NCBI RefSeq assembly: GCF_014652275.1
Contig: NZ_BMYM01000001.1
Span: 1,550,001 to 1,614,000 of the forward strand
Source of the DNA: Parahalioglobus pacificus
GTDB lineage: Bacteria; Pseudomonadota; Gammaproteobacteria; Pseudomonadales; Halieaceae
Direction: 5' to 3'
DNA: 64,000 nucleotides
The translations under genes were made by a program, and so were the position numbers. Of the stretch, positions 1 to 64,000 are shown one piece after another. Within the stretch, counting starts at the first letter, position 1, and each line of letters opens with the position of its first letter. Below the pieces are notes generated by a model. That model was not told the DNA's origin, ran no database searches, and saw only the letters and a list, made by a program, of their open reading frames with translations.

Positions 1-3000
1 CTGCTATTGCCGCCCCCATTGCCGATTGATTGCGCAAGCAGTCCGTGCGATCCGGCGCCGAAGGTCTGCACCGTACCCACCGACGCAACGCTCGCTTCTC
101 CACCGATACCGCCTGAGCCACCTGTTCTACCTACGGTGACTCCAATTTTGCCGGCATCCGCTTTTGCATAGGCGATATCCAAGCCCGTATTACCACCGCC
201 ACCACCAATTGACTGCGCTGCGACTCCATAAGAGTCGCGTCCTGATGTGGAGACGTTACCGATGTTGGTGACACTGGCTCTGCCGCCGTCGCCTCCATCC
301 CCAGTCTTTCCTCCAACACCGATACTAAGAGCACGGTTTTGATTGACGTTATCATCGCCATCGGCACTGCGACCGGCGTAAGTAAGCGCGATGTTCAGAT
401 GCGCATTTCCGCCCCCATCCCCAATGGATTGTGCCAGTAGGCCGTGAGAGTCATCTCCTCTTGTTATCACATCACTTACGTTGCGAACGGCAGCGGAGTT
501 ACCCGAGCTTGACGTGCCGCCGCTGCCCCCAACTGCGATATTGACTGCAAACGCCTCTTCATCCTGCGCATCGCTGCCAACGTTGGTGTAACCTATGTTG
601 AGGTTGGCGCCCGAATCACCGCCACCTCCGCCAATGCTGGATGCGACAATGCCACTTGCACCATCGCCATCAGTCTGGACTTTTCCTGCGTCGACGACCT
701 CGCTACCACGAACAATTTCTACAGCGCCGGCTGCACCACCGCCGCCGCCGCTACCCCCTACGCCGATGCTGACGGGCGAGCTTTTCTCGGTGGCCAAGCC
801 TGTAAAATTCAGACCACCTACGCCACCGCCACCGCCAATGCTTTGGGCGAGAATTCCGCCAGAGCCGGCGCCTTGCGTTGCTATTGATCCGACCTGACTC
901 ACTCGAACCGACTGTGCATTTGCCGCATCACCGCCAGTGCCACCAACGCCCGCTATGATTGAGATATCGGTGACTCCACCCTGCGCATCGTCATCCGCTA
1001 ATTCTGCTTGCACTCCTATGTTGGTTGCGCCGGTGCCGCCACCCCCGCCGACACTTTGGGCTAAGACACCGTAGGTGGATGAACCTTGAGTAATGATGCT
1101 CCCCTCATGATCGACAGTGACACTATCCGAACTGGCCCCGGAGCCTCCTGCACCGCCCACGCCAATATTTATAGAGGGAAAAAGAGATCCAGATTCTTTG
1201 GCGGCAACAAAACCGGCTGACACATTAACGCCACCATTACCGCCGCCTCCGCCTATACTCTGAGCGAGGATTCCGGCGGCGATATTTGCTTCTTTGGTGT
1301 CACTATTGCGCACATCAATATTTGCCGTGCTAGTAACGTCAACACTGCCCGCTCGCCCCGCGTCGCCCGCAGAGCCTCCGACTCCAATCAACAAAGAGGC
1401 GTCAGGGGTCACCGACCCAGACACGTTAACCGCTCCGTTGCCGCCACCACCACCAATGCTTTGTGCCAAGACCCCTGATTGAGAGATGCCACCGGCGTAC
1501 AGGTATTTACCGATGAGGTCGACAGTTACAGACTTCGCATCGCCACCATCTCCGCCAAAACCACCGACACCAAGTATAGCGCCCAAAGAATCCGTGGAGT
1601 CAGTAGAGCCAAGAGCGAGATTACCACCGACGTTGACACCACCGAGGCCACCGCCGCCGCCAATGCTTTGCGCGATGAGTCCACTGCCGCCTAGGTCGCC
1701 GGGAGTTGGATTGATGGGATTCAGGTGAAAGCTTTCAGCCGTGAAGATGGAGCCCCGATAAGTAACATCCACTGCGCCAGCGTTACCCGCGTTTCCGCCG
1801 AAGCCGCCTACACCCAAAGCAAACGCTTTCTGGTTGGTGCTATCACCAAAATTATTGACCGAGACGTTGCCTTGAACATTCACTCCGCCTTGGCCACCGC
1901 CGCCACCAACAGACTGAACGACCACGGCATGCGAGTTGGAACCAACCGTTTGCGAATCCCCCGTCGCTTCAACTAACACGTCGCCGGAGTTACCGGCACT
2001 GCCCGCAAAGCCACCGACGCCGACACTAACGGACGCGCCGTCATCCTTTACAACATTGAGTGAGCCCCCAAGGTTAATCGCGCCGTTACCTCCGCCGCCA
2101 CCTAAGCTCTGGGCCAAGATGGCAGAGGAATCATTGCCTTGCGTTGAGACATAACCCTTCGATTTCAGGGTGACTTGGCCTGAGTTACCACCCGAAGCAC
2201 CAAAGCCTCCCACTCCAACACCCACGCTGGCGCCGGAGGTTTCAGTGAAGTTTACCTGGCCAGATACATTGAGGCCGCCGTTACCACCACCACCGGCGAC
2301 TGACTGTGCAACCACACCTGAAGAGCGGTCTCCGCCAGTTTCTATAAAGGATTCCGGCGACATCATGTTTACCAAACTCGTGACGCTGCCAGCATCGCCT
2401 CCCTCGCCACCAAAGCCACCTACACCAACACCTACAGCAGCGCCTTTTCCGCCGGTATTGATATTGACTGCACCGTTTACGTTCAGGCCTCCGTTACCGC
2501 CACCTCCACCAATCGTTTGAGCCAAAATACCCGCCGAATCGTCCGATTCGGTTACTATCAGGCCTTCATAACGATTGGTGACGTTACCACCATCTCCAGC
2601 ACCGCCACCCATGCCGCCTACACCAACCGCAAGCGAGCCCGTCGCCGTTGCACTCTCCTTCATTGTGACATTTAATGAACCGGTACCGTTGCCGCCGCCA
2701 TTGCCACCACCACCGCCAACGCTCTGTGCGAGAACAGCAATTGAGTTGCTCATCCGAGTCCAGATATTGCCGTTAACGGTATTGTCAACTTCACCGCCGC
2801 TGCCACCGCCGCTACCGACACCACCAACGCCAACGCCGACACTGCCGCCTTGTTCACTTCCAATTGCGACCGTTCCTGTGACGTTAACGCCACCGTTACC
2901 GCCCCCGCCGCCAATCGACTGAGCAACTACCGCCGCTGAACCTTTACCTTGCGTAGAGACAGCCCCCTCTTGACGGTTGACGACCTTTCCGCCGTCTCCG

Positions 3001-6000
3001 CCACCGTTACCACTGCCTCCGACACCTATCCCTAATACGCCACCTGTCTTACTGGCTACGTTCAGACCCAGATTGACGTTGGTACCACCATTGCCACCAC
3101 CGCCACCGACTGATTGCGCCAAGACGCCCCCAGCGCCGTCTCCGCGAGTAATTACATCTCCAGTTACTGTGTTGGTGACCGCTTGACCATTACTGGCCGA
3201 ACCGCCGCTACCACCAACACCAACACCCACAGTTCCTCCATTGTTTTGAGTCAAGCCCACGGTACCAGCAACGTTCACAGCACCACTGCCGCCGCCGCCA
3301 CCAATCGACTGGGCGATAACGCCTGCGGCATTCAAGCCGCTCGTAGTTACGTTACCCGACACTCTATTTTGGACAGCGCCCGTCGAACCGCCGGCACCAC
3401 CGCGGCCGCCAATACCGATACCCAAAGCACCGCCGGATGAAGATGTCGCATTCAGGTCGAGGGTCACATTTACACCTCCATTACCACCGCCTCCACCAAC
3501 GGCTTGTGCGATAACGCCGACAGCACCTTCGCCTACTGTTGACACGTCGCCAGTCACACTGTTGTCGACAGCTCTCGCGCTACCCCCGCCGCCGCCAGTG
3601 CCCCCTATACCGACGCCCACCGCACCACTTTTCCCGCTGGATACCGAAACCGCTCCTGAAACATTGATGGCACCCGAGCCGCCGCCACCGCCAAGACTTT
3701 GCGCGACAACACCGCCCGCGTTATCACCTAGGGTTGCAACGTCGCCCTCCACTGTGTTGAGGACAGTTTCCGCGTCGCCGCCAGTGCCGCCTGAGCCGCC
3801 AACACCGACAGACAGCGCACCGATTCCATTACCAAACAGGCTCAAGCCCGCGGCAACCGAAATACCTCCAGTGCCGCCGCCGCCGCCAACACTTTGTGCC
3901 AGTACCGCTGTGGCGTTGTCACCGAGAGTTGAAACGTCGCCAACAACACCACTGTCGACTTTAAAACCGTCGCCACCACCGGCGCCGTTACCGCCCACGC
4001 CGATGGCAGCAGAAAGTTTAGAACTGGCGGCGATGGCAGCGCTCACGCTGACGGCACCGTTGCCGCCACCGCCACCAATTGACTGAGCGACAATGCCGCC
4101 GGCGTCATCGCCCCTGGTGACTACGTTGCCTTGCACCCGATTAGTCACCAGAGATGCATCGGCACCCGCGCCGCCACTGCCGCCTACTCCGACGCCAATA
4201 CTGCCGGATGCAGATTCTGCAAAGCTAAGTGCGCCTGAAACACTAATACCGCCGTTACCGCCGCCTCCGCCGATAGACTGAGCCAAAACTCCAATTGATC
4301 CGTGGCCAAAGATTTCATCTTTTACTGCGGCTGCATAATCTGGGCCAATGAATTTGCCGGTCGAAACATCACCGATAACGGTGTTATCGACTGTACCGCC
4401 GACGCCGCCCAGACCACCTGCGCCGCCCACTCCGATGGCAACCCCGCCACCGGCTTTCGCGATCGTCAGGGCACCGGCGACAGACAAACCGCCGTTACCA
4501 CCACCGCCGCCGATAGACTGGGCGACCACACCCGATGCCCGGTTACCAAGTGTCGTCGTGTTGCCTTCAATACGCTGGACAACCTTGCCAGCGTTATCGC
4601 CGGTACCACCCGCGCCACCAACACCAACGGCAACCGAGCCTGCGCCCTGTCCCGCGAGCGATACATCACCCGCGACTGAGATGCCGCCATTACCGCCGCC
4701 TCCGCCGACCGACTGCGCAAGGACGCCGGTAGAACCTTCACCGAAGTATTGGTCGTTCTCAAACCGGCCGGTTATTACATCGCCGGTGACTACGTTTGAA
4801 ACGTTCCCACCTGCGCCGCCTCCGCCACCGGTACCACCCACTGAGATACCGACAGACCCGGTCCCGGTGCCGCCGAGGGCAACGAACCCACCGACGGACA
4901 GACCGCCATTACCGCCGCCGCCGCCGACTGATTGGGCGATCACGCCCTCAGAACTATCACCGAAGGTTCGGACATTGCCGGTCACTGCATTATCAATAGT
5001 GCCGCCGGCATCAGCGCCGTTACCGCCGCTGCCGCCTACACCGATAGCAACGCCACCACTGCCAGTACCCGTCCCCGTGAAGCCCGCCGAAACTGAAATA
5101 CCGCCGTTACCGCCGCCACCAGAAATCGACTGGGCGAGCACGCCGGTTGCGTCGTCGCCCCTAGTTTCTACATTGCCCTCAAGCAGCGAGGTCACGGAAC
5201 CAGAGGCGCCACCAGCACCGCCTGAGCCACCAACGCCGATAGACGCGCCGCCAGCACCCGTGCCGGCAAATGTGCCAGTCGATGCAACGTTCAACCCACC
5301 GTTGCCGCCGCCACCGCCAACGCTTTGCACCACAAGGCCGCCAGAACCCCTGCCCTCTGTCAAAATGTTTTTGTACATGCGATTAACGACATCACCGGCA
5401 TCACCACCGCTACCACCGGTGCCGCCTATACCAATGGCCAATGCACCCGCGCCAGTGCCACCGCCTGCAACAGCAACCGAAACATTCATGCCTCCGTTAC
5501 CACCACCACCACCAACGGACTGCACGGTGACACCCGTGGAATCGTCGCCGACTGTCTGCACATAGGAGCGGATCTCGGTTTCGACGTCACGGCCATCGCC
5601 TGCACCACTTCCGCTGCCACCGAGTCCTACCGTGAGGCCACCGGCGCCTGTTCCAGCGCCCGAGAAGTTTGCAGTGACATTAAAGCCGCCGTTACCGCCG
5701 CCGCCACCAACGCTTTGCGCTACGATGCCAGAGGAGTTTTCACCCAGGGTCGTCACGGTACCTGATGTACTCAGGGACACACCTCTATCAACGTTTTCTG
5801 CCCCGCCCAAACCGCCGCCAGAGCCCTTCCCGCCGAGGCCGACGTCAATCGCACCAGCACCGATGCCTGCGACGTTGACAGAAGCGACAACCGAGCCACC
5901 CCCGTTACCGCCACCGCCACCAACGGCCTGGGCAAGAATACCTGTAGAGTTCAGGCTTCGAGTGATAAGATCACCGATGTAGGTTGCTATTACCTCGTCG

Positions 6001-6885
6001 GCGTTGCCGCCCGCCTGGCCGTTGCCGCCGACACCCACATTGATGCTGCCTGCGCCTACGGAGCCGCCAGCGAAACTAGCGCCGATTGCCGTGCCACCGC
6101 TACCGCCGCCACCACCGACGGCCTGAACCACAAGTCCGTCCGAGTCATTACCATCGGTATCGATATTTGCCGCGACATTAGCTTCTACCCTGCCAGCGCG
6201 ACCACCAGAACCCCCGCTACCACCCAGGCTTACACCCAGGACGCCACTGCCTGTTCCTGCTGCAGCGCCAACGGAGGCCGTCATGCCGCCATTGCCGCCG
6301 CCACCGCCAACGCTTTGTATCAGCGCGCCGTCTGCGAGATCGCCGCCGGTTGAGATGGCACCACTAAAGTCAACAAAGACTTCGCCCCCATCACCACCGC
6401 CTGATCCATCTCCTCCAACAGATACTGACGCTGCACCGCTTGCCCCTGGGCTCAATGCAACTGATGAAGCGACCGACAGCCCTCCATTGCCGCCACCGCC
6501 GCCCACACTTTGAGCGAGTAGTCCTCCAGATTGGTCTCCCGAACTTATGATATAAAGTTCCGCACCATCAACTGTAACGCGGCCTGCATCGTTACCATCT
6601 CCCCCTGCGCCACCCAAACTAACGGAGCCGGAGAACCCTACGGGCGGCCCTGCCGCCAGCGCGCCGGAAACGCTCATCCCGCCATTTCCACCGCCGCCGC
6701 CTACGCTTTGCAAAATTATGCCCGCGGCGAGCTCGCCTTCTGTTTGTACCGTACTAGCGCCACTCAATGAAACGTCACCACCAACACCTCCACTGGCGGC
6801 ATCACCTCCTACAGCCACCGATGCACTCCCCACTGCACCAACAGAAACTGCATAGGCTGCGCCACCGTTACCACCGCCGCCGCCA
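1..6885 (-). repeat. Tandem long repeat units, about 195-205 bp (65 or more residues), of the giant gene
   Basis: Unit starts measured in part of this block are 6885, 6702, 6504, 6309, 6117, 5922, 5709, 5514 and 5319. The commonest spacing is 195 bp; others are 183, 192, 198 and 213. Compared with the short units, each carries an extra segment after the Gly-rich core that reads roughly V-S-G-x-L-x-x-A, followed by G-I-G-V-G-V-G-G. By eye about 34 such units lie between base 1 and 6,885, and the block continues past the left edge. Confidence 0.75.
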
Positions 6886-9800
6886 ACAGACTGCGCGAAG
6901 ACACCAGTTGATCTGTCATCACGTGTGTGTATGAGCGATTCTGTATTTGCTGTTAGCGCCTCGGGGTCATGGCCGAGCTTTACTTCGACCTCACCGCCTT
7001 TACTGCCGCGACCACCGTTACCGCCTATTCCCAAACTGAGGAAGGCAGAGCCTGAATAGGCTGAACCACCATTGCCGCCGCCGCCACCAACACTCTGTGC
7101 AAAAATGCCGCGAGATTCTTCACCGTAAGTATTAATTGCGCCGTTACTTACGATTGTGACTTTATCGGCATTATTGCCTGACGCGTTGTTCGCACTGCCA
7201 CCAATTGAAATTGGACCGCCCGCATCACCAGCGTTGCCGCCGCCTCCGCCGATAGACTGAGCGAAAATACCATCCGACTTTAGACCGCCCGTGGTGATGT
7301 TAGCCGTGTTCTCGACCGTCACAGCACCGCTACTGCCGCCCTGATCCGAGGAACCGCCGATAGCAACCAGACCGCCGCCGGTGCCGGCGTTACCGCCGCC
7401 TCCTGCGATACTCTGGGCGACAATGCCCTGTGAGTAGTCGCCGCGTGTCACAATATTGTCACCGCTGTTAACCACGACGTCGCCGCTGGTGCCGCCGGAA
7501 TCACTGGAACCCCCAAGGCCGATCAGACCACCACCGGTACCGGCGTTACCGCCACCGCTACCGATGCTCTGCGCGAAAATACCTCTCGATTCGTCACCGT
7601 AGGTGTCGATCGTGCCTGTGCTGTTGACCGTTACGTTGTCGCCGTTGCCGCCGCGGGAGCCGCCGCCCGCCAGACTCACGAGACCACCCGCACCAGCGCC
7701 GCTGCCACCTCCGCCACCGATGCTCTGGGCAAAAATACCGCTGGAATTGTCGTATCGTGCCGTCAGGTTGCCACTGTTGGTGATGCTAACTGCGCCTGCG
7801 TTACCTGAGCCGCCGCCGCTGGCTCCGAGAGCCACAACGCCACCCGACCCCGCGCCCGCACCGCCGCTGCCACCAATGCTCTGCACGAAGATCGCATCGG
7901 CGCCAGTTTTACCACTGGTGCTGCTGGTGCCCGTTGATATATTGCCTGTGTTCACCACGGTCACATCGCCAGCATCGCCACTACCGCCGCCATTACCGCC
8001 CAGCGCCACGAGGCCGCCGCTACCGGCACCGCTACCGCCACCGCCACCAATACTCTGGGCGAAAATGCCCTGCGCTTGGTCGCCTTGTGTGGTTAGGTCT
8101 CCATTATTGGTGACTGATACCAGTTTGCCTTCACCAGCACCCCCGGCGGCACCACCCAGGCCAACCACACCACCGGAACCAGCACCATTACCGCCACCAC
8201 CGCCAATACTTTGCGCGAGAATAGCCGTTGAGTAATCGCCTCGCGTTGTGATGGTGGCTGCCGAGCCCGTATTGGACACGCGAACTTCACCACCATCGCC
8301 AGAGCCGCCTCCGGAACCACCGAGTGCCACCAGGCCGCCCGCACCGGAGCCAGAGCCACCACCGCCGCCCACGCTCTGCGCGAACAGGCCGTAGGAGTAG
8401 TCATACCATGTTGACAACGCACCCGTGTTGGTAACAGTCACATTGCCGGCGTTTCCGCCGCCACCGCCAGAGGGTGCAATAGCGACCAGACCACCCGCGC
8501 CAGCACTGCTACCGCCGCCGCCACCAATACTTTGAGCAAAAATAGCGTCCGCATCCGTGCCGCTACCTGTTTGGGTCCCTGTTGAGATATTGCCCGTATT
8601 ATCGACGGTAACCGCACCACCATTACCGCCACCCGAACCGCCGCCGCCGATGGCGACGAGACCACCACCGCCGGCGCCACTGCCTCCGCCACCGCCAATG
8701 GACTGGGCAAAAACACCGCGGGACAAGGTGCCGCGCGTGGCGATGTCGTCATAACTTTCCACACGAACCGTGCCACCGGTGCCTGCGCCACCACCAGAGC
8801 CACTGCTGGCCACCAAGCCGCCGGAGGGTGCACCGGTACCACCACCGCCACCGACGCTCTGGGCAAACATCCCGTGGCTTTTCTCTCCGTAAGTATCAAT
8901 CTTACCGCCGACGTTGTTGATCATAGTGACGGTACTGCCGTTACCCGCACCACCACCGCTGCCACCCAGAGCCACCAGGCCGCCAGAGCCGCCGCCTGAG
9001 CCACCGCCACCACCGATGCTTTGTGCTTTTATCCCTGCAGAATCATCGAAATAAGTGGTCAATGCGCCGGAATTGGTAACGCTTACCGTACCACCGGCAC
9101 CACCGCCCTTACCGCTACTGGAACTGGCAACCAAACCACCAGTGGTCGCTCCACTGCCGCCGCCACCGCCAATACTTTGGGCAAAGATTGCATCGGATCC
9201 AGTACCCGACTGATTGAAGAGCCCTGTGGTGATGCTGCCGCGGTTGGTAATGGTCACAGTATTGCCGTCACCGCCGCCACTGCCCGAGCCGCCCAGGGCA
9301 ACAAGACCACCGGCGCTACCGCCGGAACCGCCGCCGCCGCCAATGCTCTGGGCGAAAATACCGCGGGAATAGCTCCCCTCGGTCTTAAGATTGCCCTCGT
9401 TATCCACGGTGACCGTACCGGGTGTGCCGGCGCCGCCGCCACCACCAGAATCGCCAACGATACCGCCCGCACCGCCACCGGTGCCGCCACCGCCGCCTAT
9501 GCTGGTCGCATAGATGGCATCGGCATAGTTGCCGCGCGTCGTGATATTTCCATCGTTATCGACAGTGACATTGCTGCCGTTGCCGCCTCCACCGCCGCTG
9601 CCGGCAAGACCCACAAGTCCACCCGCGCCGCCGCCGGAGCCTCCGCCGCCACCGATAGACTGAGCCAGAATGCCGCGACTGTCGTCGCCGGAAGTGTTAA
9701 TCGTGCCTGAGTTCTCAACATCCACGCGGCCACCATTACCGCCGCCGGATGCGTTGCCACCAGAGGCCACCAGGCCTCCCGCCGAGCCGGCATCACCGCC

Positions 9801-11030
9801 GGTACCGCCAATACTTTGCGCCAGAATGCCGTTAGCCGACTCGCCAATAGTGGTCAGATCACCATTATTGTCAATCAGTACACGGCCGCCGTTACCGCCG
9901 ACAGCGCCGTTGCCGGCAGAGCCCACGATGCCCCAGCTTCCGCCGCCCGAGCCAGCACCACCGCCACTGCTGAAGCCTCGAATGGCATGGCTGCCGTCGC
10001 CGGCAGTGCCAATGTCGCCATTATTAGTTGCATTGACAAAGCCGCCGTCGCGTGCTTCGCCGCCAGCGCCACCGCCGCCGAGAATATAACCCTCGCCGCC
10101 CGCACCCGCATTTCCACTGCGGCTGAAGATGTAATAACCCACAGCATCCTCGCCGCCTGTAGCAACATCGACGTTGTTGGTCGTATTTACGTTCCCGCCG
10201 GCGCCACCATCACCGCCTGGCAAGGCGTCGAAGTTGCTGTAGGCGTTTCCGCCTTTGCCGCCGTTACCGCCCTGGCTGCCAACGGTAATCCCAGCAGCAC
10301 CATCAGCAGTGCTGGTGATCTCGCCGTGAGAGGCTAGGATCTCGCGGTCAAACTTGCTGGGGGCATCGCCATCCCCACCGGCTGTGCCGCCGTATCCAAT
10401 AACGGCATCTCCAAGCCAGGGAACGCTGACCTCTATGCCGTAGCCGTCGTTGCCGGCGTCCCCACTGGCGCCGCGCTTAACCTCGTTAATCACGCCAGCT
10501 GTGGACTGAGGCGGCGTCACCTCGGCCTCACCAGCGGCGCCTTGCGCATCGCTGGGAAGACCGAGATCTATCTTGTCCGGAGCAACCACAGGTTCAGAAA
10601 CAATGGCAGGAGGGGGATCGTCATCGTTTTGCAGCTGGATATTGATGGTATCGACAAAGCCATTATCGTTACTGTCCTCGACGCTGATCACCTTGTAGGT
10701 GCCATCGGGACGTTCCAGCAGGTCGTCTACCATTGATTGTGTGAGGATCAGACTGCCATCTCTGGTAATAACATAGAGCGTATCGCCAGCCCCGTTGTCC
10801 TCGGAGGTAATGACTTGAAGCACTTCCTGATCGGTGCCGGTCAGGGGGTTAGTGACGAAATCGCCTGGTTGGGTGGAGGTCGTTGGAAGTGCCGCGTTGG
10901 CGAGTGGGGATAGCGTGAGTGCCATCGCACAGACGAGGCCGACGAATGTCGACCCTCCGCGCAAGTGGTGCTCATCTCTCAACGACAATACAGACAGGCC
11001 TCGATCACGCAATTGCGTAAAAATCGACAT
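1..11030 (-). CDS. Giant secreted Gly-rich QSIGGGGG-repeat protein (autotransporter/adhesin-like), 3' end outside window
   Basis: One frame is open from the ATG at 11028-11030 to base 1 (about 3,676 codons). I found no stop at any sampled point, and the frame register is identical at 9.8, 8.5, 5.9, 3.1, 0.84 kb and at the left edge. A GGAG lies 8 nt before the ATG. Residues 1-46 form a signal peptide: a polar lead of about 25 residues, a hydrophobic core (about 28-42) and a cleavage site after SPLANA. The long polar lead recalls extended signal peptides of autotransporters. Residues 119-127 (DSNDNGFVD) resemble a calcium-binding DxDxDG loop. From residue 405 there are about 53 units, each with A-Q-S-(I/V)-G-G-G-G-G followed by Gly/Asn/Ser-rich sequence and a G-I-x-A lead-in. 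Proteins with this repeat are known as large type V-secreted surface proteins. The expected C-terminal beta-barrel would lie left of base 1 and is not seen. Surface adhesion or matrix function is inferred. Confidence 0.85.
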   Translation of the reverse strand, partial: MSIFTQLRDRGLSVLSLRDEHHLRGGSTFVGLVCAMALTLSPLANAALPTTSTQPGDFVTNPLTGTDQEVLQVITSEDNGAGDTLYVITRDGSLILTQSMVDDLLERPDGTYKVISVEDSNDNGFVDTINIQLQNDDDPPPAIVSEPVVAPDKIDLGLPSDAQGAAGEAEVTPPQSTAGVINEVKRGASGDAGNDGYGIEVSVPWLGDAVIGYGGTAGGDGDAPSKFDREILASHGEITSTADGAAGITVGSQGGNGGKGGNAYSNFDALPGGDGGAGGNVNTTNNVDVATGGEDAVGYYIFSRSGNAGAGGEGYILGGGGAGGEARDGGFVNATNNGDIGTAGDGSHAIRGFSSGGGAGSGGGSWGIVGSAGNGAVGGNGGRVLIDNNGDLTTIGESANGILAQSIGGTGGDAGSAGGLVASGGNASGGGNGGRVDVENSGTINTSGDDSRGILAQSIGGGGGSGGGAGGLVGLAGSGGGGGNGSNVTVDNDGNITTRGNYADAIYATSIGGGGGTGGGAGGIVGDSGGGGGAGTPGTVTVDNEGNLKTEGSYSRGIFAQSIGGGGGSGGSAGGLVALGGSGSGGGDGNTVTITNRGSITTGLFNQSGTGSDAIFAQSIGGGGGSGATTGGLVASSSSGKGGGAGGTVSVTNSGALTTYFDDSAGIKAQSIGGGGGSGGGSGGLVALGGSGGGAGNGSTVTMINNVGGKIDTYGEKSHGMFAQSVGGGGGTGAPSGGLVASSGSGGGAGTGGTVRVESYDDIATRGTLSRGVFAQSIGGGGGSGAGGGGLVAIGGGGSGGGNGGAVTVDNTGNISTGTQTGSGTDADAIFAQSIGGGGGSSAGAGGLVAIAPSGGGGGNAGNVTVTNTGALSTWYDYSYGLFAQSVGGGGGSGSGAGGLVALGGSGGGSGDGGEVRVSNTGSAATITTRGDYSTAILAQSIGGGGGNGAGSGGVVGLGGAAGGAGEGKLVSVTNNGDLTTQGDQAQGIFAQSIGGGGGSGAGSGGLVALGGNGGGSGDAGDVTVVNTGNISTGTSSTSGKTGADAIFVQSIGGSGGAGAGSGGVVALGASGGGSGNAGAVSITNSGNLTARYDNSSGIFAQSIGGGGGSGAGAGGLVSLAGGGSRGGNGDNVTVNSTGTIDTYGDESRGIFAQSIGSGGGNAGTGGGLIGLGGSSDSGGTSGDVVVNSGDNIVTRGDYSQGIVAQSIAGGGGNAGTGGGLVAIGGSSDQGGSSGAVTVENTANITTGGLKSDGIFAQSIGGGGGNAGDAGGPISIGGSANNASGNNADKVTIVSNGAINTYGEESRGIFAQSVGGGGGNGGSAYSGSAFLSLGIGGNGGRGSKGGEVEVKLGHDPEALTANTESLIHTRDDRSTGVFAQSVGGGGGNGGAAYAVSVGAVGSASVAVGGDAASGGVGGDVSLSGASTVQTEGELAAGIILQSVGGGGGNGGMSVSGALAAGPPVGFSGSVSLGGAGGDGNDAGRVTVDGAELYIISSGDQSGGLLAQSVGGGGGNGGLSVASSVALSPGASGAASVSVGGDGSGGGDGGEVFVDFSGAISTGGDLADGALIQSVGGGGGNGGMTASVGAAAGTGSGVLGVSLGGSGGSGGRAGRVEANVAANIDTDGNDSDGLVVQAVGGGGGSGGTAIGASFAGGSVGAGSINVGVGGNGQAGGNADEVIATYIGDLITRSLNSTGILAQAVGGGGGNGGGSVVASVNVAGIGAGAIDVGLGGKGSGGGLGGAENVDRGVSLSTSGTVTTLGENSSGIVAQSVGGGGGNGGFNVTANFSGAGTGAGGLTVGLGGSGSGAGDGRDVETEIRSYVQTVGDDSTGVTVQSVGGGGGNGGMNVSVAVAGGGTGAGALAIGIGGTGGSGGDAGDVVNRMYKNILTEGRGSGGLVVQSVGGGGGNGGLNVASTGTFAGTGAGGASIGVGGSGGAGGASGSVTSLLEGNVETRGDDATGVLAQSISGGGGNGGISVSAGFTGTGTGSGGVAIGVGGSGGNGADAGGTIDNAVTGNVRTFGDSSEGVIAQSVGGGGGNGGLSVGGFVALGGTGTGSVGISVGGTGGGGGAGGNVSNVVTGDVITGRFENDQYFGEGSTGVLAQSVGGGGGNGGISVAGDVSLAGQGAGSVAVGVGGAGGTGDNAGKVVQRIEGNTTTLGNRASGVVAQSIGGGGGNGGLSVAGALTIAKAGGGVAIGVGGAGGLGGVGGTVDNTVIGDVSTGKFIGPDYAAAVKDEIFGHGSIGVLAQSIGGGGGNGGISVSGALSFAESASGSIGVGVGGSGGAGADASLVTNRVQGNVVTRGDDAGGIVAQSIGGGGGNGAVSVSAAIAASSKLSAAIGVGGNGAGGGDGFKVDSGVVGDVSTLGDNATAVLAQSVGGGGGTGGISVAAGLSLFGNGIGALSVGVGGSGGTGGDAETVLNTVEGDVATLGDNAGGVVAQSLGGGGGSGAINVSGAVSVSSGKSGAVGVGIGGTGGGGGSARAVDNSVTGDVSTVGEGAVGVIAQAVGGGGGNGGVNVTLDLNATSSSGGALGIGIGGRGGAGGSTGAVQNRVSGNVTTSGLNAAGVIAQSIGGGGGSGAVNVAGTVGLTQNNGGTVGVGVGGSGGSASNGQAVTNTVTGDVITRGDGAGGVLAQSVGGGGGNGGTNVNLGLNVASKTGGVLGIGVGGSGNGGGDGGKVVNRQEGAVSTQGKGSAAVVAQSIGGGGGNGGVNVTGTVAIGSEQGGSVGVGVGGVGSGGGSGGEVDNTVNGNIWTRMSNSIAVLAQSVGGGGGNGGGNGTGSLNVTMKESATATGSLAVGVGGMGGGAGDGGNVTNRYEGLIVTESDDSAGILAQTIGGGGGNGGLNVNGAVNINTGGKGAAVGVGVGGFGGEGGDAGSVTSLVNMMSPESFIETGGDRSSGVVAQSVAGGGGNGGLNVSGQVNFTETSGASVGVGVGGFGASGGNSGQVTLKSKGYVSTQGNDSSAILAQSLGGGGGNGAINLGGSLNVVKDDGASVSVGVGGFAGSAGNSGDVLVEATGDSQTVGSNSHAVVVQSVGGGGGQGGVNVQGNVSVNNFGDSTNQKAFALGVGGFGGNAGNAGAVDVTYRGSIFTAESFHLNPINPTPGDLGGSGLIAQSIGGGGGLGGVNVGGNLALGSTDSTDSLGAILGVGGFGGDGGDAKSVTVDLIGKYLYAGGISQSGVLAQSIGGGGGNGAVNVSGSVTPDASLLIGVGGSAGDAGRAGSVDVTSTANIDVRNSDTKEANIAAGILAQSIGGGGGNGGVNVSAGFVAAKESGSLFPSINIGVGGAGGSGASSDSVTVDHEGSIITQGSSTYGVLAQSVGGGGGTGATNIGVQAELADDDAQGGVTDISIIAGVGGTGGDAANAQSVRVSQVGSIATQGAGSGGILAQSIGGGGGVGGLNFTGLATEKSSPVSIGVGGSGGGGGAAGAVEIVRGSEVVDAGKVQTDGDGASGIVASSIGGGGGDSGANLNIGYTNVGSDAQDEEAFAVNIAVGGSGGTSSSGNSAAVRNVSDVITRGDDSHGLLAQSIGDGGGNAHLNIALTYAGRSADGDDNVNQNRALSIGVGGKTGDGGDGGRASVTNIGNVSTSGRDSYGVAAQSIGGGGGNTGLDIAYAKADAGKIGVTVGRTGGSGGIGGEASVASVGTVQTFGAGSHGLLAQSIGNGGGNS
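6885..9812 (-). repeat. Tandem short repeat units, mostly 156 bp (52 residues), of the giant gene
   Basis: Measured at the Ile/Val codon of the QSIGG motif, units start at 9810, 9654, 9498, 9342, 9171, 9015, 8853, 8697, 8526, 8370, 8205, 8049, 7875, 7719, 7563, 7407, 7251, 7089 and 6885. Most spacings are exactly 156 bp; others are 162, 165, 171, 174 and finally 204. The units are degenerate at DNA level away from the Gly-rich core, so they look like an old amplification held by selection, not a recent one. Confidence 0.8.
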
Positions 11031-11117
11031 GCAGACATCTCCAAAACCACCACGGGCCTCAGTGTGCCTTCGATCAGGAAGACACCTGTGTAACGTGGTA
11101 TTTCTCTAAATATTGCG

Positions 11118-11133
11118 GGTTGCTCGCGCAACC
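11118..11133. repeat. Inverted repeat upstream of the giant gene
   Basis: GGTTGC-TCGC-GCAACC is a perfect 6-bp hairpin about 90-105 bp before the giant gene's ATG. The surrounding gap (11031-11327) has no gene. The motif could be an operator or a leader stem-loop. I see no convincing sigma70 promoter next to it, only a TTGCGC with a weak TAGAGA 17 bp downstream on the minus strand. Confidence 0.35.
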
Positions 11134-11327
11134 TCCCCCAGAAAAGCAGTGGATCACAGAGCGATTACGGGGTCTATTCGCAGCCGCATTCTGCGCGCAC
11201 CAAAACGTGAATCGGTTTACAAAAATGGCAAACGCGGAAGAGAGCGCATTCTACGGAGAGAAATTAGCTTGTCCAGAGCCTGTCCAGGTGAACAATTCAC
11301 CCTCGGCTGGCGTGGGGTGGCGTTGTC

Positions 11328-11720
11328 TCAGTCGTTACCCACAGCAATCATCGGTGCGACGTAGCCGGGCTGCGGGAAGGTGCCATTCATTTCTCGGGCA
11401 ACCGCGTTTGCTGCTCCGGCAACACTCTGCCCGGGCTGCTGACACTGGGTGTTCCACACATCCAGCATATCGGCGATGAAATGCTTGCTGTGACTGGGGT
11501 CTTCATAGAAAGAGGCAGCGGTCAAAGGGTCTGCCAGCTGTACCGCTCGCTGCATCACCAGAAACTGGCCACCGGCAAATTTCAGATCAGGGTCAGCTTT
11601 TTTCATGGCTTCAATACAGGGGCGATTGAGATCACTCTCTGATAATAAGCCCTGGATATCGCTGGCCTGCGTGCCTGCAGTAAACAGAAGCCCTGCTGCG
11701 AGAATAACTAACGTGTGCAT
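11328..11720 (-). CDS. Small secreted protein of unknown function
   Basis: 130 residues starting at the ATG at 11718-11720. The longer frame upstream is basic and lacks a ribosome site. The start MHTLVILAAGLLFTAGTQAS is a clear signal peptide with cleavage near residue 18, so the mature protein is exported. Two cysteines in the mature chain (in N-R-P-C-I and N-T-Q-C-Q) could form a disulfide. The C-terminus is Gln/Pro/Gly-rich. I do not recognise a family. It lies on the same strand as, and upstream of, the giant repeat gene, separated by about 300 bp that include an inverted repeat. A shared function is possible but unsupported. Confidence 0.6.
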   Translation of the reverse strand: MHTLVILAAGLLFTAGTQASDIQGLLSESDLNRPCIEAMKKADPDLKFAGGQFLVMQRAVQLADPLTAASFYEDPSHSKHFIADMLDVWNTQCQQPGQSVAGAANAVAREMNGTFPQPGYVAPMIAVGND

Positions 11721-12075
11721 ACCTACGCCCTCACGACGTGATTCAGGAAGCCCCATCTTGTGGAAACGGCCGCCCTTTCTAAATTGCTGCCAGCGACAAG
11801 CACTTGGCATTTCACGACGATGTCCGTCGTGCAATTACTCCCCAGTCATTCGCCGTTGCAGCAGAGACTAGCCATTGCTCCAGCCATGACGAAGGGACGC
11901 GAGCCGGCGGGTAACCGCCTCGCCGTGAGAGAGCTTTAGCGCCGGTTAAACGCCAATTCTCTGTCTCAACGGGCGCCAAGATTACAGAGTTGAGTGTTTT
12001 TTATCCAGCCGGAGATAACTTTGCTTGTCTGCACTGAGTTAGGCAGCTTAAGAAGGTCTATCCTCAGATTCACTA
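11721..12075. other. Intergenic gap, no gene seen
   Basis: About 355 bp between the small secreted protein and the tRNA terminator. It presumably contains the promoter for the secreted protein gene on the minus strand, but I see no clear -35/-10 pair. A small GGCGG-GTAA-CCGCC hairpin occurs near 11,910. Short frames here have no ribosome site or recognisable product. Confidence 0.5.
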
Positions 12076-12110
12076 ACAAAAAACCCCCGCCGTTCGGCGA
12101 GGGTTTCTTG
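12076..12110 (-). terminator. Rho-independent terminator of the tRNA-Ala gene
   Basis: On the minus strand, CCTCGCCG-AA-CGGCGGGG forms a stable GC stem followed directly by a run of six T residues. It begins a few bases after the encoded CCA end of the tRNA, so it closes that transcription unit. Confidence 0.88.
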
Positions 12111-12112
12111 TT

Positions 12113-12188
12113 TGGTGGAGCTAAGCGGGATCGAACCGCTGACCTCAACACTGCCAGTGTTGCGCTCTCCCAGCTGAGCTATAGCCCC
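12113..12188 (-). tRNA. tRNA-Ala, anticodon GGC
   Basis: 76 nt read on the minus strand, starting GGGGCTATAGCTCAG and ending GCTCCACCA with the CCA encoded. The acceptor stem, D arm, T arm (GGTTCGATCC) and an anticodon stem CAACA/TGTTG around the loop CTGGCAG are all intact, giving anticodon GGC. Apart from the anticodon stem it matches the enterobacterial tRNA-Ala(GGC). It has its own promoter and terminator. Confidence 0.97.
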
Positions 12189-12250
12189 AAATTTGTAACC
12201 GCTTGATTCAGAAAGGCTTTTCAGCCGCTGTTCTGTACCAGCGAGGGCGC

Positions 12251-12279
12251 ATTCTATTGAGTGCCCCCCAGTGTGTCAA
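12251..12279 (-). promoter_or_regulatory. Sigma70 promoter of tRNA-Ala with GC-rich discriminator
   Basis: On the minus strand TTGACA (12279-12274) is followed by a 17-bp spacer and TAGAAT (12256-12251). The next bases, GCGCCCTCGC, form the GC-rich discriminator typical of stable-RNA promoters under stringent control. The predicted start near 12244 gives a leader of about 55 nt. Confidence 0.85.
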
Positions 12280-12368
12280 GGCATTGACCCGCCACCGGCC
12301 AGTGGTCGATTCAGCCGTGTGATAGGCTGCAGGTCACGGCAAATTCATGCAGCATCTGGAGTGTTCTC

Positions 12369-12761
12369 GTGATTGGCAAATTCATTCTCTGGCTGTCGGC
12401 TATCGTGTTCACCGCCTATGGCCTGTTTGGCTTCTTCAACCCGGAGATTCCGGCCGGCTTCGCAGGCATCGTCATGAGTAATGGCAATGCTTTTGCTGAG
12501 ATCGGTGCCATGTACGGCGGGCTGCAAACCGGCATTGGGCTTTTCTGTGCGGTGGCCGCCCTCAAACCGGAGCACACCCGATCGGGTCTGCTGGTCTTAT
12601 TACTGGGCATCGGGTTTCTGGCTCTCGGCAGGCTCTACTCGGCCCTCACCGTCGGTGAGGCCCTTACCGCTTACACCTGGGGTGCGCTGGTCTTTGAAGT
12701 GTTTGTCACAGTGCTGGCGGGTTTGGGTCTCAAGCAAAGCCAGGCACCCACCACCCCTTAG
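12369..12761 (+). CDS. DUF4345-like small membrane protein
   Basis: 130 residues from a GTG start at 12369, with a GGAG placed 7 nt upstream. Four hydrophobic helices are evident (about 4-22, 42-65, 72-90 and 98-120). The sequence around [14 protein letters not shown] and the [17 protein letters not shown] stretch match what I know of the DUF4345 family of four-helix inner-membrane proteins, whose function is unknown. Its stop codon overlaps the stop of the convergent sdaA gene by 4 bp. It is probably a monocistronic gene between the tRNA and sdaA. Confidence 0.75.
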
Positions 12762-14158
12762 CACTCAATAATACTAACCGGCACTTCCAGCACATTTACC
12801 GCCAGACCGCCGCGTGCGGTTTCCTTGTACTTGTCCTGCATATCACGGCCGGTGTCACGCATTGTTTTGATCACCTGATCGAGTGATACGTAATGCTCGC
12901 CGCTACCGCGCAGCGCCAAGCGAGCGGCGCTGATGGCTTTGATAGCGCCCATAGCATTGCGTTCAATGCAGGGAACCTGCACGAGGCCGCCTATGGGGTC
13001 ACAGGTCAGACCAAGGTTATGCTCCATGGCAATCTCTGCGGCATTCTCCACCTGCGCAGGCGTTCCTCCCAGCGCATCAGCCAGCGCACCTGCTGCCATG
13101 GAACAGGCCGAGCCGACTTCGCCCTGGCACCCGACTTCCGCGCCGGAAATCGAGGCATTGATTTTGTAGAGGATGCCGATCGCCCCAGCCGTTAACAGAA
13201 AGCGACAGATGTCGTCTTCAGTAGAACCCTTACAATGTTCCAGGTAGTAGCGCAGCACTGCAGGAATAATCCCGGCCGCACCGTTCGTTGGTGCGGTAAC
13301 AATACGTCCACCGGCTGCATTCTCTTCATTGACTGCCAACGCGTAGAGCGTGACCCAGTCCATGGTGTTGAGTGACTCGTCACCCAGTGAATCGCCCTGG
13401 GATTTAAGCTGTCGGTGAAGCTGTGCCGCGCGTCGTTTAACCTTCAGACCGCCCGGCATAATACCTTCGGTTCGACAGCCGGTATCAATGCAATCGCGCA
13501 TCACTGCCCACAGTTGCAACAGGCCGCTGCGTATCTCACTCTCGGAGCGCCAGCGCTTCTCGTTCTCCAGCATCAATGCACTTATAGACAGCCCGTGCTC
13601 TGCGCACTGGGCCAATAGCTCTTGTGCGGTACTGAATGGGTAAGGTAAAACGGTAGGGTCATCAACAATAACGTCGCTGCCGGCAGCCGCTTCATCCACA
13701 ATAAAACCGCCGCCTACCGAGTAGAACACTTGCGTCAGCAACACCGCACCAGCTTCATCAAAGGCGGTAAAGCGCATACCATTGGAATGGAACGGCAGTG
13801 ATTCTGTGCGATGCATAACAAGATCATCGCGATAGCTAAAGGGGATAGTTTTTTGCCCCGCTAGCAATAACTCACCAGCCTCCCGGGCATGTTGTACGCG
13901 CTCGGCAATGGTCGCCACGTCCACGGTTTCCGGCGACTCACCCGCCAAGCCGAGTATCACAGCCTTGGGTGATCCATGCCCGGCCCCAGTTGCACCGAGT
14001 GAGCCATACAACTCTGCGCAAATACGCGCAGTACGCTCAATAAGGTGCTGTTCGCACAGAGCATGCACAAACTGCCGCGCAGCATTCATCGGTCCCACTG
14101 TGTGTGAACTCGATGGACCGATGCCTACTTTAAAAAGATCGAAGGTACTAATGGACAC
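12758..14158 (-). CDS. sdaA: L-serine ammonia-lyase (single-chain, iron-sulfur)
   Basis: 466 residues, the usual length for the one-chain [4Fe-4S] L-serine dehydratase, which converts L-serine to pyruvate and ammonia. The N-terminal beta domain begins [20 protein letters not shown] with the SSSHTVGPM signature. The alpha domain holds the cluster-binding cysteines within [13 protein letters not shown] and G-L-T-C-D-P-I-G-G and V-P-C-I-E-R-N. The C-terminus ends in Cys, as in the E. coli enzyme, where it occupies the active site. The upstream region contains a 17-bp direct repeat (14180-14213). Serine catabolism in the cytoplasm is the expected role. Confidence 0.95.
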
Positions 14159-14179
14159 GGTTTAGCCTGCAGATGCCTT

Positions 14180-14213
14180 GTTCCAAATGTAGCCAGGTTC
14201 CAAGTGTAGCTAG
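14180..14213. repeat. Two 17-bp tandem direct repeats upstream of sdaA
   Basis: GTTCCAAATGTAGCCAG (14180-14196) is followed immediately by GTTCCAAGTGTAGCTAG (14197-14213), 15 of 17 bases identical. They lie 22-55 bp upstream of the sdaA start, in the 158-bp gap to gltX. They may be a paired regulator site or lie in the leader of sdaA. Confidence 0.6.
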
Positions 14214-14316
14214 GCCAGAGCACAACCGATAGCACGACCAAAGCCCAGGTTTCGGCCGCCCTCCTCGCCCCGGCGCCATGCGCTGTACCGTATAGAGGAC
14301 GATGCGATGCCGGCAC

Positions 14317-15798
14317 TTACAGCGTCTGGTATTCCTTCTCCAGCCGTTTCATTGCCTTCTTCGATACCCCGCCCAGCACGTCGAGTGCATGACGCAATCG
14401 CGCGCGGCTCATATCGGGACCCAGAATTTCCATAGAATCGACAACCGAGAATGACGCGCTGGTTCCAGCAACGGCAACAAACAGTGGCGCAAGGAAATCA
14501 CGCACCTTCACACCCAGTGCATCGGCTAACCCTTTGAGGTCATCCCACAACAGGTCACGCTCCCACTGCCGTTGGGCCTCCAACTTCCACAGAGAAAACT
14601 GTATCCATTTCAGTAACTCTTCTCGCTCAGCCTTAACATCGTCAAAACTTGCTTCGGTCAGTGGCAGGGTTCCCGATACCAGGAAGCTAGCCAGGGGCGC
14701 AAAGTCGCTCAATGTCTCCATGCGCTTCTGGGCATGAGGCAGCACCTTGGACAACATCGACGGGTTGTAGGCCCAGTCCACTAGGCGCTGTGCCAGCTGC
14801 TCTTCGGTCAAATCGTCTCGTATCCAAAGCCCATTGAGCCAACGCAGCTTCTCAACATCAAAGATAGGCCCGCCCAGCGACACACGCTGAACGTCGAAAT
14901 TGTCAAGCATCTGCTGCAAGGAGAATTTTTCACTCTCATCAGGCATGGACCAGCCCATACGCCCCAGGTAGTTCAGCAGCGCCTCCGGCAGAAAACCCAT
15001 GCGCTGGTAGTACAGGATACTGGTGGGGTTTTTCCGTTTGCTGAGCTTTGATTTATCCGGGTTACGCAGCAGTGGCAGGTGACACAGCACTGGCATATCC
15101 CAGCCAAAGTATTCGTAGAGTAGTTTGTGCTTGGGCGCAGAGTTGATCCACTCTTCACCACGCAATACATGGGTAATGCCCATCAGGTGGTCGTCCACCA
15201 CATTGGCGAGGTGGTACGTCGGCATCCCATCGGATTTCAGCAGGATCTGTGCATCCACCATGCTCCAATCCAGTTCGATGGTGCCGCGCAACAGGTCGTC
15301 CACTGCGCAGCTACCTTCCTCATCGGGCACCATCATGCGTATCACATAAGGCTCACCCGCAGCGGCCCGTTTGGCCACCTCATCTTCCGGCAGCATAAGA
15401 TCGGCCGGCTTGAGCGCGGTGCTGTTTCCGGCTTCCCGACGTGCATTGCGTAACTCATCCAGCTCTTGTGCCGTTCGATAACACAGAAACGCTTTACCGG
15501 CCTCCACCAATTGCATCGCGTACTCGCCGTACAGCTCCATCCGTTCACTCTGCCGATACGGGCCGTGTTCGCCACCTACGTCTGGGCCTTCATCCCACTC
15601 CAGACCAAGCCAACGCAGTGAGTCGAGAATGGCCTGCTCTGACTCGGGCGTGCTACGCGCCTGATCAGTATCCTCAATCCGCAATAAAAACTGACCTCCG
15701 TGGGCGCGGGCAAAACATAGATTGAACAAGGCGATATAGGCGGTGCCCACATGGGGGTCGCCCGTGGGGGACGGAGCAACTCTAGTGCGTACCTTCAT
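14317..15798 (-). CDS. gltX: Glutamyl-tRNA synthetase
   Basis: 493 residues, the normal length for a class I glutamyl-tRNA synthetase. The HIGH-type motif appears as [10 protein letters not shown] at residues about 10-19, and the KMSKS-type loop as K-L-S-K-R-K-N-P near residue 250. The middle contains the [29 protein letters not shown] segment typical of the family (cited by position: about residues 175-205). The enzyme charges tRNA-Glu in the cytoplasm. It is followed on the same strand by sdaA after 158 bp. Upstream, a TATACT at 15834-15839 with a GC-rich discriminator may be its -10 box. Confidence 0.96.
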
Positions 15799-16218
15799 AA
15801 AGCATCATTACCGAATAAGGTTTTGGGCGCGGCAGTATACGTACGTTTCACGGCTTTTCCCATTACCCGAAGCCCCACTGCAAAAGGGGTGTGCGCACGC
15901 ACATCGCATCGCCAATGTCCATTATGTCAGCCATCGGGTGTCAGCTGTCGCTGACCGCCAATCGAGCATACTCCCTGCGATCTGGCTCATCCCGGCACTA
16001 CCAGCATCACTTTGAACTCATGGCTCAGAGGGCCACTCTGCTTTTGCGACCCTGCTGCACCGCGCTGACCAGCCAGGCGCCAACAGTCTTTATACGGCAG
16101 TCAGCAAAAAGGTGACTGAGAGAAAAATGCTGTTATCCAGTCGGGAAAGTAATCAGAGATTCATAGCCTGCCAAGTGGTACCCTCGCCGATTGCTTTCAT
16201 TTCTCCTTTGACGTGTTG
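15799..16218. other. Intergenic gap between divergent gltX and diguanylate cyclase genes
   Basis: About 420 bp without a supported gene. On the minus strand TATACT (15839-15834) followed by GCCGCGCCC looks like a -10 box and GC-rich discriminator for gltX, but no good -35 is present. The rest shows no clear promoter, terminator or repeat. Short frames inside it have no ribosome site. Confidence 0.4.
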
Positions 16219-18174
16219 ATGACAAATCTCTCTTTCTTTGAAAGTAAGCAGCGCTGCCAGTCGCTCGTTCACATAAATCGTGGATGGGCCATCGCAGTTC
16301 TGTCACTTGTGAGCGTATTGGTATGCAATCCAGTCGTTGCCTCGCTCACAACTCAACAAGTCGATGAAATTGGCGATCTAGAGACAAGGAATGCCTTGGA
16401 TGCATTCGAATCGACACTCGGTGATAAGTTCTCGGAACCCCGCGAGCTGGGTAAGGCCCTGCTTCTTCTCGGTAAGGCATGGGAAGGCATAAACGATTTC
16501 GATACCGCGCTCACTCGTGCAAATAGCGCCGTTGAGCTCTTGGAACCCCTGGGCACTTCAGCCCTACTTATAGAAGCTCTGCAGGATCGTTCTTATTACC
16601 TGTACGTCACCACAGGCGAGCGATCTTCATATTGTCCAGACAGAGAGCGAACGGTAGAACTTTCGCGCGAGCTCGAAAATCAACGCCTGTTGGTTGGGCA
16701 GTTAATTCGTCGCTCTTTTTGCTTTGACGGTGACGACTTAGCACTTGGCCTGAGAGACCTGGAGGAAGCGCTTCAGATCACCGTAGACTTTGAGCTAGGC
16801 GACGAAGCGCTAGCGATGGTAGCGAATGCTAGAGGAAATTTATTCCGCAGCGTTGAAATACACGACCGCGCTTACAGCGCATACGCTGATGCACTAAAAA
16901 TTTGGAGCGCCAAAGACGACACAACAGACGAGTTCAACATGCTGCATGCCTTGGCAGGTGAAGCGATTCAAATGGGAGCGTGGGAGCTCGCCGAGGTTCA
17001 CATTAAAAGCATGTTTACGATCGACGAAGAATTCGGTTCTGACACCACAGATTTCAAATTCTTCGCCTGGTTTAATGAATCAAGGATGCAATTGGCCCGG
17101 CGCAATTACGGAGAAGCAGCCTCAGCAATTGATAATGCCCTGAATCTTTCACATACCACCACCGAACGAAAATTCGTGCGCGACGCCTTATTGATCAGCG
17201 CTGAGGTGCACCTAATGAGCGGTGATATCGAGCGAGCGCAGAAATACCTTTCCGATTATCTCGGTTTAGCTGACCATGAAAGCGACCCCATTTACCGAAT
17301 ATTAGAGGATTTATCGTCGTCATTGGAAAAGGTCGATGTTAGTGGCGTACTCACTGCGATGGTCACCTTGCGAGCAACTGAAGCCGAGCAAGTATATGCC
17401 GCTAATAACGCTCGTCGCAGACTCCTAGCTGCTGCTCATGAAAACGAGTCCGAAAGATTACGCGCTGAAATATTGCAACGTGAACTAGCGCTCAGTGAAA
17501 GGGGGCTTGAGGTGGCAGACGCACAAGCCAAGCTATCGCGGCAAGCCACTACTATCGCCTCGTTGGGGTTTTTACTTGCCGTCGCAGCCTCAGCTTGGCT
17601 AGCCAAATCGCTACGCCTGAATCGAAAGGCTGCGCACACGGACTATCTCACCGGAATCGCAAATCGTGGGCGTATCTTCAAGCTTGGATTCACTTTGCGT
17701 GACAAGATGAAGAGGAAGGGCCGTGCATTTTCGGTTGTGATGTTTGATCTAGATCATTTCAAGGGCATTAACGATACCCAGGGCCACGCAATGGGTGACG
17801 AAGTTATACGGAAAACCGTGGAGGCTGCTCAATCAGTACTTCACGGTGGTCAAGTGCTCGGTCGACTAGGTGGCGAAGAGTTCATCGCGTTGCTCCCGGG
17901 TGCGGACAAAGAAGAAGCAATTCTAGTGGCAGAGAATATCCGTGCTGCGGTTGAAAGTGCTGACTGCACCTACGGTCAAAAAAACCTAACGGACTTTACC
18001 GTCAGCATCGGTGTCGCAACTTTGGAGGCGGAGGACAACTTTCAACAGCTCGTCAATCGAGCCGATTCAGCGCTGTACTCCGCCAAATCGGCCGGAAGAA
18101 ACCGGGTAAGGTTTGCCGATTCCATCCCTACCTATTCAACCGGTAATCACGTAACGCGACGAACGCCGCGATAG
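16219..18174 (+). CDS. Membrane diguanylate cyclase with extracytoplasmic TPR sensor
   Basis: 651 residues from the ATG at 16219; a GTG two codons upstream is possible. A hydrophobic segment at about 22-42 is a signal or membrane anchor. Residues about 60-390 are helical TPR-like repeats expected in the periplasm, followed by a coiled coil (about 405-440) and a membrane helix (about 445-463). The GGDEF domain begins at T-D-Y-L-T-G (474) and has its active site G-G-E-E-F at 551-555, so it should make cyclic di-GMP from GTP. The inhibitory RxxD site nine residues before it is H-G-G-Q here, so product inhibition is probably absent. It ends 2 bp from the convergent SDR gene. Confidence 0.9.
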   Translation: MTNLSFFESKQRCQSLVHINRGWAIAVLSLVSVLVCNPVVASLTTQQVDEIGDLETRNALDAFESTLGDKFSEPRELGKALLLLGKAWEGINDFDTALTRANSAVELLEPLGTSALLIEALQDRSYYLYVTTGERSSYCPDRERTVELSRELENQRLLVGQLIRRSFCFDGDDLALGLRDLEEALQITVDFELGDEALAMVANARGNLFRSVEIHDRAYSAYADALKIWSAKDDTTDEFNMLHALAGEAIQMGAWELAEVHIKSMFTIDEEFGSDTTDFKFFAWFNESRMQLARRNYGEAASAIDNALNLSHTTTERKFVRDALLISAEVHLMSGDIERAQKYLSDYLGLADHESDPIYRILEDLSSSLEKVDVSGVLTAMVTLRATEAEQVYAANNARRRLLAAAHENESERLRAEILQRELALSERGLEVADAQAKLSRQATTIASLGFLLAVAASAWLAKSLRLNRKAAHTDYLTGIANRGRIFKLGFTLRDKMKRKGRAFSVVMFDLDHFKGINDTQGHAMGDEVIRKTVEAAQSVLHGGQVLGRLGGEEFIALLPGADKEEAILVAENIRAAVESADCTYGQKNLTDFTVSIGVATLEAEDNFQQLVNRADSALYSAKSAGRNRVRFADSIPTYSTGNHVTRRTPR

Positions 18175-18176
18175 CG

Positions 18177-18947
18177 TTACGGTTCACCTAATTTCGGCGC
18201 CCGCTTATTTGGCCTCAATTCCAGCAGATCAACTGCAGTACCGGGTGGCTGCGTTAAGCAAAATACGGCCGCTTTCGCCACTTGCAGAGCTTCCATTCCT
18301 ACGTCCATATGCGGCCCGTTTTCGTGCCACGCCGCCAAGCTCTCACGCAAGGCTTCATCATCCCAACTGTCAGCAAATGTCGTCCATGCGCCACCGGGCC
18401 GCACACAACTTACTCCAATATTGCGAGTTTGTAGCTCCTCCCTAAGGTCACGGGTGAACCTCTCTACAGCTGCTTTAGTGGCCGCATACACCGATAGATG
18501 ACTCATCTCGTCATAATGCCAGGCAGATGCTGAAGAGATGTTTACGATGCGCGGATTCGGTGCATCTTTCAGAAGAGGTATGGCGGCCTGGCTGGCTAAC
18601 ACAGTGCCGATAAAGTTTGTGTCGATCTGAAGCCGGAGGTCGGTGCTTAATATCGAGTCTATCGCCGCGGGCCTTGCGAGGCCTGCGTTATTGATCAAAG
18701 CGTCAAAGCGCCCAAAATGCTCTGCGATAGACGTAAGTGCGGCAGCAACAACGCCATCAGTGCCCACATCACCCGCCACACATACGACGTTATCATCACC
18801 CAATTCTGCCGCGGCTTTAGCCAATGAATCTTGGGTGCGGCCAATGAGACCCACCTTTGCACCGAGGCTAATCAATTGCCTGGCGATTTCTAGGCCGAAT
18901 CCGCGAGAACCACCGGTAATTGCAACAACAGAGCCCTGCATGTTCAT
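18177..18947 (-). CDS. Short-chain dehydrogenase/reductase
   Basis: 256 residues, classical SDR length. It shows the dinucleotide motif T-G-G-S-R-G-F-G near residue 11, N-N-A-G near 87, the catalytic Ser in N-I-S-S-A-S and Y-A-A-T-K. It therefore probably oxidises a hydroxyl group or reduces a ketone using NAD(P). It is the last gene of a leftward three-gene operon and its ATG overlaps the stop of the aldehyde dehydrogenase by 4 bp, implying translational coupling. The substrate is unknown; neighbours suggest an alcohol, aldehyde, acid oxidation series. Confidence 0.88.
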   Translation of the reverse strand: MNMQGSVVAITGGSRGFGLEIARQLISLGAKVGLIGRTQDSLAKAAAELGDDNVVCVAGDVGTDGVVAAALTSIAEHFGRFDALINNAGLARPAAIDSILSTDLRLQIDTNFIGTVLASQAAIPLLKDAPNPRIVNISSASAWHYDEMSHLSVYAATKAAVERFTRDLREELQTRNIGVSCVRPGGAWTTFADSWDDEALRESLAAWHENGPHMDVGMEALQVAKAAVFCLTQPPGTAVDLLELRPNKRAPKLGEP

Positions 18948-20410
18948 GCCCGCACCCCAATAGCGATGGTTTTAGTTTCCAAGTACTCCTCAAAGCCTTC
19001 AGGCCCCATTTCACGGCCAATGCCGCTCTGCTTGTAGCCGCCGAAAGGCACATCCGGCGAGTAGTAATTGCCACCATTTACCGTGACCGTGCCCGCGCGC
19101 AATTGATGCGCCACCGCCAAGGCCCGATCACCGTCTGCTGACCACACGCCCGCGGACAGCCCATACTCGCTGTCATTCGCAATGCGGATGGCATCGGCCT
19201 CATTCTCGTAAGGAATCACAACCAACACCGGCCCAAATATCTCTTCACGCGCAATCCGCATGTCGTTGTTCACGTCCACGAAGACCGTGGGCTCAACGTA
19301 ATACCCTTTGTCTAACTGAGCGGGCTTACCACCACCCAGTAATAGGCGTGCGCCCTCCTTCTTACCGAGGGAGATGTAGTCCAGCACGCGCTGCTGCTGC
19401 TTTGCATTGATCAGCGGCCCCATAATCTGACTGTCAGAACTGGGGTCCCCATATTCAATAAACGTGAAGTAACTCTGTAGCAATTCCTCTACTTCGGTCT
19501 GGCGGTCAGCAGGGATCAACAGGCGCGTTTGGATGGCGCAGCCTTGACCTGCATGGAAGCACACCGCCAGGCAAGACAGCAGGCTCTGTGAGAGATCCGC
19601 ATCATCAAGCATGATGTTGGCTGACTTACCGCCCAGCTCCAGAAAGACTTTTTTCACCGTATCGGAAGCCAGCGACATGATGCGCTTGCCGACCCCGGTG
19701 GAGCCGGTAAACGAGATCATGTCCACACGGGGGTCGCACACCAGTTGCTCACTTACTGTCACTGGATCATTGGCCGTAATCACGTTAAAGATGCCAGGTG
19801 GAATGTCCGTGTGTTTAGCCACGACCTCGCCGAGCATCGCTGCTGCAAACGGTGTATCGGGTGCCGCTTTGAGTACCACCGCACAACCGGCAGCCAGCGC
19901 AGGTATGCACTTTGCCAGATTGATCTGCAGCGGGACGTTCCATGGCGTAATACAGCCGACCACGCCAATCGCCTCCTTGACCACATAGCGCTGCGAACGC
20001 TGCCCCAAGGGTTCCGCAATACCAACATCACGACGCCAGCTGAAGCCAGGCAACTGCTCCAGCGTGTAGTCGAGAAAGGTGATCGGCACATCACACTGGG
20101 GGCCACTTGCACCACAGATACCCATCGGTGCGCCCGTCTCAGCGCTGATCAGTTCACGCAGCTCATCATTCACGGCCAGCAAACCGGCCTTGAGTTGTTG
20201 CAGACAAGCCAGCCGAAACTCAGGATCGTTACGCCAGCGACTGGTATCGAAGGCCTCGCGCGCGGCTGCAATGGCCCGGTCCATATCCGTAGGGCTTGCG
20301 TCGGCGGCATCACCCGCCGGGGCCTCAGTAGCTGGCGCTAAGTTTTCGAATCGCGCGCCGCCTTCGGCCTCACACAACTCCCCATTGATCAGCAGCTGAC
20401 TCTTAAACAC
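18944..20410 (-). CDS. Aldehyde dehydrogenase (NAD(P)+)
   Basis: 488 residues, typical of the ALDH superfamily. Visible hallmarks are the cofactor region around T-P-W-N-V-P, F-T-G-S-T-G-V-G-K, the general base in L-E-L-G-G-K-S, the catalytic Cys in F-H-A-G-Q-G-C, and E-E-I-F-G-P-V. It should oxidise an aldehyde to the acid in the cytoplasm. It is the middle gene of the operon: the preceding beta-hydroxyacid dehydrogenase ends 6 bp upstream and the SDR starts inside its stop. The substrate cannot be read from the sequence. Confidence 0.92.
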   Translation of the reverse strand: MFKSQLLINGELCEAEGGARFENLAPATEAPAGDAADASPTDMDRAIAAAREAFDTSRWRNDPEFRLACLQQLKAGLLAVNDELRELISAETGAPMGICGASGPQCDVPITFLDYTLEQLPGFSWRRDVGIAEPLGQRSQRYVVKEAIGVVGCITPWNVPLQINLAKCIPALAAGCAVVLKAAPDTPFAAAMLGEVVAKHTDIPPGIFNVITANDPVTVSEQLVCDPRVDMISFTGSTGVGKRIMSLASDTVKKVFLELGGKSANIMLDDADLSQSLLSCLAVCFHAGQGCAIQTRLLIPADRQTEVEELLQSYFTFIEYGDPSSDSQIMGPLINAKQQQRVLDYISLGKKEGARLLLGGGKPAQLDKGYYVEPTVFVDVNNDMRIAREEIFGPVLVVIPYENEADAIRIANDSEYGLSAGVWSADGDRALAVAHQLRAGTVTVNGGNYYSPDVPFGGYKQSGIGREMGPEGFEEYLETKTIAIGVRA

Positions 20411-20416
20411 GGTTAC

Positions 20417-21271
20417 TTATGCCTTGTTCATAAACAATGAATACACCTTTTCGCGCAATGCCCGCGTCGACGGAAGATCAATACCCGCTTCGTCGGCACT
20501 ACCTAACGCACAATCCAGATCCTTCTCTCCGAGGCTTCCAAAAGGCCCGAATATGGCCTCCATCTCGTCAGCCGAGCAGCTCGCCGAGAGCGCGTTTCGG
20601 TTGCTGATGAACTGGAACATTGCCTCGCTGACGACCCCGTTGGATTTGCCAACCTCGCGCAGTAACTCCGCGCTAAGACCGCCGGACTCGGCCAGGCGTG
20701 TCGCCTCTGACATCGCCATGAAACTGGCATAGGTCATCATGTTGTTGCACAACTTGAGTAACAGGCCACTGCCAACGGGACCCGCATGAATCACAGTGTC
20801 TGCGGACGTATTGAAGACCGGTTTAGCCGCTTCGAATACTTGTGATTCGGCGCCCACCATGTAGCACAGGGTGCCCGCTTCAGCGCCCTGCGCGCCCCCT
20901 GAAATCGCGGCATCAAACAGATGAATACCCTCTGCCTGCGCATCCGCGTGCCAGCGATTGAGGGCCGGGAGCGTTACTGTGGAATGAATCGCAATAGCAG
21001 ATCCGGCGGCGCAATTGGCGAGCAAACCCTGGCCGCCGTACAAAATCGCGTCAACCTGGTCGTCATCCCGCACGCAAACGCCGATATGCTTTGCCGACCG
21101 AGCCAGTTCAGCGATTGAGGCGCTGGCGGAAGCACCAAGAGCGACAAGCTCGGATACGGCCTGCGCGTCAATGTCGTACACCGACACATCGAAATCGCCA
21201 CCCAGTAAGTGTTTTGCCGCCGGCTTACCGATATTACCAAGCCCAATGTAACCCACTGATTTAACGCTCAT
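20417..21271 (-). CDS. NAD(P)-dependent beta-hydroxyacid dehydrogenase (3-hydroxyisobutyrate dehydrogenase family)
   Basis: 284 residues. The Rossmann motif G-Y-I-G-L-G-N-I-G is at residues 7-15, the substrate-binding A-A-I-S-G-G-A-Q-G-A segment lies near 120, and the catalytic Lys is in K-L-C-N-N-M-M near 170. The fold and length match 3-hydroxyisobutyrate and tartronate semialdehyde reductases. It is the first gene of the leftward operon. A CAGG lies 7-8 nt before its ATG, and the predicted transcript start (about 21297) gives a leader of about 25 nt. Control by the divergent double-MarR regulator is likely. Confidence 0.88.
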   Translation of the reverse strand: MSVKSVGYIGLGNIGKPAAKHLLGGDFDVSVYDIDAQAVSELVALGASASASIAELARSAKHIGVCVRDDDQVDAILYGGQGLLANCAAGSAIAIHSTVTLPALNRWHADAQAEGIHLFDAAISGGAQGAEAGTLCYMVGAESQVFEAAKPVFNTSADTVIHAGPVGSGLLLKLCNNMMTYASFMAMSEATRLAESGGLSAELLREVGKSNGVVSEAMFQFISNRNALSASCSADEMEAIFGPFGSLGEKDLDCALGSADEAGIDLPSTRALREKVYSLFMNKA

Positions 21272-21303
21272 ACGCTACCTGATCCTCGCCGTCGGTTTGC
21301 GGC

Positions 21304-21367
21304 AGTCTAGGAAGCACACGATTGACTGTCAAGGCTGTTTGACGGGTGGTCAACATAGACTTACTAT
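21304..21367. promoter_or_regulatory. Divergent overlapping promoters with four TTGAC/GTCAA half-sites
   Basis: TTGAC (21322), GTCAA (21328), TTGAC (21339) and GTCAA (21349) form two inverted repeats, 11 bp and 15 bp long. Leftward promoter: TTGACA (21332-21327), 17 bp, TAGACT (21309-21304). Rightward promoter: TTGACG (21339-21344), 17 bp, TACTAT (21362-21367). The two -35 boxes are only 6 bp apart. The rightward start would fall at about 21374, the first base of the regulator's ATG. A MarR-type dimer bound to the palindromes would block both promoters. Confidence 0.7.
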
Positions 21368-21373
21368 TTATCC

Positions 21374-22396
21374 ATGTCACCCCGAACCCTGCCTGAATCT
21401 GTGCGCCAGCGCTACAGCGACAACATCGCCCGTCATGTCCTGGGGATCGCGCGCTTTGGCCGCAGCTACATCATGGAATCGCTGCTGGAACAGGGCGATT
21501 TTAGCGGCTTACAGCTGGGGTACGAGCCTTACATCGCCGCGCTGGCCAATCACCCCATGCGCCTGGTGGATATCGCCAGACAGCTCGGAATCTCACGCCA
21601 GGCTGCGGGTCAAACCATGGCACAGCTCATCAAGGCAGATCTGATACAGCAACGCCACGACCCCAAAGACGGACGAGCCAAGCAACTCGTGCTCACACAA
21701 CAGGGTAAAGAGCTGGCAAAGCAGGGCCGCTGCCTGGCATCGGCGCTGGAAGAGCGTTTCGTGGAACAACTGGGGCAGCGCAACGTGGCGTTGTTGGAGC
21801 GCTGCACCCATGAGCTATGCCAGAGCCATGCTGAACAGCAAGGGCAGGCTCTGTTGGCAGCTGGCGTGCTGGCCGGAGATCTGAATCGCCTCGCTGACTA
21901 TACCGAGCGCACACTCATGCACCTCACCATGGCGCTGGGACATCCCGGGCTGAAGCTGTCATTCGGCCAGGTGCTGTCGGCGATTGGCCCTATGGGTGGA
22001 CGCATACAGCAGATCGCGCAGCTTCAGGGCGTCAGCAAACAGGCCATCAGCGCTGTTGCCTCAGAGCTCGAGACCTTGGGCTACATCTATCGCGACACTG
22101 ACCCGCTCGATGCCAGACAAAAAGTACTGCAGTTCACGCCCAGAGGCGTTCGTCTGATAACGGACTCAGTGAGCAGTGTCGACAAGTTGTCTGAGCAGTG
22201 GCAACAGGCATTAGGCGCTGGACGTTACCAACGGTTTACCAGTGCCCTGAGACGGCTTTACGCAGCACTCAAGATCGAGGGCGAGCTATTCACCGGCGAG
22301 ACCGATCAGGAAGTAGCGCGCATTGCACAGCAGTTACAGGCGGCGCTGGGCGCAGCCCGGGCCAGGCAACTGGGGCAGCTACTACTACAGCCTTAA
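21374..22396 (+). CDS. Double-domain MarR-family transcriptional regulator
   Basis: 340 residues, about twice the usual MarR length. Two winged-helix units are visible: one with R-L-V-D-I-A-R-Q-L-G-I-S-R-Q-A at about 63-77 and wing D-P-K-D-G-R-A-K, the other with R-I-Q-Q-I-A-Q-L-Q-G-V-S-K-Q-A at about 210-224 and wing D-P-L-D-A-R-Q-K. The two are 147 residues apart, so one chain carries what is normally a homodimer's pair of DNA-binding domains. No ribosome site precedes the ATG, and the predicted transcription start coincides with it, suggesting a leaderless message. It is followed by a membrane hydroxylase and a decarboxylase-like gene on the same strand. It probably represses both flanking operons. 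Confidence 0.88.
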   Translation: MSPRTLPESVRQRYSDNIARHVLGIARFGRSYIMESLLEQGDFSGLQLGYEPYIAALANHPMRLVDIARQLGISRQAAGQTMAQLIKADLIQQRHDPKDGRAKQLVLTQQGKELAKQGRCLASALEERFVEQLGQRNVALLERCTHELCQSHAEQQGQALLAAGVLAGDLNRLADYTERTLMHLTMALGHPGLKLSFGQVLSAIGPMGGRIQQIAQLQGVSKQAISAVASELETLGYIYRDTDPLDARQKVLQFTPRGVRLITDSVSSVDKLSEQWQQALGAGRYQRFTSALRRLYAALKIEGELFTGETDQEVARIAQQLQAALGAARARQLGQLLLQP

Positions 22397-22416
22397 CCTA
22401 AAGGAGAGAGAAATAC

Positions 22417-23160
22417 ATGATGGAGACGGCAGCATTAGTGCTGGATCATTACCAATGGCAAGCGGCTCTGATTAGCCTACTCGGCATCATCGTGCTGACA
22501 AAGGCGGGCAAATTTTTTGTGTTCAAGGTGCCAGCACTGGCCCAGTCGCGCAGCGATAACCGCGAGCAGGACAAACTCAAGTTAGCCAAGAGTAAGTATC
22601 CGCCCATTGTGAAAGACAATCAGCGGGTAGGTCTGTACTGCAATCTCGTTTTCTTCCTGATACTGCTTCCCTTTTGCAGCACGCTAACGTGGCCGCAGTG
22701 GTGGCAAGTGCCTGTGAACGTCCTCCTGATTCTACTGGTGTATGATTTTTTCTATTACCTGATGCACCGTTTTCTATTTCACGGGCAAGGGCGTTTCCGT
22801 CAGGTGCACGCGTTACACCATCAGGCGCGAAAGCCCACCTATATCGACGCCCACTACGTTCATCCCACAGAAACCGTGATGGGCCTGAGTCTGTTCTTTG
22901 CCACTATTGTGGGATTGGCACTTCTGCAGGGACCATTCCACGTGCTGACGATAGTCCTGGTCTATGTCGCCTATGTGCAGCTCAACCAGATCAACCATAC
23001 CTATATTCAGTTGCCCTACTTTCCGTTTCGGCATCTGACTCAGATAACCGTGGATCACCACACTCACCACGAGAATATGCACAAGGGCAACTACGCCTCC
23101 ATCACCATGCTGTACGACCGCCTGTTTGGTACGTACGAGAAACCGGGGACACCACGATGA
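22417..23160 (+). CDS. Sterol desaturase/fatty acid hydroxylase superfamily membrane enzyme
   Basis: 247 residues with a strong AAAGGAGAG ribosome site. The eight-histidine di-iron signature is present: H-R-F-L-F-H, then H-A-L-H-H, a H-P-T-E segment, and H-H-T-H-H-E-N-M-H near the C-terminus. Four hydrophobic stretches surround them. The family uses O2 and a non-haem di-iron centre to hydroxylate or desaturate lipids in the membrane. It starts 20 bp after the double-MarR gene, and its stop overlaps the next start by 4 bp. The substrate is unknown. Confidence 0.9.
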   Translation: MMETAALVLDHYQWQAALISLLGIIVLTKAGKFFVFKVPALAQSRSDNREQDKLKLAKSKYPPIVKDNQRVGLYCNLVFFLILLPFCSTLTWPQWWQVPVNVLLILLVYDFFYYLMHRFLFHGQGRFRQVHALHHQARKPTYIDAHYVHPTETVMGLSLFFATIVGLALLQGPFHVLTIVLVYVAYVQLNQINHTYIQLPYFPFRHLTQITVDHHTHHENMHKGNYASITMLYDRLFGTYEKPGTPR

Positions 23161-23525
23161 CTGACAACAACCGTCGCCAGCGCGGCGAAGAAATGCTGAG
23201 AGATGTCTATGCCGGCGCAGTAGAACCACCGCCCGAGGGCTACGCCTTTACGGATGTCATGCTGGAGCAATTGTTTGCAGAGGTATGGACCCGCGACACA
23301 TTGTCTATGCGCGACAAGCGCTTGCTGCTCATTGGCATCATCGCAGAGAAAGGCGAGGCCACCACCATGAAAATTCAGGTGAAGGCATCACTGCAACGTG
23401 GAGAGATAACACCGGAGGAAGCTCGGGAACTCTTACTGTTCATCGCGCCCTACGCTGGCTATCCGCGCGCCGCCGCCATGCTGGGTCCGATAGAGGAAGC
23501 CATCGCCGAAGTCCATACCGACTAA
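23157..23525 (+). CDS. Carboxymuconolactone decarboxylase-like protein
   Basis: 122 residues with the CMD fold pattern: R-R-Q-R-G-E-E-M-L-R near the start, T-L-S-M-R-D-K-R-L-L-L-I-G in the middle and L-F-I-A-P-Y-A-G-Y-P-R-A near the end. It contains no cysteine, so it is not an AhpD-type peroxidase. The histidine usual in the PcaC-type segment (H-x-x-x-A-L) appears to be replaced in M-K-I-Q-V-K-A-S-L. It may act on another substrate or be non-catalytic. It overlaps the hydroxylase gene by 4 bp, so the two are translated together. Confidence 0.82.
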   Translation: MTDNNRRQRGEEMLRDVYAGAVEPPPEGYAFTDVMLEQLFAEVWTRDTLSMRDKRLLLIGIIAEKGEATTMKIQVKASLQRGEITPEEARELLLFIAPYAGYPRAAAMLGPIEEAIAEVHTD

Positions 23526-23544
23526 GCGCGTAAGCGCGTGGACG

Positions 23545-24858
23545 TCAGTCCAGCAGATGGTACTGACGCTCTACCCCCAACACGCCTTCGGGGATGCCAT
23601 TTGACCAACGGGGCCGGAAATGGGTCTCACGCAGCATGCGCAACATGCGAACGTCTCTGCCCTCTACAGAGGCCTGCACCACCTCGGCATTGCGCACGTC
23701 GCCGCGCTGCGACAGATCGAATCGTACCGTCAGTACCGAAGGGCCAGCCTCAGAATCAATCACCGGTGCGCCAAACCAGATTTCTTCTTCGTCGGGCAGT
23801 GCCACTGGCTCGTGTAACCAGCGCTGTAACAATTGCTCCTCGCCGCCTTCTCGCAGCAACCTGACCGACTCTCGATAGGCTGTGTCTGCACTTTTGTAAC
23901 GGCTGTTCCACTGGCACCAGTCACCGAGCTCACGGTAGAGCGCTGCGCGCTCCGCATAGGGTTGCTCACTTGCTGCCTCTATCAATTGATTCAAAAGGTT
24001 CTCGCCTTCAACGGCGCCACTGAGCTCCAGTCGCTCCATGCGATGGCGCACCCAGTCTCCTGAACTGCCTCGGCCCCCGTGGTTGTACCCCGACGTCAAA
24101 CCGTCAAGCTGGCTCTCCACCGGCTCCATGCCCAGCAGCAAGTACAAGTTATAAAGTTGGCTGAGACTGAGCGCGCGAAGTCGTTCATAAATGACTTGCT
24201 CTTGCGCCAGCAACTCCTCCAATAGGCGCTGATTGGTCAGATACGCCTGAACCATTCGGCTACGTGCCGTACCGTCCATTCCGCTGTTATGGGCTTCGCG
24301 TTGCCATTGAAGGTATTCGAGGCTCACTGTTTGCGCGTCTTCACCGGCTTCCTTGCCGAGATTGTACAGACGGAACATGTACTCCCAGGATTGATCCAGC
24401 ATGCGCATCTCATCGGCGTCACGGTACGCCTGCATCAGGGCACGCAGAATGGGTAGCTGCTGTTTGCTGGTAAGGCCATCGTTGATGCGAGACACGTGCA
24501 GCGCCTGCTGCAATACGCGGATCGCATCCTCGTGGTCACCCTGGCGCTGCAAATACGCAGCCTTGTTGTAGAGCGGCTCCACAAGCCCTTGACCGTAAGG
24601 GCCACCTAGCTGCTCTTCATCGTCTAAGCGGGCGTCGAAGGGAGCGGCCTTCTCGGAAGCCGGCATCGCATCCACGTCCGCCGCCTCATCCCCACCGGCA
24701 TCGCCGTCACTCTGGCCAGGCGCCTGCGGCAGCGGGTGTAACTCTGTGGGTGCTGTGTATAGCTTGAAGTCGCGGCCAAACAACGCAGGCAAGTGCGCCT
24801 GAGCAGCTGTCACCTGCACGAGAAAAATGATGAAGAGTAGCGAAACCCCGCGCTGCAC
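23545..24858 (-). CDS. Exported TPR protein with a TonB-C-like end
   Basis: 437 residues starting with a signal peptide (MQRGVSLLFIIFLVQVTAAQA, by position residues 1-21). An acidic low-complexity linker (about 45-85) is followed by TPR-like helices (about 90-350, including L-Y-N-K-A-A-Y-L-Q-R-Q-G-D-H-E-D-A). The last 80 residues, with V-L-T-V-R-F-D-L-S-Q-R-G-D-V and H-F-R-P-R-W, resemble the C-terminal domain of TonB-type transducers. No N-terminal anchor besides the signal is seen. It converges on the CMD gene with a 19-bp gap. Function is unknown; a periplasmic scaffold is a guess. Confidence 0.75.
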   Translation of the reverse strand: MQRGVSLLFIIFLVQVTAAQAHLPALFGRDFKLYTAPTELHPLPQAPGQSDGDAGGDEAADVDAMPASEKAAPFDARLDDEEQLGGPYGQGLVEPLYNKAAYLQRQGDHEDAIRVLQQALHVSRINDGLTSKQQLPILRALMQAYRDADEMRMLDQSWEYMFRLYNLGKEAGEDAQTVSLEYLQWQREAHNSGMDGTARSRMVQAYLTNQRLLEELLAQEQVIYERLRALSLSQLYNLYLLLGMEPVESQLDGLTSGYNHGGRGSSGDWVRHRMERLELSGAVEGENLLNQLIEAASEQPYAERAALYRELGDWCQWNSRYKSADTAYRESVRLLREGGEEQLLQRWLHEPVALPDEEEIWFGAPVIDSEAGPSVLTVRFDLSQRGDVRNAEVVQASVEGRDVRMLRMLRETHFRPRWSNGIPEGVLGVERQYHLLD

Positions 24859-24917
24859 CTGTCTTTACCCACCCCACCGGACCGAAGTAAACAGTCTAGG
24901 GCAGGCTGCGCGGTCTG

Positions 24918-25820
24918 TCAGCGAGAGGCGTTGGAATAATGAGATGCTGGAGAGCGATCAGCCGCACCCAAATAACGAATCGGCGTTCCATTGGCACGCA
25001 TGGCCGGCTCAATGCGATTGAAGAGCCGTTGGTACTGGTAAAACGGTACACGAGGGAACAGATGATGGATGGCGTGGTAGTTCTGAAACAACCACAGGCG
25101 TGTCATGATGGCATTCAATCCAGCTGGTGCAATAACGACGCCGGTATCGACATAACGCCCCATACGGTCATAGGGCTTATGCACCAAGAAGGCAAAAAAA
25201 AGCGCGATCAACCAGATGGAGGCCATCGCAGAACCTAGAAACAGCGCCAACGACACCCAGGGGTTAATAAACAGCATTAACAGTCGAAGCCCTGTCGCGA
25301 TACCTATCTCCACACACAAAATCGTGTTCTGTTTAAAGTGACCAGCACTCCATCGATGCTTGAAATAGTAGGTGTATTGGGTTGCCACACCCTGAATCAT
25401 TACGCGCACAGCAGCCAGTGGTGACGCCAACAAATTCGCCACGTGGTGATCAGGGTCATTGTTGGGCTGGTTAGTATGACGATGATGCGCCAGATGCTCG
25501 TGACGGTGCGCGGTCAGTGGAATGGCCATTACCGTGGCAGCCAAATAGCCGCACCCCTCATTGACCCAGCGCAGTGATGAACGTCCGCCAGCGATAGAAC
25601 CGTGCACAGATTCGTGTAATACAGTGTATGAAAGATAAGCGGCGAGACTCATGATCAGCAGCGCTACCCAACCGTTGAGTAACTCGCTGTAAACCAGTAT
25701 GGGTGTCACCCAGTAAGTCGGCACCGCCACAAGACACAACAGCACGGTCGGCCAGGCAAAGCTGCCCATGTAGTCTTTGGCCGCGAGTTTCGCCGCCTTG
25801 TCATCGGATGCCTGTTTCAT
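24918..25820 (-). CDS. Membrane fatty acid desaturase
   Basis: About 300 residues from the ATG at 25818-25820. A start 32 codons upstream exists but would consume almost all of the divergent promoter region. The three histidine boxes of acyl-lipid desaturases are present: H-E-S-V-H, H-R-H-E-H-L-A-H-H-R-H, and H-A-I-H-H. At least four hydrophobic helices surround them. It should insert a double bond into an acyl or related lipid chain using O2 and a di-iron site. The divergent AraC-type gene starting 116 bp away is the likely regulator. Confidence 0.88.
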   Translation of the reverse strand: MKQASDDKAAKLAAKDYMGSFAWPTVLLCLVAVPTYWVTPILVYSELLNGWVALLIMSLAAYLSYTVLHESVHGSIAGGRSSLRWVNEGCGYLAATVMAIPLTAHRHEHLAHHRHTNQPNNDPDHHVANLLASPLAAVRVMIQGVATQYTYYFKHRWSAGHFKQNTILCVEIGIATGLRLLMLFINPWVSLALFLGSAMASIWLIALFFAFLVHKPYDRMGRYVDTGVVIAPAGLNAIMTRLWLFQNYHAIHHLFPRVPFYQYQRLFNRIEPAMRANGTPIRYLGAADRSPASHYSNASR

Positions 25821-25935
25821 CGCGCATACTCTTTTCGTCAATGTGGGCACAGAGTGCCTGTTTGCCGATTGCGGTGTGACAGGGAAGCCCGCCAATTTCG
25901 TGTCATTTATCGCCATCCTATGACACTATGGCGTA

Positions 25936-26949
25936 ATGCTGACATTAAGCCCTATATACGCACGCTATGTAGCACAGGCCGTGAACCGCGCGGCGCTGAG
26001 CGAGGAGGCCTTGTTTGCGGGCACAGGCATTACCTCAAAGTCCCTGCGTGAATGTAGCGAGATCGAGCTTGATGCATTCAATCGTTTACTAGAGAACGGG
26101 CAGGCATTATTGGGCACAGATCTGGGTCTGTTGATTGGCAGTCAAGCCAACCTAATGACACTGGGCGAAGTCGGTGTTGCCGTAGCCGCTGCCCCCACGC
26201 TGAGGGAAGGCCTGCAAGCCACCGCTACCTTCTCGCGCCTGCATGCGGCGCAAATCCACGCGGTGCTGGTCTCAACACCGCAGGGGCTGAGCCTACGCAT
26301 GAATTTTGTGGAACCCATGGGTGACGTCGAGCGGCTGCATGCGGAGAGTGGCGCTCTGCTTTTGCAGTCGTATGCCGCAATGATCAGTGGCCAACGCGTG
26401 AATACCGTGGAGTACCGATTCCACTTCTCTCGACCGGATTACTACTGTCGCTACGCGACCTTCTTCGATGGGCCGGTGAGCTTTGACTGGGCGCAGAGCT
26501 CGGTAGAAATCCCGACGCAAGCGTTGGATGCGCCTTCCCCGTATTATCAACCTGAGCTCTGGCGCCAATCGCAGTTAAGGCTGCAGGGTGCTCTGCGGGA
26601 GTTCAGTATTCATTCTCGCGAAACCTATACGCACCATGTACGCGCATTCTTTCGCTCCAGCGCACTGCCGCTGCCGCAGTTGACGCAAGTTGCCGCGCAG
26701 CTCGCCGTCTCTGAGCGGTCGCTGAACCGGCACCTCAATCATGAGTCCAGCTCTTTCAGGGAGTTGCGCCACGGCGTCATGAAAGAGTGGGCGGAATACT
26801 ACTTGGGGGAGACATCGACCAGTGTCGATGCAATTGCAGCAACGCTGGGCTATCAGGAACCCAGCAATTTCAGGCGCGCTTTCAAGCGCTGGACGGGGCA
26901 AACGCCGGGCGAGTTCAGACGGCTACGGCGAAAAGACTCTGATGTCTAA
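25936..26949 (+). CDS. AraC-family transcriptional regulator
   Basis: 337 residues. The N-terminal 200 residues fit the arabinose-binding-like domain of the OruR/ArgR type of AraC regulators (opening L-S-P-I-Y-A-R-Y-V-A-Q-A-V). The C-terminal 100 residues form the double helix-turn-helix, with L-A-V-S-E-R-S-L-N-R-H-L in the first and A-A-T-L-G-Y-Q-E-P-S-N-F-R-R-A-F-K-R-W in the second. It is divergent from the desaturase gene, so it probably controls it in response to a lipid-like effector. Its stop codon overlaps the convergent SYLF gene by 4 bp. Confidence 0.9.
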   Translation: MLTLSPIYARYVAQAVNRAALSEEALFAGTGITSKSLRECSEIELDAFNRLLENGQALLGTDLGLLIGSQANLMTLGEVGVAVAAAPTLREGLQATATFSRLHAAQIHAVLVSTPQGLSLRMNFVEPMGDVERLHAESGALLLQSYAAMISGQRVNTVEYRFHFSRPDYYCRYATFFDGPVSFDWAQSSVEIPTQALDAPSPYYQPELWRQSQLRLQGALREFSIHSRETYTHHVRAFFRSSALPLPQLTQVAAQLAVSERSLNRHLNHESSSFRELRHGVMKEWAEYYLGETSTSVDAIAATLGYQEPSNFRRAFKRWTGQTPGEFRRLRRKDSDV

Positions 26950-27488
26950 TTGAGATCCTTGTCAGCCCAGAACTTTGTGCCCTGCAATGTCGCCTGAAGA
27001 GCCACTCCTGCGTCGGTCATTTGGTAGATCTTCGTGCCGGGCATGGCTGTAACGGCCGTTTCCATACCGGCGCCCTCGCTCTCTGATTCGAGGTTGGCAT
27101 CTGCCTGAGCAGAGAAGTCCCACCCCTCTTGCTGGAACGTGTCCAAAGCCTCATCAGTCTGGAAAATGAAAATTGCACTGAAGCTCTTCACCCCCATGCC
27201 CCAGCCACCACCGGCAGAGAACATTTTCATGTAGGTTTCCTTGCCTGTACGGTTATCGTGGAGAATGCCACCCCCATTGCCAGTAGATACCACCAGCACA
27301 TTAATACCTGTATTGGAGAATACGGCGTAGCCCTTGGCGGACTGTAGTTCTGCCTTTGCACTCGGCTGCTCAGCGTACAGTTTCTGAAGTGAATCCGCTC
27401 TAGCTTTCTGCAGCTCTTTGCGCTGCTCATCTGCAGACTTTTTGTCGCCAAACAGCGCGTGGACCTGCACAGAACCCAGCATTAACAT
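26946..27488 (-). CDS. SYLF (Ysc84-type) lipid-binding domain protein, start uncertain
   Basis: 180 residues from the first in-frame ATG. The SYLF pattern is clear: S-A-K-G-Y-A-V-F-S-N, G-N-G-G-G-I-L, G-G-G-W-G-M-G-V-K-S and a C-terminal G-T-K-F-W. The family binds anionic phospholipids. From this ATG the signal sequence is truncated and lacks a basic end. The frame continues upstream to an ATC at 27534-27536, which is preceded by AGGGGAAGG at 5 nt and would supply a complete basic-plus-hydrophobic signal peptide ending V-H-A. The true protein may be 196 residues with a non-standard start. It diverges from the YjbQ gene. Confidence 0.85.
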   Translation of the reverse strand: MLMLGSVQVHALFGDKKSADEQRKELQKARADSLQKLYAEQPSAKAELQSAKGYAVFSNTGINVLVVSTGNGGGILHDNRTGKETYMKMFSAGGGWGMGVKSFSAIFIFQTDEALDTFQQEGWDFSAQADANLESESEGAGMETAVTAMPGTKIYQMTDAGVALQATLQGTKFWADKDLN

Positions 27489-27614
27489 CGCGCTAATGAT
27501 GAATCCTGCTGTAGTTACCAGAGATTTACCTTTGATCGCGGCCTTCCCCTAAATCGGTCTGGTTTTCCGGGCACTGCCTTTTACAATGACAGCACGCGAG
27601 CCTATCAATATCGG

Positions 27615-28031
27615 ATGCACATGATCACAGAAGTCGCCATCAATGCCAACGGCCAGGGTTTACACAGCATCACCACCAGGATTCAGTCCGCTTTGAGCTC
27701 AGCCACCCATGGCGAGGGGTTGTGCACCCTGTTTCTGCAGCACACATCAGCCAGCTTATTGATTCAGGAGAACTACGACGACAGTGCCCGAATTGACCTA
27801 GAGCGCTGGCTGAATCGTTTGGTCCCGGAGAACGACGCGCTTTACACGCACACCCTCGAGGGGGCAGACGATATGCCCGCGCACATCAAAACGGCGCTGA
27901 CAGCGACGCAGCTATCCATTCCTTTCCGGGATGGCCAGCTGATGCTGGGGACATGGCAGGGCATTTATTTGTGGGAGCATCGCCACGGAGCCCAACAACG
28001 CCGCGTTCTTCTGCACATTGCAAAGGATTAG
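27615..28031 (+). CDS. YjbQ family protein (UPF0047)
   Basis: 138 residues. The family signature is present: L-F-L-Q-H-T-S-A-S-L-L-I-Q-E-N near residue 42, the acidic D-D-M-P-A-H-I-K near 92, and the terminal G-T-W-Q-G-I-Y-L-W-E-H-R. Members of this trimeric family can complement thiamine-phosphate synthase deficiency in E. coli, but their main role is unsettled. The start is ATG at 27615 or two codons later. It converges on the NfeD gene with a 16-bp gap. Confidence 0.92.
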   Translation: MHMITEVAINANGQGLHSITTRIQSALSSATHGEGLCTLFLQHTSASLLIQENYDDSARIDLERWLNRLVPENDALYTHTLEGADDMPAHIKTALTATQLSIPFRDGQLMLGTWQGIYLWEHRHGAQQRRVLLHIAKD

Positions 28032-28047
28032 GCCCAGTACCCGCGCA

Positions 28048-28494
28048 TCAGTTTACTGCGTCAACCCGCAGCGTCATGCCTTCTGTGCCGATCACGCGAA
28101 CGCTTGAGCCTTTTGTCAACGCTGAGTCTGACACCACATGCCAGCGGGTATCGTTAATCATCACAGAACCCGAGCCATCCACATCAGTATCCAGCACAAA
28201 GCGGGTGCCGACTAACTGCGCAGCACGGTTATTTAACAGAGGGCTATCCGTCTGCTGGTTCACACCTTTGAAGACACGGTGATAAGCCACAGTCAGTACT
28301 ACCGCCAACAGGCCAAACACCGTTACCTGCCAGTGCCAGACCAGCGTTGGCATCAGCCAAAGCAATAAGGAGGTCACCAGGCTTGCCAGGGCGATACCAA
28401 TAAAAAAGCCTGTGCTGGCCAGCACCTCCAGTGTAAGCAGCGCCAAGCCCAATACCAACCAGTGCCATGCTTGCAGGGCGATGAGGGTTTCCAT
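28048..28494 (-). CDS. NfeD-family membrane protein
   Basis: 148 residues. Three hydrophobic helices occupy about residues 10-85, followed by a soluble OB-fold domain with the pattern L-V-G-T-R-F-V-L ... G-S-V-M-I-N-D-T-R-W-H-V and a G-S-S-V-R-V-I-G-T-E-G-M-T-L end. This is the short (no protease) NfeD type that partners with SPFH proteins. Its ATG overlaps the stop of the SPFH gene by one base (TGATG), so the pair forms a coupled operon, probably for membrane microdomain organisation. Confidence 0.92.
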   Translation of the reverse strand: METLIALQAWHWLVLGLALLTLEVLASTGFFIGIALASLVTSLLLWLMPTLVWHWQVTVFGLLAVVLTVAYHRVFKGVNQQTDSPLLNNRAAQLVGTRFVLDTDVDGSGSVMINDTRWHVVSDSALTKGSSVRVIGTEGMTLRVDAVN

Positions 28495-29444
28495 CAGCCG
28501 TTCTCCCCCCTGTTTGCAGACCCTTTATTGAGCGCAGACTCGTTAACAATGTCGGCGATACCAGCCACGGAGCCGATCACGCTGGCTGCCTCGAGCGGAA
28601 TCATCATGACCTTGTTGTTATCAGACGCCGCGATCTGTCCCAGGGCTTCGGTGTATTTGGTAGCAACAAAGTAGTTAAGCGCCTGCGGATTACCCGCCTC
28701 TATCGCATCACTGACTACTTGCGTTGCCCTTGCCTCCGCCTCGGCCAGTCGCTCGCGCGCCTCGGCTTCTCGCTTGGCGGCCTCAAGTTGTGCCTCAGCC
28801 GCCAGTATTTGCGCGCGTTTCTCGCCTTCAGCCACCTGAACGGCAGCTTCCCGTTGGCCCTCCGCCTCAAGTATCTGCGCCCGCTTGTCGCGCTCGGCTT
28901 TCATCTGTCTGGCCATTGCGTCCACGAGGTCCGCAGGCGGAGTGATGTCCCTGATCTCGATCCGAGTCACCTTGATACCCCAGGGGTTTGTCGCTTCATC
29001 AACCTTTATCAGCAACTCCGCATTGATGCGGTCGCGCTGAGACAGCATTTCGTCCAGTTCCAGTGAGCCGAGCACAGCACGGATATTGGTCATAACCAGA
29101 TTCTGCATAGCGCGCTCGCGGTCATTGACCTCATACGCCGCTTTTTCGGGTTCCTGTACCTGGTAAAAGCACACCGCGTCGGTAGTAACCATCGCGTTAT
29201 CACTGGAGATCACCTCTTGAGGCGGGATATCCAACACCACCTCCATCATGTTAAGTCTCTCACCGATTCGATCGATGTAAGGCACGATAATATTGAGGCC
29301 TGGCCCGAGCGTTTTGGTATACCGGCCAAAACGCTCCACGGTCCAGTTATAGCCCTGGGGCACAATCTTTGCGCCCGCCAAGACCGTGATGATAGCCAAC
29401 GCCAGGAACGCGAAGGCACCCATGCCAACTCCATCCATAATCAC
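28494..29444 (-). CDS. SPFH/stomatin-type membrane protein (QmcA-like)
   Basis: 316 residues. An N-terminal hydrophobic anchor (about 8-27) is followed by the band 7 domain with I-V-P-Q-G-Y-N-W-T-V-E-R-F-G-R-Y at about 28-43 and P-P-Q-E-V-I-S-S-D-N-A near 75. A long Ala/Glu/Arg-rich coiled coil (about 185-255) and a short hydrophobic tail region follow. This is the stomatin/paraslipin layout, which oligomerises on the inner membrane. It is co-transcribed with the downstream NfeD gene. The start could be the ATG at the third codon. Confidence 0.93.
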   Translation of the reverse strand: MIMDGVGMGAFAFLALAIITVLAGAKIVPQGYNWTVERFGRYTKTLGPGLNIIVPYIDRIGERLNMMEVVLDIPPQEVISSDNAMVTTDAVCFYQVQEPEKAAYEVNDRERAMQNLVMTNIRAVLGSLELDEMLSQRDRINAELLIKVDEATNPWGIKVTRIEIRDITPPADLVDAMARQMKAERDKRAQILEAEGQREAAVQVAEGEKRAQILAAEAQLEAAKREAEARERLAEAEARATQVVSDAIEAGNPQALNYFVATKYTEALGQIAASDNNKVMMIPLEAASVIGSVAGIADIVNESALNKGSANRGENG

Positions 29445-29535
29445 TCCCTACTCTTTCAGTCGGTTGTATAACCACAGCATAGCAGCCACCGGTGAGTTAG
29501 CTTCAATCGGCCATCCGGGCAATGTATAGCACTCG

Positions 29536-30246
29536 CTAGTAGTCCAGTGCGAAGATCACGCTCACCTGTGCACGCACGGTCAAATCAGCTGCATTAAAGC
29601 TCTTAGCCGATGCATCGGCCATTTCCATAGCGGCCGCGCGCATGCGGGGTACCGCTGGCGGTCTTGACCCGGAGCTGGTGATGGACTGCGCGCGCCCCAG
29701 GTCAGCCCCCGCGGCCGCCGCAAGTACCTCAGCGTTGGCTTGGGCATTGGCGAAGGCCAGCTTGAGTGCCTGACGGTGCACCGCTTCACGTTCACTGGCA
29801 TCCAGCACCGGTGGCGACATTCCACTTACGCCGGCTTCGCCTGCCTGTTCAAGCAGCGTGCCTAACTTAGCCAGGTCGAGCAATTCGATCGTAATATCGC
29901 GACTGACTTCATAGCCGACCAACTGCTGCCGCTCCTCCTTTTCGTTCCAGCGATAGCGTGGACTGGCCGAAGCGCTAGTTGTGTTGATATGGGTTTTCTC
30001 GACCCCTAGATCCTGGGCAATCTTCAGCACGCTGTTCACCGTTTCAGCCACAACCTGCTGTGCCGCAGCCACGGAGTCGGCGCGATGCGATGCCGTCATG
30101 GACACTCGTGCCATATCCGGTGCCAGCCTGAGGTCAGCACTACCACTCACACTCACACTGGGTTGCGGCTGTTCTTCAGCCACCGTTACCAGACTCGTCA
30201 TCCCTGCGCACAGCGCCAAGCTTGCTATCAATAATCGTAAGGCCAT
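29536..30246 (-). CDS. SIMPL domain (DUF541) exported protein
   Basis: About 236 residues from the ATG at 30244-30246, chosen because a GGGAG lies 7 nt upstream and the encoded start, M-A-L-R-L-L-I-A-S-L-A-L, is a good signal peptide ending near V-A-E-E. The mature part shows the SIMPL pattern: V-S-V-S-G-S-A-D-L-R-L-A-P-D-M-A near its start, Y-R-W-N-E-K-E-E-R-Q-Q-L-V-G-Y in the middle and A-L-K-L-A-F-A-N-A-Q-A-N-A near the end. The family is periplasmic and linked to oxidative stress in E. coli (YggE). It is single and divergent from the iron alcohol dehydrogenase. Confidence 0.88.
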   Translation of the reverse strand: MALRLLIASLALCAGMTSLVTVAEEQPQPSVSVSGSADLRLAPDMARVSMTASHRADSVAAAQQVVAETVNSVLKIAQDLGVEKTHINTTSASASPRYRWNEKEERQQLVGYEVSRDITIELLDLAKLGTLLEQAGEAGVSGMSPPVLDASEREAVHRQALKLAFANAQANAEVLAAAAGADLGRAQSITSSGSRPPAVPRMRAAAMEMADASAKSFNAADLTVRAQVSVIFALDY

Positions 30247-30396
30247 TGTGGATCTCCCGAGTAAAATTGAGTTAATCATAGACTGTGACAGACGCGAGGA
30301 TAAAGGTTCCACTACCGGTTCTGGTCACGGGCCAAGCGATGTGCGAGTCTTTGACTCTTCGCATCTTGATTAGCACATCAAAATAAGAGGTTCCCC

Positions 30397-31602
30397 ATGC
30401 CCGCGTTCTATAAGGAATGGTTCTACAAAGCAAAGCGCAGTCTTACTGCTACTGTGATTACCAAGCCCCAACCTAAAGCATTGGTATTCACCGGCGCAGA
30501 CTCGGTGAAGGAACTGTGCAATACCATCGCGCAGTTTGGCGCATCCCGTGTACTCATTGTGACCGACAAGCCGCTGGTTGAACTGGGTGTCCTGGACTCC
30601 ACGATCAGTGCCCTGGAAAGCCATGGCGTGAGCGCAACCATCTACGACGGCGTGCTGCCCGACCCGACCCAGAAAGTCGTGGACGACGGCCTTGCCGTAT
30701 TGGCACAGAGCGGCTGTGACGCGGTATTGGCTTTTGGCGGTGGGTCCTCTATCGATGCCGCCAAAGTGATCGCCCTGGCAGCAGCAAACCAGTGCAAGGC
30801 GGAAGATTGTTTGGGGTTGAGGCAATGCAAAGAACCCGCACTTCCCTTCTTTGCTGTACCCACCACCGCCGGCACAGGTTCGGAAGCGACCATGATTGCG
30901 GTTATTTCTGATAACGAAACCCACGAGAAAAATGGCGTTATCGACCCGGCGCTGATTCCCAAAGCGACGGCGCTCGATCCCGTCATCATGCAGGGCCTAC
31001 CGGCCCACATTACCGCTGCAACAGGTATGGACGCCCTGACCCACGCGATAGAGGCGTACATCGGTGTCTGGGAAGTGCCTGAGACAAAGTACTACTGCCT
31101 GAGCGCGATCAAACTGATATTCGACAATCTGCCCATGGCCTGCTCTGACGGCAGTAACCTCGCTGCGCGCGAGGCGATGGCGCACGCTTCCTACTATGGC
31201 GGGTTGGCGATCACCAATGCACTGGTGGGCTATGTTCACGCGGTATCGCACAATCTCGGCGCCAAGTACGGCGTGCCGCATGGTCTGGGCAATGCGATGG
31301 TATTGCCGCATGTGCTGGAGTTGATGAAGGACGTGGCCGCGCCCAAGTTTGCGGAGATTGCCCGGCATGTGAACCTGGGCAACGAAGGTGATTCAGATGC
31401 GGCGTTGACCGAGGCACTGATCACTCACGTTAAAGCGCTCAATGACACCATCGGCATTCCAGAAACTACAGACGTGATCAAGGAAGCCGACATCAAGGAC
31501 CTCGTGGACGCTGCCCTCAAAGAGGGCAGCGGTTACCCCACACCCCGCTTCCTGGAGCGGGCAGAATGCGAGACCCTTATCCGCAGCCTGATGGCTGCCT
31601 AG
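30397..31602 (+). CDS. Iron-containing (group III) alcohol dehydrogenase
   Basis: 401 residues. Shows G-G-G-S-S-I-D-A-A-K near 115, the T-T-A-G-T-G-S-E segment near 155, and metal-ligand motifs D-A-L-T-H-A-I-E-A and G-V-P-H-G-L-G-N-A-M with H-V-H-A-V-S-H between. The family oxidises alcohols or reduces aldehydes with NAD(P) and a divalent metal. An AAGAGG precedes the ATG by 6 nt. Its stop overlaps the convergent DUF1295 gene by 4 bp. The substrate is unknown. Confidence 0.92.
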   Translation: MPAFYKEWFYKAKRSLTATVITKPQPKALVFTGADSVKELCNTIAQFGASRVLIVTDKPLVELGVLDSTISALESHGVSATIYDGVLPDPTQKVVDDGLAVLAQSGCDAVLAFGGGSSIDAAKVIALAAANQCKAEDCLGLRQCKEPALPFFAVPTTAGTGSEATMIAVISDNETHEKNGVIDPALIPKATALDPVIMQGLPAHITAATGMDALTHAIEAYIGVWEVPETKYYCLSAIKLIFDNLPMACSDGSNLAAREAMAHASYYGGLAITNALVGYVHAVSHNLGAKYGVPHGLGNAMVLPHVLELMKDVAAPKFAEIARHVNLGNEGDSDAALTEALITHVKALNDTIGIPETTDVIKEADIKDLVDAALKEGSGYPTPRFLERAECETLIRSLMAA

Positions 31603-32507
31603 ACGCGCGGCTTGGGCGGCCAGGGAATCAGCATAGAGACACGATCAATCACCTGCTGATACTCCGGTCGCCGCTCCAGTGAACGCTTCTCCATCATGGG
31701 GATGCTGGCAAAGACAAACATCAGGGTCATCGCAATGATGCCGATGCTGTGCCAATACCAGCCCTGCGGGTAAGCGGCCAAGCCGAACAGAAACAGGCCA
31801 AACCACAGTCCCAGTTCGCCAAGGTAGTTGGGGTGGCGAGACCAGGCCCAGAGTCCCGTATCCAAATGCTGCCCCTCTCCACGCTGGGCGACAAAATCAT
31901 GCAATTGAAAGTCTGACAGCATCTGCAGGGTGATAGCCGCAAAGGTCACTATGAATGCTACCCAGTCCAGCCAGTTCAACGGCGCTTCACCCAGACAGTA
32001 CACCGCATAGACGGGGAGCATGCCGGCAAAAACCTGCAGGGTAGGAAATAGGTGGACGCCAAAAAGATCGGTAAAGACAGCCACTTTGGGGGCCTTTTCA
32101 CGGAGCATGCTGTAACGCCAGTCCTCGTGATGCATACCCTCCCAGTAGTAGGCCCAATTCAATGTGAGGCGGGTCGCCCAGTACAGTATCAGGCCGATCA
32201 CCATCAGGCCGCGTGTCGGGTCAATCGCGATATCTGATACGGCAAACCAGTACAAGGCGAGAAAGGGGGGAATCACGGTCCAGTAGGCGTCATAGAAGCT
32301 GGAATTCGCGTAAAAGCGACTGAACATAAAGATCACCAAAGTGGCGATGATGTCCGCGTAAAACGCGTCCGCCAGAGGACTGCCATCCAGCGCGTAAAGA
32401 CTGGCACCGCCCAAAAACAAAGCGACAACGTAGGCGATGGTAATACGCACCAAACCTTCGGCTTTGGTCATGGTCTCGCTCTCGTGGGCGTGGTCTGCGT
32501 CTGTCAT
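31599..32507 (-). CDS. DUF1295 membrane protein (steroid 5-alpha-reductase-like)
   Basis: 302 residues with about seven hydrophobic helices. The C-terminal part has the family signature: L-H-D-F, then G-L-W-A-W-S-R-H-P-N-Y-L-G-E, then M-M-E-K-R-S-L-E-R-R-P-E-Y-Q. This pattern is shared by isoprenylcysteine methyltransferases and steroid 5-alpha reductases, which use NADPH or SAM on membrane lipids. The actual reaction is unknown. It is divergent from the phytanoyl dioxygenase-like gene (106 bp between starts), so both could act on related lipids. Confidence 0.88.
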   Translation of the reverse strand: MTDADHAHESETMTKAEGLVRITIAYVVALFLGGASLYALDGSPLADAFYADIIATLVIFMFSRFYANSSFYDAYWTVIPPFLALYWFAVSDIAIDPTRGLMVIGLILYWATRLTLNWAYYWEGMHHEDWRYSMLREKAPKVAVFTDLFGVHLFPTLQVFAGMLPVYAVYCLGEAPLNWLDWVAFIVTFAAITLQMLSDFQLHDFVAQRGEGQHLDTGLWAWSRHPNYLGELGLWFGLFLFGLAAYPQGWYWHSIGIIAMTLMFVFASIPMMEKRSLERRPEYQQVIDRVSMLIPWPPKPRV

Positions 32508-32612
32508 GGCTGGCTCTCCCTATGCCGGCTGCACCTGCGCGCCAGTGTACAACGTGTGAAATCCAATCGGCTATTGCTATGCTGGGTCCATCGTCCACAC
32601 GTCCATACCGAT

Positions 32613-33803
32613 ATGAACACAGACTCGTCAGCACCCCTTCCAAACCCAAGCGTATTTCACCGAGACACTCTGGGTGCTCGACTTCGTGAGGCCGACGTCC
32701 CCGTCATCGCCAAGGCTGCAATGCCCCACGGCTCTATCGGGTTTACTCTGGTTGATGCCGGTTACAGCGTGAGCTATTACCCCTCGGAACAGGGCATTGA
32801 AATCCGCGAAGACGACAAGGCGGATACGCTAATCGCGTTAAGTGCGGAAAATTGGTGGGGCATTGTCAAAGACCTGGAGACAGCGCCGGCGCTGATCTAT
32901 GGCGGGCGCCTGAGCGACGGCTGTCGAGGTGACGTGGTGCAATTCATGCACTGGGAGCCCATGCTACGCAGCCTTTACACAGGGCTCCCGTTGTATCCGG
33001 CTGACCACGCGCTGTTACTGACCGATCAGGGCGGTGAGGCGCTAAACCTCTTGCAGCGTTTCACCCTCGAGCGTGACGACATGACGCAGATGCGACACTA
33101 CCTCAATACAACGGGGTATCTGTTGCTGGGTGATGTGTTCGGCGAAGCTGAGGTCAAAGAGATGGTCGCCGCCGGCGACACCCTGCGCCATGCAGCTACC
33201 GAAGATGACCAGTCGTCCTGGTGGGGCAAGGATCGCGAGGGAAATGCCATCGTCACGCGTGTACTCAACGGTGGTGATCATCCCTATCTTCACGCCCTGG
33301 CGTCCGATCCGCGAATCGCCGCCATGCAATCGCTGATGCCACCGGGCCTCAAGGGGGAAAACCCCGATGATATCGACGCCGTCACAGTACTGTTTAAAAC
33401 GCCCGAAATGGTAGAGGGGCTTTCGGACTTACCCTGGCACCGCGATTGTGGCATGGGCGGTCACGCGGTGATGTGCCCCGTGATTAACCTGAGTATCTAT
33501 CTGGCTGACGCGACACCGGCATCCGGTGAGTTGCGATTCCTTCCAGGATCTCACCGATACGCCACCCCCAATCCCGGGGAGGACGACGGTATCTCTATTC
33601 CCGCCAAAGCCGGCGATGTAACACTGCATTTCGGGGACGTCATGCATGGGGCGCCTGCGCCGCAAGGCACCACTGGCCCGTTTCGCAGCAGCATATTGCT
33701 GTCTTTCAAGCCTGACTTCGAGAACCATCGTGGCGACCGCCACTACAACGATGTGCTTCTTGACGATGGCGACGGATTCGTCTCGGCGTTACCGGGAAAA
33801 TAG
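32613..33803 (+). CDS. Phytanoyl-CoA dioxygenase (PhyH) family protein with N-terminal extension
   Basis: About 396 residues from the ATG at 32613; the upstream frame is an unlikely Cys/Arg-rich extension. The C-terminal 230 residues form an Fe(II)/2-oxoglutarate dioxygenase: the metal-binding H-x-D is in W-H-R-D-C-G, the distal His in F-G-D-V-M-H-G-A, and the 2-oxoglutarate Arg in G-P-F-R-S-S-I. An extra N-terminal domain of about 150 residues has I-S-G/SCP2-like features (A-L-I-Y-G-G-R-L near 95), possibly a lipid-binding domain. It probably hydroxylates a hydrophobic substrate. It converges on the glycosyltransferase with a 13-bp gap. Confidence 0.85.
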   Translation: MNTDSSAPLPNPSVFHRDTLGARLREADVPVIAKAAMPHGSIGFTLVDAGYSVSYYPSEQGIEIREDDKADTLIALSAENWWGIVKDLETAPALIYGGRLSDGCRGDVVQFMHWEPMLRSLYTGLPLYPADHALLLTDQGGEALNLLQRFTLERDDMTQMRHYLNTTGYLLLGDVFGEAEVKEMVAAGDTLRHAATEDDQSSWWGKDREGNAIVTRVLNGGDHPYLHALASDPRIAAMQSLMPPGLKGENPDDIDAVTVLFKTPEMVEGLSDLPWHRDCGMGGHAVMCPVINLSIYLADATPASGELRFLPGSHRYATPNPGEDDGISIPAKAGDVTLHFGDVMHGAPAPQGTTGPFRSSILLSFKPDFENHRGDRHYNDVLLDDGDGFVSALPGK

Positions 33804-33816
33804 GCCCGTCGCCAGT

Positions 33817-35004
33817 CTAATCAACCGCGGCGAGCGTTTTTGGCTTTTGCTGCGAGGGATCTTCCTTGCCAGCAACACGGCGATAAATCGCCAACAATTC
33901 CTCGGCGGAGCGTTGATGCGTCATACGCGCTGCCTGTTGGTGATTGACCTGAGCTGAGGCGAGGCGCTCTCCCGGGTTGGAGAGGAAAAACTCAATGCGT
34001 CTGCGCAGGTCGCGCACATCCGGAAACGCAAATAGCGAGTGTGGATCACTGGCCAAATCTCTGGCAGCACTGGCGGCAGAATCAGCGACAATAATAGGCA
34101 GGCTGTGCGCCATCGCCTCCAGCACTGACATGCCCTCCAGCTCACTTTCCCCCGCATGCACAAACAAATCGGCCTGCTGATAAAGCGCTATGAGTTCCTC
34201 ATCGGTTGGCTGGAGAAACTCCACCGGGTAAGGCATCTGTTCAGCCTGACGGCGCAGCCGTTGTTCCCTGGGCCCAGCGCCCACCAGGGTCAGTGTGACG
34301 CGGTTGGCGTACTCGCTGGCAGCGAGTGCATCCATGATCAGGTCCTGGCGCTTTTCACCGCTGAGACGCCCCACAGACAATATGCGGAAAGGCCTGGCAC
34401 TATCCGCCTCGGCGATGCGTTGAGGTACGTACAAAAGATCGGCGGGAACGCCATTGGAAATCACACTCACGGGGCCCGGGTAGCCACCTTCGCGCAGCAG
34501 ACCGCTGGCGAACAAGGACGGGGCAATCACCGCGGCGCTGTGCCTATAGTGAAAGTGCATCCACGTTTTGAAAATCAGAGACTCCAGCCAACGGCCGCGC
34601 ATACCCAGGTTTCTCAGCAGGTTTTCGGGCTGCACATGAAAGGAGGACAGTACAGGGATTCCCATTTCACGAGCGACAGTAATCGCGGCGCCGGCGATAA
34701 AGAACGGGTACTGCACATGCAGCAAGTCACAGCCCCTCAGTAGCTCGCGAATCCGCTCTCGCTGGGGAATGCCCAGCGGCGACTTCATGCGGCTCATAAT
34801 GTGATTTACACCAGGGATCGAAAGCCGCGGAAAGCTGGCAACCCGCGGGTTTGCGTCGGCCGCTGTTTCCTGAGCCTCGGTGGCTAAAACCACGAATTCA
34901 TGCCCCTGGTCAGCAAGGGCTTTTACGAATCTGCGGGTGGAGACAACGGTGCCGTTGAAAGGGAAATCCCAGGGATCGAGAACGATGGCGACTTTAAGTG
35001 ACAT
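33817..35004 (-). CDS. Glycosyltransferase family 4
   Basis: 395 residues with a GT-B fold. The N-terminal acceptor domain begins K-V-A-I-V-L-D-P-W-D-F-P-F-N-G-T. The C-terminal donor domain contains S-V-G-R-L-S-G-E-K-R near 215, and the E-x7-E nucleotide-sugar motif in A-G-E-S-E-L-E-G-M-S-V-L-E-A-M-A near 305. It resembles glycolipid glycosyltransferases such as the SQD2 and diglucosyl-diacylglycerol types. No polysaccharide locus surrounds it, so transfer to a lipid at the inner face of the membrane is more likely than polymer synthesis. This is inference. Confidence 0.9.
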   Translation of the reverse strand: MSLKVAIVLDPWDFPFNGTVVSTRRFVKALADQGHEFVVLATEAQETAADANPRVASFPRLSIPGVNHIMSRMKSPLGIPQRERIRELLRGCDLLHVQYPFFIAGAAITVAREMGIPVLSSFHVQPENLLRNLGMRGRWLESLIFKTWMHFHYRHSAAVIAPSLFASGLLREGGYPGPVSVISNGVPADLLYVPQRIAEADSARPFRILSVGRLSGEKRQDLIMDALAASEYANRVTLTLVGAGPREQRLRRQAEQMPYPVEFLQPTDEELIALYQQADLFVHAGESELEGMSVLEAMAHSLPIIVADSAASAARDLASDPHSLFAFPDVRDLRRRIEFFLSNPGERLASAQVNHQQAARMTHQRSAEELLAIYRRVAGKEDPSQQKPKTLAAVD

Positions 35005-35095
35005 TCACTGCCTGACGCTGGTGAAGAATCACTAGAGGCTATCAGTTTTTCCCCATTTACAACACCGCCTGCGATCCACCAATGCGGTGAATAAG

Positions 35096-36055
35096 TCAGC
35101 GAATAGCGATGGGGTTAATCACCATCTGAACAGCGCCCTCGAAACGCGGAACGCCCAAGACAAACAGAAATTCATCAACGCCATCCGCGATCAATTCAGC
35201 GGTCTGAATGTTTTCCAGAATATGAACACCGTGTTTGGCCAAGAGAATGCTGTGACTTGGAAAAACCAGGTCCGGGTCCGGATTGGGCACTGCATCCAGG
35301 CCCCAGGTGTCGGCACCGACAGCCGCCACGCCCAAGCCCGCCAGGTATTCCGCTCCGTCAACATCCAGCCCTGGTTCTCCTGACATGAAACGCTGGGGAT
35401 CTGTGGCCGCCAGGGCTTGCCAGCCGGTGTGTAATATCACGACATCGCCCTCTCCAATAGTTACACCCTGGGCCTTGGCGGCCGCTTTGATTTCTGGGGA
35501 GTTGATCGCGACACCTGCGTCCAGCATCGCCTCGACGCCAAAGTGTTTCACCATATCCAGCACAACACCACGGGTCACTATGGGGGGGATGTCATGGGTG
35601 CCATACACCAACGCACCGGTGGGCGAAAACAGCTCCGCTGCACTCACCCCGTTGTAGTAACGGTGATCGATACCGAAGTGCGCAAAGCCGTCAATCTGGG
35701 TCCCAATGCCCAGCCAGGTGGCGAGGTAATCGTCATTGGATGTCGCCCGCATATTGCCCATGGGCGGGATGGCCTCATCGGCATGGGGATACATCACTAA
35801 GGAGAAGTTACGATGACCGTAGGCCGGCGTTGCCGCACCGGTAACGCCGCCCAGCGCGTAGGTTTTCCCACGCGTCACCAGTTGCGATGCTCGGATGACG
35901 CCTTCGGCGGTTAGGGTATTCAGCGCACCCAGCCGGTCATCAGCGCCGTAACGGGAGGGATACCAGTCCGCTTCATCGGCACTCACTGGGCCAGCGACGG
36001 TGGCGAGAAGCAAGGTGACCAGCGCGAGGTTGCGCAGACTTCTGCAATCAATCAT
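35096..36055 (-). CDS. Exported metal-dependent cyclase-family hydrolase (kynurenine formamidase-like)
   Basis: 319 residues from the ATG at 36053-36055, preceded by AAGGA; a start five codons upstream has no spacer to its AAGG. Residues 1-27 form a signal peptide ending V-S-A. The metal-binding motif appears as G-T-Q-I-D-G-F-A-H-F-G near residue 115, a variant of the H-x-G-T-H-x-D-x-P-x-H seen in kynurenine formamidases. L-H-T-G-W-Q follows near 205. It should be a periplasmic metal-dependent hydrolase or cyclase. The 2-hydroxyacid dehydrogenase upstream is on the same strand 27 bp before the longest start, so the two may be co-transcribed. Confidence 0.85.
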   Translation of the reverse strand: MIDCRSLRNLALVTLLLATVAGPVSADEADWYPSRYGADDRLGALNTLTAEGVIRASQLVTRGKTYALGGVTGAATPAYGHRNFSLVMYPHADEAIPPMGNMRATSNDDYLATWLGIGTQIDGFAHFGIDHRYYNGVSAAELFSPTGALVYGTHDIPPIVTRGVVLDMVKHFGVEAMLDAGVAINSPEIKAAAKAQGVTIGEGDVVILHTGWQALAATDPQRFMSGEPGLDVDGAEYLAGLGVAAVGADTWGLDAVPNPDPDLVFPSHSILLAKHGVHILENIQTAELIADGVDEFLFVLGVPRFEGAVQMVINPIAIR

Positions 36056-36097
36056 TGACTCTTCCTTCATCCTTGAAGTAGTACAGCCTGTTGAAGT

Positions 36098-37024
36098 TTA
36101 GTAGCCGCGCGCGAAATCCACCAGATGCGCCAGCGGCTGCCCCGACACATAACGTTGATAGTTATCGGCAAATACATCCACGATCATGGCGTCGGCTGTG
36201 GGTGCGGCCGTGTGAGAGGTGATGTGCAGGTTCTCTACTGACCACAGTGGGTCCGATGAGGATAAAGGCTCGTCGGGCAACACATCGAGTACCGCGGCGC
36301 GCAGTCGCCCGTCTTCAAGCGCAGACACCAAATCACCGTGCGAAACGGCATTGGCCCTACCCGCATTGATAAAGATGGCTGTGGGGGCCAGCTGCGCCAA
36401 TAGCACCGCATCAACCAGCGCATCGGTGTCAGGCGTGTGGGGCATCAATCCAACCAGATAGTCCAAGCCAGTTGCAAAACTCAAGCGATCACTGGTGGCA
36501 TAGCAGCGCTCAAACCCAGACACCGTTCGCCCATCCCGGTTCAAGCCGACGCATTCAATGCCAAAGGCGTTCGCCCGTTGTGCGACAACAGTACCAATAC
36601 TACCGGTGCCCATAATGCCCATGCGCTTACCGCGAACGCTGCTTTCTCTGCCCGTCAGCCACCGCTTGCTGCGGCTGTGCACCAACACTCGCCGCTCCAG
36701 TGCCAACAGCCAGCCCAGCACGTATTCACTCATCACATCGCCAAACACCGCCTTTAAGGCCGTCAGCTGATAAGGCGGTTCGCCATTCTGCAGCAGCGGC
36801 GTCACACCCGCCCAGGTAGATTGCACCCAGCGCAAGCGCTGTGCTCCGCGCACGAGAGGGACGATGTGATCCGGCGCGCCCACAATCACCTCCGCTTCAG
36901 CCAGCACCTCCTCGGGCACGGCGGCGGGCGCGTACACCTGCAAATGGATATCGGGTAGATTCCGCACGGCAAGCGCCTGTGCCAGCGCGCTGTCTGGTGC
37001 TGCCAAGAGCACTACATTGTGCAT
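36098..37024 (-). CDS. D-2-hydroxyacid dehydrogenase (NAD(P)+)
   Basis: About 308 residues from the ATG at 37022-37024; upstream in-frame ATGs lack ribosome sites. Cofactor motif G-I-M-G-T-G-S-I-G-T near 140, then the catalytic series: Arg in I-F-I-N-A-G-R-A, the Glu in V-L-D-V-L-P-D-E-P-L, and His in H-I-T-S-H-T-A-A-P. It resembles the glyoxylate/hydroxypyruvate reductase type. The gap upstream holds three copies of a 14-bp repeat. Confidence 0.88.
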   Translation of the reverse strand: MHNVVLLAAPDSALAQALAVRNLPDIHLQVYAPAAVPEEVLAEAEVIVGAPDHIVPLVRGAQRLRWVQSTWAGVTPLLQNGEPPYQLTALKAVFGDVMSEYVLGWLLALERRVLVHSRSKRWLTGRESSVRGKRMGIMGTGSIGTVVAQRANAFGIECVGLNRDGRTVSGFERCYATSDRLSFATGLDYLVGLMPHTPDTDALVDAVLLAQLAPTAIFINAGRANAVSHGDLVSALEDGRLRAAVLDVLPDEPLSSSDPLWSVENLHITSHTAAPTADAMIVDVFADNYQRYVSGQPLAHLVDFARGY

Positions 37025-37085
37025 AACTGTTTTTCCATTCGGGGCCATAGTGATTGGTGGCGTCGGGCTCGCCATCCGCGGATGA

Positions 37086-37124
37086 CCGTGCGCCACTAGC
37101 CGTGCGCCACTAGCCGTGCGCCAC
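37086..37124. repeat. Three tandem copies of a 14-bp repeat
   Basis: CCGTGCGCCACTAG occurs at 37086-37099 and 37100-37113, with an 11-bp partial copy at 37114-37124. It lies between the divergent 2-hydroxyacid dehydrogenase and the SnoaL-like gene. Confidence 0.85.
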
Positions 37125-37184
37125 AATAGTTAAACCGCAGCGGCAGATGTGCACCACTGTACGACGACTGGGGTGCTTATCTAA

Positions 37185-37198
37185 ACCGCGTCCGCGGT
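37185..37198. promoter_or_regulatory. Palindrome ACCGCG-TC-CGCGGT
   Basis: A perfect 6-bp inverted repeat in the same divergent gap. It sits in one of three TAAACCGC-containing segments (about 37131, 37182 and 37221). This is a candidate operator; no known consensus is recognised. Confidence 0.45.
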
Positions 37199-37271
37199 GC
37201 CAGCCTCTGTAGCGACTACTATAAACCGCAGTGGCATTAGACCACAGACGCCAGACGCAAAAGGAAAGGCC

Positions 37272-37694
37272 ATGAGCACAATAGACGATAATAAACGCTT
37301 TGTTCGCCAGTTCTTCGACGCAATGAGCCAGGGTGATGTCGCCAAACTGGTGGGCGCCTATGCCGAGGATGGCAGCGTGCAGACAATGGGCAATACACTG
37401 ATTTCAGGCACGTTCAATCGCGATGAGATCGCGGCGGCTGCCGACGGCATCTTTGACGTGTTCCCAAACGGCATTGAATTCACCATCAAGGATATGGTCG
37501 CCGAGGGTAACAAGGTGGCCGTTGAGGCGAGCAGCTCAGGGGAGCATGTGTCAGGCCAGACCTACGCCAACCAGTACCACTTCCTGTTCGAAATCATCGA
37601 CGGGAAATTGAAATCGCTGAAAGAATACCTGGACACCGAGGTAGTGACCGACGTGTTATGCGGCGGTCAACGCCCACCGTTTGGTGACGCCTGA
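37272..37694 (+). CDS. SnoaL-like / NTF2-family protein
   Basis: 140 residues from the ATG at 37272, with AAGGAAAGG just upstream; the longer GTG-started frame has no ribosome site. The opening D-N-K-R-F-V-R-Q-F-F-D-A-M-S-Q-G-D, the central Y-A-E-D-G-S-V, and the final G-K-L-K-S-L-K-E-Y-L-D-T-E are typical of the SnoaL-like polyketide-cyclase/ketosteroid-isomerase-like fold. These proteins are small alpha+beta cones that may act as isomerases, hydratases or binding proteins. The substrate is unknown. Confidence 0.85.
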   Translation: MSTIDDNKRFVRQFFDAMSQGDVAKLVGAYAEDGSVQTMGNTLISGTFNRDEIAAAADGIFDVFPNGIEFTIKDMVAEGNKVAVEASSSGEHVSGQTYANQYHFLFEIIDGKLKSLKEYLDTEVVTDVLCGGQRPPFGDA

Positions 37695-37728
37695 GCAAAA
37701 CGACTCACCACAAACGCGGGGCTCAAGC

Positions 37729-38634
37729 CTACAGATCGCAGGCTTGCCCCTCGCCATTGATTGCCCACCTCAGCGCGTTGTCCAATAGCTGGCGCATGGG
37801 CGGGTTGTCGTAAGCATCCGCGTTGTGACCCAGCGCAGAGTAAACTGCCCTGCCCTTACCCACACAACGCGCCCAGTAAATGGGGTGATCACCCATGCTG
37901 AGATCCCGGGACTGGCCCATGAAGTTCTGCAAAGGGGTGTAGGTTCCCTCATCAACGGTTGCGATCACGTGAAACCCACTGCCACGCGGGCTCTGCTCCC
38001 AGGAATACCACTCTTCATTGTGCTCCCAGGCTGCCGGAAGGCCCTCAGCCAAAGGGTGTAAACCGTCTTCGGTGATCACCGTTGCTACCTGAAACTGCGG
38101 GCCGAGAATATGCGCAGTGAATAGAGCACCCAGCAGTTGTTCCATGTACCAGCGCCACCCCGTGTGCGAACCGTCGCCGGCCGCATGGATACCAAACCAA
38201 CCACCGCCTGCTTCCACCCAATTCTGGAAAGCCATCTCCTGTTCATCACTGAGCATGTCACCGGTGGCGTTCAGAAACACCACCACATCAAACCGCTGCA
38301 GCTGTTCAGCGTTGAACACCGCGCCGTTCTCGGTGTGGACGTACCCCCACTCCCGCCGCTGGGCAATGGACGAGAGCACCTCGGTTCCGCGCTCAATACT
38401 CTCCGTATGCCTGAACTGATTGGTCTTGCTGAACACCAAAACAGCGGGACTCCCGACCGCCGCAGGCAGTTCGGGGGGACGCGTGTCGTGGTGGGTGCTG
38501 GGAAAGATGACCGACCAGATGCCCATGTACCAAAGCGCAAACGCGATGAGGCCAAGCAAAACGGCGCCCAGAATCAGCAGCGCCCTGAACAGGCGCCAAA
38601 CAAAAGAAGATTTGGCCACGCTAACGGTCTCCAC
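37729..38634 (-). CDS. Membrane-anchored ThuA-domain protein
   Basis: 301 residues. A membrane helix at about 15-37 is followed by a ThuA-like (class I glutamine-amidotransferase fold) domain with V-L-V-F-S-K-T-N-Q-F-R-H near 65, G-G-G-W-F-G-I-H-A-A-G-D near 143, the H-N-E-E-W-Y segment near 205, and G-H-N-A-D near the end. ThuA domains are linked to trehalose and other sugar use, but the reaction is unresolved. The domain would sit outside the inner membrane. It converges on the SnoaL-like gene with a 34-bp gap that contains part of a hairpin. Confidence 0.87.
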   Translation of the reverse strand: METVSVAKSSFVWRLFRALLILGAVLLGLIAFALWYMGIWSVIFPSTHHDTRPPELPAAVGSPAVLVFSKTNQFRHTESIERGTEVLSSIAQRREWGYVHTENGAVFNAEQLQRFDVVVFLNATGDMLSDEQEMAFQNWVEAGGGWFGIHAAGDGSHTGWRWYMEQLLGALFTAHILGPQFQVATVITEDGLHPLAEGLPAAWEHNEEWYSWEQSPRGSGFHVIATVDEGTYTPLQNFMGQSRDLSMGDHPIYWARCVGKGRAVYSALGHNADAYDNPPMRQLLDNALRWAINGEGQACDL

Positions 38635-38757
38635 TTGCTGTTGACGGTGACGTCTGAGTGGCAGCGACTATAGCACGGCGCCCTGCGCTCCTATGGCGGT
38701 TCGCCGCCGATTATCGGAGACAGCTCTGTGACTGGACGCTCTCTGACAGCCTTTTAC

Positions 38758-39885
38758 TTAAGCAGCACCGTCGAACCAGTCTTTGAAACCATGGCTGGCG
38801 GAGGGACCGATGTGCAATTGCTCCAAAACACCGTGCCCGACCTTGTCGCCGCAGCGCGCGACAATGATCTGCTGCACATGCAGGTTCTCCAGCGCGAGAG
38901 GATCGAGTTCAGCGTCCACCCACTGCTCCCCATCGATGTGCAGCTCCCCGTGCCATTTCCCATGGCGCCACTCAGGGTGCTGGTAGCCCAGCCCCTTCAT
39001 ACGGTGCACCAGTAGCGGTTCAACGGTAATCTCCATGGACTCACCGTTACGGTCGTTCATGGTAATGACACCACCACGGGCTCGCCGTGTACCGGGAATA
39101 AAGTCGAGCTTGTGATCTACCTTCCCCTGCCAGAGGGTCATGCCGGGGTCGACGGTGCCGGGAATGTCCGCCATATCCTCATAGAATGGCAGGAAGCCTT
39201 GATCGGTGTGCCACTGGTGACCCGAGGCATCCTCAAACCAACCGGCAAGGCTATATCCATCTTCCCAACAAATGGGCAACCAATTGAAGTGCACTGCTTC
39301 AAAGTCTGAGGTCGGAGCGCCCCCCGTGTAAGGTTCACCCGAGGGACGCAGTCCCCAGGAGCGATCCTTCAAGCCAAACGTTGTTGCCCCATCAATAGTC
39401 ATCTCGCCACCAGGCGTCTTGATCCAGCCTGACCACCGGCCAAACTGGTCCAGACGGGTAGCATCCATAATCACACGGCGCGAATTGCGCAGCGTTTGCC
39501 GACCTTCTTCTATACAGGCAGAAGTCGGAGTAAACAGCAGGTCGCATTCGATGCCGGTCTCGTTGGGCGCGATCTGAACGCGATGCCGGCCCATGGGCTC
39601 CAGAATATCGAGGCGAAATGGGCCGCAACTGATATCTGTGGGTTCGTCTGGCGCTCGACGCGATCCATGAAACGCGTACTGCCTGCCGCCCAGGGCCAAA
39701 CTGAAACTGCAGTCGAAGATTCCCAGATTCGCGTAGCGGCAGGCCCCTACGCCGAAGTAGAAGCTCCCATCCTGCGCATAGGCGTTATACCAATAGCGGT
39801 CGTAAACGTTGTGGTCGCTGGTGGCGACCTGTGCAACAGGCTCGGCTGTCTGGTGAATAGGATAATCATCGAGTTTGGACAGCAT
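38758..39885 (-). CDS. DUF7064/7065-type protein (lipocalin-like, function unknown)
   Basis: 375 residues from the ATG at 39883-39885, which is preceded by an AGGAGG at 6 nt. It is rich in Trp, Gly and aromatic residues with a beta-strand pattern: Y-W-Y-N-A-Y near 30, Y-F-G-V-G-A-C-R-Y-A-N near 42, L-K-D-R-S-W-G-L-R-P near 190, and F-N-W-L-P-I-C near 220. This fits my memory of the DUF7064/DUF7065 pair, related to hydroxyneurosporene-hydratase/AttH lipocalin-like folds. Such genes often sit near steroid or terpenoid catabolic genes. No catalytic residues can be assigned. Upstream on the same strand is the LLM flavoprotein. Confidence 0.7.
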   Translation of the reverse strand: MLSKLDDYPIHQTAEPVAQVATSDHNVYDRYWYNAYAQDGSFYFGVGACRYANLGIFDCSFSLALGGRQYAFHGSRRAPDEPTDISCGPFRLDILEPMGRHRVQIAPNETGIECDLLFTPTSACIEEGRQTLRNSRRVIMDATRLDQFGRWSGWIKTPGGEMTIDGATTFGLKDRSWGLRPSGEPYTGGAPTSDFEAVHFNWLPICWEDGYSLAGWFEDASGHQWHTDQGFLPFYEDMADIPGTVDPGMTLWQGKVDHKLDFIPGTRRARGGVITMNDRNGESMEITVEPLLVHRMKGLGYQHPEWRHGKWHGELHIDGEQWVDAELDPLALENLHVQQIIVARCGDKVGHGVLEQLHIGPSASHGFKDWFDGAA

Positions 39886-40067
39886 GGTGCGCCTCCTGAG
39901 TGGGTAGCGATGAGCATGGCCCAGGCCGTGAGTCACAACAAGGCGAGCAGGCGCATGCCCACGCGGGCGTATAGTAAATCAAACCTGACAAACAACGGCT
40001 CCAGGGATGCCGCCCTGAGACTGCCGACACCATTGCCGTAGGATATGACCTCGGCTTTCGTGTTCAA

Positions 40068-40991
40068 TCAGCCGTTGTGACTGGCAATGACCGCGGGCAG
40101 CTCACGAAAGGTGAACTCGGCTTGAGCGTCAGAGATACCCCGGGTGCGCACAATGGCGATGAGGTGCGTCAGCCCTAGTGTGCGCTGATAGTCAGCCAGC
40201 AAGCCGCTCACGGTGTCTGCCGTGCCCACCAGCGCCCAGTCATCAAGCGCAACTGACGGTGCAGCATTCGCTGGGGGCGCGGCCTGCGCCAAGGTTCCGC
40301 GTAATTTCGCAGCGTCAGTCTCATCTCGGGCAAGCACGACAACCCGCATGACAGGCACAGTGTCCACCGCCGTCAGACCAGCCTCTGCAACAGCATCGGC
40401 GTGGCGTCGATAGTTATCGGACAAGGCCGCCAGACTCTCCCTGGGTGACGCCAGATAGGGAAAGCCCAGTGCACCCGCCTGCTTCTGTGCCAAAGGACCG
40501 AAAGCCGCAACCCATAATGGTATGGATGGCTGCACGGGCAATGGGCCCAAGGTTGCCCCGGATTCCGAAAGTGGCTTTCCATCCAGTGCATCGCGGATGC
40601 TTGTCAATTTCTCAGCGAACAAGCGGCGCTTATCGGCGGGGTCAATCCCCATCAACTCAAACAGGTCGCGTTGAATGCCACGCCCCAGCCCCAACAGCAA
40701 CCTGCCATCACACAGCTGGTCTAGGACCGCGATTTCTTCGGCCGCGAGAATCGGGTCTCGAATCGGCAGAAGATAGGAGGTTGTCGCCAGCTGAATGCGC
40801 TGTGTCTTTGCTGCGGCGGCGGCCAGCAGCAATAGCGGCGCAGGAATACTGCGGGCATCGCCCAGATGATTTTCCGGAAGCCAGTACGAACTGTAGCCGA
40901 GAGCCTCGGCCTTTGCTGCCTGTTCCGCAATGGCATTCGCACGCCAACCACTGCGTCCGGTCCAACCGGTAATACCCAAATGAATGGTCAT
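40068..40991 (-). CDS. LLM-class flavin-dependent oxidoreductase
   Basis: 307 residues with the luciferase-like TIM-barrel pattern: W-L-P-E-N-H near 38, T-T-S-Y-L-L-P-I-R-D-P-I-L-A-A-E-E near 72, L-L-L-G-L-G-R-G near 97 and P-L-W-V-A-A-F-G-P near 155. The family uses FMN or F420. In this lineage FMN-dependent monooxygenation is more likely. It may be co-transcribed with the DUF7064-type gene, 182 bp downstream. Confidence 0.88.
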   Translation of the reverse strand: MTIHLGITGWTGRSGWRANAIAEQAAKAEALGYSSYWLPENHLGDARSIPAPLLLLAAAAAKTQRIQLATTSYLLPIRDPILAAEEIAVLDQLCDGRLLLGLGRGIQRDLFELMGIDPADKRRLFAEKLTSIRDALDGKPLSESGATLGPLPVQPSIPLWVAAFGPLAQKQAGALGFPYLASPRESLAALSDNYRRHADAVAEAGLTAVDTVPVMRVVVLARDETDAAKLRGTLAQAAPPANAAPSVALDDWALVGTADTVSGLLADYQRTLGLTHLIAIVRTRGISDAQAEFTFRELPAVIASHNG

Positions 40992-41106
40992 GTGGTGATG
41001 GTCAGCACAAAGAGGCCAGCCGGTTTCTCGAGGTTCAAAAGGTTAAGGGACACTCGCGCTAATTCCATGATCGCGCCGCAATCCTGTAGCGAAATGTCAT
41101 AGCGAT

Positions 41107-41370
41107 TTACTGGTGCCGCCTGCGAAACATGCTCCAGGCATCGACTTCGGATCCGTCGGGGAAACGACAGACACCCTGGCTGGAGCCGTCGCTGCGCACC
41201 AGGATCAAGTGCTCCCCACCACTTTTCTGACAGTAGAGGGCGGCGGGGTTGGGAGCAGCCACTTGCTGACTCGTTACTTCTTCTTCAGCGCAACCTGTGA
41301 TTTGCGCCAACGCTGCACCTGCTAGTGCAGCTGCAATGATTGCGGAGCCAAGTTTCCGAGTAAGCGCCAT
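41107..41370 (-). CDS. DUF333 lipoprotein
   Basis: 87 residues from the ATG at 41368-41370. A signal peptide with lipobox I-T-G-C places the lipidated Cys near residue 27. The mature part has the DUF333 pattern: N-P-A-A-L-Y-C, then S-D-G-S-S-Q-G-V-C-R-F-P-D-G-S-E-V-D-A-W, with two conserved cysteines. This is probably a small outer-membrane-associated lipoprotein. The family is sometimes labelled putative hemolysin without evidence. Confidence 0.82.
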   Translation of the reverse strand: MALTRKLGSAIIAAALAGAALAQITGCAEEEVTSQQVAAPNPAALYCQKSGGEHLILVRSDGSSQGVCRFPDGSEVDAWSMFRRRHQ

Positions 41371-41506
41371 GTAACGTCCTGTATTCCCCACCCCTACCTC
41401 TGTGCAGCGTCTGAAGGCATAGACTAAATCACCCCAATAGCGCTGCCTAGTTAACTGCGAGCGCGACCACCAGAAAAAGTTCCCTAACTGGCGAAGATGG
41501 CCAAAA

Positions 41507-41522
41507 GTATACTAATGTATAC
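41507..41522. promoter_or_regulatory. Palindrome GTATAC-TAAT-GTATAC upstream of the P450 operon
   Basis: A perfect 6-bp inverted repeat with a 4-bp spacer, 77 bp before the P450 ATG. It includes a TATACT that could be a -10 box, but no good -35 stands 16-18 bp upstream. It looks like a regulator site for the P450/dehydrogenase operon. The nearest candidate regulator is not adjacent. Confidence 0.5.
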
Positions 41523-41598
41523 ATTTGCTATTGGCTGGCGCTGCGACAGGCGCAATAATCGGCGCATTAGCGGCAATGGTGCCCGCAGGAGACACAGC

Positions 41599-42840
41599 AT
41601 GACCCAGGCGCAGGCGGATCTACCGCCCATTGAAACTCTGTTCAACCCCCACTCAGAAGAATACATGACCGACCCCGTGCCGGGTTGTCTGGCGCTGCTA
41701 AAGCGCGGCCGACTGGTATGGTACGAGCCCTGGCAGGCCTGGATCATGACGAACATGAAAGACATCATGCAGTGCTGGAAGGAAGAATATTTGTCCTCAG
41801 ACTTCTACGACTGGGAGTTTGCACCGCAACGGCCACCTGAAGATCAGTGGAGTAACTTCGAACGCGCGATGATTGGGCACAGCCTTCTGGCGGACCATGA
41901 TCATCATCGCCTGGTTCGTCGCGTCACTGCGCCGGCCTTTTCTCGCAATGTGGTGGATAAGATTCAGGAGCGCATAGAACCCGACGTCAAAAAGCTGTTT
42001 GACGACCTGGGTCAGCCCGAAAGCTTCGATTACATCACGGAGATCGCGCAGCACATTCCTTTCATCTCGATCACGCGCATGGTGGGTATCCCGGAGAAGT
42101 ACTGGCCCGATATCCGCAAGGTGATCCTGACCTTCACTGAAACCTGGAACCCCACGATTTCCGACGAGCGCCGCGAGGCGGCACGCCAGGACAGCAACCG
42201 CGCCATCGACATTATCCGCGAGGTCATTGCCGAGCGACGCGCCGAACCGCAACAGGACGACTTCCTGAGTACGCTGCTAAGGATCGAGGCTGACAACCCC
42301 GAGTTCGAGGAATGGGACATCGTCACGCTGATTCTCGCACTGGTGGGCGCGGGCGCCGACACCACACTGGTGGCGCAGCAGTGGTCGGTGTACTCGCTGC
42401 TCAAGCACCCCGAGCAAGCTGAAGCTGCACTTGCCACACCCGAAGCGTTCTCCAATGCCTTCAGCGAGATCAACCGCTGGGGTGTCTCGTCGAAAATGGG
42501 CTTCGCCCGTTACGCTCCCGCCGACATGGAAGTGCTGGGCCATCAGGTGCGCAAGGGACAGATGATCCTCATGATGCCGCACCTGAAGGACTACGACTCC
42601 GACTACTACCCCGAGCCGGAGACCTTCGATGTGGCACGCAAGTTCGACCCGGACGTTTTGTTCGGTTACGGCCCGCGCTACTGTATTGGGGCAGCACTGG
42701 CTAAACGCCAGCTGTACCTGACGCTGACCGAACTGTTCAAGCGCTTCCCGAACGTCAGCCTGGCGGAAGAGCCCGCCAGGGACGAAACGGACCACAACGC
42801 TATTGTCTTCAAGCAACTGCGGTTGAAAACAAACCTCTAG
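41599..42840 (+). CDS. Cytochrome P450
   Basis: 413 residues from the ATG at 41599, preceded by AGGAG at 7 nt; the longer frame upstream is basic and implausible. The I-helix oxygen-binding motif A-G-A-D-T-T is near residue 255, the K-helix E-I-N-R near 293, and the haem loop F-G-Y-G-P-R-Y-C-I-G places the haem-ligand Cys at 362. It is a soluble bacterial class I-type P450 that needs ferredoxin and reductase, neither of which is encoded in the window. It starts an operon with a zinc alcohol dehydrogenase 14 bp downstream, suggesting hydroxylation followed by oxidation of the alcohol. Confidence 0.95.
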   Translation: MTQAQADLPPIETLFNPHSEEYMTDPVPGCLALLKRGRLVWYEPWQAWIMTNMKDIMQCWKEEYLSSDFYDWEFAPQRPPEDQWSNFERAMIGHSLLADHDHHRLVRRVTAPAFSRNVVDKIQERIEPDVKKLFDDLGQPESFDYITEIAQHIPFISITRMVGIPEKYWPDIRKVILTFTETWNPTISDERREAARQDSNRAIDIIREVIAERRAEPQQDDFLSTLLRIEADNPEFEEWDIVTLILALVGAGADTTLVAQQWSVYSLLKHPEQAEAALATPEAFSNAFSEINRWGVSSKMGFARYAPADMEVLGHQVRKGQMILMMPHLKDYDSDYYPEPETFDVARKFDPDVLFGYGPRYCIGAALAKRQLYLTLTELFKRFPNVSLAEEPARDETDHNAIVFKQLRLKTNL

Positions 42841-42854
42841 ACAGGGAGACACAG

Positions 42855-43790
42855 GTGCGCGCCGTACGGATCGAAAATGCCAGGCCAGCGCTGGTTGACA
42901 TGGACCAACCTGCCGGCGAGGGCGTGCTGGTTAAGGTAGCAACGGCGTCGATCTGCGGGTCAGACCTGCATATGATCGATCAGGGATGGGCCGAAGGTGG
43001 CGTGCTGGGCCATGAGGTTTGCGGCACCACACCCGACGGCACCGCGGTTGCGATAGAACCCTTCTTTGGCTGCGGTGGCTGCCACTTCTGTGACGACGGT
43101 TACCGCTCCCTTTGCACTCAGGGCGCCGATTTTTTAGGCGGCGGCCTGCAGGGTGGGATGGCTGAGTATTTGCGCGTACCGGACTATGCACTGGTGCCCT
43201 TGCCTACCGGCCTGTCGCTGGAACATGCGTCTTTGGTAGAGCCGATGGCCGTTGCCTTTCACGTACTCAATCAGGTCAATGTTACAGCGAGTGAACGCGT
43301 GCTGGTTGTCGGCGCAGGCGCCATCGGCTTGGCAACCGCAGCCGCACTCAAGAGCCGCGGCATTACCTGCGACATCGCCGCAAGGCACGATGCGCAGAAA
43401 GCCATCGCACAAAGTCTCGGTGCAAATCCCGACATCACAGATGGCTACGATGTCACCATCGACGCCGTGGGCAGCAGTGAGAGTGTTGCCCTGGCGATGG
43501 AGAAAACTCGCCCTAGAGGCCGCATCGGCATGGTCGGCTGCTTCTGGGAGCCTGCGAAGGTGGGCATTGAGTTCTGCACCAAAGAACTGACACTCATCGC
43601 TTCATTCACTTACAAATGCCAGCGTCCAGGACGCACATTCGAAGAAGCTGCTAAAGCGCTGTGCGACAACCCTGAAATAGCGCGGCAAATGATTACTCAC
43701 CGCTTTGCACTGGAAGCCGCCAGCGATGCCTTCGCTACCGCCAGAGACCGTCAATCCGGCGGTGTGAAGGTTGTCTTCGATATCGCCTAA
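42855..43790 (+). CDS. Zinc-dependent alcohol dehydrogenase (MDR family)
   Basis: 311 residues from a GTG start with GGGAG 7 nt upstream. Catalytic zinc ligands occur in S-I-C-G-S-D-L-H and G-H-E; the structural zinc loop is C-G-G-C-H-F-C-D-D-G-Y-R-S-L-C. The Rossmann motif V-V-G-A-G-A-I-G-L is near 150. It is shorter than most MDR enzymes (about 340-350), mostly at the N-terminus. It should oxidise an alcohol with NAD(P), likely the P450 product given the 14-bp gap. Confidence 0.9.
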   Translation: MRAVRIENARPALVDMDQPAGEGVLVKVATASICGSDLHMIDQGWAEGGVLGHEVCGTTPDGTAVAIEPFFGCGGCHFCDDGYRSLCTQGADFLGGGLQGGMAEYLRVPDYALVPLPTGLSLEHASLVEPMAVAFHVLNQVNVTASERVLVVGAGAIGLATAAALKSRGITCDIAARHDAQKAIAQSLGANPDITDGYDVTIDAVGSSESVALAMEKTRPRGRIGMVGCFWEPAKVGIEFCTKELTLIASFTYKCQRPGRTFEEAAKALCDNPEIARQMITHRFALEAASDAFATARDRQSGGVKVVFDIA

Positions 43791-43896
43791 GCGCACCCAC
43801 TTCGCAGGAATCACCTTTCAAGACACGCCAGCAAAAAAAAGGTTGGAGCCTCGATTTGTGACTTTTCGCCGCTTCCTATAAAGGCGGATCACGCCC

Positions 43897-43902
43897 TATA
43901 CT
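43897..43902 (+). promoter_or_regulatory. Possible -10 box of the kinase gene
   Basis: TATACT lies 35 bp before the kinase ATG, with a weak TTCCTA 18 bp upstream at 43873-43878. The nearby CAGGA just before the ATG is the likely ribosome site. Confidence 0.3.
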
Positions 43903-43936
43903 ATTCGGGTTAACAGGGACAGGTTACACACAGGAA

Positions 43937-46900
43937 ATGGCAGACTTCGAGTTACCGGGGTACGAGATATACGAACGCCTTGGGCGTGGCGGCATGGCGA
44001 CGGTCTATCGCGCGCTGCATCTCAATCTCGACCGTGAGGTTGCCATCAAGGTCATGGACGCCTCCATGAGCTCCGACGAAAACTTTTCGGAGCGTTTTAT
44101 CCGCGAGGCGCGCATTTCGGCGCGCATGATTCACCCGCATATTCTGCAAATTTATGACGTCAACAGCTTCGACGGCATGAACTACATTGCAATGGAATAT
44201 CTGTCTGGCGGTGATCTTGCTGGGCTGATCCGGGGACCGCTGGAACAGGGCCTGATTTATGACCTCATGCTGCAGATGACCGAAGCACTGGATTATGCAG
44301 CTACCCACGGTTACGTACACCGGGACATCAAGCCCAGTAACATCATGTTGCGCGAGGAGCGCGACTTCGTGCTGGCAGACTTCGGTATCGCCAAGGCGGC
44401 AGACTCCGGCACGCAGATGACCCAGACAGGCCTGATGGTGGGCACACCCAGCTACATGAGTCCCGAACAGGCCAAAGGCACAACCGTAGACGGTCGGTCT
44501 GACCTCTACAGCCTCGGGGTGCTTTGGTACGAAATGACGACCAAAACCCTGCCCTATGATTCGGACTCTGCAGTCAGCACTGCCGTCAAACATCTGACGG
44601 AGGATATCCCTACCCTGCCGGATGAATTGTCGGCCTATCAGGAGTTTCTGAGCAAGGCCCTGGCCAAGAACGCTGACGATCGTTTTCAAACCGGTAAGGA
44701 AATGTTCGAAGCGCTGGCGCTGCACCGCAACACCTTCCCTGCAGATGCCGTGCTGGTTGAACCCCTACCGGTGGATGAATCTGATGCTGACGCAGATCCG
44801 GAAGCGACCTTCGACCCGGCACTGACCTCAGCTGCATTCTCGCAGGAAACGCGAGTCAGCCAGTCTTCATCGCCACGCCCATCTCGCCCCTACAAGCTGT
44901 CAGAAACTTCCCGCGAGCGTCTGAGCAGCGGCTTTCATACCGCGCAACGGCGCAAACCACAGTCGCAGCAAAGCGCCGGTGGCGCACTAAAGGCTGCAGT
45001 GATCGCGGTCGTGCTTGCCGGAGCAGGCTTTGGCGGGTATCTGCTGTGGGAACAGCGCGGTAGTGGCACAGCAAGCACGGAAGAGTTGCGAAACGTTACG
45101 GCAGAGCTCGCTCAAGCCTATAGCGCGCTTAACGACAATGACATTAATCGCGCAGGCATTGCGTTTCGCAAAGTACTGTCCATCGACAGTGGCAACGACG
45201 CTGCCAAGCAAGGGCTCAGCGATGTTAAGGCGCAGTTTACTACCGCGATTGAGCAAGCCATCGACGATAGCGAGTTTTCGCGCGCCGACGCCCTGCTCAG
45301 CGATTACGGTTTGCTGTTTGATGACAGTGCCAGCCTAGAGCGTTTGCAATCTGCGCTGGCGCTGGCGCAGCAGGAACAGGAACTGGAAGCCGTGCAGTCC
45401 GAGCGGGTGAAGATCCTGCTGGAAAAAGCGGTTGCCGCGATGGAAAACGGTAAGCTGTTTGAGCCAAGCGTGGACAATGCCTACGAGTACTTTATGCAGG
45501 TGACCGCACTCAACGCCAGTAACAGTGCCGCCCGGCGTGGCCTGAATCAGTTGATGACCTCGGCGATTGCCCAGGCAGAGGACTTCATCGATGAGAACCG
45601 CTTTCCCGAAGCCCGCGAAGTCATTAATAAGGCGCGCGGCATAGATCCCGCCAGCCCGGAGCTGATTGCTACACAGCAGGCGGTTGAGTCCGCCGAGGAA
45701 GCCGAGCTCAAGCGCGAGAACCGCTGGGCGGCTTACAGTGAGGAACGTCGCGACACCCTGACCCGCTTGCTGACGACAGCTGAGCAGCAAATGCAGTCAC
45801 AACAGTTTCTGTCGCCGGAGGACGGCAACGCCTACCAAAGCGTGCTATCGATCCTGGAATTGGATCCGGCAAATGCCAACGCCAATCGAATGCTAGAGAG
45901 AATGGCTGATAGCTTCCTGGAAGTCGCGACCCAGGCGCTGGAGCAGCAAGAGTTTGAGCAGGCAGAGACTGCGCTGGCGAGCGTATCGCGCGTCACTCCC
46001 AACCACCCCGAATTGGAAGCCAGCCAAGCCGGCTTGCGCTCAGCGCGTCAGGCGTCCGAAGAAGCCCAAGCGCGAGAGAACTACCTGGCCTCCCTACTCG
46101 TCGACGCGGATGCACGACTAGCCAGTGCCGCCACAGACCTCGATGCTGCAGCAGACGCACAGCGCCTGTTTGCAGAAGCTCTGCTTAGGAATGAGGGCAA
46201 CAGTGCCGCTACTGAGGGCCTGGCCAACACCGCACAGGCCTACTTCGACTTTGCGCGCGATGCGGTCAAGCGAGGGGATTTCGATAACGCAACCAGTGCC
46301 TTGGCCAGTGCCGCTATGTTGGCGCCACAGCGCAACGACATTCTCAACATGCAATCACAGATGGCGGACATTGAAGCCGCATGGCAAGCGCAGAACAGCG
46401 AGGAACAGCTTTTGGCAGATGCAAATGTGACCGCCGAAAGTGGTGATTACGCATCTGCCGCCAATGCCTATCGGGAGGTTATGACACGCTACCCGGATTC
46501 GGAAGCTGCGCAATCCGGTCTGGATGCGGCGCTGGAAGGCATGATCAACAGCGCGGCACAGGCCGCAGCCAGTGGGCGCTTTGATGCTGCCAGCACACTG
46601 CTGGAAACCGCGCTTGGCTACGACATATCCTTGACAGCCGCAACCGACCTGCAAGCACGACTCCCCGAGATGGAGCAGCAATGGCGCGCGGCGGAGGAAG
46701 AAAAGGCACTGGCTCTGCAACAGATGAACGATCTGGCGTCTGCAGCACTGGCCGCCATTTCTACCGGCGACTTGTCGTCGGCACAAACCGCCTATGACGA
46801 GTTAGCCGGACTCCCCGACGCCGACGAGGCCAGCCAGCGCGTCAAACGTCAGCTACAGGACGCCTACCTCTTGGCCACGCGGGACGAGCTTCAAAACCAG

Positions 46901-47032
46901 GCCTATGACGTCGCCGAAGAGCTGCTTTTGTTGGGCAAGGCCCTGGCACCCAACCTCGCGGACTGGGCCGAACTGGAAGTTGAGATCGAGATTGGCAAGG
47001 CAAGCTCGCGCCGGCGCCTTGGCGAGTTTTAG
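43937..47032 (+). CDS. Transmembrane Ser/Thr protein kinase with large extracytoplasmic helical-repeat domain
   Basis: 1,031 residues. Hanks-type kinase at about 8-265: glycine loop G-R-G-G-M-A-T-V, V-A-I-K, catalytic H-R-D-I-K-P-S-N (H128), D-F-G (148-150), and an activation segment with several Thr ending P-S-Y-M-S-P-E-Q. A Ser/Pro/Arg-rich linker (about 300-350) leads to one membrane helix (about 353-372). The remaining 650 residues are Ala/Glu/Gln-rich helices in repeated 34-45 residue blocks, TPR-like, each with an A-x-x-A-L-x-x-D-P/N-N-A pattern. The topology implies an outside sensor or scaffold and an inside kinase. No cognate phosphatase or FHA gene is nearby in the window. Confidence 0.93.
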   Translation: MADFELPGYEIYERLGRGGMATVYRALHLNLDREVAIKVMDASMSSDENFSERFIREARISARMIHPHILQIYDVNSFDGMNYIAMEYLSGGDLAGLIRGPLEQGLIYDLMLQMTEALDYAATHGYVHRDIKPSNIMLREERDFVLADFGIAKAADSGTQMTQTGLMVGTPSYMSPEQAKGTTVDGRSDLYSLGVLWYEMTTKTLPYDSDSAVSTAVKHLTEDIPTLPDELSAYQEFLSKALAKNADDRFQTGKEMFEALALHRNTFPADAVLVEPLPVDESDADADPEATFDPALTSAAFSQETRVSQSSSPRPSRPYKLSETSRERLSSGFHTAQRRKPQSQQSAGGALKAAVIAVVLAGAGFGGYLLWEQRGSGTASTEELRNVTAELAQAYSALNDNDINRAGIAFRKVLSIDSGNDAAKQGLSDVKAQFTTAIEQAIDDSEFSRADALLSDYGLLFDDSASLERLQSALALAQQEQELEAVQSERVKILLEKAVAAMENGKLFEPSVDNAYEYFMQVTALNASNSAARRGLNQLMTSAIAQAEDFIDENRFPEAREVINKARGIDPASPELIATQQAVESAEEAELKRENRWAAYSEERRDTLTRLLTTAEQQMQSQQFLSPEDGNAYQSVLSILELDPANANANRMLERMADSFLEVATQALEQQEFEQAETALASVSRVTPNHPELEASQAGLRSARQASEEAQARENYLASLLVDADARLASAATDLDAAADAQRLFAEALLRNEGNSAATEGLANTAQAYFDFARDAVKRGDFDNATSALASAAMLAPQRNDILNMQSQMADIEAAWQAQNSEEQLLADANVTAESGDYASAANAYREVMTRYPDSEAAQSGLDAALEGMINSAAQAAASGRFDAASTLLETALGYDISLTAATDLQARLPEMEQQWRAAEEEKALALQQMNDLASAALAAISTGDLSSAQTAYDELAGLPDADEASQRVKRQLQDAYLLATRDELQNQAYDVAEELLLLGKALAPNLADWAELEVEIEIGKASSRRRLGEF

Positions 47033-47133
47033 TGCGATAGTTCGCACCTTGAGCCAATAACCACCCAGCGGGCTAATCCACCCCTCACCTACCCGCGTAA
47101 CACTGCCATCACAGGAATTGGCACACGGGTTAC

Positions 47134-47376
47134 ATGGGTATTGAACAAAATCTGGGCAACTTCGAAAGGGTACTGCGCCTCATCATTAGCGTGCTCGTAG
47201 GGATCTGGGCGTTGAACACGCCAGAGCTTGGTATGGGCGGCTGGTTACTGGTGCTGGCCGGTGTATTCCTGCTACTCAATGGTATTTTTGGCCGCTGCTA
47301 CCTGTGGTACGTGCTGGATATCAATACCTGCCAGGACGATCACGGCAACTGTAAGCCGCGGGCCGAGTGCCCGTGA
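47134..47376 (+). CDS. DUF2892 (YgaP-type) inner-membrane protein
   Basis: 80 residues with N-F-E-R-V-L-R-L-I near residue 8 and two hydrophobic helices (about 14-30 and 36-54), the standard DUF2892 layout. The C-terminus has three cysteines (in G-R-C-Y, N-T-C-Q and G-N-C-K), more than usual, which may bind metal or form a disulfide. It overlaps the DCC-family gene by 10 bp, so the two are in one operon. Confidence 0.85.
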   Translation: MGIEQNLGNFERVLRLIISVLVGIWALNTPELGMGGWLLVLAGVFLLLNGIFGRCYLWYVLDINTCQDDHGNCKPRAECP

Positions 47377-47786
47377 CAGAGGGCAATAAGGATACGCTCT
47401 ACTACGATGGACAGTGCCCGCTCTGTTTGCGGGAGATCACCCAGCTGAAAAGCATGGGCGACGACACGCTGGCTCTCATTGATATTCACTCGCTATCTGA
47501 CGAAGAGCCGTCTTCTGCGCACTGCCGTCTTCCCGACAAAGACGCCCTGCTGCGCACCCTGCACCTCGAGACAGCAGACGCCAAACTGCTTACTGGCCTA
47601 GACGCCAATGTGGCCGTTTGGAAGCACACCCCCTATGGCCGCTGGCTGGCCTGGTTACGCTGGCCGTTGATCGCCCCTTGCGCGGACTTTGTCTATGGCG
47701 CATGGGCACGCTGGCGCTACCGCCGCCTGTATGGCAAAGGGCCGGCGGAACAGAACCAACGAGGTACTGACCGTGCAACTGGATAA
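47367..47786 (+). CDS. DUF393 (DCC family) thiol-disulfide oxidoreductase-like protein
   Basis: 139 residues from a GTG at 47367; a second GTG follows two codons later. The D-x-x-C-x-x-C motif is Y-Y-D-G-Q-C-P-L-C near residue 13. A C-terminal Trp-rich hydrophobic part (P-Y-G-R-W-L-A-W-L-R-W) follows. The family is thioredoxin-like with unknown partners. It overlaps both neighbours: DUF2892 upstream by 10 bp and the flavin reductase-like gene downstream by 14 bp. Confidence 0.85.
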   Translation: MPVTEGNKDTLYYDGQCPLCLREITQLKSMGDDTLALIDIHSLSDEEPSSAHCRLPDKDALLRTLHLETADAKLLTGLDANVAVWKHTPYGRWLAWLRWPLIAPCADFVYGAWARWRYRRLYGKGPAEQNQRGTDRATG

Positions 47787-48408
47787 CGCCGCAATCAATG
47801 CCCTGGAAAAACGTTACCGGGCAGCCCTCATCAATTCAGTGACCGGGTTTAAACCGGCTAACGTGGTTGGCACTGCCGACAGTGAAGGCAACAGCAACCT
47901 TGCCATTATCAGCTCGGTGTTCCACCTCGGCTCACAGCCACCACTGATCGGTATGATCATCAGACCCAGCCCAGTGGAACGTCACACACTGGACAATGTA
48001 TTGGACACCGGCAGCTACACCATCAACCACGTAGCATCGAGCTTTATAGAGGCCGCGCATCAAACAGCTGCACGCTACCCGCGGCAGCAATCGGAATTTG
48101 TTGCTACCGGTTTAACCGAGCTCTATGTGGATGGGGTTCATGCCCCCTTTGTGGCTGAGGCAAACATCCGACTGGGCATGGCACTGCGGGAGCACCATCC
48201 TCTGGCGATCAACGGCACCCACATGGTGATTGGCGAGATTCAGTGGCTGGACATTCCTGATGCCTGCGTCGCCGAGGACGGCAGCATCGATCTGGCCGCC
48301 GCTGAAACCGTTGCCCTTAGCGGCTTGGACAGCTACCACAGCACACAGCGTGTCGCTCGCATGGCTTACGCAAAACCTGACCTGCCGCCGAAAAAGCTCG
48401 ATCAATAA
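47773..48408 (+). CDS. Flavin reductase-like (FMN-binding split barrel) protein
   Basis: 211 residues from a GTG at 47773 with GAGG 8-9 nt upstream; a start 28 codons earlier has no ribosome site and overlaps the preceding gene heavily. The FMN-binding region is S-N-L-A-I-I-S-S-V-F-H-L-G-S-Q-P-P, followed by R-H-T-L-D-N and Y-T-I-N-H-V. It probably binds FMN and may reduce it or act on a quinone-like substrate. It is the third gene of a small redox operon. Confidence 0.85.
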   Translation: MQLDNAAINALEKRYRAALINSVTGFKPANVVGTADSEGNSNLAIISSVFHLGSQPPLIGMIIRPSPVERHTLDNVLDTGSYTINHVASSFIEAAHQTAARYPRQQSEFVATGLTELYVDGVHAPFVAEANIRLGMALREHHPLAINGTHMVIGEIQWLDIPDACVAEDGSIDLAAAETVALSGLDSYHSTQRVARMAYAKPDLPPKKLDQ

Positions 48409-48476
48409 GCTGCGTTTGTTTCGCTGACCGCCTGTTGGTTAGACTGGCGTCATCACAACAATAATGAGCGCAGACC

Positions 48477-50033
48477 ATGACCTCTTCCCAGGACTCTTCA
48501 CAGGCGGCACCGCGGGGATTTACCCAGCGCGCACTGGCCACCGTCGAACGCGTTGGCAATAAACTGCCGGACCCCGCCATGCTGTTCGTGGGTCTGCTGT
48601 TCATCGTGTGGATACTGTCCTGGTTGCTCTCTTACGGGGACTATGGGGTCGTCGATCCACGCACTGGCCAGCCGCTGCAGGTCGTCAACCAATTGTCCGG
48701 CACCTCAATGGCCGCTTTCTTCGCCAGCATGGTGACCAACTTCGCGCACTTCCACCCCATCGGTGTTGTGCTGGTGGCAATGTTCGGTATTGGGGTCGCT
48801 GAGCACACTGGGTTTATTAATACTGGCCTGCGCGCCATGATGACCGTGACAGCAAAGTGGCTGCTGACGCCCATGATTATTCTGGTGGGCATTGTTAGCC
48901 ACACCGCCGCGGACGCGGGTTACGTGCTGGTGATTCCACTGGGCGGTGTCATCTTTTACGCGGCAGGTCGCCACCCCCTGGCGGGGATAGCAGCGGCTTT
49001 TGCTGGTGTTTCCGGTGGCTTCTCAGCCAACTTTATCCCTGCGGCCATCGATCCCATGCTGCAGGGCATCACCCAGTCAGGTGCACAGATCTTGGACCCG
49101 GACATCACCCTGAACCCCTTGAACAATTTCTTTTTCACCGCCAGTTCTTCAGCCGTGATCATTACTTTGGGCTGGTTCATTACCGATAAGGTGGTGGAAC
49201 CGCGACTGCAACACACGCCGGTGGATGACGATCTGGAAGACCTGCCCACCATGGAGCCCCTAAACGATAAGGAGCGCAGTGCGCTGCGCGCGGCGCTGTG
49301 GGCAATGCTCGCGGGCATCGCCCTTCTTGTTGTCACCGCCTGGCCGGCCGATTCGGCCTGGCGAGGGCCTACAGGGTCGCTCACGGAACTGGGGGCACCG
49401 CTGATGTCATCCATCGTGTCACTGATCTTCGTTTTGTTCCTGCTACCGGGCACGGTCTACGGCATCAAGGCAGGCACCGTGACCAGTTCCAGAGACATTA
49501 TCCAGGGCATGAGCAAAGCCATGGAGAGCATGGCCTATTACCTGGTCATCATGTTTTTCATCGCGCAATTCATCTACGCCTTTTCCCAATCCAATCTGGG
49601 TGTACTGCTTGCACTGGAGGGCGCGGCGCTACTGAAAGCACTGGGCTTACCAGCCACACTCACTATCGCGGGCGTGGTCTTGATTACGGGCCTGTTGAAC
49701 CTGTTTGTTGGATCAGCCTCTGCAAAATGGGCTTTGCTGGCACCTATTTTCGTGCCAATGTTGATGGAACTGGGTATATCACCCGATCTTACCCAGGCGG
49801 CCTATCGCGTTGGGGACTCTACCACCAACATCATTACGCCGCTCATGCCCTACTTCCCCTTGGTCGTGGTGTACTGCCAGCGCTACATGAAGAGCACGGG
49901 CATAGGCACAGTGACAGCGATGATGCTGCCCTACACAGTCACATTTATTATTTTATGGACGCTATTCCTGCTGGCTTATTGGGCACTGGGCGTTCCGCTA
50001 GGGCTACAGTCGAATTACGGCTACCCGGCGTAG
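48477..50033 (+). CDS. AbgT-family transporter
   Basis: 518 residues with about 11-13 hydrophobic helices. Family signatures are R-A-L-A-T-V-E-R-V-G-N-K-L-P-D-P at the start, S-H-T-A-A-D-A-G-Y-V near 140, G-G-F-S-A-N near 180, and F-V-G-S-A-S-A-K-W-A near 405. AbgT proteins import p-aminobenzoyl-glutamate in E. coli, and relatives export antimetabolites such as sulfonamides. The substrate here is not known. It stands alone after the small redox operon. Confidence 0.93.
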   Translation: MTSSQDSSQAAPRGFTQRALATVERVGNKLPDPAMLFVGLLFIVWILSWLLSYGDYGVVDPRTGQPLQVVNQLSGTSMAAFFASMVTNFAHFHPIGVVLVAMFGIGVAEHTGFINTGLRAMMTVTAKWLLTPMIILVGIVSHTAADAGYVLVIPLGGVIFYAAGRHPLAGIAAAFAGVSGGFSANFIPAAIDPMLQGITQSGAQILDPDITLNPLNNFFFTASSSAVIITLGWFITDKVVEPRLQHTPVDDDLEDLPTMEPLNDKERSALRAALWAMLAGIALLVVTAWPADSAWRGPTGSLTELGAPLMSSIVSLIFVLFLLPGTVYGIKAGTVTSSRDIIQGMSKAMESMAYYLVIMFFIAQFIYAFSQSNLGVLLALEGAALLKALGLPATLTIAGVVLITGLLNLFVGSASAKWALLAPIFVPMLMELGISPDLTQAAYRVGDSTTNIITPLMPYFPLVVVYCQRYMKSTGIGTVTAMMLPYTVTFIILWTLFLLAYWALGVPLGLQSNYGYPA

Positions 50034-50112
50034 ACGTTACAATTCAATAATGGCGGGGCACACAGCGCTGTGCTAAACCTGCTTATGTGAATGACAGACT
50101 GCGGAGGTAGAT

Positions 50113-51321
50113 ATGCTCCCATCTTCGTTGCTACATCCCTTGCGCAACGCTTGGCGTACGACCGTTTTTTTAATAACGATACTGGGCTGTGCCGCCTGCG
50201 CAACTGCACCCCAACAACTGCCGCAAGTCGCCGACGGAGCACCCGTCACTTTCGATGACTACGCGGATTTCGGCCCCAGACCCGCCATGCCGAGCCGAGA
50301 TGACATCTTTTATCTGTCTCCCGAGCAACGCAGCGATTTTCTGAGCTACTACAACGCCAGCGAGCACTCGGAGGTCGATAAACACCGGCGTATCACCAAC
50401 TATCTCGACCGCTTTGGTGAGGCCTTCAATTATCAAGGCGATACGTTTACGGCGGAGCAGACTATGGCCGCCCAGGGCGGGAACTGTATGTCCATGGCAG
50501 TACTTACCACTGCGCTGGCCAATGTTGTCGACGTTGAAGTGGGATACCAGCTTGTCGATTCTATTCCCGTGTATGAACTGGAAGACAACTTGGCCTTCAA
50601 GGGCCAGCACGTGCGCAGCTATCTGTTCGACCCCGACTACCAGCCGACTGACAGTTCGCTAATGGTCATACGCCGGCCCGGCATCATCGTGGACTACTTT
50701 CCCTCCGGTCGAGAGCACTTCATCGGCAACATTACTGAAGACGCTTACGTCGCTATGTTCTACCGCAATCGCGCTGCCAATGCCCTGGCTGAGGAGGATT
50801 TCAACAGCGCCTACTGGTACCTGCGCGAATCCATGGTGTACGCCCCGGAACATGCGGACGCCATCAATACGCTGGCTGTCCTGCACCGACGCGTCGGCGA
50901 CGCCCAGCGCGCCGAAGCGCTCTATGAGTACGGTTTGGAAATAGAAGTAGAGACTGTGTCTCTGGTGAAGAACTATCGCAATATGCTGCGCTTACAGGGG
51001 CGAGAGGACGAAGCCAGCGCTTTAGAGGATCAGCTGCACACGCTGGATGACCCAAGCCCCTTTAATTGGCTGAGCCTGGCCAGAGAGGCACACGATGCTG
51101 AGAACTTCGCGCTCGCTGTGCGCATGTACGACAAGACCTTGGATGTTGCCCCCTATCTGCAGGACGCTCATCTGGGCAAGGTTCAGGCGCAGCTCGACAT
51201 GGGCCAGATCGCAGAAGCTGCCACCTCTCTGGATACAGCCACTGAGTATATGTACCGTGAAGACGAACGCTCTATGTACATTGCTAAGCTCAGCACATTA
51301 CGCGGCAAGCTGGTTGACTAG
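50113..51321 (+). CDS. TPR lipoprotein with transglutaminase-like N-terminal domain
   Basis: 402 residues with GGAGG 6 nt before the ATG. A signal peptide with lipobox I-L-G-C gives lipidation near Cys 26. The domain at about 60-210 has G-G-N-C-M-S-M-A-V-L, matching the active-site Cys context of transglutaminase-like/cysteine-peptidase folds. The C-terminal half (about 220-390) is TPR, including Y-A-P-E-H-A-D-A-I-N-T-L-A-V-L. It is probably anchored in the outer membrane. Its job is unknown; a role in peptidoglycan or polymer assembly is possible. Confidence 0.8.
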   Translation: MLPSSLLHPLRNAWRTTVFLITILGCAACATAPQQLPQVADGAPVTFDDYADFGPRPAMPSRDDIFYLSPEQRSDFLSYYNASEHSEVDKHRRITNYLDRFGEAFNYQGDTFTAEQTMAAQGGNCMSMAVLTTALANVVDVEVGYQLVDSIPVYELEDNLAFKGQHVRSYLFDPDYQPTDSSLMVIRRPGIIVDYFPSGREHFIGNITEDAYVAMFYRNRAANALAEEDFNSAYWYLRESMVYAPEHADAINTLAVLHRRVGDAQRAEALYEYGLEIEVETVSLVKNYRNMLRLQGREDEASALEDQLHTLDDPSPFNWLSLAREAHDAENFALAVRMYDKTLDVAPYLQDAHLGKVQAQLDMGQIAEAATSLDTATEYMYREDERSMYIAKLSTLRGKLVD

Positions 51322-51576
51322 ACAGCAAGCCGCTCAGCCCTCGCAGGGGACAACACTGAGACACCGCCCACGCCTTTCCGGCAGCTCGATTGAATCCGTG
51401 AGGCCGTGCGGTCTTGTAACACTGGACCCGAGCAACTCCCTGCTCTAAGTTCTATTATGTAACTATATAGAGACGATTGCCCTGACGAGGGCGCGGCCAA
51501 CCAAGCGTTGGGCAGCGCCAGACAAGTCACGATCCAAGCAATCACCCGCCTGATGACTGAACCGCAAGGAATTCCC

Positions 51577-52167
51577 ATGCAGAAGACCCTGGATTTTTAC
51601 TTCGATTTTGGCAGCCCTACCGCCTACCTTGCCCACTGCCGCCTGCAACAGCTCAGTGAACAATATGGCTTGGTAGTCAATTACCGGCCCATGCTGCTGG
51701 GGGGCGTGTTCAAGGCCACCGATAACATGTCGCCCGTGGCCATTCCCGCGAAAGGGAAGTACATGAATGAGTACGATCTGCCCCGTTTTGCAAAGCGCTA
51801 TGGCGTCGCCCTCAATTTCAATCCTTTCTTCCCCATCAATACCCTGCAGCTGATGCGCGGTGCTATTGCAGCCCAAGCTGCAGGTTGTCTGGCGCACTAC
51901 GTGAATGCGGTGTACCCCGCCATGTGGGTGGATCAGAAAAACATGGGTGACCCGGACGTTATGCGCAAGGTACTGGACAGTGCCGGTTTGGACGCAGAGG
52001 GCTTGATGGCAGCCTGTGCCGATCCCGAGGTGAAAGCAGCACTGATTGCCGGAACGGAAGAAGCCGTGGCTAAAGGCGCCTTCGGTGCGCCCACCATGTA
52101 CATGGATGGCGAGATGTATTTCGGACAGGATCGTCTGGACTTCGTCGAGGAAGCGCTGCAAGCCTAA
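51577..52167 (+). CDS. DsbA-like thiol oxidoreductase, 2-hydroxychromene-2-carboxylate isomerase family
   Basis: 196 residues from the ATG at 51577 (AAGGA 6 nt upstream). The start F-Y-F-D-F-G-S-P-T-A-Y-L-A replaces the DsbA C-x-x-C with S-P, as in HCCA isomerases and kappa-class GSTs. P-F-F-P-I-N-T and G-A-F-G-A-P-T-M-Y follow. In naphthalene degradation this enzyme uses glutathione to isomerise a chromene carboxylate. Here no aromatic cluster is present, so another glutathione-dependent step is likely. Confidence 0.9.
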   Translation: MQKTLDFYFDFGSPTAYLAHCRLQQLSEQYGLVVNYRPMLLGGVFKATDNMSPVAIPAKGKYMNEYDLPRFAKRYGVALNFNPFFPINTLQLMRGAIAAQAAGCLAHYVNAVYPAMWVDQKNMGDPDVMRKVLDSAGLDAEGLMAACADPEVKAALIAGTEEAVAKGAFGAPTMYMDGEMYFGQDRLDFVEEALQA

Positions 52168-52270
52168 ACCCCACTGCGCGACCGGTTAGCTGGCCATCAT
52201 CCGCATGGCCAGCCACCGTCATCCTCTTCTATACTGAAAGCTCAACCTACGCAGGACAGGAGAGTCATTG

Positions 52271-53158
52271 ATGCAACCCGATCCGGAAGATCGTTACACC
52301 GAGGCCGAGCCGGCCAATAGCCGCTCAGCCCTGCCCCTGATCATCGGCGGCATACTCCTGGTGATCGGCGTTGCTGTGTGGTTTATCTTTAGCGGAGAAG
52401 AGTCCGAACCCGCGCCTCCGCCTCCTGCACCGGAAAAACCCGCGGTGGAAGTGCAGGAACCGGAACCGGAGCTGCCGCCGGCACCGGATATACCCGAACC
52501 GGAACCCACCCTGCCGGAAGAGCCCAACAAACCTGTAGCGCCGGTACCCGAGCCTGAGCCTGCACTGACGCTGGAAGACAGTGACGACGTGGTTCGGGAC
52601 ATGCTGGCCCCGACCAATCCCTCTGACATCGTGAGCAGCGCACTGCTGAATGAGAACCTGCTTGAGCGCAGTGCCGCCCTTGTCGATGGCTTCAGTCGCG
52701 GTGCCGTGCTGACCAAGGTACTACCGCTGCCGGAGCCTGCCGGCGATTTCGCGATCATTGAACAGAACGGTGTCGCCGTTATCGACCCCGCATCCTACAG
52801 CCGCTACGACAAGTACGCAGACGCGGTTGCGTCTATTGACCCGGACCTGCTCGCCAACAGCTTTCATCGCTTCCGCCCGCTGCTGGAACAAGCCTACGCC
52901 GGCCTCGGCTACGACCCAGAGGACTTCGATAACGCACTGATTCGCTCACTGGACCGCGTGCTTGATACACCCACCATCGACGCGCCCCTGCCGGTCGTTA
53001 AATACGAAGCTATCTACCAGTACGCTGACCCCGAACTGGAGCAGCGGCCCGATCTGCAGAAACAGTTGTTGCGAATGGGGCCGGAGAATCTGGAAACCAT
53101 CAAGTCACAGGCCGCCGCACTGCGTCGCGCCTTATTGAGCCCACCGCCTGCCATGTAG
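52271..53158 (+). CDS. DUF3014 membrane-anchored protein
   Basis: 295 residues from the ATG at 52271 (AGGAGAG upstream). A membrane helix at about 22-41 follows a short polar end. Then comes a Pro/Glu-rich linker (about 45-100) of repeated E-P-E-P and P-A-P units that would span the periplasm, and a helical domain (about 105-295) with D-V-V-R-D-M-L and R-Y-D-K-Y-A-D-A-V-A. This is the DUF3014 arrangement; the function is unknown. Confidence 0.85.
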   Translation: MQPDPEDRYTEAEPANSRSALPLIIGGILLVIGVAVWFIFSGEESEPAPPPPAPEKPAVEVQEPEPELPPAPDIPEPEPTLPEEPNKPVAPVPEPEPALTLEDSDDVVRDMLAPTNPSDIVSSALLNENLLERSAALVDGFSRGAVLTKVLPLPEPAGDFAIIEQNGVAVIDPASYSRYDKYADAVASIDPDLLANSFHRFRPLLEQAYAGLGYDPEDFDNALIRSLDRVLDTPTIDAPLPVVKYEAIYQYADPELEQRPDLQKQLLRMGPENLETIKSQAAALRRALLSPPPAM

Positions 53159-53223
53159 GCATTGTTTACTGCGGCCTGACTGGGGGCGCCGATGACAAAT
53201 CGGCGCGCCATAAGATGACGGGG

Positions 53224-54516
53224 TCAGCTACGGCTGCGCGACAAGTAACGCACAGGCAAACCCAAGAGCAGCAGCCCGAGGCCGTATAAGGCCACATCCC
53301 AGCCGCTACCTGCGATCGCAAACAGCGAGAAGAGAAGCGCAATTAGCGCCACCACCGTTGCGGGCCCCTCAGTGGCCTCAATCTCCCCTGTGCCTGGCGC
53401 TCGCCGAAGCGCAATTGCGGCAAGCGCTGACACAGCATAGGGCAGCAAGGTCGCAAGGGTCGACACCAGAATCAGTAACTCAAAGGCCGCCACCAGCCCC
53501 CGGGTATAGTTCATACCAATGAGCACAGTTGCCAACAGACTGGAGACGATCAGCCCGCTTGCGGGAACACCGCTTATGTTCAGCGGTTCAAACACTGTGG
53601 GAAACAGATCATCCTTTGCAATTGCGCGGGACAGTTGCGCGGTTGCCAATACATTGCCGTTAAGTGCACCCGCTATCGAGACCAGCGCGCCCGCCGATAC
53701 CAGTGCAGCGCCCGAGGCGCCCACCAGTACGCTGGCGGCATCGGCAAAGGGATAGGTGCTTGCCGCCAGAACATCCGCTGGCACCAACGCCATGGCGCCC
53801 GAGGTTGCTAATACGTACACCACCGTGGCGCTCAGAGCGCCCACGATCAATGCACGAGGAATGGTTTTACGAGGCTCGATCACATCGTCCGCGGGGATGG
53901 TGACGTTTTCGATACCCACGTAGGCCCACATGGTAATCATCACCAGGGTGGCAATCATCGCAGGCATAGAGAGTTGTTCTGGATTGCGGGCTTCAACGGC
54001 TGTGATATCACCGATCAGGAATCCACCCAGAGCAACCAGAAGTAACGGCAAGAGCTTTACAATTGTGGTTGCCAGCTGTACCACACCCACGTCACGGACG
54101 CCCCGCAGATTGACCAGCGTGATTAGCCAGATGATCGACACCGCTGTCAGGCCTGACAGTAACGGGTTATCGGACAGAGGCTGAATGAAAAACGCCAGGT
54201 AACCGGTGAAAGCGACAGCGCCCGCAGAGGTCGCCGTCACATAGGAAACCCAATGCCCCCAACCCACCAGATAACCCGTGGTATCACCAAACGCGGCGCG
54301 CGAATAGGCATAGGGTCCACCCAGGCGTGGCATCATTCGAGCCAAGCCGCCCAGGGTAAAGGCAATGAATAAAGTGCCCAGCCCAGCACACAGCCAGCCC
54401 AGAAGACTGTATGTGCCATACGGTGCAAGCAGCGCTGGCAACAGGAAAACACCGTTGCCGATCATGCTGCCAACCACCAGCGCCCAGCAGCGCCAAAATC
54501 CCAGCGTCTTCGTCAT
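53224..54516 (-). CDS. APC-family amino acid permease
   Basis: 430 residues from the ATG at 54514-54516, with a strong GGGAAGGGG just upstream. The longer frame would add a non-membrane, Cys/His-rich end. About twelve hydrophobic helices. The N-terminal G-S-M-I-G-N-G-V-F-L-L-P is the APC substrate-binding signature in helix 1. It is likely an amino acid or amine importer or exchanger in the inner membrane. It is divergent from the AraC-type regulator of the terpene-like cluster, which may control it as well. Confidence 0.9.
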   Translation of the reverse strand: MTKTLGFWRCWALVVGSMIGNGVFLLPALLAPYGTYSLLGWLCAGLGTLFIAFTLGGLARMMPRLGGPYAYSRAAFGDTTGYLVGWGHWVSYVTATSAGAVAFTGYLAFFIQPLSDNPLLSGLTAVSIIWLITLVNLRGVRDVGVVQLATTIVKLLPLLLVALGGFLIGDITAVEARNPEQLSMPAMIATLVMITMWAYVGIENVTIPADDVIEPRKTIPRALIVGALSATVVYVLATSGAMALVPADVLAASTYPFADAASVLVGASGAALVSAGALVSIAGALNGNVLATAQLSRAIAKDDLFPTVFEPLNISGVPASGLIVSSLLATVLIGMNYTRGLVAAFELLILVSTLATLLPYAVSALAAIALRRAPGTGEIEATEGPATVVALIALLFSLFAIAGSGWDVALYGLGLLLLGLPVRYLSRSRS

Positions 54517-54682
54517 TCCCCTTCCCTGCCCGCAATACCATGTACGCCGGTGAACGTGACAGCCGCGTTCAACGTTGCTCCATTGGAACACAGGCCGGTG
54601 CCCGACAAACACCCCCCTGTGGCATGCCTCAAAGGCGCGCTGGTAGACTCTGTGGCTCGTGATCATCTCCCAGCGCGTCAAC

Positions 54683-55696
54683 ATGCCATTACCCCATCGG
54701 GACCACAGCCTGTATAGCCCTTTTGTGAACGCCGTTATCCAGGCCGGCGACCACCTGAAGGCACCTATGGAGGCGCTGCTTAAACAGTCGAATATCGACA
54801 GGCAACTGCTGCAGAACCTGGAACACCCAACACCTGTGGATGCGGTGCTCGCGCTTTATCGTGGGATCGATGAATCCTGCGCCCAACCGGATATTGGCAT
54901 AACGGTGGGTAGAATTTGCTACATCGATGGCCTGCACCTGCAGCTGTATATGTCGACTCTATGCGAGACGTTCAGAGACTACCTGAATCTGATGCCCAGC
55001 ATGCTTCGCACTACAGGTGATATTGGTGAAGTGAAGATGCAGGCTGACCGCGCATTCCTCAAGCTGGGTTGGCATCCACTGTCAGCGGCAACACGACCGC
55101 AGCGTTACTTGAGTGACACAGTGCTCACGAACTCTGCGGCCATCGTCGATTCCCTGTGTATACACCCGGTTCCCGTGCGCCGCGCCGACTTCACCTATTC
55201 GCGACCCGAAGATCTGGGCCTATTGCACCAGGTGTTCGGGTCCGACCTGCATTTTGAGCAACCCGTGAGTCAGTTGTACTTCGAAAGAGAGAGTCTGTAT
55301 TACCCGCTAACCCATTTGAGCGGCGATGTTGCGGCCTGGCAGTTCCAGCCCCTCACGCATCTTTTCGATGAGAATGAGCCGCCCGACACTTTTCTGCTTG
55401 AACTGCGCCGCACCTTACTGCGCCTACTGCCGCAGGGCGACATCACCATTGATCGCGTCGCCGATGCATTAACCCTGTCACGGCGCACATTGCAGCGCCG
55501 CCTCGCGGAGAGAGACTCGCAGTTCCTGCAGATTTTGCAGTCTGTACGTGCCGAGGTCGCGACACGCTATCTCGCGGATGAACGGCTTAGCATCACCGAT
55601 ATCGCGTTCCTGCTGGGATACAGCGACCAAAGTGCGTTCTCTACTGCCTTCAAGTCCTGGCATGGACGTTCACCCAAGGCTTACCGCCAGCGCTAG
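54683..55696 (+). CDS. AraC-family transcriptional regulator of the Atu-like cluster
   Basis: About 337 residues from the ATG at 54683; a GTG eight codons earlier is an alternative and neither has a strong ribosome site. The N-terminal domain (V-N-A-V-I-Q-A-G-D-H-L) is the arabinose-binding-like type. The C-terminal helix-turn-helix pair contains L-S-R-R-T-L-Q-R-R-L and L-L-G-Y-S-D-Q-S-A-F-S-T-A-F-K-S-W. It lies immediately upstream of, and on the same strand as, the carboxylase cluster (115 bp). It is the likely activator, sensing an acyl-CoA or terpenoid acid. Confidence 0.9.
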   Translation: MPLPHRDHSLYSPFVNAVIQAGDHLKAPMEALLKQSNIDRQLLQNLEHPTPVDAVLALYRGIDESCAQPDIGITVGRICYIDGLHLQLYMSTLCETFRDYLNLMPSMLRTTGDIGEVKMQADRAFLKLGWHPLSAATRPQRYLSDTVLTNSAAIVDSLCIHPVPVRRADFTYSRPEDLGLLHQVFGSDLHFEQPVSQLYFERESLYYPLTHLSGDVAAWQFQPLTHLFDENEPPDTFLLELRRTLLRLLPQGDITIDRVADALTLSRRTLQRRLAERDSQFLQILQSVRAEVATRYLADERLSITDIAFLLGYSDQSAFSTAFKSWHGRSPKAYRQR

Positions 55697-55810
55697 TGGC
55701 ACCAATTCCAATGTTGTCGGCGCACAATATCGGGCAGACCCGTGCCGCCGCCGTAAACTAGACTCGCCTTAAAACGCTATCCCCACCGCGGGCCAGGAAA
55801 GGACCAGACC

Positions 55811-57433
55811 ATGGCGGTTATCGATTCTCAGCTGGATACCCAGTCAGACAGTTATCTCACCAACTTCCGAGTGATGAGCGAGGCCGTGAATGAGATTCGC
55901 GACATCGAACAGCGGGTCATCGACGCAGCGCAGGCAAAAGCCCCGCGTTACATCAAGCGCGGCCTGATTCCGCCGCGCGAGCGTTTGGGCCTGCTACTCG
56001 ATGCCGGCGCCCCCTTCCTCGAATTGTCCACCTTATGCTCTTACAAACAGGCAGAGGACACTGACGGTACGGGCGCGGGCGGCAGCTATATTGCCGGCAT
56101 AGGCTATATATCAGGCGTACGCTGCGTTGTTGCTGTGGACGATTACCTTACCAAAGGTGGCAGCATTGGCCCCTATGGCGGCAAGAAGCGCCAGCGCATG
56201 ATGGATATCGCCATGGAGAACAAACTGCCTATGGTGAACCTCTCGCAGAGTGGCGGCGGCAACCTGAAGCTCGCGGGAGATACCTTTGGTGAGTCCGGCG
56301 CCATGTTTGCCAAGCAATGTCGCCTTTCAGCAATGGGGATTCCGCAAATCACCGTTGTCCATGGCAGCGCCACCGCCGGTGGTGCCTACCAGCCCACACT
56401 GTCCGACTACCTGATCATGGTTCGCCGTCAATCAACCATGTACCTGGCCGGCCCTCCCCTGCTCAAAGCCGCCACCGGAGAGATCGCCACCGATGAGGAA
56501 TTGGGCGGTGCCGAGATGCATAGCGAAGTAGCAGGCACCAACGACTACCTGGCGGAAAATGATGCAGACGGCATTCGTCTCGCGCGAGAGGTCACCCAGA
56601 AACTGGGATGGAAGGCCGACTCCACAGTGCACAGCGGCAGCGATTTCCAACCGCCAATATACCCCCGTGAACAACTGAGGGGCATTGTTCCGGAAGACCC
56701 GAAAACACCCTTCGATATGCGCGAAGTGATCGCAAGGATCGCTGACGCCTCTGAGTTTCTCGAGTTCAAAAGGGAATTCGATCAGGGCACTTTGTGCGGC
56801 CATATCACGCTCGAGGGGCACACCTGCGGTGTGATCGGCAATAACAGCCCCATTACAGCGCGAGGTGCTGCTAAAGCCGCACAGTTTATCCAGCTGTGCG
56901 AGCAGTCAGGCACGCCATTACTGTTCCTGACAAACACCACAGGCTTCTTGGTCGGCACGGAAGCCGAACAAGCTGGCATCATCAAACACGGCGCAAAGTT
57001 CATTCAGGCGGTCACCAACTGCACAGTGCCCAAGATCACCCTGATTGTCAGTGGCTCCTACGGAGCCGGAAATTACGCCATGGCCGGGCGGGGCATGGGC
57101 CCGCGCTTTCTCTTTGCCTGGCCGCGCAGTGTGGTGTCGGTTATGGGGCCGGCACAGGCCGGCAGCGTGATGCGCCAGGTCGCCGAGGCCAAGCTGGCAC
57201 GTTCAGGCGAGGTCACGGACAAGATGCGCGCAAGCGTAGACGCAATGGAAAAAGAAACCGTGGAGGCCATGGAGGCGCGCTCGAATGCGCTGGCCAACAC
57301 AGCCCGCGGCTGGGACGACGGGATTATCGACCCTGCAGACACCCGCGCGGTTGTGGCCTTCGTACTCAGCGTTTGCCGGGAAGGTGATGCCCGCGATGTG
57401 AACACAAATACCTTTGGTGTCGGCCGGCTGTAA
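55811..57433 (+). CDS. Acyl-CoA carboxylase carboxyltransferase subunit (geranyl-CoA carboxylase AtuC-like)
   Basis: 540 residues, the length of MCC/GCC-type beta subunits. Contains the crotonase-fold halves with G-S-A-T-A-G-G-A-Y near 195 and G-S-Y-G-A-G-N-Y-A-M near 415, and the acyl-CoA oxyanion region G-F-L-V-G near 375. It transfers the carboxyl group from carboxybiotin to an alpha,beta-unsaturated branched acyl-CoA. Near residue 160 the sequence D-T-F-G-E-S-G-A-M-F replaces the H-F-G-R-I-F-Y of methylcrotonyl-CoA carboxylases, favouring a different substrate such as geranyl-CoA. The partner biotin subunit starts 29 bp downstream. Confidence 0.88.
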   Translation: MAVIDSQLDTQSDSYLTNFRVMSEAVNEIRDIEQRVIDAAQAKAPRYIKRGLIPPRERLGLLLDAGAPFLELSTLCSYKQAEDTDGTGAGGSYIAGIGYISGVRCVVAVDDYLTKGGSIGPYGGKKRQRMMDIAMENKLPMVNLSQSGGGNLKLAGDTFGESGAMFAKQCRLSAMGIPQITVVHGSATAGGAYQPTLSDYLIMVRRQSTMYLAGPPLLKAATGEIATDEELGGAEMHSEVAGTNDYLAENDADGIRLAREVTQKLGWKADSTVHSGSDFQPPIYPREQLRGIVPEDPKTPFDMREVIARIADASEFLEFKREFDQGTLCGHITLEGHTCGVIGNNSPITARGAAKAAQFIQLCEQSGTPLLFLTNTTGFLVGTEAEQAGIIKHGAKFIQAVTNCTVPKITLIVSGSYGAGNYAMAGRGMGPRFLFAWPRSVVSVMGPAQAGSVMRQVAEAKLARSGEVTDKMRASVDAMEKETVEAMEARSNALANTARGWDDGIIDPADTRAVVAFVLSVCREGDARDVNTNTFGVGRL

Positions 57434-57462
57434 GCCCGCCTGGACTCTTTCGGGAATACCCT

Positions 57463-59445
57463 ATGCCAGCACTACATAAAATTCTGATTGCCAACCGCGG
57501 CGAAATTGCGCGGCGCGTTATCCGGACTGCCCGCGATCTCGGCTACCGCACCGTGGCTGTGTATAGCGACGCAGATGCAGACGCGCTGCATGTTATCGAT
57601 GCAGACGAGGCGGTGCACATCGGCGCGGCGGCTGTGGGCGAGTCCTATCTGCTCGGTGAGCGCATAATAGAAGCGGCGCGCAAGACAGGTGCCGATGCCG
57701 TTCACCCTGGTTATGGATTTCTCTCAGAGAATGCTGACTTTGCCCGTGCCTGTGAACAGGCCGGTCTCACATTTATCGGCCCCAGAGCGGACGCGATTGA
57801 GCTGATGGGCAGCAAGCGCCTGTCTAAGCTTGCGATGATCGAGGCCGGCGTACCCTGTATTCCCGGCTACCAGGACGCCGACCAGTCCGATGAGACGCTT
57901 CTGGAGAAAGCCATAGACATCGGTTTCCCGCTTATGGTGAAGGCCTCAGCAGGCGGTGGTGGCCGAGGTATGCGCTTGGTGCATTCCACTGACGAGCTTC
58001 CCGAGCAACTGCGCACTGCCCGGTCCGAAGCGCTGAGCGCGTTTGGTAGCGATGAACTGATTCTGGAACGAGCCGTGCTGGAGCCACGCCATATTGAGAT
58101 TCAGGTTTTCGCGGATGAACAGGGCAATGTCATTTATTTGGGAGAACGCGACTGCTCCATCCAGCGACGTCACCAGAAAGTTGTAGAAGAGGCACCCTCC
58201 CCTTTTGTAAACCCTGCATTGCGTCAGCGCATGGGTGAGGCCGCCGTACAAGCTGCGAAAGCCTGTGATTATCGTGGGGCGGGTACTGTGGAATTTCTGG
58301 TCGATGAGGACGAGCAGTTTTACTTCCTTGAGATGAATACGCGCTTGCAGGTTGAGCACCCCGTCACCGAGTTGGTGACCGGGCTTGATCTGGTTGCACT
58401 GCAGTTGCGGGTCGCTGAGGGCATGGCACTTCCGCTTTCACAGGACGAGGTGCGTCTCACAGGCCACGCTATAGAGGTGAGACTCTACGCCGAAGACCCG
58501 AGGAAGGCGTTTATGCCGCAGACCGGTGAGGTGCTGGCCTGGTCCTACCCAGAGCGCGACGGTGTTCGAATGGACCACGGTATACTTGCCGGCCAGCAGA
58601 TTAGTCCGTTCTATGATCCCATGTTGGCAAAAGCCATTGGCTATGGCGAGTCCCGAGAGATAGCGATACGCCGACTCGTCAGCGCGCTTGAAGATACCTG
58701 CCTGCTGGGCCTCAACAACAATAAGCGTTTTTTACAGAACGTATTGCGTCACCAGGCATTTGCGGAGGGTCAAGCCACTACCGCGTTCATCGAGGAGCAT
58801 TTCATAAATGATCCCAGCATGGACGATCAGGGCCCAAACCCATTGACGCTGGCTCAGGCGGCCATGTTGTTTATGCACCGTGCGAGTGCAGCCTCTAAGC
58901 CCACGTTTGACTGGCGTAATACCGGAGCAACACGCGCCACCTACCGCCTGTCTCACAATGGTGATGTCACCGATGTCCTGATTAGTCGTGACGCCGCAGG
59001 TTTCAACATAGACGTACTGGAACAACGCCTGATACTCGAGCCCGTACAGGTTCGAAATAACGGCTGCGACTATCTTTATGAGGGCGTTCGCAGGCGTCTA
59101 GATTTTGCATTTGACGATGATTCACTGTTCCTCGACAGTGAACAGGGTCACTTCAATATCACCGACGCCACCTACCAGCCGGCACAAGTCGCAGGCAGCG
59201 CAGGCTCCGGCCAAGTTAAAGCGTCAATGGACGGCGCCGTTGTCTCCGTACTGGTCAGAGAAGGTGACTCGGTGACGGAAGGGCAAACACTGGTGGTACT
59301 GGAGGCGATGAAAATGGAGCACCCACTCAAAGCCGGCATCAACGGAACAGTGACGTCTGTTCAGTGTCAGCCCGGTCAACAGGTGAAAACGCGCCAGCTA
59401 CTGGCAGTAGTGGAAGGCGATGACGCAGAGGGCACTCCGTCATGA
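57463..59445 (+). CDS. Biotin-dependent acyl-CoA carboxylase alpha subunit (geranyl-CoA carboxylase AtuF-like)
   Basis: 660 residues. Order: biotin carboxylase N-domain (I-L-I-A-N-R-G-E-I-A-R-R near residue 6), ATP-grasp with K-A-S-A-G-G-G-G-R-G-M near 165, E-R-D-C-S-I-Q-R-R-H-Q-K, and E-M-N-T-R-L-Q-V-E-H near 290; a BT-like middle region; and the biotin carrier with E-A-M-K-M, the biotinylated Lys at 617. It carboxylates biotin using ATP and bicarbonate for the upstream transferase. Its stop overlaps the AtuA start (ATGA) by 4 bp. Confidence 0.92.
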   Translation: MPALHKILIANRGEIARRVIRTARDLGYRTVAVYSDADADALHVIDADEAVHIGAAAVGESYLLGERIIEAARKTGADAVHPGYGFLSENADFARACEQAGLTFIGPRADAIELMGSKRLSKLAMIEAGVPCIPGYQDADQSDETLLEKAIDIGFPLMVKASAGGGGRGMRLVHSTDELPEQLRTARSEALSAFGSDELILERAVLEPRHIEIQVFADEQGNVIYLGERDCSIQRRHQKVVEEAPSPFVNPALRQRMGEAAVQAAKACDYRGAGTVEFLVDEDEQFYFLEMNTRLQVEHPVTELVTGLDLVALQLRVAEGMALPLSQDEVRLTGHAIEVRLYAEDPRKAFMPQTGEVLAWSYPERDGVRMDHGILAGQQISPFYDPMLAKAIGYGESREIAIRRLVSALEDTCLLGLNNNKRFLQNVLRHQAFAEGQATTAFIEEHFINDPSMDDQGPNPLTLAQAAMLFMHRASAASKPTFDWRNTGATRATYRLSHNGDVTDVLISRDAAGFNIDVLEQRLILEPVQVRNNGCDYLYEGVRRRLDFAFDDDSLFLDSEQGHFNITDATYQPAQVAGSAGSGQVKASMDGAVVSVLVREGDSVTEGQTLVVLEAMKMEHPLKAGINGTVTSVQCQPGQQVKTRQLLAVVEGDDAEGTPS

Positions 59446-61232
59446 CCGATAGCATCCGTATCGCCAACTGCAGTGGTTTCTACGGCGACAAACTTTCCGC
59501 CGCCCGGGAAATGGTCGAGGGAGGCCCCATCGACGTGCTGACCGGCGACTACCTCGCCGAGCTCACGATGGCGATTCTTTATAATCAAAAAATGACCCGC
59601 GATACCGGCGGCTATGTGGGCACCTTCCTCAAACAGGTGAAAGACGTTCTCGCCGACTGCACGGCCAAGGGCATCAAGATTGTCAGCAACGCGGGCGGAT
59701 TGAATCCGGCGTCCATGGCACAGGCCGTACAGGATATCGCGCAGGAACAAGGGCTAGCGGTAAAGGTGGCCTACATCGACGGGGATGACTTGCTACCCCG
59801 CATGGCGGATCTGCAAGCGGGCGGTGAAACCTTTTCCAATATGGATACCGGCGCCTCCCTCGCCGATAGCGCCTACACATTACTCACCGCCAATGCCTAT
59901 CTCGGCGCCTGGGGCATCAAAGAGGCCCTGGACAGAGGTGCCGATGTGGTAATTTGCCCACGCGTTACCGATGCCGCCGTGGTGATCGGACCGGCTGCCT
60001 GGAAGTTTAACTGGCAGCGTGACGACTATGATGCGCTGGCCGGCGCGCTGGCCGCCGGACACATTATCGAATGCGGGCAGCAGGCCACGGGCGGCAACTA
60101 TGCGTTCTTCCAGGAAGTGCCCAGTTTCGAGAACCCCGGCTATCCCATCGCTGAAATAGAAGCTAACGGCAACTTCACTATCACCAAACATCCTGGCACC
60201 GGCGGATTGGTCTCAGTGGGCACGGTCACTGCCCAGTTACTGTATGAGATCGGTGATCCCGCTTACAAAAACCCGGACGTCATTTCCCATTTCGATGCCC
60301 TGACCATGGAACAGGTAGCGGATGACTGCGTTTACGTGAGCGGCTGCAAAGGATCGAGCCCACCGCAACAACATAAAGTGTGTATCAATACCCTGGGAGG
60401 GTTTCGCAATGGGTTTGAGTTGCTACTGACCGGGCTGGATATCGAGGAAAAGGCGCAGGTTATCACTGAGACTTTCTTTGCCAGCATCGGTGGCAAGGAG
60501 CAATTCGACAGTGTTGATAGTGAGTTAATCCGCAGCGACAAGGCAAACCCTGCTCGTAACGAAGAAGCTTTCGCCAGACTCCGTATTGTCGCCAAATCCG
60601 GCGACAAAGACCTCGTAGGACGAATTTTCAGTGCGAAAATGATCGAACTCGCACTGGCAAACATCCCGGGTTTTGGCCCCATGACGCCCATCGGTAACGG
60701 CGCAAGCTTCCTGGCGTACTGGCCCGCGCTCATAGACGGTCGGCATATTACCGAGCAGGTGCACGTCGATGGCGAGCGAATCGACATCACGCCTACAAGT
60801 CAAATGCAGCTAGCGCCTGCAACGGCAACGTTCACATCGCATCCTATCGAAGACTCACCGACGGGTGACACGGTTGAGCTGCCACTGGGCAGACTATTCG
60901 GCACCCGCTCGGGCGATAAGGGCGGCTGCGCCAATCTGGGTGTGTGGGCAAAAGATGCGCAAAGTTATGCCTTCCTGTATCACTACCTCAGTGTCGATCG
61001 TTTGAAATCTCTATTACCCGACACAGCGTCGTTCACAGTGGATCGCTATGAACTACCCAATATCTTGTCGTTGAACTTCTTTATTCACGGCATTCTGGGT
61101 GAGGGCGTGGCATCTTCCAGCCGCACTGACCCACAGGCTAAAACCCTGGGCGAGTACCTGCGCGCCAAATCCATTACTGTGCCCGTGCAAATTGCAAATG
61201 CACTGGTTTCACATGAGGTAAAGCATGACTGA
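59442..61232 (+). CDS. atuA: AtuA-family acyclic terpene utilisation protein (DUF1446)
   Basis: 596 residues, as in Pseudomonas AtuA. The DUF1446 part (about 1-450) begins I-R-I-A-N-C-S-G-F-Y-G-D-K, with G-D-Y-L-A-E-L near 35, V-S-N-A-G-G-L-N-P near 82, and R-G-A-D-V-V-I-C-P-R-V-T-D near 165. The C-terminal AtuA-like domain (about 475-590) has G-T-R-S-G-D-K-G-G-C-A-N-L-G. AtuA is needed for citronellol/geranyl-CoA catabolism but its reaction is not firmly known. It is coupled to the carboxylase upstream (4-bp overlap) and the crotonase downstream (8-bp overlap). Confidence 0.92.
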   Translation: MTDSIRIANCSGFYGDKLSAAREMVEGGPIDVLTGDYLAELTMAILYNQKMTRDTGGYVGTFLKQVKDVLADCTAKGIKIVSNAGGLNPASMAQAVQDIAQEQGLAVKVAYIDGDDLLPRMADLQAGGETFSNMDTGASLADSAYTLLTANAYLGAWGIKEALDRGADVVICPRVTDAAVVIGPAAWKFNWQRDDYDALAGALAAGHIIECGQQATGGNYAFFQEVPSFENPGYPIAEIEANGNFTITKHPGTGGLVSVGTVTAQLLYEIGDPAYKNPDVISHFDALTMEQVADDCVYVSGCKGSSPPQQHKVCINTLGGFRNGFELLLTGLDIEEKAQVITETFFASIGGKEQFDSVDSELIRSDKANPARNEEAFARLRIVAKSGDKDLVGRIFSAKMIELALANIPGFGPMTPIGNGASFLAYWPALIDGRHITEQVHVDGERIDITPTSQMQLAPATATFTSHPIEDSPTGDTVELPLGRLFGTRSGDKGGCANLGVWAKDAQSYAFLYHYLSVDRLKSLLPDTASFTVDRYELPNILSLNFFIHGILGEGVASSSRTDPQAKTLGEYLRAKSITVPVQIANALVSHEVKHD

Positions 61233-62031
61233 AGAGCGTTTATCACTCGAGGGCCTGGTGTTTGAGGCCGTTCAGCTTGAAGAGAAGGACCATGTCCTGA
61301 CCATCCGGCTTAACCGACCTGAGCGCAAAAATGCGATCAATGCCGCTATGTCTGCGGAGATCATCTATGCCCTGGACTATGCCAAACAGGAGCGCAGAAT
61401 ACGGGCCGTAGTTATCGCCGCCAATGGCGACGTGTTTTGTGCCGGCGGCGATCTGTCGATGATGAGCGGCAAAGGCAGCGAGACGACGTCCACCGTGCCC
61501 GTCCGAGGCGGCTCAGACGATATCTCCTTGCGCCTCCGCCACCTGAATAAACCCAGCATCGCCTGTGTGCAAGGAAACCTGTTTGCAGGCGCATTGCTGA
61601 TGCTATGCAATGTCACCCACGCAGTTGCAGCCGATCACGTCAAATTCAGTGCTCCCGAAATTAAACGCGGCATCTGGCCGTTCATGGTCATGGGCGGTTT
61701 GTTTCGCATCATGCCCCAGCGTGGAGCGCTGGACTTCATTATGCGTGGCAACCCCATCGACGCGACCAAGGCGCAGCAGTGGGGGCTAATCAATGAAGCC
61801 GTACCCGCTGACCAGCTAACACAGACAGTGGACGCACTGGCTAGCGAACTGGCCAGCCTGGCACCGGGCTCTATGCAGATGGGTCTTGCAGCCTTCGTTG
61901 AGCAGGACGCCATGGACTTCGATACCGCCCTGCCCTACCTGCGCACCCAAATCGATGCCTGCCTCAAGAGCGCCGATGCCAAAGAGGGCATCAATGCCTT
62001 CCTTGAGAAACGCGAGCCCAAATGGGACTGA
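61225..62031 (+). CDS. Enoyl-CoA hydratase/isomerase family protein (AtuE-like)
   Basis: 268 residues with the crotonase fold: L-N-R-P-E-R-K-N-A-I-N near 30, C-A-G-G-D-L-S-M-M near 72, and A-P-E-I-K-R-G-I-W-P near 148. The second catalytic Glu (P-E-I-K-R-G) is present, but the first, normally in G-G-G-C-E-L, is replaced in F-A-G-A-L-L-M-L. In Atu pathways AtuE hydrates isohexenylglutaconyl-CoA, the carboxylase product, and this position as last gene of the operon fits. The reaction may differ because of the missing Glu. Confidence 0.85.
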   Translation: MTEERLSLEGLVFEAVQLEEKDHVLTIRLNRPERKNAINAAMSAEIIYALDYAKQERRIRAVVIAANGDVFCAGGDLSMMSGKGSETTSTVPVRGGSDDISLRLRHLNKPSIACVQGNLFAGALLMLCNVTHAVAADHVKFSAPEIKRGIWPFMVMGGLFRIMPQRGALDFIMRGNPIDATKAQQWGLINEAVPADQLTQTVDALASELASLAPGSMQMGLAAFVEQDAMDFDTALPYLRTQIDACLKSADAKEGINAFLEKREPKWD

Positions 62032-62075
62032 GCGTCGAGTGACGCCAGGTACGCTGGCGCACAAAGAGCGCTTTG
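62032..62075. other. Three consecutive hairpins after the Atu-like operon
   Basis: GCGTC-GAGT-GACGC (62032-62045), CGCCAG-GTACG-CTGGCG (62043-62059, sharing three bases with the first) and CAAAG-AGCG-CTTTG (62062-62075). None has a T-run, so intrinsic termination is doubtful. They may be mRNA 3'-end structures. Confidence 0.45.
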
Positions 62076-62116
62076 AATATGGGCTCAGCCAGAGCCGTTT
62101 TCGCCCAGCCCCAAAC

Positions 62117-62136
62117 TATAAACAAGAATCATTATC
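62117..62136 (+). promoter_or_regulatory. Fur-box-like site overlapping a -10 element
   Basis: The 19 bp at 62118-62136 match 13 of 19 bases of the classical Fur consensus, with the last ten (AATCATTATC) perfect. A TATAAA at 62117-62122 overlaps it. The downstream genes are a PepSY-type membrane operon, a common Fur target. Confidence 0.6.
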
Positions 62137-62311
62137 AGGTAGACTCGCGCCCTTGGATTGACGAGCCCTCATGAGGCGCTCGTCATTGGTGCTACTGGCC
62201 ATCACATGGCTGCTAGCCACCTTTTTTTACACAGCAGCGAACCCAAAGTAAGTAAGGCTTTCGCCTGCCGACTTCTACGCATTTTTCAAATTTTGAGGAC
62301 TTATTGGACGC

Positions 62312-62557
62312 ATGTTCAGTCTGTTAATCACGGTAGGTGCAGCAGCCTGCACGCATATCGGCTTGAGGCACGCTGCCGGACTCAAAAGGGCTGCTTTACT
62401 GGCGCTTGTCTGCGTGCTGCTAACGATGGCATTCAGTGCCAGCACCATACCCGGTGGGTATTGGTCAGGTGTTTACACGCTACTGTCCGGTTATTTCCTG
62501 GCATGCCTTATCACACCCTGGATTGAACTGCTGTGGACCAAGCACCGTGCTCGCTAG
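62312..62557 (+). CDS. Small membrane protein of a putative iron-regulated operon (DUF3325-like?)
   Basis: 81 residues with three hydrophobic helices (about 2-16, 26-45 and 50-72) and a basic end. A GAGGA lies about 14 nt before the ATG, somewhat far. Its 3' end overlaps the next gene by 11 bp, and that gene overlaps the PepSY gene, which supports a real operon. Small membrane proteins of the DUF3325/DUF3649 kind often precede PepSY-associated membrane proteins in siderophore loci. The resemblance is by size and position more than sequence. Confidence 0.6.
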   Translation: MFSLLITVGAAACTHIGLRHAAGLKRAALLALVCVLLTMAFSASTIPGGYWSGVYTLLSGYFLACLITPWIELLWTKHRAR

Positions 62558-62810
62558 GTCATTGGTGGCAACACTCTTGTCGATACCTGCAACGGTCGCC
62601 GTCGTCGGCGCGCTATTGGTGATCGTTCCGGCATATAACTCGCTGATTATGTCGTTGCTGCTGATCGCGTTCCCGATCTGGGTGCTGATTGCTAGCGCCG
62701 CCTTCATGATTCCAACACCGGCCCGCTCTGCGGCGGCCCTGATCACCGTTTCCCTAATAGGCTTCGGCGTCATTGCTTCCGTCAAATATCTGGGATGGAC
62801 AACACTGTGA
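62547..62810 (+). CDS. Small membrane protein of the same operon (DUF3649-like?)
   Basis: 87 residues from a GTG at 62547; a GTG at 62565 is an alternative with TAGG upstream. Hydrophobic helices span about 6-25, 30-53 and 62-80, with P-T-P-A-R-S-A-A-A between the second and third. The layout fits DUF3649-type proteins of iron-uptake operons. It overlaps the preceding gene by 11 bp and the following one by 16 bp. Confidence 0.6.
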   Translation: MLARSLVATLLSIPATVAVVGALLVIVPAYNSLIMSLLLIAFPIWVLIASAAFMIPTPARSAAALITVSLIGFGVIASVKYLGWTTL

Positions 62811-64000
62811 AAGCTTCGACAATAAAAACGTTTACTGATGTTCACACCTGGACGGGGCTTGGTGCCGGGCTCGCGCTTTTCATTGCTTTTTACGCAGGCG
62901 CTATCACGGTATTCACCCATGAATTGGACGCTTGGGACAACTATGGGATCGCGCAATCAGAAGCTGGTGATATCAGGCAGGCCAATGAACTGCTTTCCGA
63001 AGTCATTGCTACACAACCCGTCGCTGGAGAGACCATCCGTCTGAACATCTCAAGTCCTGAGCATCCCGGGAATCACGTTATGTGGTTCGAACGGCTCGAG
63101 GATGGCGACTTCAAGCGGCACGACTTTCACCTCAATGAAGACGGTACGCTTGATACCTCCGGCAATACATCAGAGCTTGCGGGATTCATTTACGCCCTCC
63201 ACTACAACCTAGGGATACCCACTGACTGGGGCCTTTGGCTGCTTGGCGTCATCTGCTTCATTTACGGGATCGCTCTGGTCTCTGGCGTGGTGATTTTTAT
63301 ACCCAACTTCGTAAAAGACATCTTCGTCGTGCGTCCGGGCAAGAATAAGAAGCGCTTTTGGTTGGATACACATAACATTGTCGGCGTACTTTCACTGCCT
63401 TGGCATATCATGTTTGCCTGGAGCAGCGCACTTTTGGCGATTGCGATCTTTTTACTCGCACCGTTTCAACTCACCGTTTTCAAGGACGACATCACGAGCC
63501 GCCTCGCACCGGAGCTTGGGGTTGTTCAGGCGCCAGAACCAAGCGGAATACCCGGTGCTATGTTGACCGCCGGTGCGTTACTGGACATTGCCCGACTGGA
63601 AGTACCTGGACTGGAGCCCACGCAATTACGGGTCAGTAATGTGGGTGACAGCAATGCCACCGTACGCGTGATTGGCAAGACGCATTCAGAGCACATGGAG
63701 CCGTATGCAAATATCGTAATGATGGCGACGGACGGAAGGATTCTCTCAGTCAGCCAACCTGAAACCGCCTCTGCCGGCGCTACATTTTACAGAGGCCTGA
63801 TAGCGCTTCATTTTGCGAGCTTCGGGGGTTACCTCACCAAATGGCTGTACTTCATCCTCGGGCTCGCTGGAGCGTATCTATTCTACTCGGGTAATCTCCT
63901 TTGGGTAGAAAGTCGACGTAAGCGACGCTCGCAACAGCAGACACCCGCTTCGCTCTTCCTAGCCAGGCTGAATAGCGGCGTCTGCATTGGCTGCATGGCT
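62795..64000 (+). CDS. PepSY-associated membrane protein, 3' end outside window
   Basis: The frame is open from the ATG at 62795 to the right edge (402 codons). It begins with F-T-D-V-H-T-W-T-G-L-G-A-G-L, then a membrane helix with F-Y-A-G-A-I-T-V-F-T-H-E-L-D, the PepSY_TM signature. A periplasmic stretch, then a second helix with L-H-Y-N-L-G-I-P near 140, then L-D-T-H-N-I-V-G-V-L-S-L-P-W-H near 192 and another helix follow. A PepSY-like region and a last helix near 365 close the visible part. Family members act in siderophore uptake or as inner-membrane ferric reductases; the conserved His in helices could hold haem. Confidence 0.88.
   Translation, partial: MDNTVKASTIKTFTDVHTWTGLGAGLALFIAFYAGAITVFTHELDAWDNYGIAQSEAGDIRQANELLSEVIATQPVAGETIRLNISSPEHPGNHVMWFERLEDGDFKRHDFHLNEDGTLDTSGNTSELAGFIYALHYNLGIPTDWGLWLLGVICFIYGIALVSGVVIFIPNFVKDIFVVRPGKNKKRFWLDTHNIVGVLSLPWHIMFAWSSALLAIAIFLLAPFQLTVFKDDITSRLAPELGVVQAPEPSGIPGAMLTAGALLDIARLEVPGLEPTQLRVSNVGDSNATVRVIGKTHSEHMEPYANIVMMATDGRILSVSQPETASAGATFYRGLIALHFASFGGYLTKWLYFILGLAGAYLFYSGNLLWVESRRKRRSQQQTPASLFLARLNSGVCIGCMA

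Follow-up and report, generated by a model that had tools for sequence, protein, structure and literature searches.

Autotransporters of the type Va family reach the periplasm by means of a signal peptide, insert a barrel into the outer membrane and let the passenger emerge and fold on the cell surface. Pertactin, Vag8 (7AKV_G) and UpaB belong to this type, and they share with the giant protein studied here a PF03797 barrel and, as predicted for the giant, a beta-helix part, carried in a single chain. The giant differs from these classical members in the two glycine segments predicted for each turn, in a passenger outside known families, and in a passenger length about ten times greater than theirs. 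In size, it is preceded by BigE, published as the largest autotransporter, with 10,429 residues and, like the giant, a repeat-grown passenger; as far as the accessible part of its description goes (PMC3419190), BigE has in its interior a 69-residue repeat for which beta strands are predicted, and it differs from the giant in being described as a common passenger domain replicated eight times. The length that an earlier note on this DNA had singled out as an unusual trait therefore does not distinguish the protein.

A second group of relevant proteins is defined by polyproline-II (PPII) helices rich in glycine. In the Collembola antifreeze proteins 7JJV and 2PNE, glycine-rich PPII helices are packed in two antiparallel layers, an arrangement also predicted by the models presented below, but these are small secreted animal proteins with neither beta-helix nor barrel, and a common origin is not claimed. 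Glycine runs or GGX triplets also form PPII bundles in bacteria and phages, as in Obg (six helices), in acetophenone carboxylase (about seven) and in phage S16 gp38, none of which is an autotransporter according to the accessible portions of PMC8409303 and PMC13243192. The bundles named in these portions come from phage tails, Obg, the carboxylase and snow flea, with predicted cases in mycobacterial and plant proteins, and the largest has 13 helices at most (PMC13243192, PMC8409303); the word "autotransporter" is absent from PMC13243192. In NMR, glycine PPII bundles are marked by a characteristic set of shifts (PMC8409303). In the open-access literature searched, no autotransporter with a PPII bundle was recognized, nor any mention of a QSIGGGGG repeat or of giant glycine-rich autotransporters of this kind. 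The secretion class and the size class of the protein are thus already known, and the part that would be new is the predicted PPII-bundle passenger.

The window, that is, the whole stretch of 64,000 nucleotides analyzed (C1:1550001-1614000, forward strand), comes from a genome whose 8 contigs add up to 3,418,305 bases. The minus-strand frame at 3..11030 extends for 3,676 codons without a stop and runs out of the window at its left edge, as the earlier note had stated. Addition of the adjoining 19 kb of contig revealed a complete gene of 6,347 codons (19,044 bp including the stop, from ATG to TAA), which starts at window coordinate 11030 on the minus strand and ends at C1:1541987, corresponding to window coordinate −8013. 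The window thus holds its first 3,676 codons (1..11030, minus strand), or 58% of the gene. The frame contains 0 N and 0 internal stops, and a GGAG sequence is located about ten bases 5′ of the ATG. No exact direct repeats of at least 30 bases were present in the gene, the longest being of 25 to 29 bases, and homopolymers of 8 or more bases were also absent from it. Since exact repeats stop at this length and glycine codons are mixed (GGC 761, GGT 598, GGA 164, GGG 98), the repeats have drifted apart, which makes a collapse during assembly unlikely.

The length of the frame, its terminal barrel and the conserved orthologous frames place this gene beyond chance and indicate that it is real. As regards the proline-rich antisense frames of which the earlier note had warned, the sense frame is both intact and conserved. 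A decaying or artefactual repeat gene lacking a product would be in line with the state of one relative, G091, whose copy (L057:5313-18026) is interrupted into frames of 969 and 3,235 codons. The intact 19,044-bp frame, the stop-free orthologous frames of 5,133-7,035 codons and the conserved order of the units argue against decay, to which we assign a practically negligible probability.

The encoded protein starts with a probable signal peptide (residues 1-47; 10890..11030, minus strand, as for all protein segments in the window). Judged by eye and hydropathy, the hydrophobic stretch at residues 29-43 (mean hydropathy 2.06) and the A-N-A that follows it are signal-like. It is followed by a conserved N-terminal domain with no Pfam name (approximately residues 48-190; 10461..10889), recognized by similarity to orthologues. 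In a four-sequence database, this domain showed 27-30% identity to its counterparts in G441 and G306 (E 1e-5 and 1e-14) and a weak match to G511 (E 0.013). Lead-in glycine-rich units, delimited by eye, precede the first QSIGGGGG (approximately residues 191-436; 9723..10460). The unit map then distinguishes a zone A (residues 437-1291; 7158..9722), with units mostly of 52-58 residues, and a zone B (residue 1292 to about 4640; 3..7157, leaving the window), with units mostly of 59-73 residues, some of which reach 80-85.

The number of repeats depends on the stringency of the pattern. In its strict form, AQSIGGGGG, it was counted 20 times in the window and 23 times over the entire protein, and QS[IVL]GGGGG was counted 39 and 49 times, respectively, from residue 457 to 4644. 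A looser pattern raised the count in the whole protein to 59, with 46 of them in the window, and the loosest one to 62. The earlier figure of about 53 AQSIGGGGG copies thus overstates the number of strict strings in the window and somewhat exceeds even a loose count.

To the left of the window, a zone of 31-residue repeats (approximately residues 4690-5780) was recognized by glycine autocorrelation, with values of 0.28 at lag 31 and 0.17 at lag 62 (sd about 0.03). Extension in this direction, suggested in the earlier note as a way to look for an autotransporter barrel, revealed a PF03797 match at the C-terminus, starting at residue 6074 (E 1.8e-29; 103.7 bits vs a cut-off of 26; positions 1-254 of 255). 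It was the sole PF03797 match found in this genome. The whole protein was searched as six pieces, of which two had about 1 kb of DNA in common; besides the barrel, Pfam gave no family at E 0.01, and no NCBIfam family was assigned to any of the six pieces. Within the C-terminal 1,170 residues, PF03797 was the only Pfam match at E 0.01, and no YadA-type anchor (type Vc) was detected there. RTX-type GGxGxDx[LIVF] repeats were also absent from the protein. The C-terminal residue is F, as in 5 of 6 aligned members, with L in G524. Of the three cysteines of the protein, one lies in the probable signal peptide and the other two shortly ahead of the barrel match. This pair is invariant in all six aligned members, and the orthologues contain 10 (G441), 12 (G511) and 6 (G306) cysteines in all. 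The location of a PF03797 barrel at the end of an intact frame leads to the assignment of the protein to the type Va autotransporters, and supports its export by this route.

Two stretches of the passenger, together covering 646 of the 6,347 residues, were modeled with AlphaFold2. Model 1 (residues 2359-2683, 325 residues, five zone B units, alignment of 31 rows) reached a mean pLDDT of 81.9 and a pTM of 0.73, with values of 81.4, 62.6, 60.1 and 58.9 in the remaining runs. Model 2 (residues 865-1185, 321 residues, six zone A units, alignment of 18 rows) reached a mean pLDDT of 92.8 and a pTM of 0.88, with the remaining runs ranging from 90.2 to 81.6. In both models the chain is predicted to form a solenoid in which each unit comprises beta strands and two glycine segments.

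Foldseek comparison of both models with the PDB gave nothing at E 0.001 (best E 0.05 for model 1 and 0.03 for model 2), and the same was observed for model 2 against viral models. The chains ranked by Foldseek were re-examined with VIA-align 2, and the top row for both models was 7JJV, with Z 13.9 and 1.6 Å for model 1 and Z 13.4 and 1.8 Å for model 2, values just above the Z of about 13 below which, as the aligner warns, matches between repeats may mean a common arrangement only. In each case, 125 of the 126 residues of 7JJV were aligned. The aligned ranges of the models (21..297 and 37..270) each cover nine glycine segments of the unit map, and 7JJV has nine PPII helices. For model 1, the next row had a Z of 8.8, and the snow flea protein 2PNE aligned over 81 of 81 residues (Z 6.9, 1.4 Å). 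For model 2, 7JJV was followed by the autotransporter beta-helices Vag8 (7AKV_G, Z 12.2) and pertactin (Z 11.4), and UpaB had a Z of 10.1. Neither Obg nor S16 gp38 appeared among the matches listed for fold comparison, an absence that excludes neither of them. When the PDB was searched by sequence, neither the final 237 residues nor a repeat profile built from 18 units (profile A1) matched a solved structure.

Glycine periodicity was analyzed in the glycine-rich segments of the giant and of three orthologues. The power at period 3 was 1.82 in the giant, 1.83 in G441, 2.09 in G511 and 2.40 in G306, as compared with means of 1.09-1.11 in shuffled sequences, and 0 of 300 shuffles reached the observed value in any of the four proteins, although such shuffles ignore the kinship among units. 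A smaller excess was found at period 3.5 (1.48-1.61, likewise reached by 0 of 300 shuffles), and none at periods 2, 2.5, 4 and 5. The second glycine segment of zone B reads GGX-GGX-GGX, and in the alignments of the modeled stretches the glycines are strictly conserved across distant members. From the models and the glycine period, it follows that a unit is probably one solenoid turn with two PPII segments.

These data have to be weighed against a simpler reading, namely a beta-helix autotransporter of the ordinary kind in which the glycine tracts form flexible loops; the beta part of the models would then be correct, and the bundle a product of the predictor when presented with glycine-rich sequence. 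The prevalence of beta-helix rows in both fold lists, the lack of Foldseek significance for PPII proteins and the unevenness of model 1, for which three of five runs remained at pLDDT 59-63, are in agreement with flexible loops; on the other hand, model 2 is confident in the glycine segments themselves, with all five runs at 81.6 or higher, and both the glycine period of 3 and the strict conservation of glycines across distant members speak against loops. We regard this simpler reading as rather improbable.

The resemblance of the predicted fold to 7JJV also raises the question of an ice-binding or ice-adhering protein working like the springtail antifreeze proteins. In zone A, the first glycine segment is nearly uncharged, with a single charged residue (position 12) at positions 4-15 in 11 units, and it carries Ser and Ala, features similar to those of the flat, small-residue face of the Collembola proteins in the portion of PMC10235112 consulted. 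In zone B, however, charged residues are frequent at the outward positions 41 and 44 of the second segment (0.38 and 0.50, respectively). Besides, no link of the hosts to ice was noticed, and a common fold proves no function, all of which makes ice binding very unlikely.

The reading that we favor, and consider fairly probable, is a type Va autotransporter whose beta-helix passenger also carries a continuous two-layer polyglycine-II bundle and is predicted to act as a surface adhesin or spacer. The giant chain would be directed to the periplasm by the signal peptide, the barrel would insert into the outer membrane, and the passenger would be delivered to the surface. There, each unit of 52-73 residues would form one beta-solenoid turn and two polyproline-II (polyglycine-II) segments, and successive units would stack into a continuous two-layer bundle of some 90-120 helices alongside the beta coil. 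The spacing of parallel beta strands, 4.8 Å, agrees with that of polyglycine II, so that both elements could share one axis. A slightly better than even chance can be given to the more specific proposal that the single chain is a composite rod, combining a beta-solenoid with a continuous polyglycine-II lattice in which about a hundred helices form two layers, both on one axis and with a 4.8 Å repeat. If 4.8 Å is counted for each of about 62 G5 units, some 35 plain turns and the few lead-in units, the result would be a stiff rod of about 50 nm. If one unit is indeed one such turn, the protein would be thick rather than long. The giant surface or exported fiber proposed earlier would then hold as regards export, which the barrel supports, while a very long fiber is probably wrong.

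If this architecture is correct, it is undescribed in the literature searched and far above the PPII bundles named in the portions consulted (13 helices or fewer); it would explain the purpose of the QSIGGGGG repeats in these autotransporters, and it would imply that polyglycine II can be built at the scale of thousands of residues. Furthermore, it would offer a 52-residue repeat, cysteine-free in the giant, for direct production and structure solving, as well as a rule for spotting such passengers, here lacking any Pfam or NCBIfam match.

Comparison of individual units between members revealed that reciprocal best units are nearly collinear. The giant and G441 shared 25 such pairs (rho 0.992), the giant and G511 24 (0.984), the giant and G306 23 (0.988), G441 and G511 18 (0.996), and G441 and G306 22 (0.970). 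Less than half of the units enter reciprocal pairs, and the stray pairs out of order fall mostly in zones A and B. Within units 42-53 of the giant, 11 of 12 pair in order with units 46-56 of G441. In addition, 32 of the 62 units of the giant have a higher-scoring partner in G441 than anywhere else in their own protein. As judged from these sequence comparisons, the units are largely position-specific, with turnover in the N-terminal part, and do not behave as a freely expanding satellite.

These results bear on the function of the protein. Stiff rods forming a surface coat or barrier against grazers, phages or proteases, and binding nothing in particular, would fit a protein that is mostly repeat and has no ligand-binding domain recognizable in Pfam or NCBIfam. 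Position-specific units and a conserved N-terminal domain are more than a coat needs, and we consider this function unlikely. An adhesin or spacer role is what the predicted location and the lack of a recognized enzyme domain suggest, and the adhesin is somewhat favored by the conservation of both the unit order and the N-terminal domain.

The distribution of the repeat was examined with profile A1. At E 1e-10, it matched 3 of the 369 genomes searched in the class and 5 of the 398 searched in the phylum, and at E 1e-8 it matched 5 of 140 in the family, with the genome under study included in each of these counts; in this genome, all matches lie within the one giant gene. The open frames of the relatives comprise 7,035 codons in G441 (HTCC2148, a member of the Halieaceae, the family of the genome studied here), 5,613 in G511, 5,133 in G306, 4,258 in G879, 4,094 in G784, 2,384 in G837 and 2,258 in G571, and the repeat frames of G452 and G524 reach contig ends. 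An alignment of the barrel (A3), searched against genomes of 84,980 species, identified 12 loci, and QSxGGGG repeats were present in the frame of the barrel at all 12 (7 to 42 within the DNA examined). These loci are assigned to HTCC2148, Halioglobus, Haliea, two Gammaproteobacteria, Sedimenticola, Emcibacter, an alphaproteobacterium, Caulobacter, Brevundimonas, Akkermansiaceae and Opitutaceae. Eleven of the 12 derive from MAGs, whose contigs can be misbinned, and four (G441, G511, G306 and G524) were already among the profile matches. The family is thus rare, yet it extends to Alphaproteobacteria and, in MAG contigs, to Verrucomicrobiota. In the Caulobacter and Brevundimonas MAGs (L070 and L071), the repeat frame opens with a common stretch and no obvious signal peptide.

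More distant barrels were found in 64 records of a plasmid collection, 49 of them from Sinorhizobium, with 24-28% identity in the best 20 of the 64. Labrenzia sp. THAF35 (WP_152507896.1) and S. meliloti pSymB-type relatives combine the repeat of the giant with this distant barrel, but they are shorter, with frames of about 2,300 codons vs 6,347; in two of the plasmid records, the Labrenzia frame has 2,312 codons and 14 repeat copies, and the S. meliloti frame 2,356 codons and 16 copies. The Labrenzia member is annotated by NCBI as an autotransporter barrel protein only. Two S. meliloti megaplasmids (L112 and L121) carry such a barrel with no feature in the gene table, which has one feature per whole record, and in L112 the G5 repeat is present besides the barrel.

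In a set of 58 genomes made up of relatives and the genome under study, PF03797 was detected in 32, with 29 above the cut-off; among these PF03797-bearing genomes, only the one studied here is one of the five with repeat matches in the family search. One genome of the same order, G043, has 18 PF03797 matches, some of them in frames of 3,123 and 2,478 codons, and G037 has one in a 4,004-codon frame. A barrel tree was built that took 8 of 20 other PF03797 loci (L004-L023), 11 being left out because of a stop in the fixed frame and L004 because it was short. In this tree, all 16 barrels that have G5 passengers fall on the same side of a branch supported at only 60/38 (56% of bootstrap trees), so that a single origin for them cannot be claimed. 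The barrels of the giant, HTCC2148 and Halioglobus form a clade with a support of 100/99.

The gene order in the window is Glu/Gln-tRNA synthetase, serine dehydratase, a small hydrophobic frame on the opposite strand, tRNA-Ala(GGC) (12113..12188, minus strand), a small frame (11328..11720, minus strand) and the giant gene, whose site the tRNA gene adjoins. Within the region examined, tRNA-Ala(GGC) was located near serine dehydratase in 4 of 10 relatives (G002, G020, G014 and G015), and in the three with enough sequence (G002, G020 and G014) other frames lie beyond it. The site fits the gain of the giant gene at a variable spot beside a tRNA gene; a Pfam scan of ten neighboring frames revealed no integrase. 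Around six copies (that of the window and those of G441, G511, G306, G091 and G524), no partner gene was found to accompany the giant: the frames gave one common match, of 60% over 132 residues between G091 and G306, and three more at 29-39%, two of which relate G524 to dehydrogenases of the window. Scans for promoters and terminators upstream of the gene gave numbers near the shuffled level (2 vs 1.0 and 4 vs 1.7). The small frame upstream of the giant encodes, from an ATG at 11720, a product of 130 amino acids with a signal-like start that is probably secreted, as predicted from its sequence; a longer version of it (11328-11834) had no Pfam match. The hydrophobic frame adjoining serine dehydratase (12369-12761, plus strand) also encodes 130 amino acids, and similar frames were found near serine dehydratase in G003 (53% identity) and G014 (47%).
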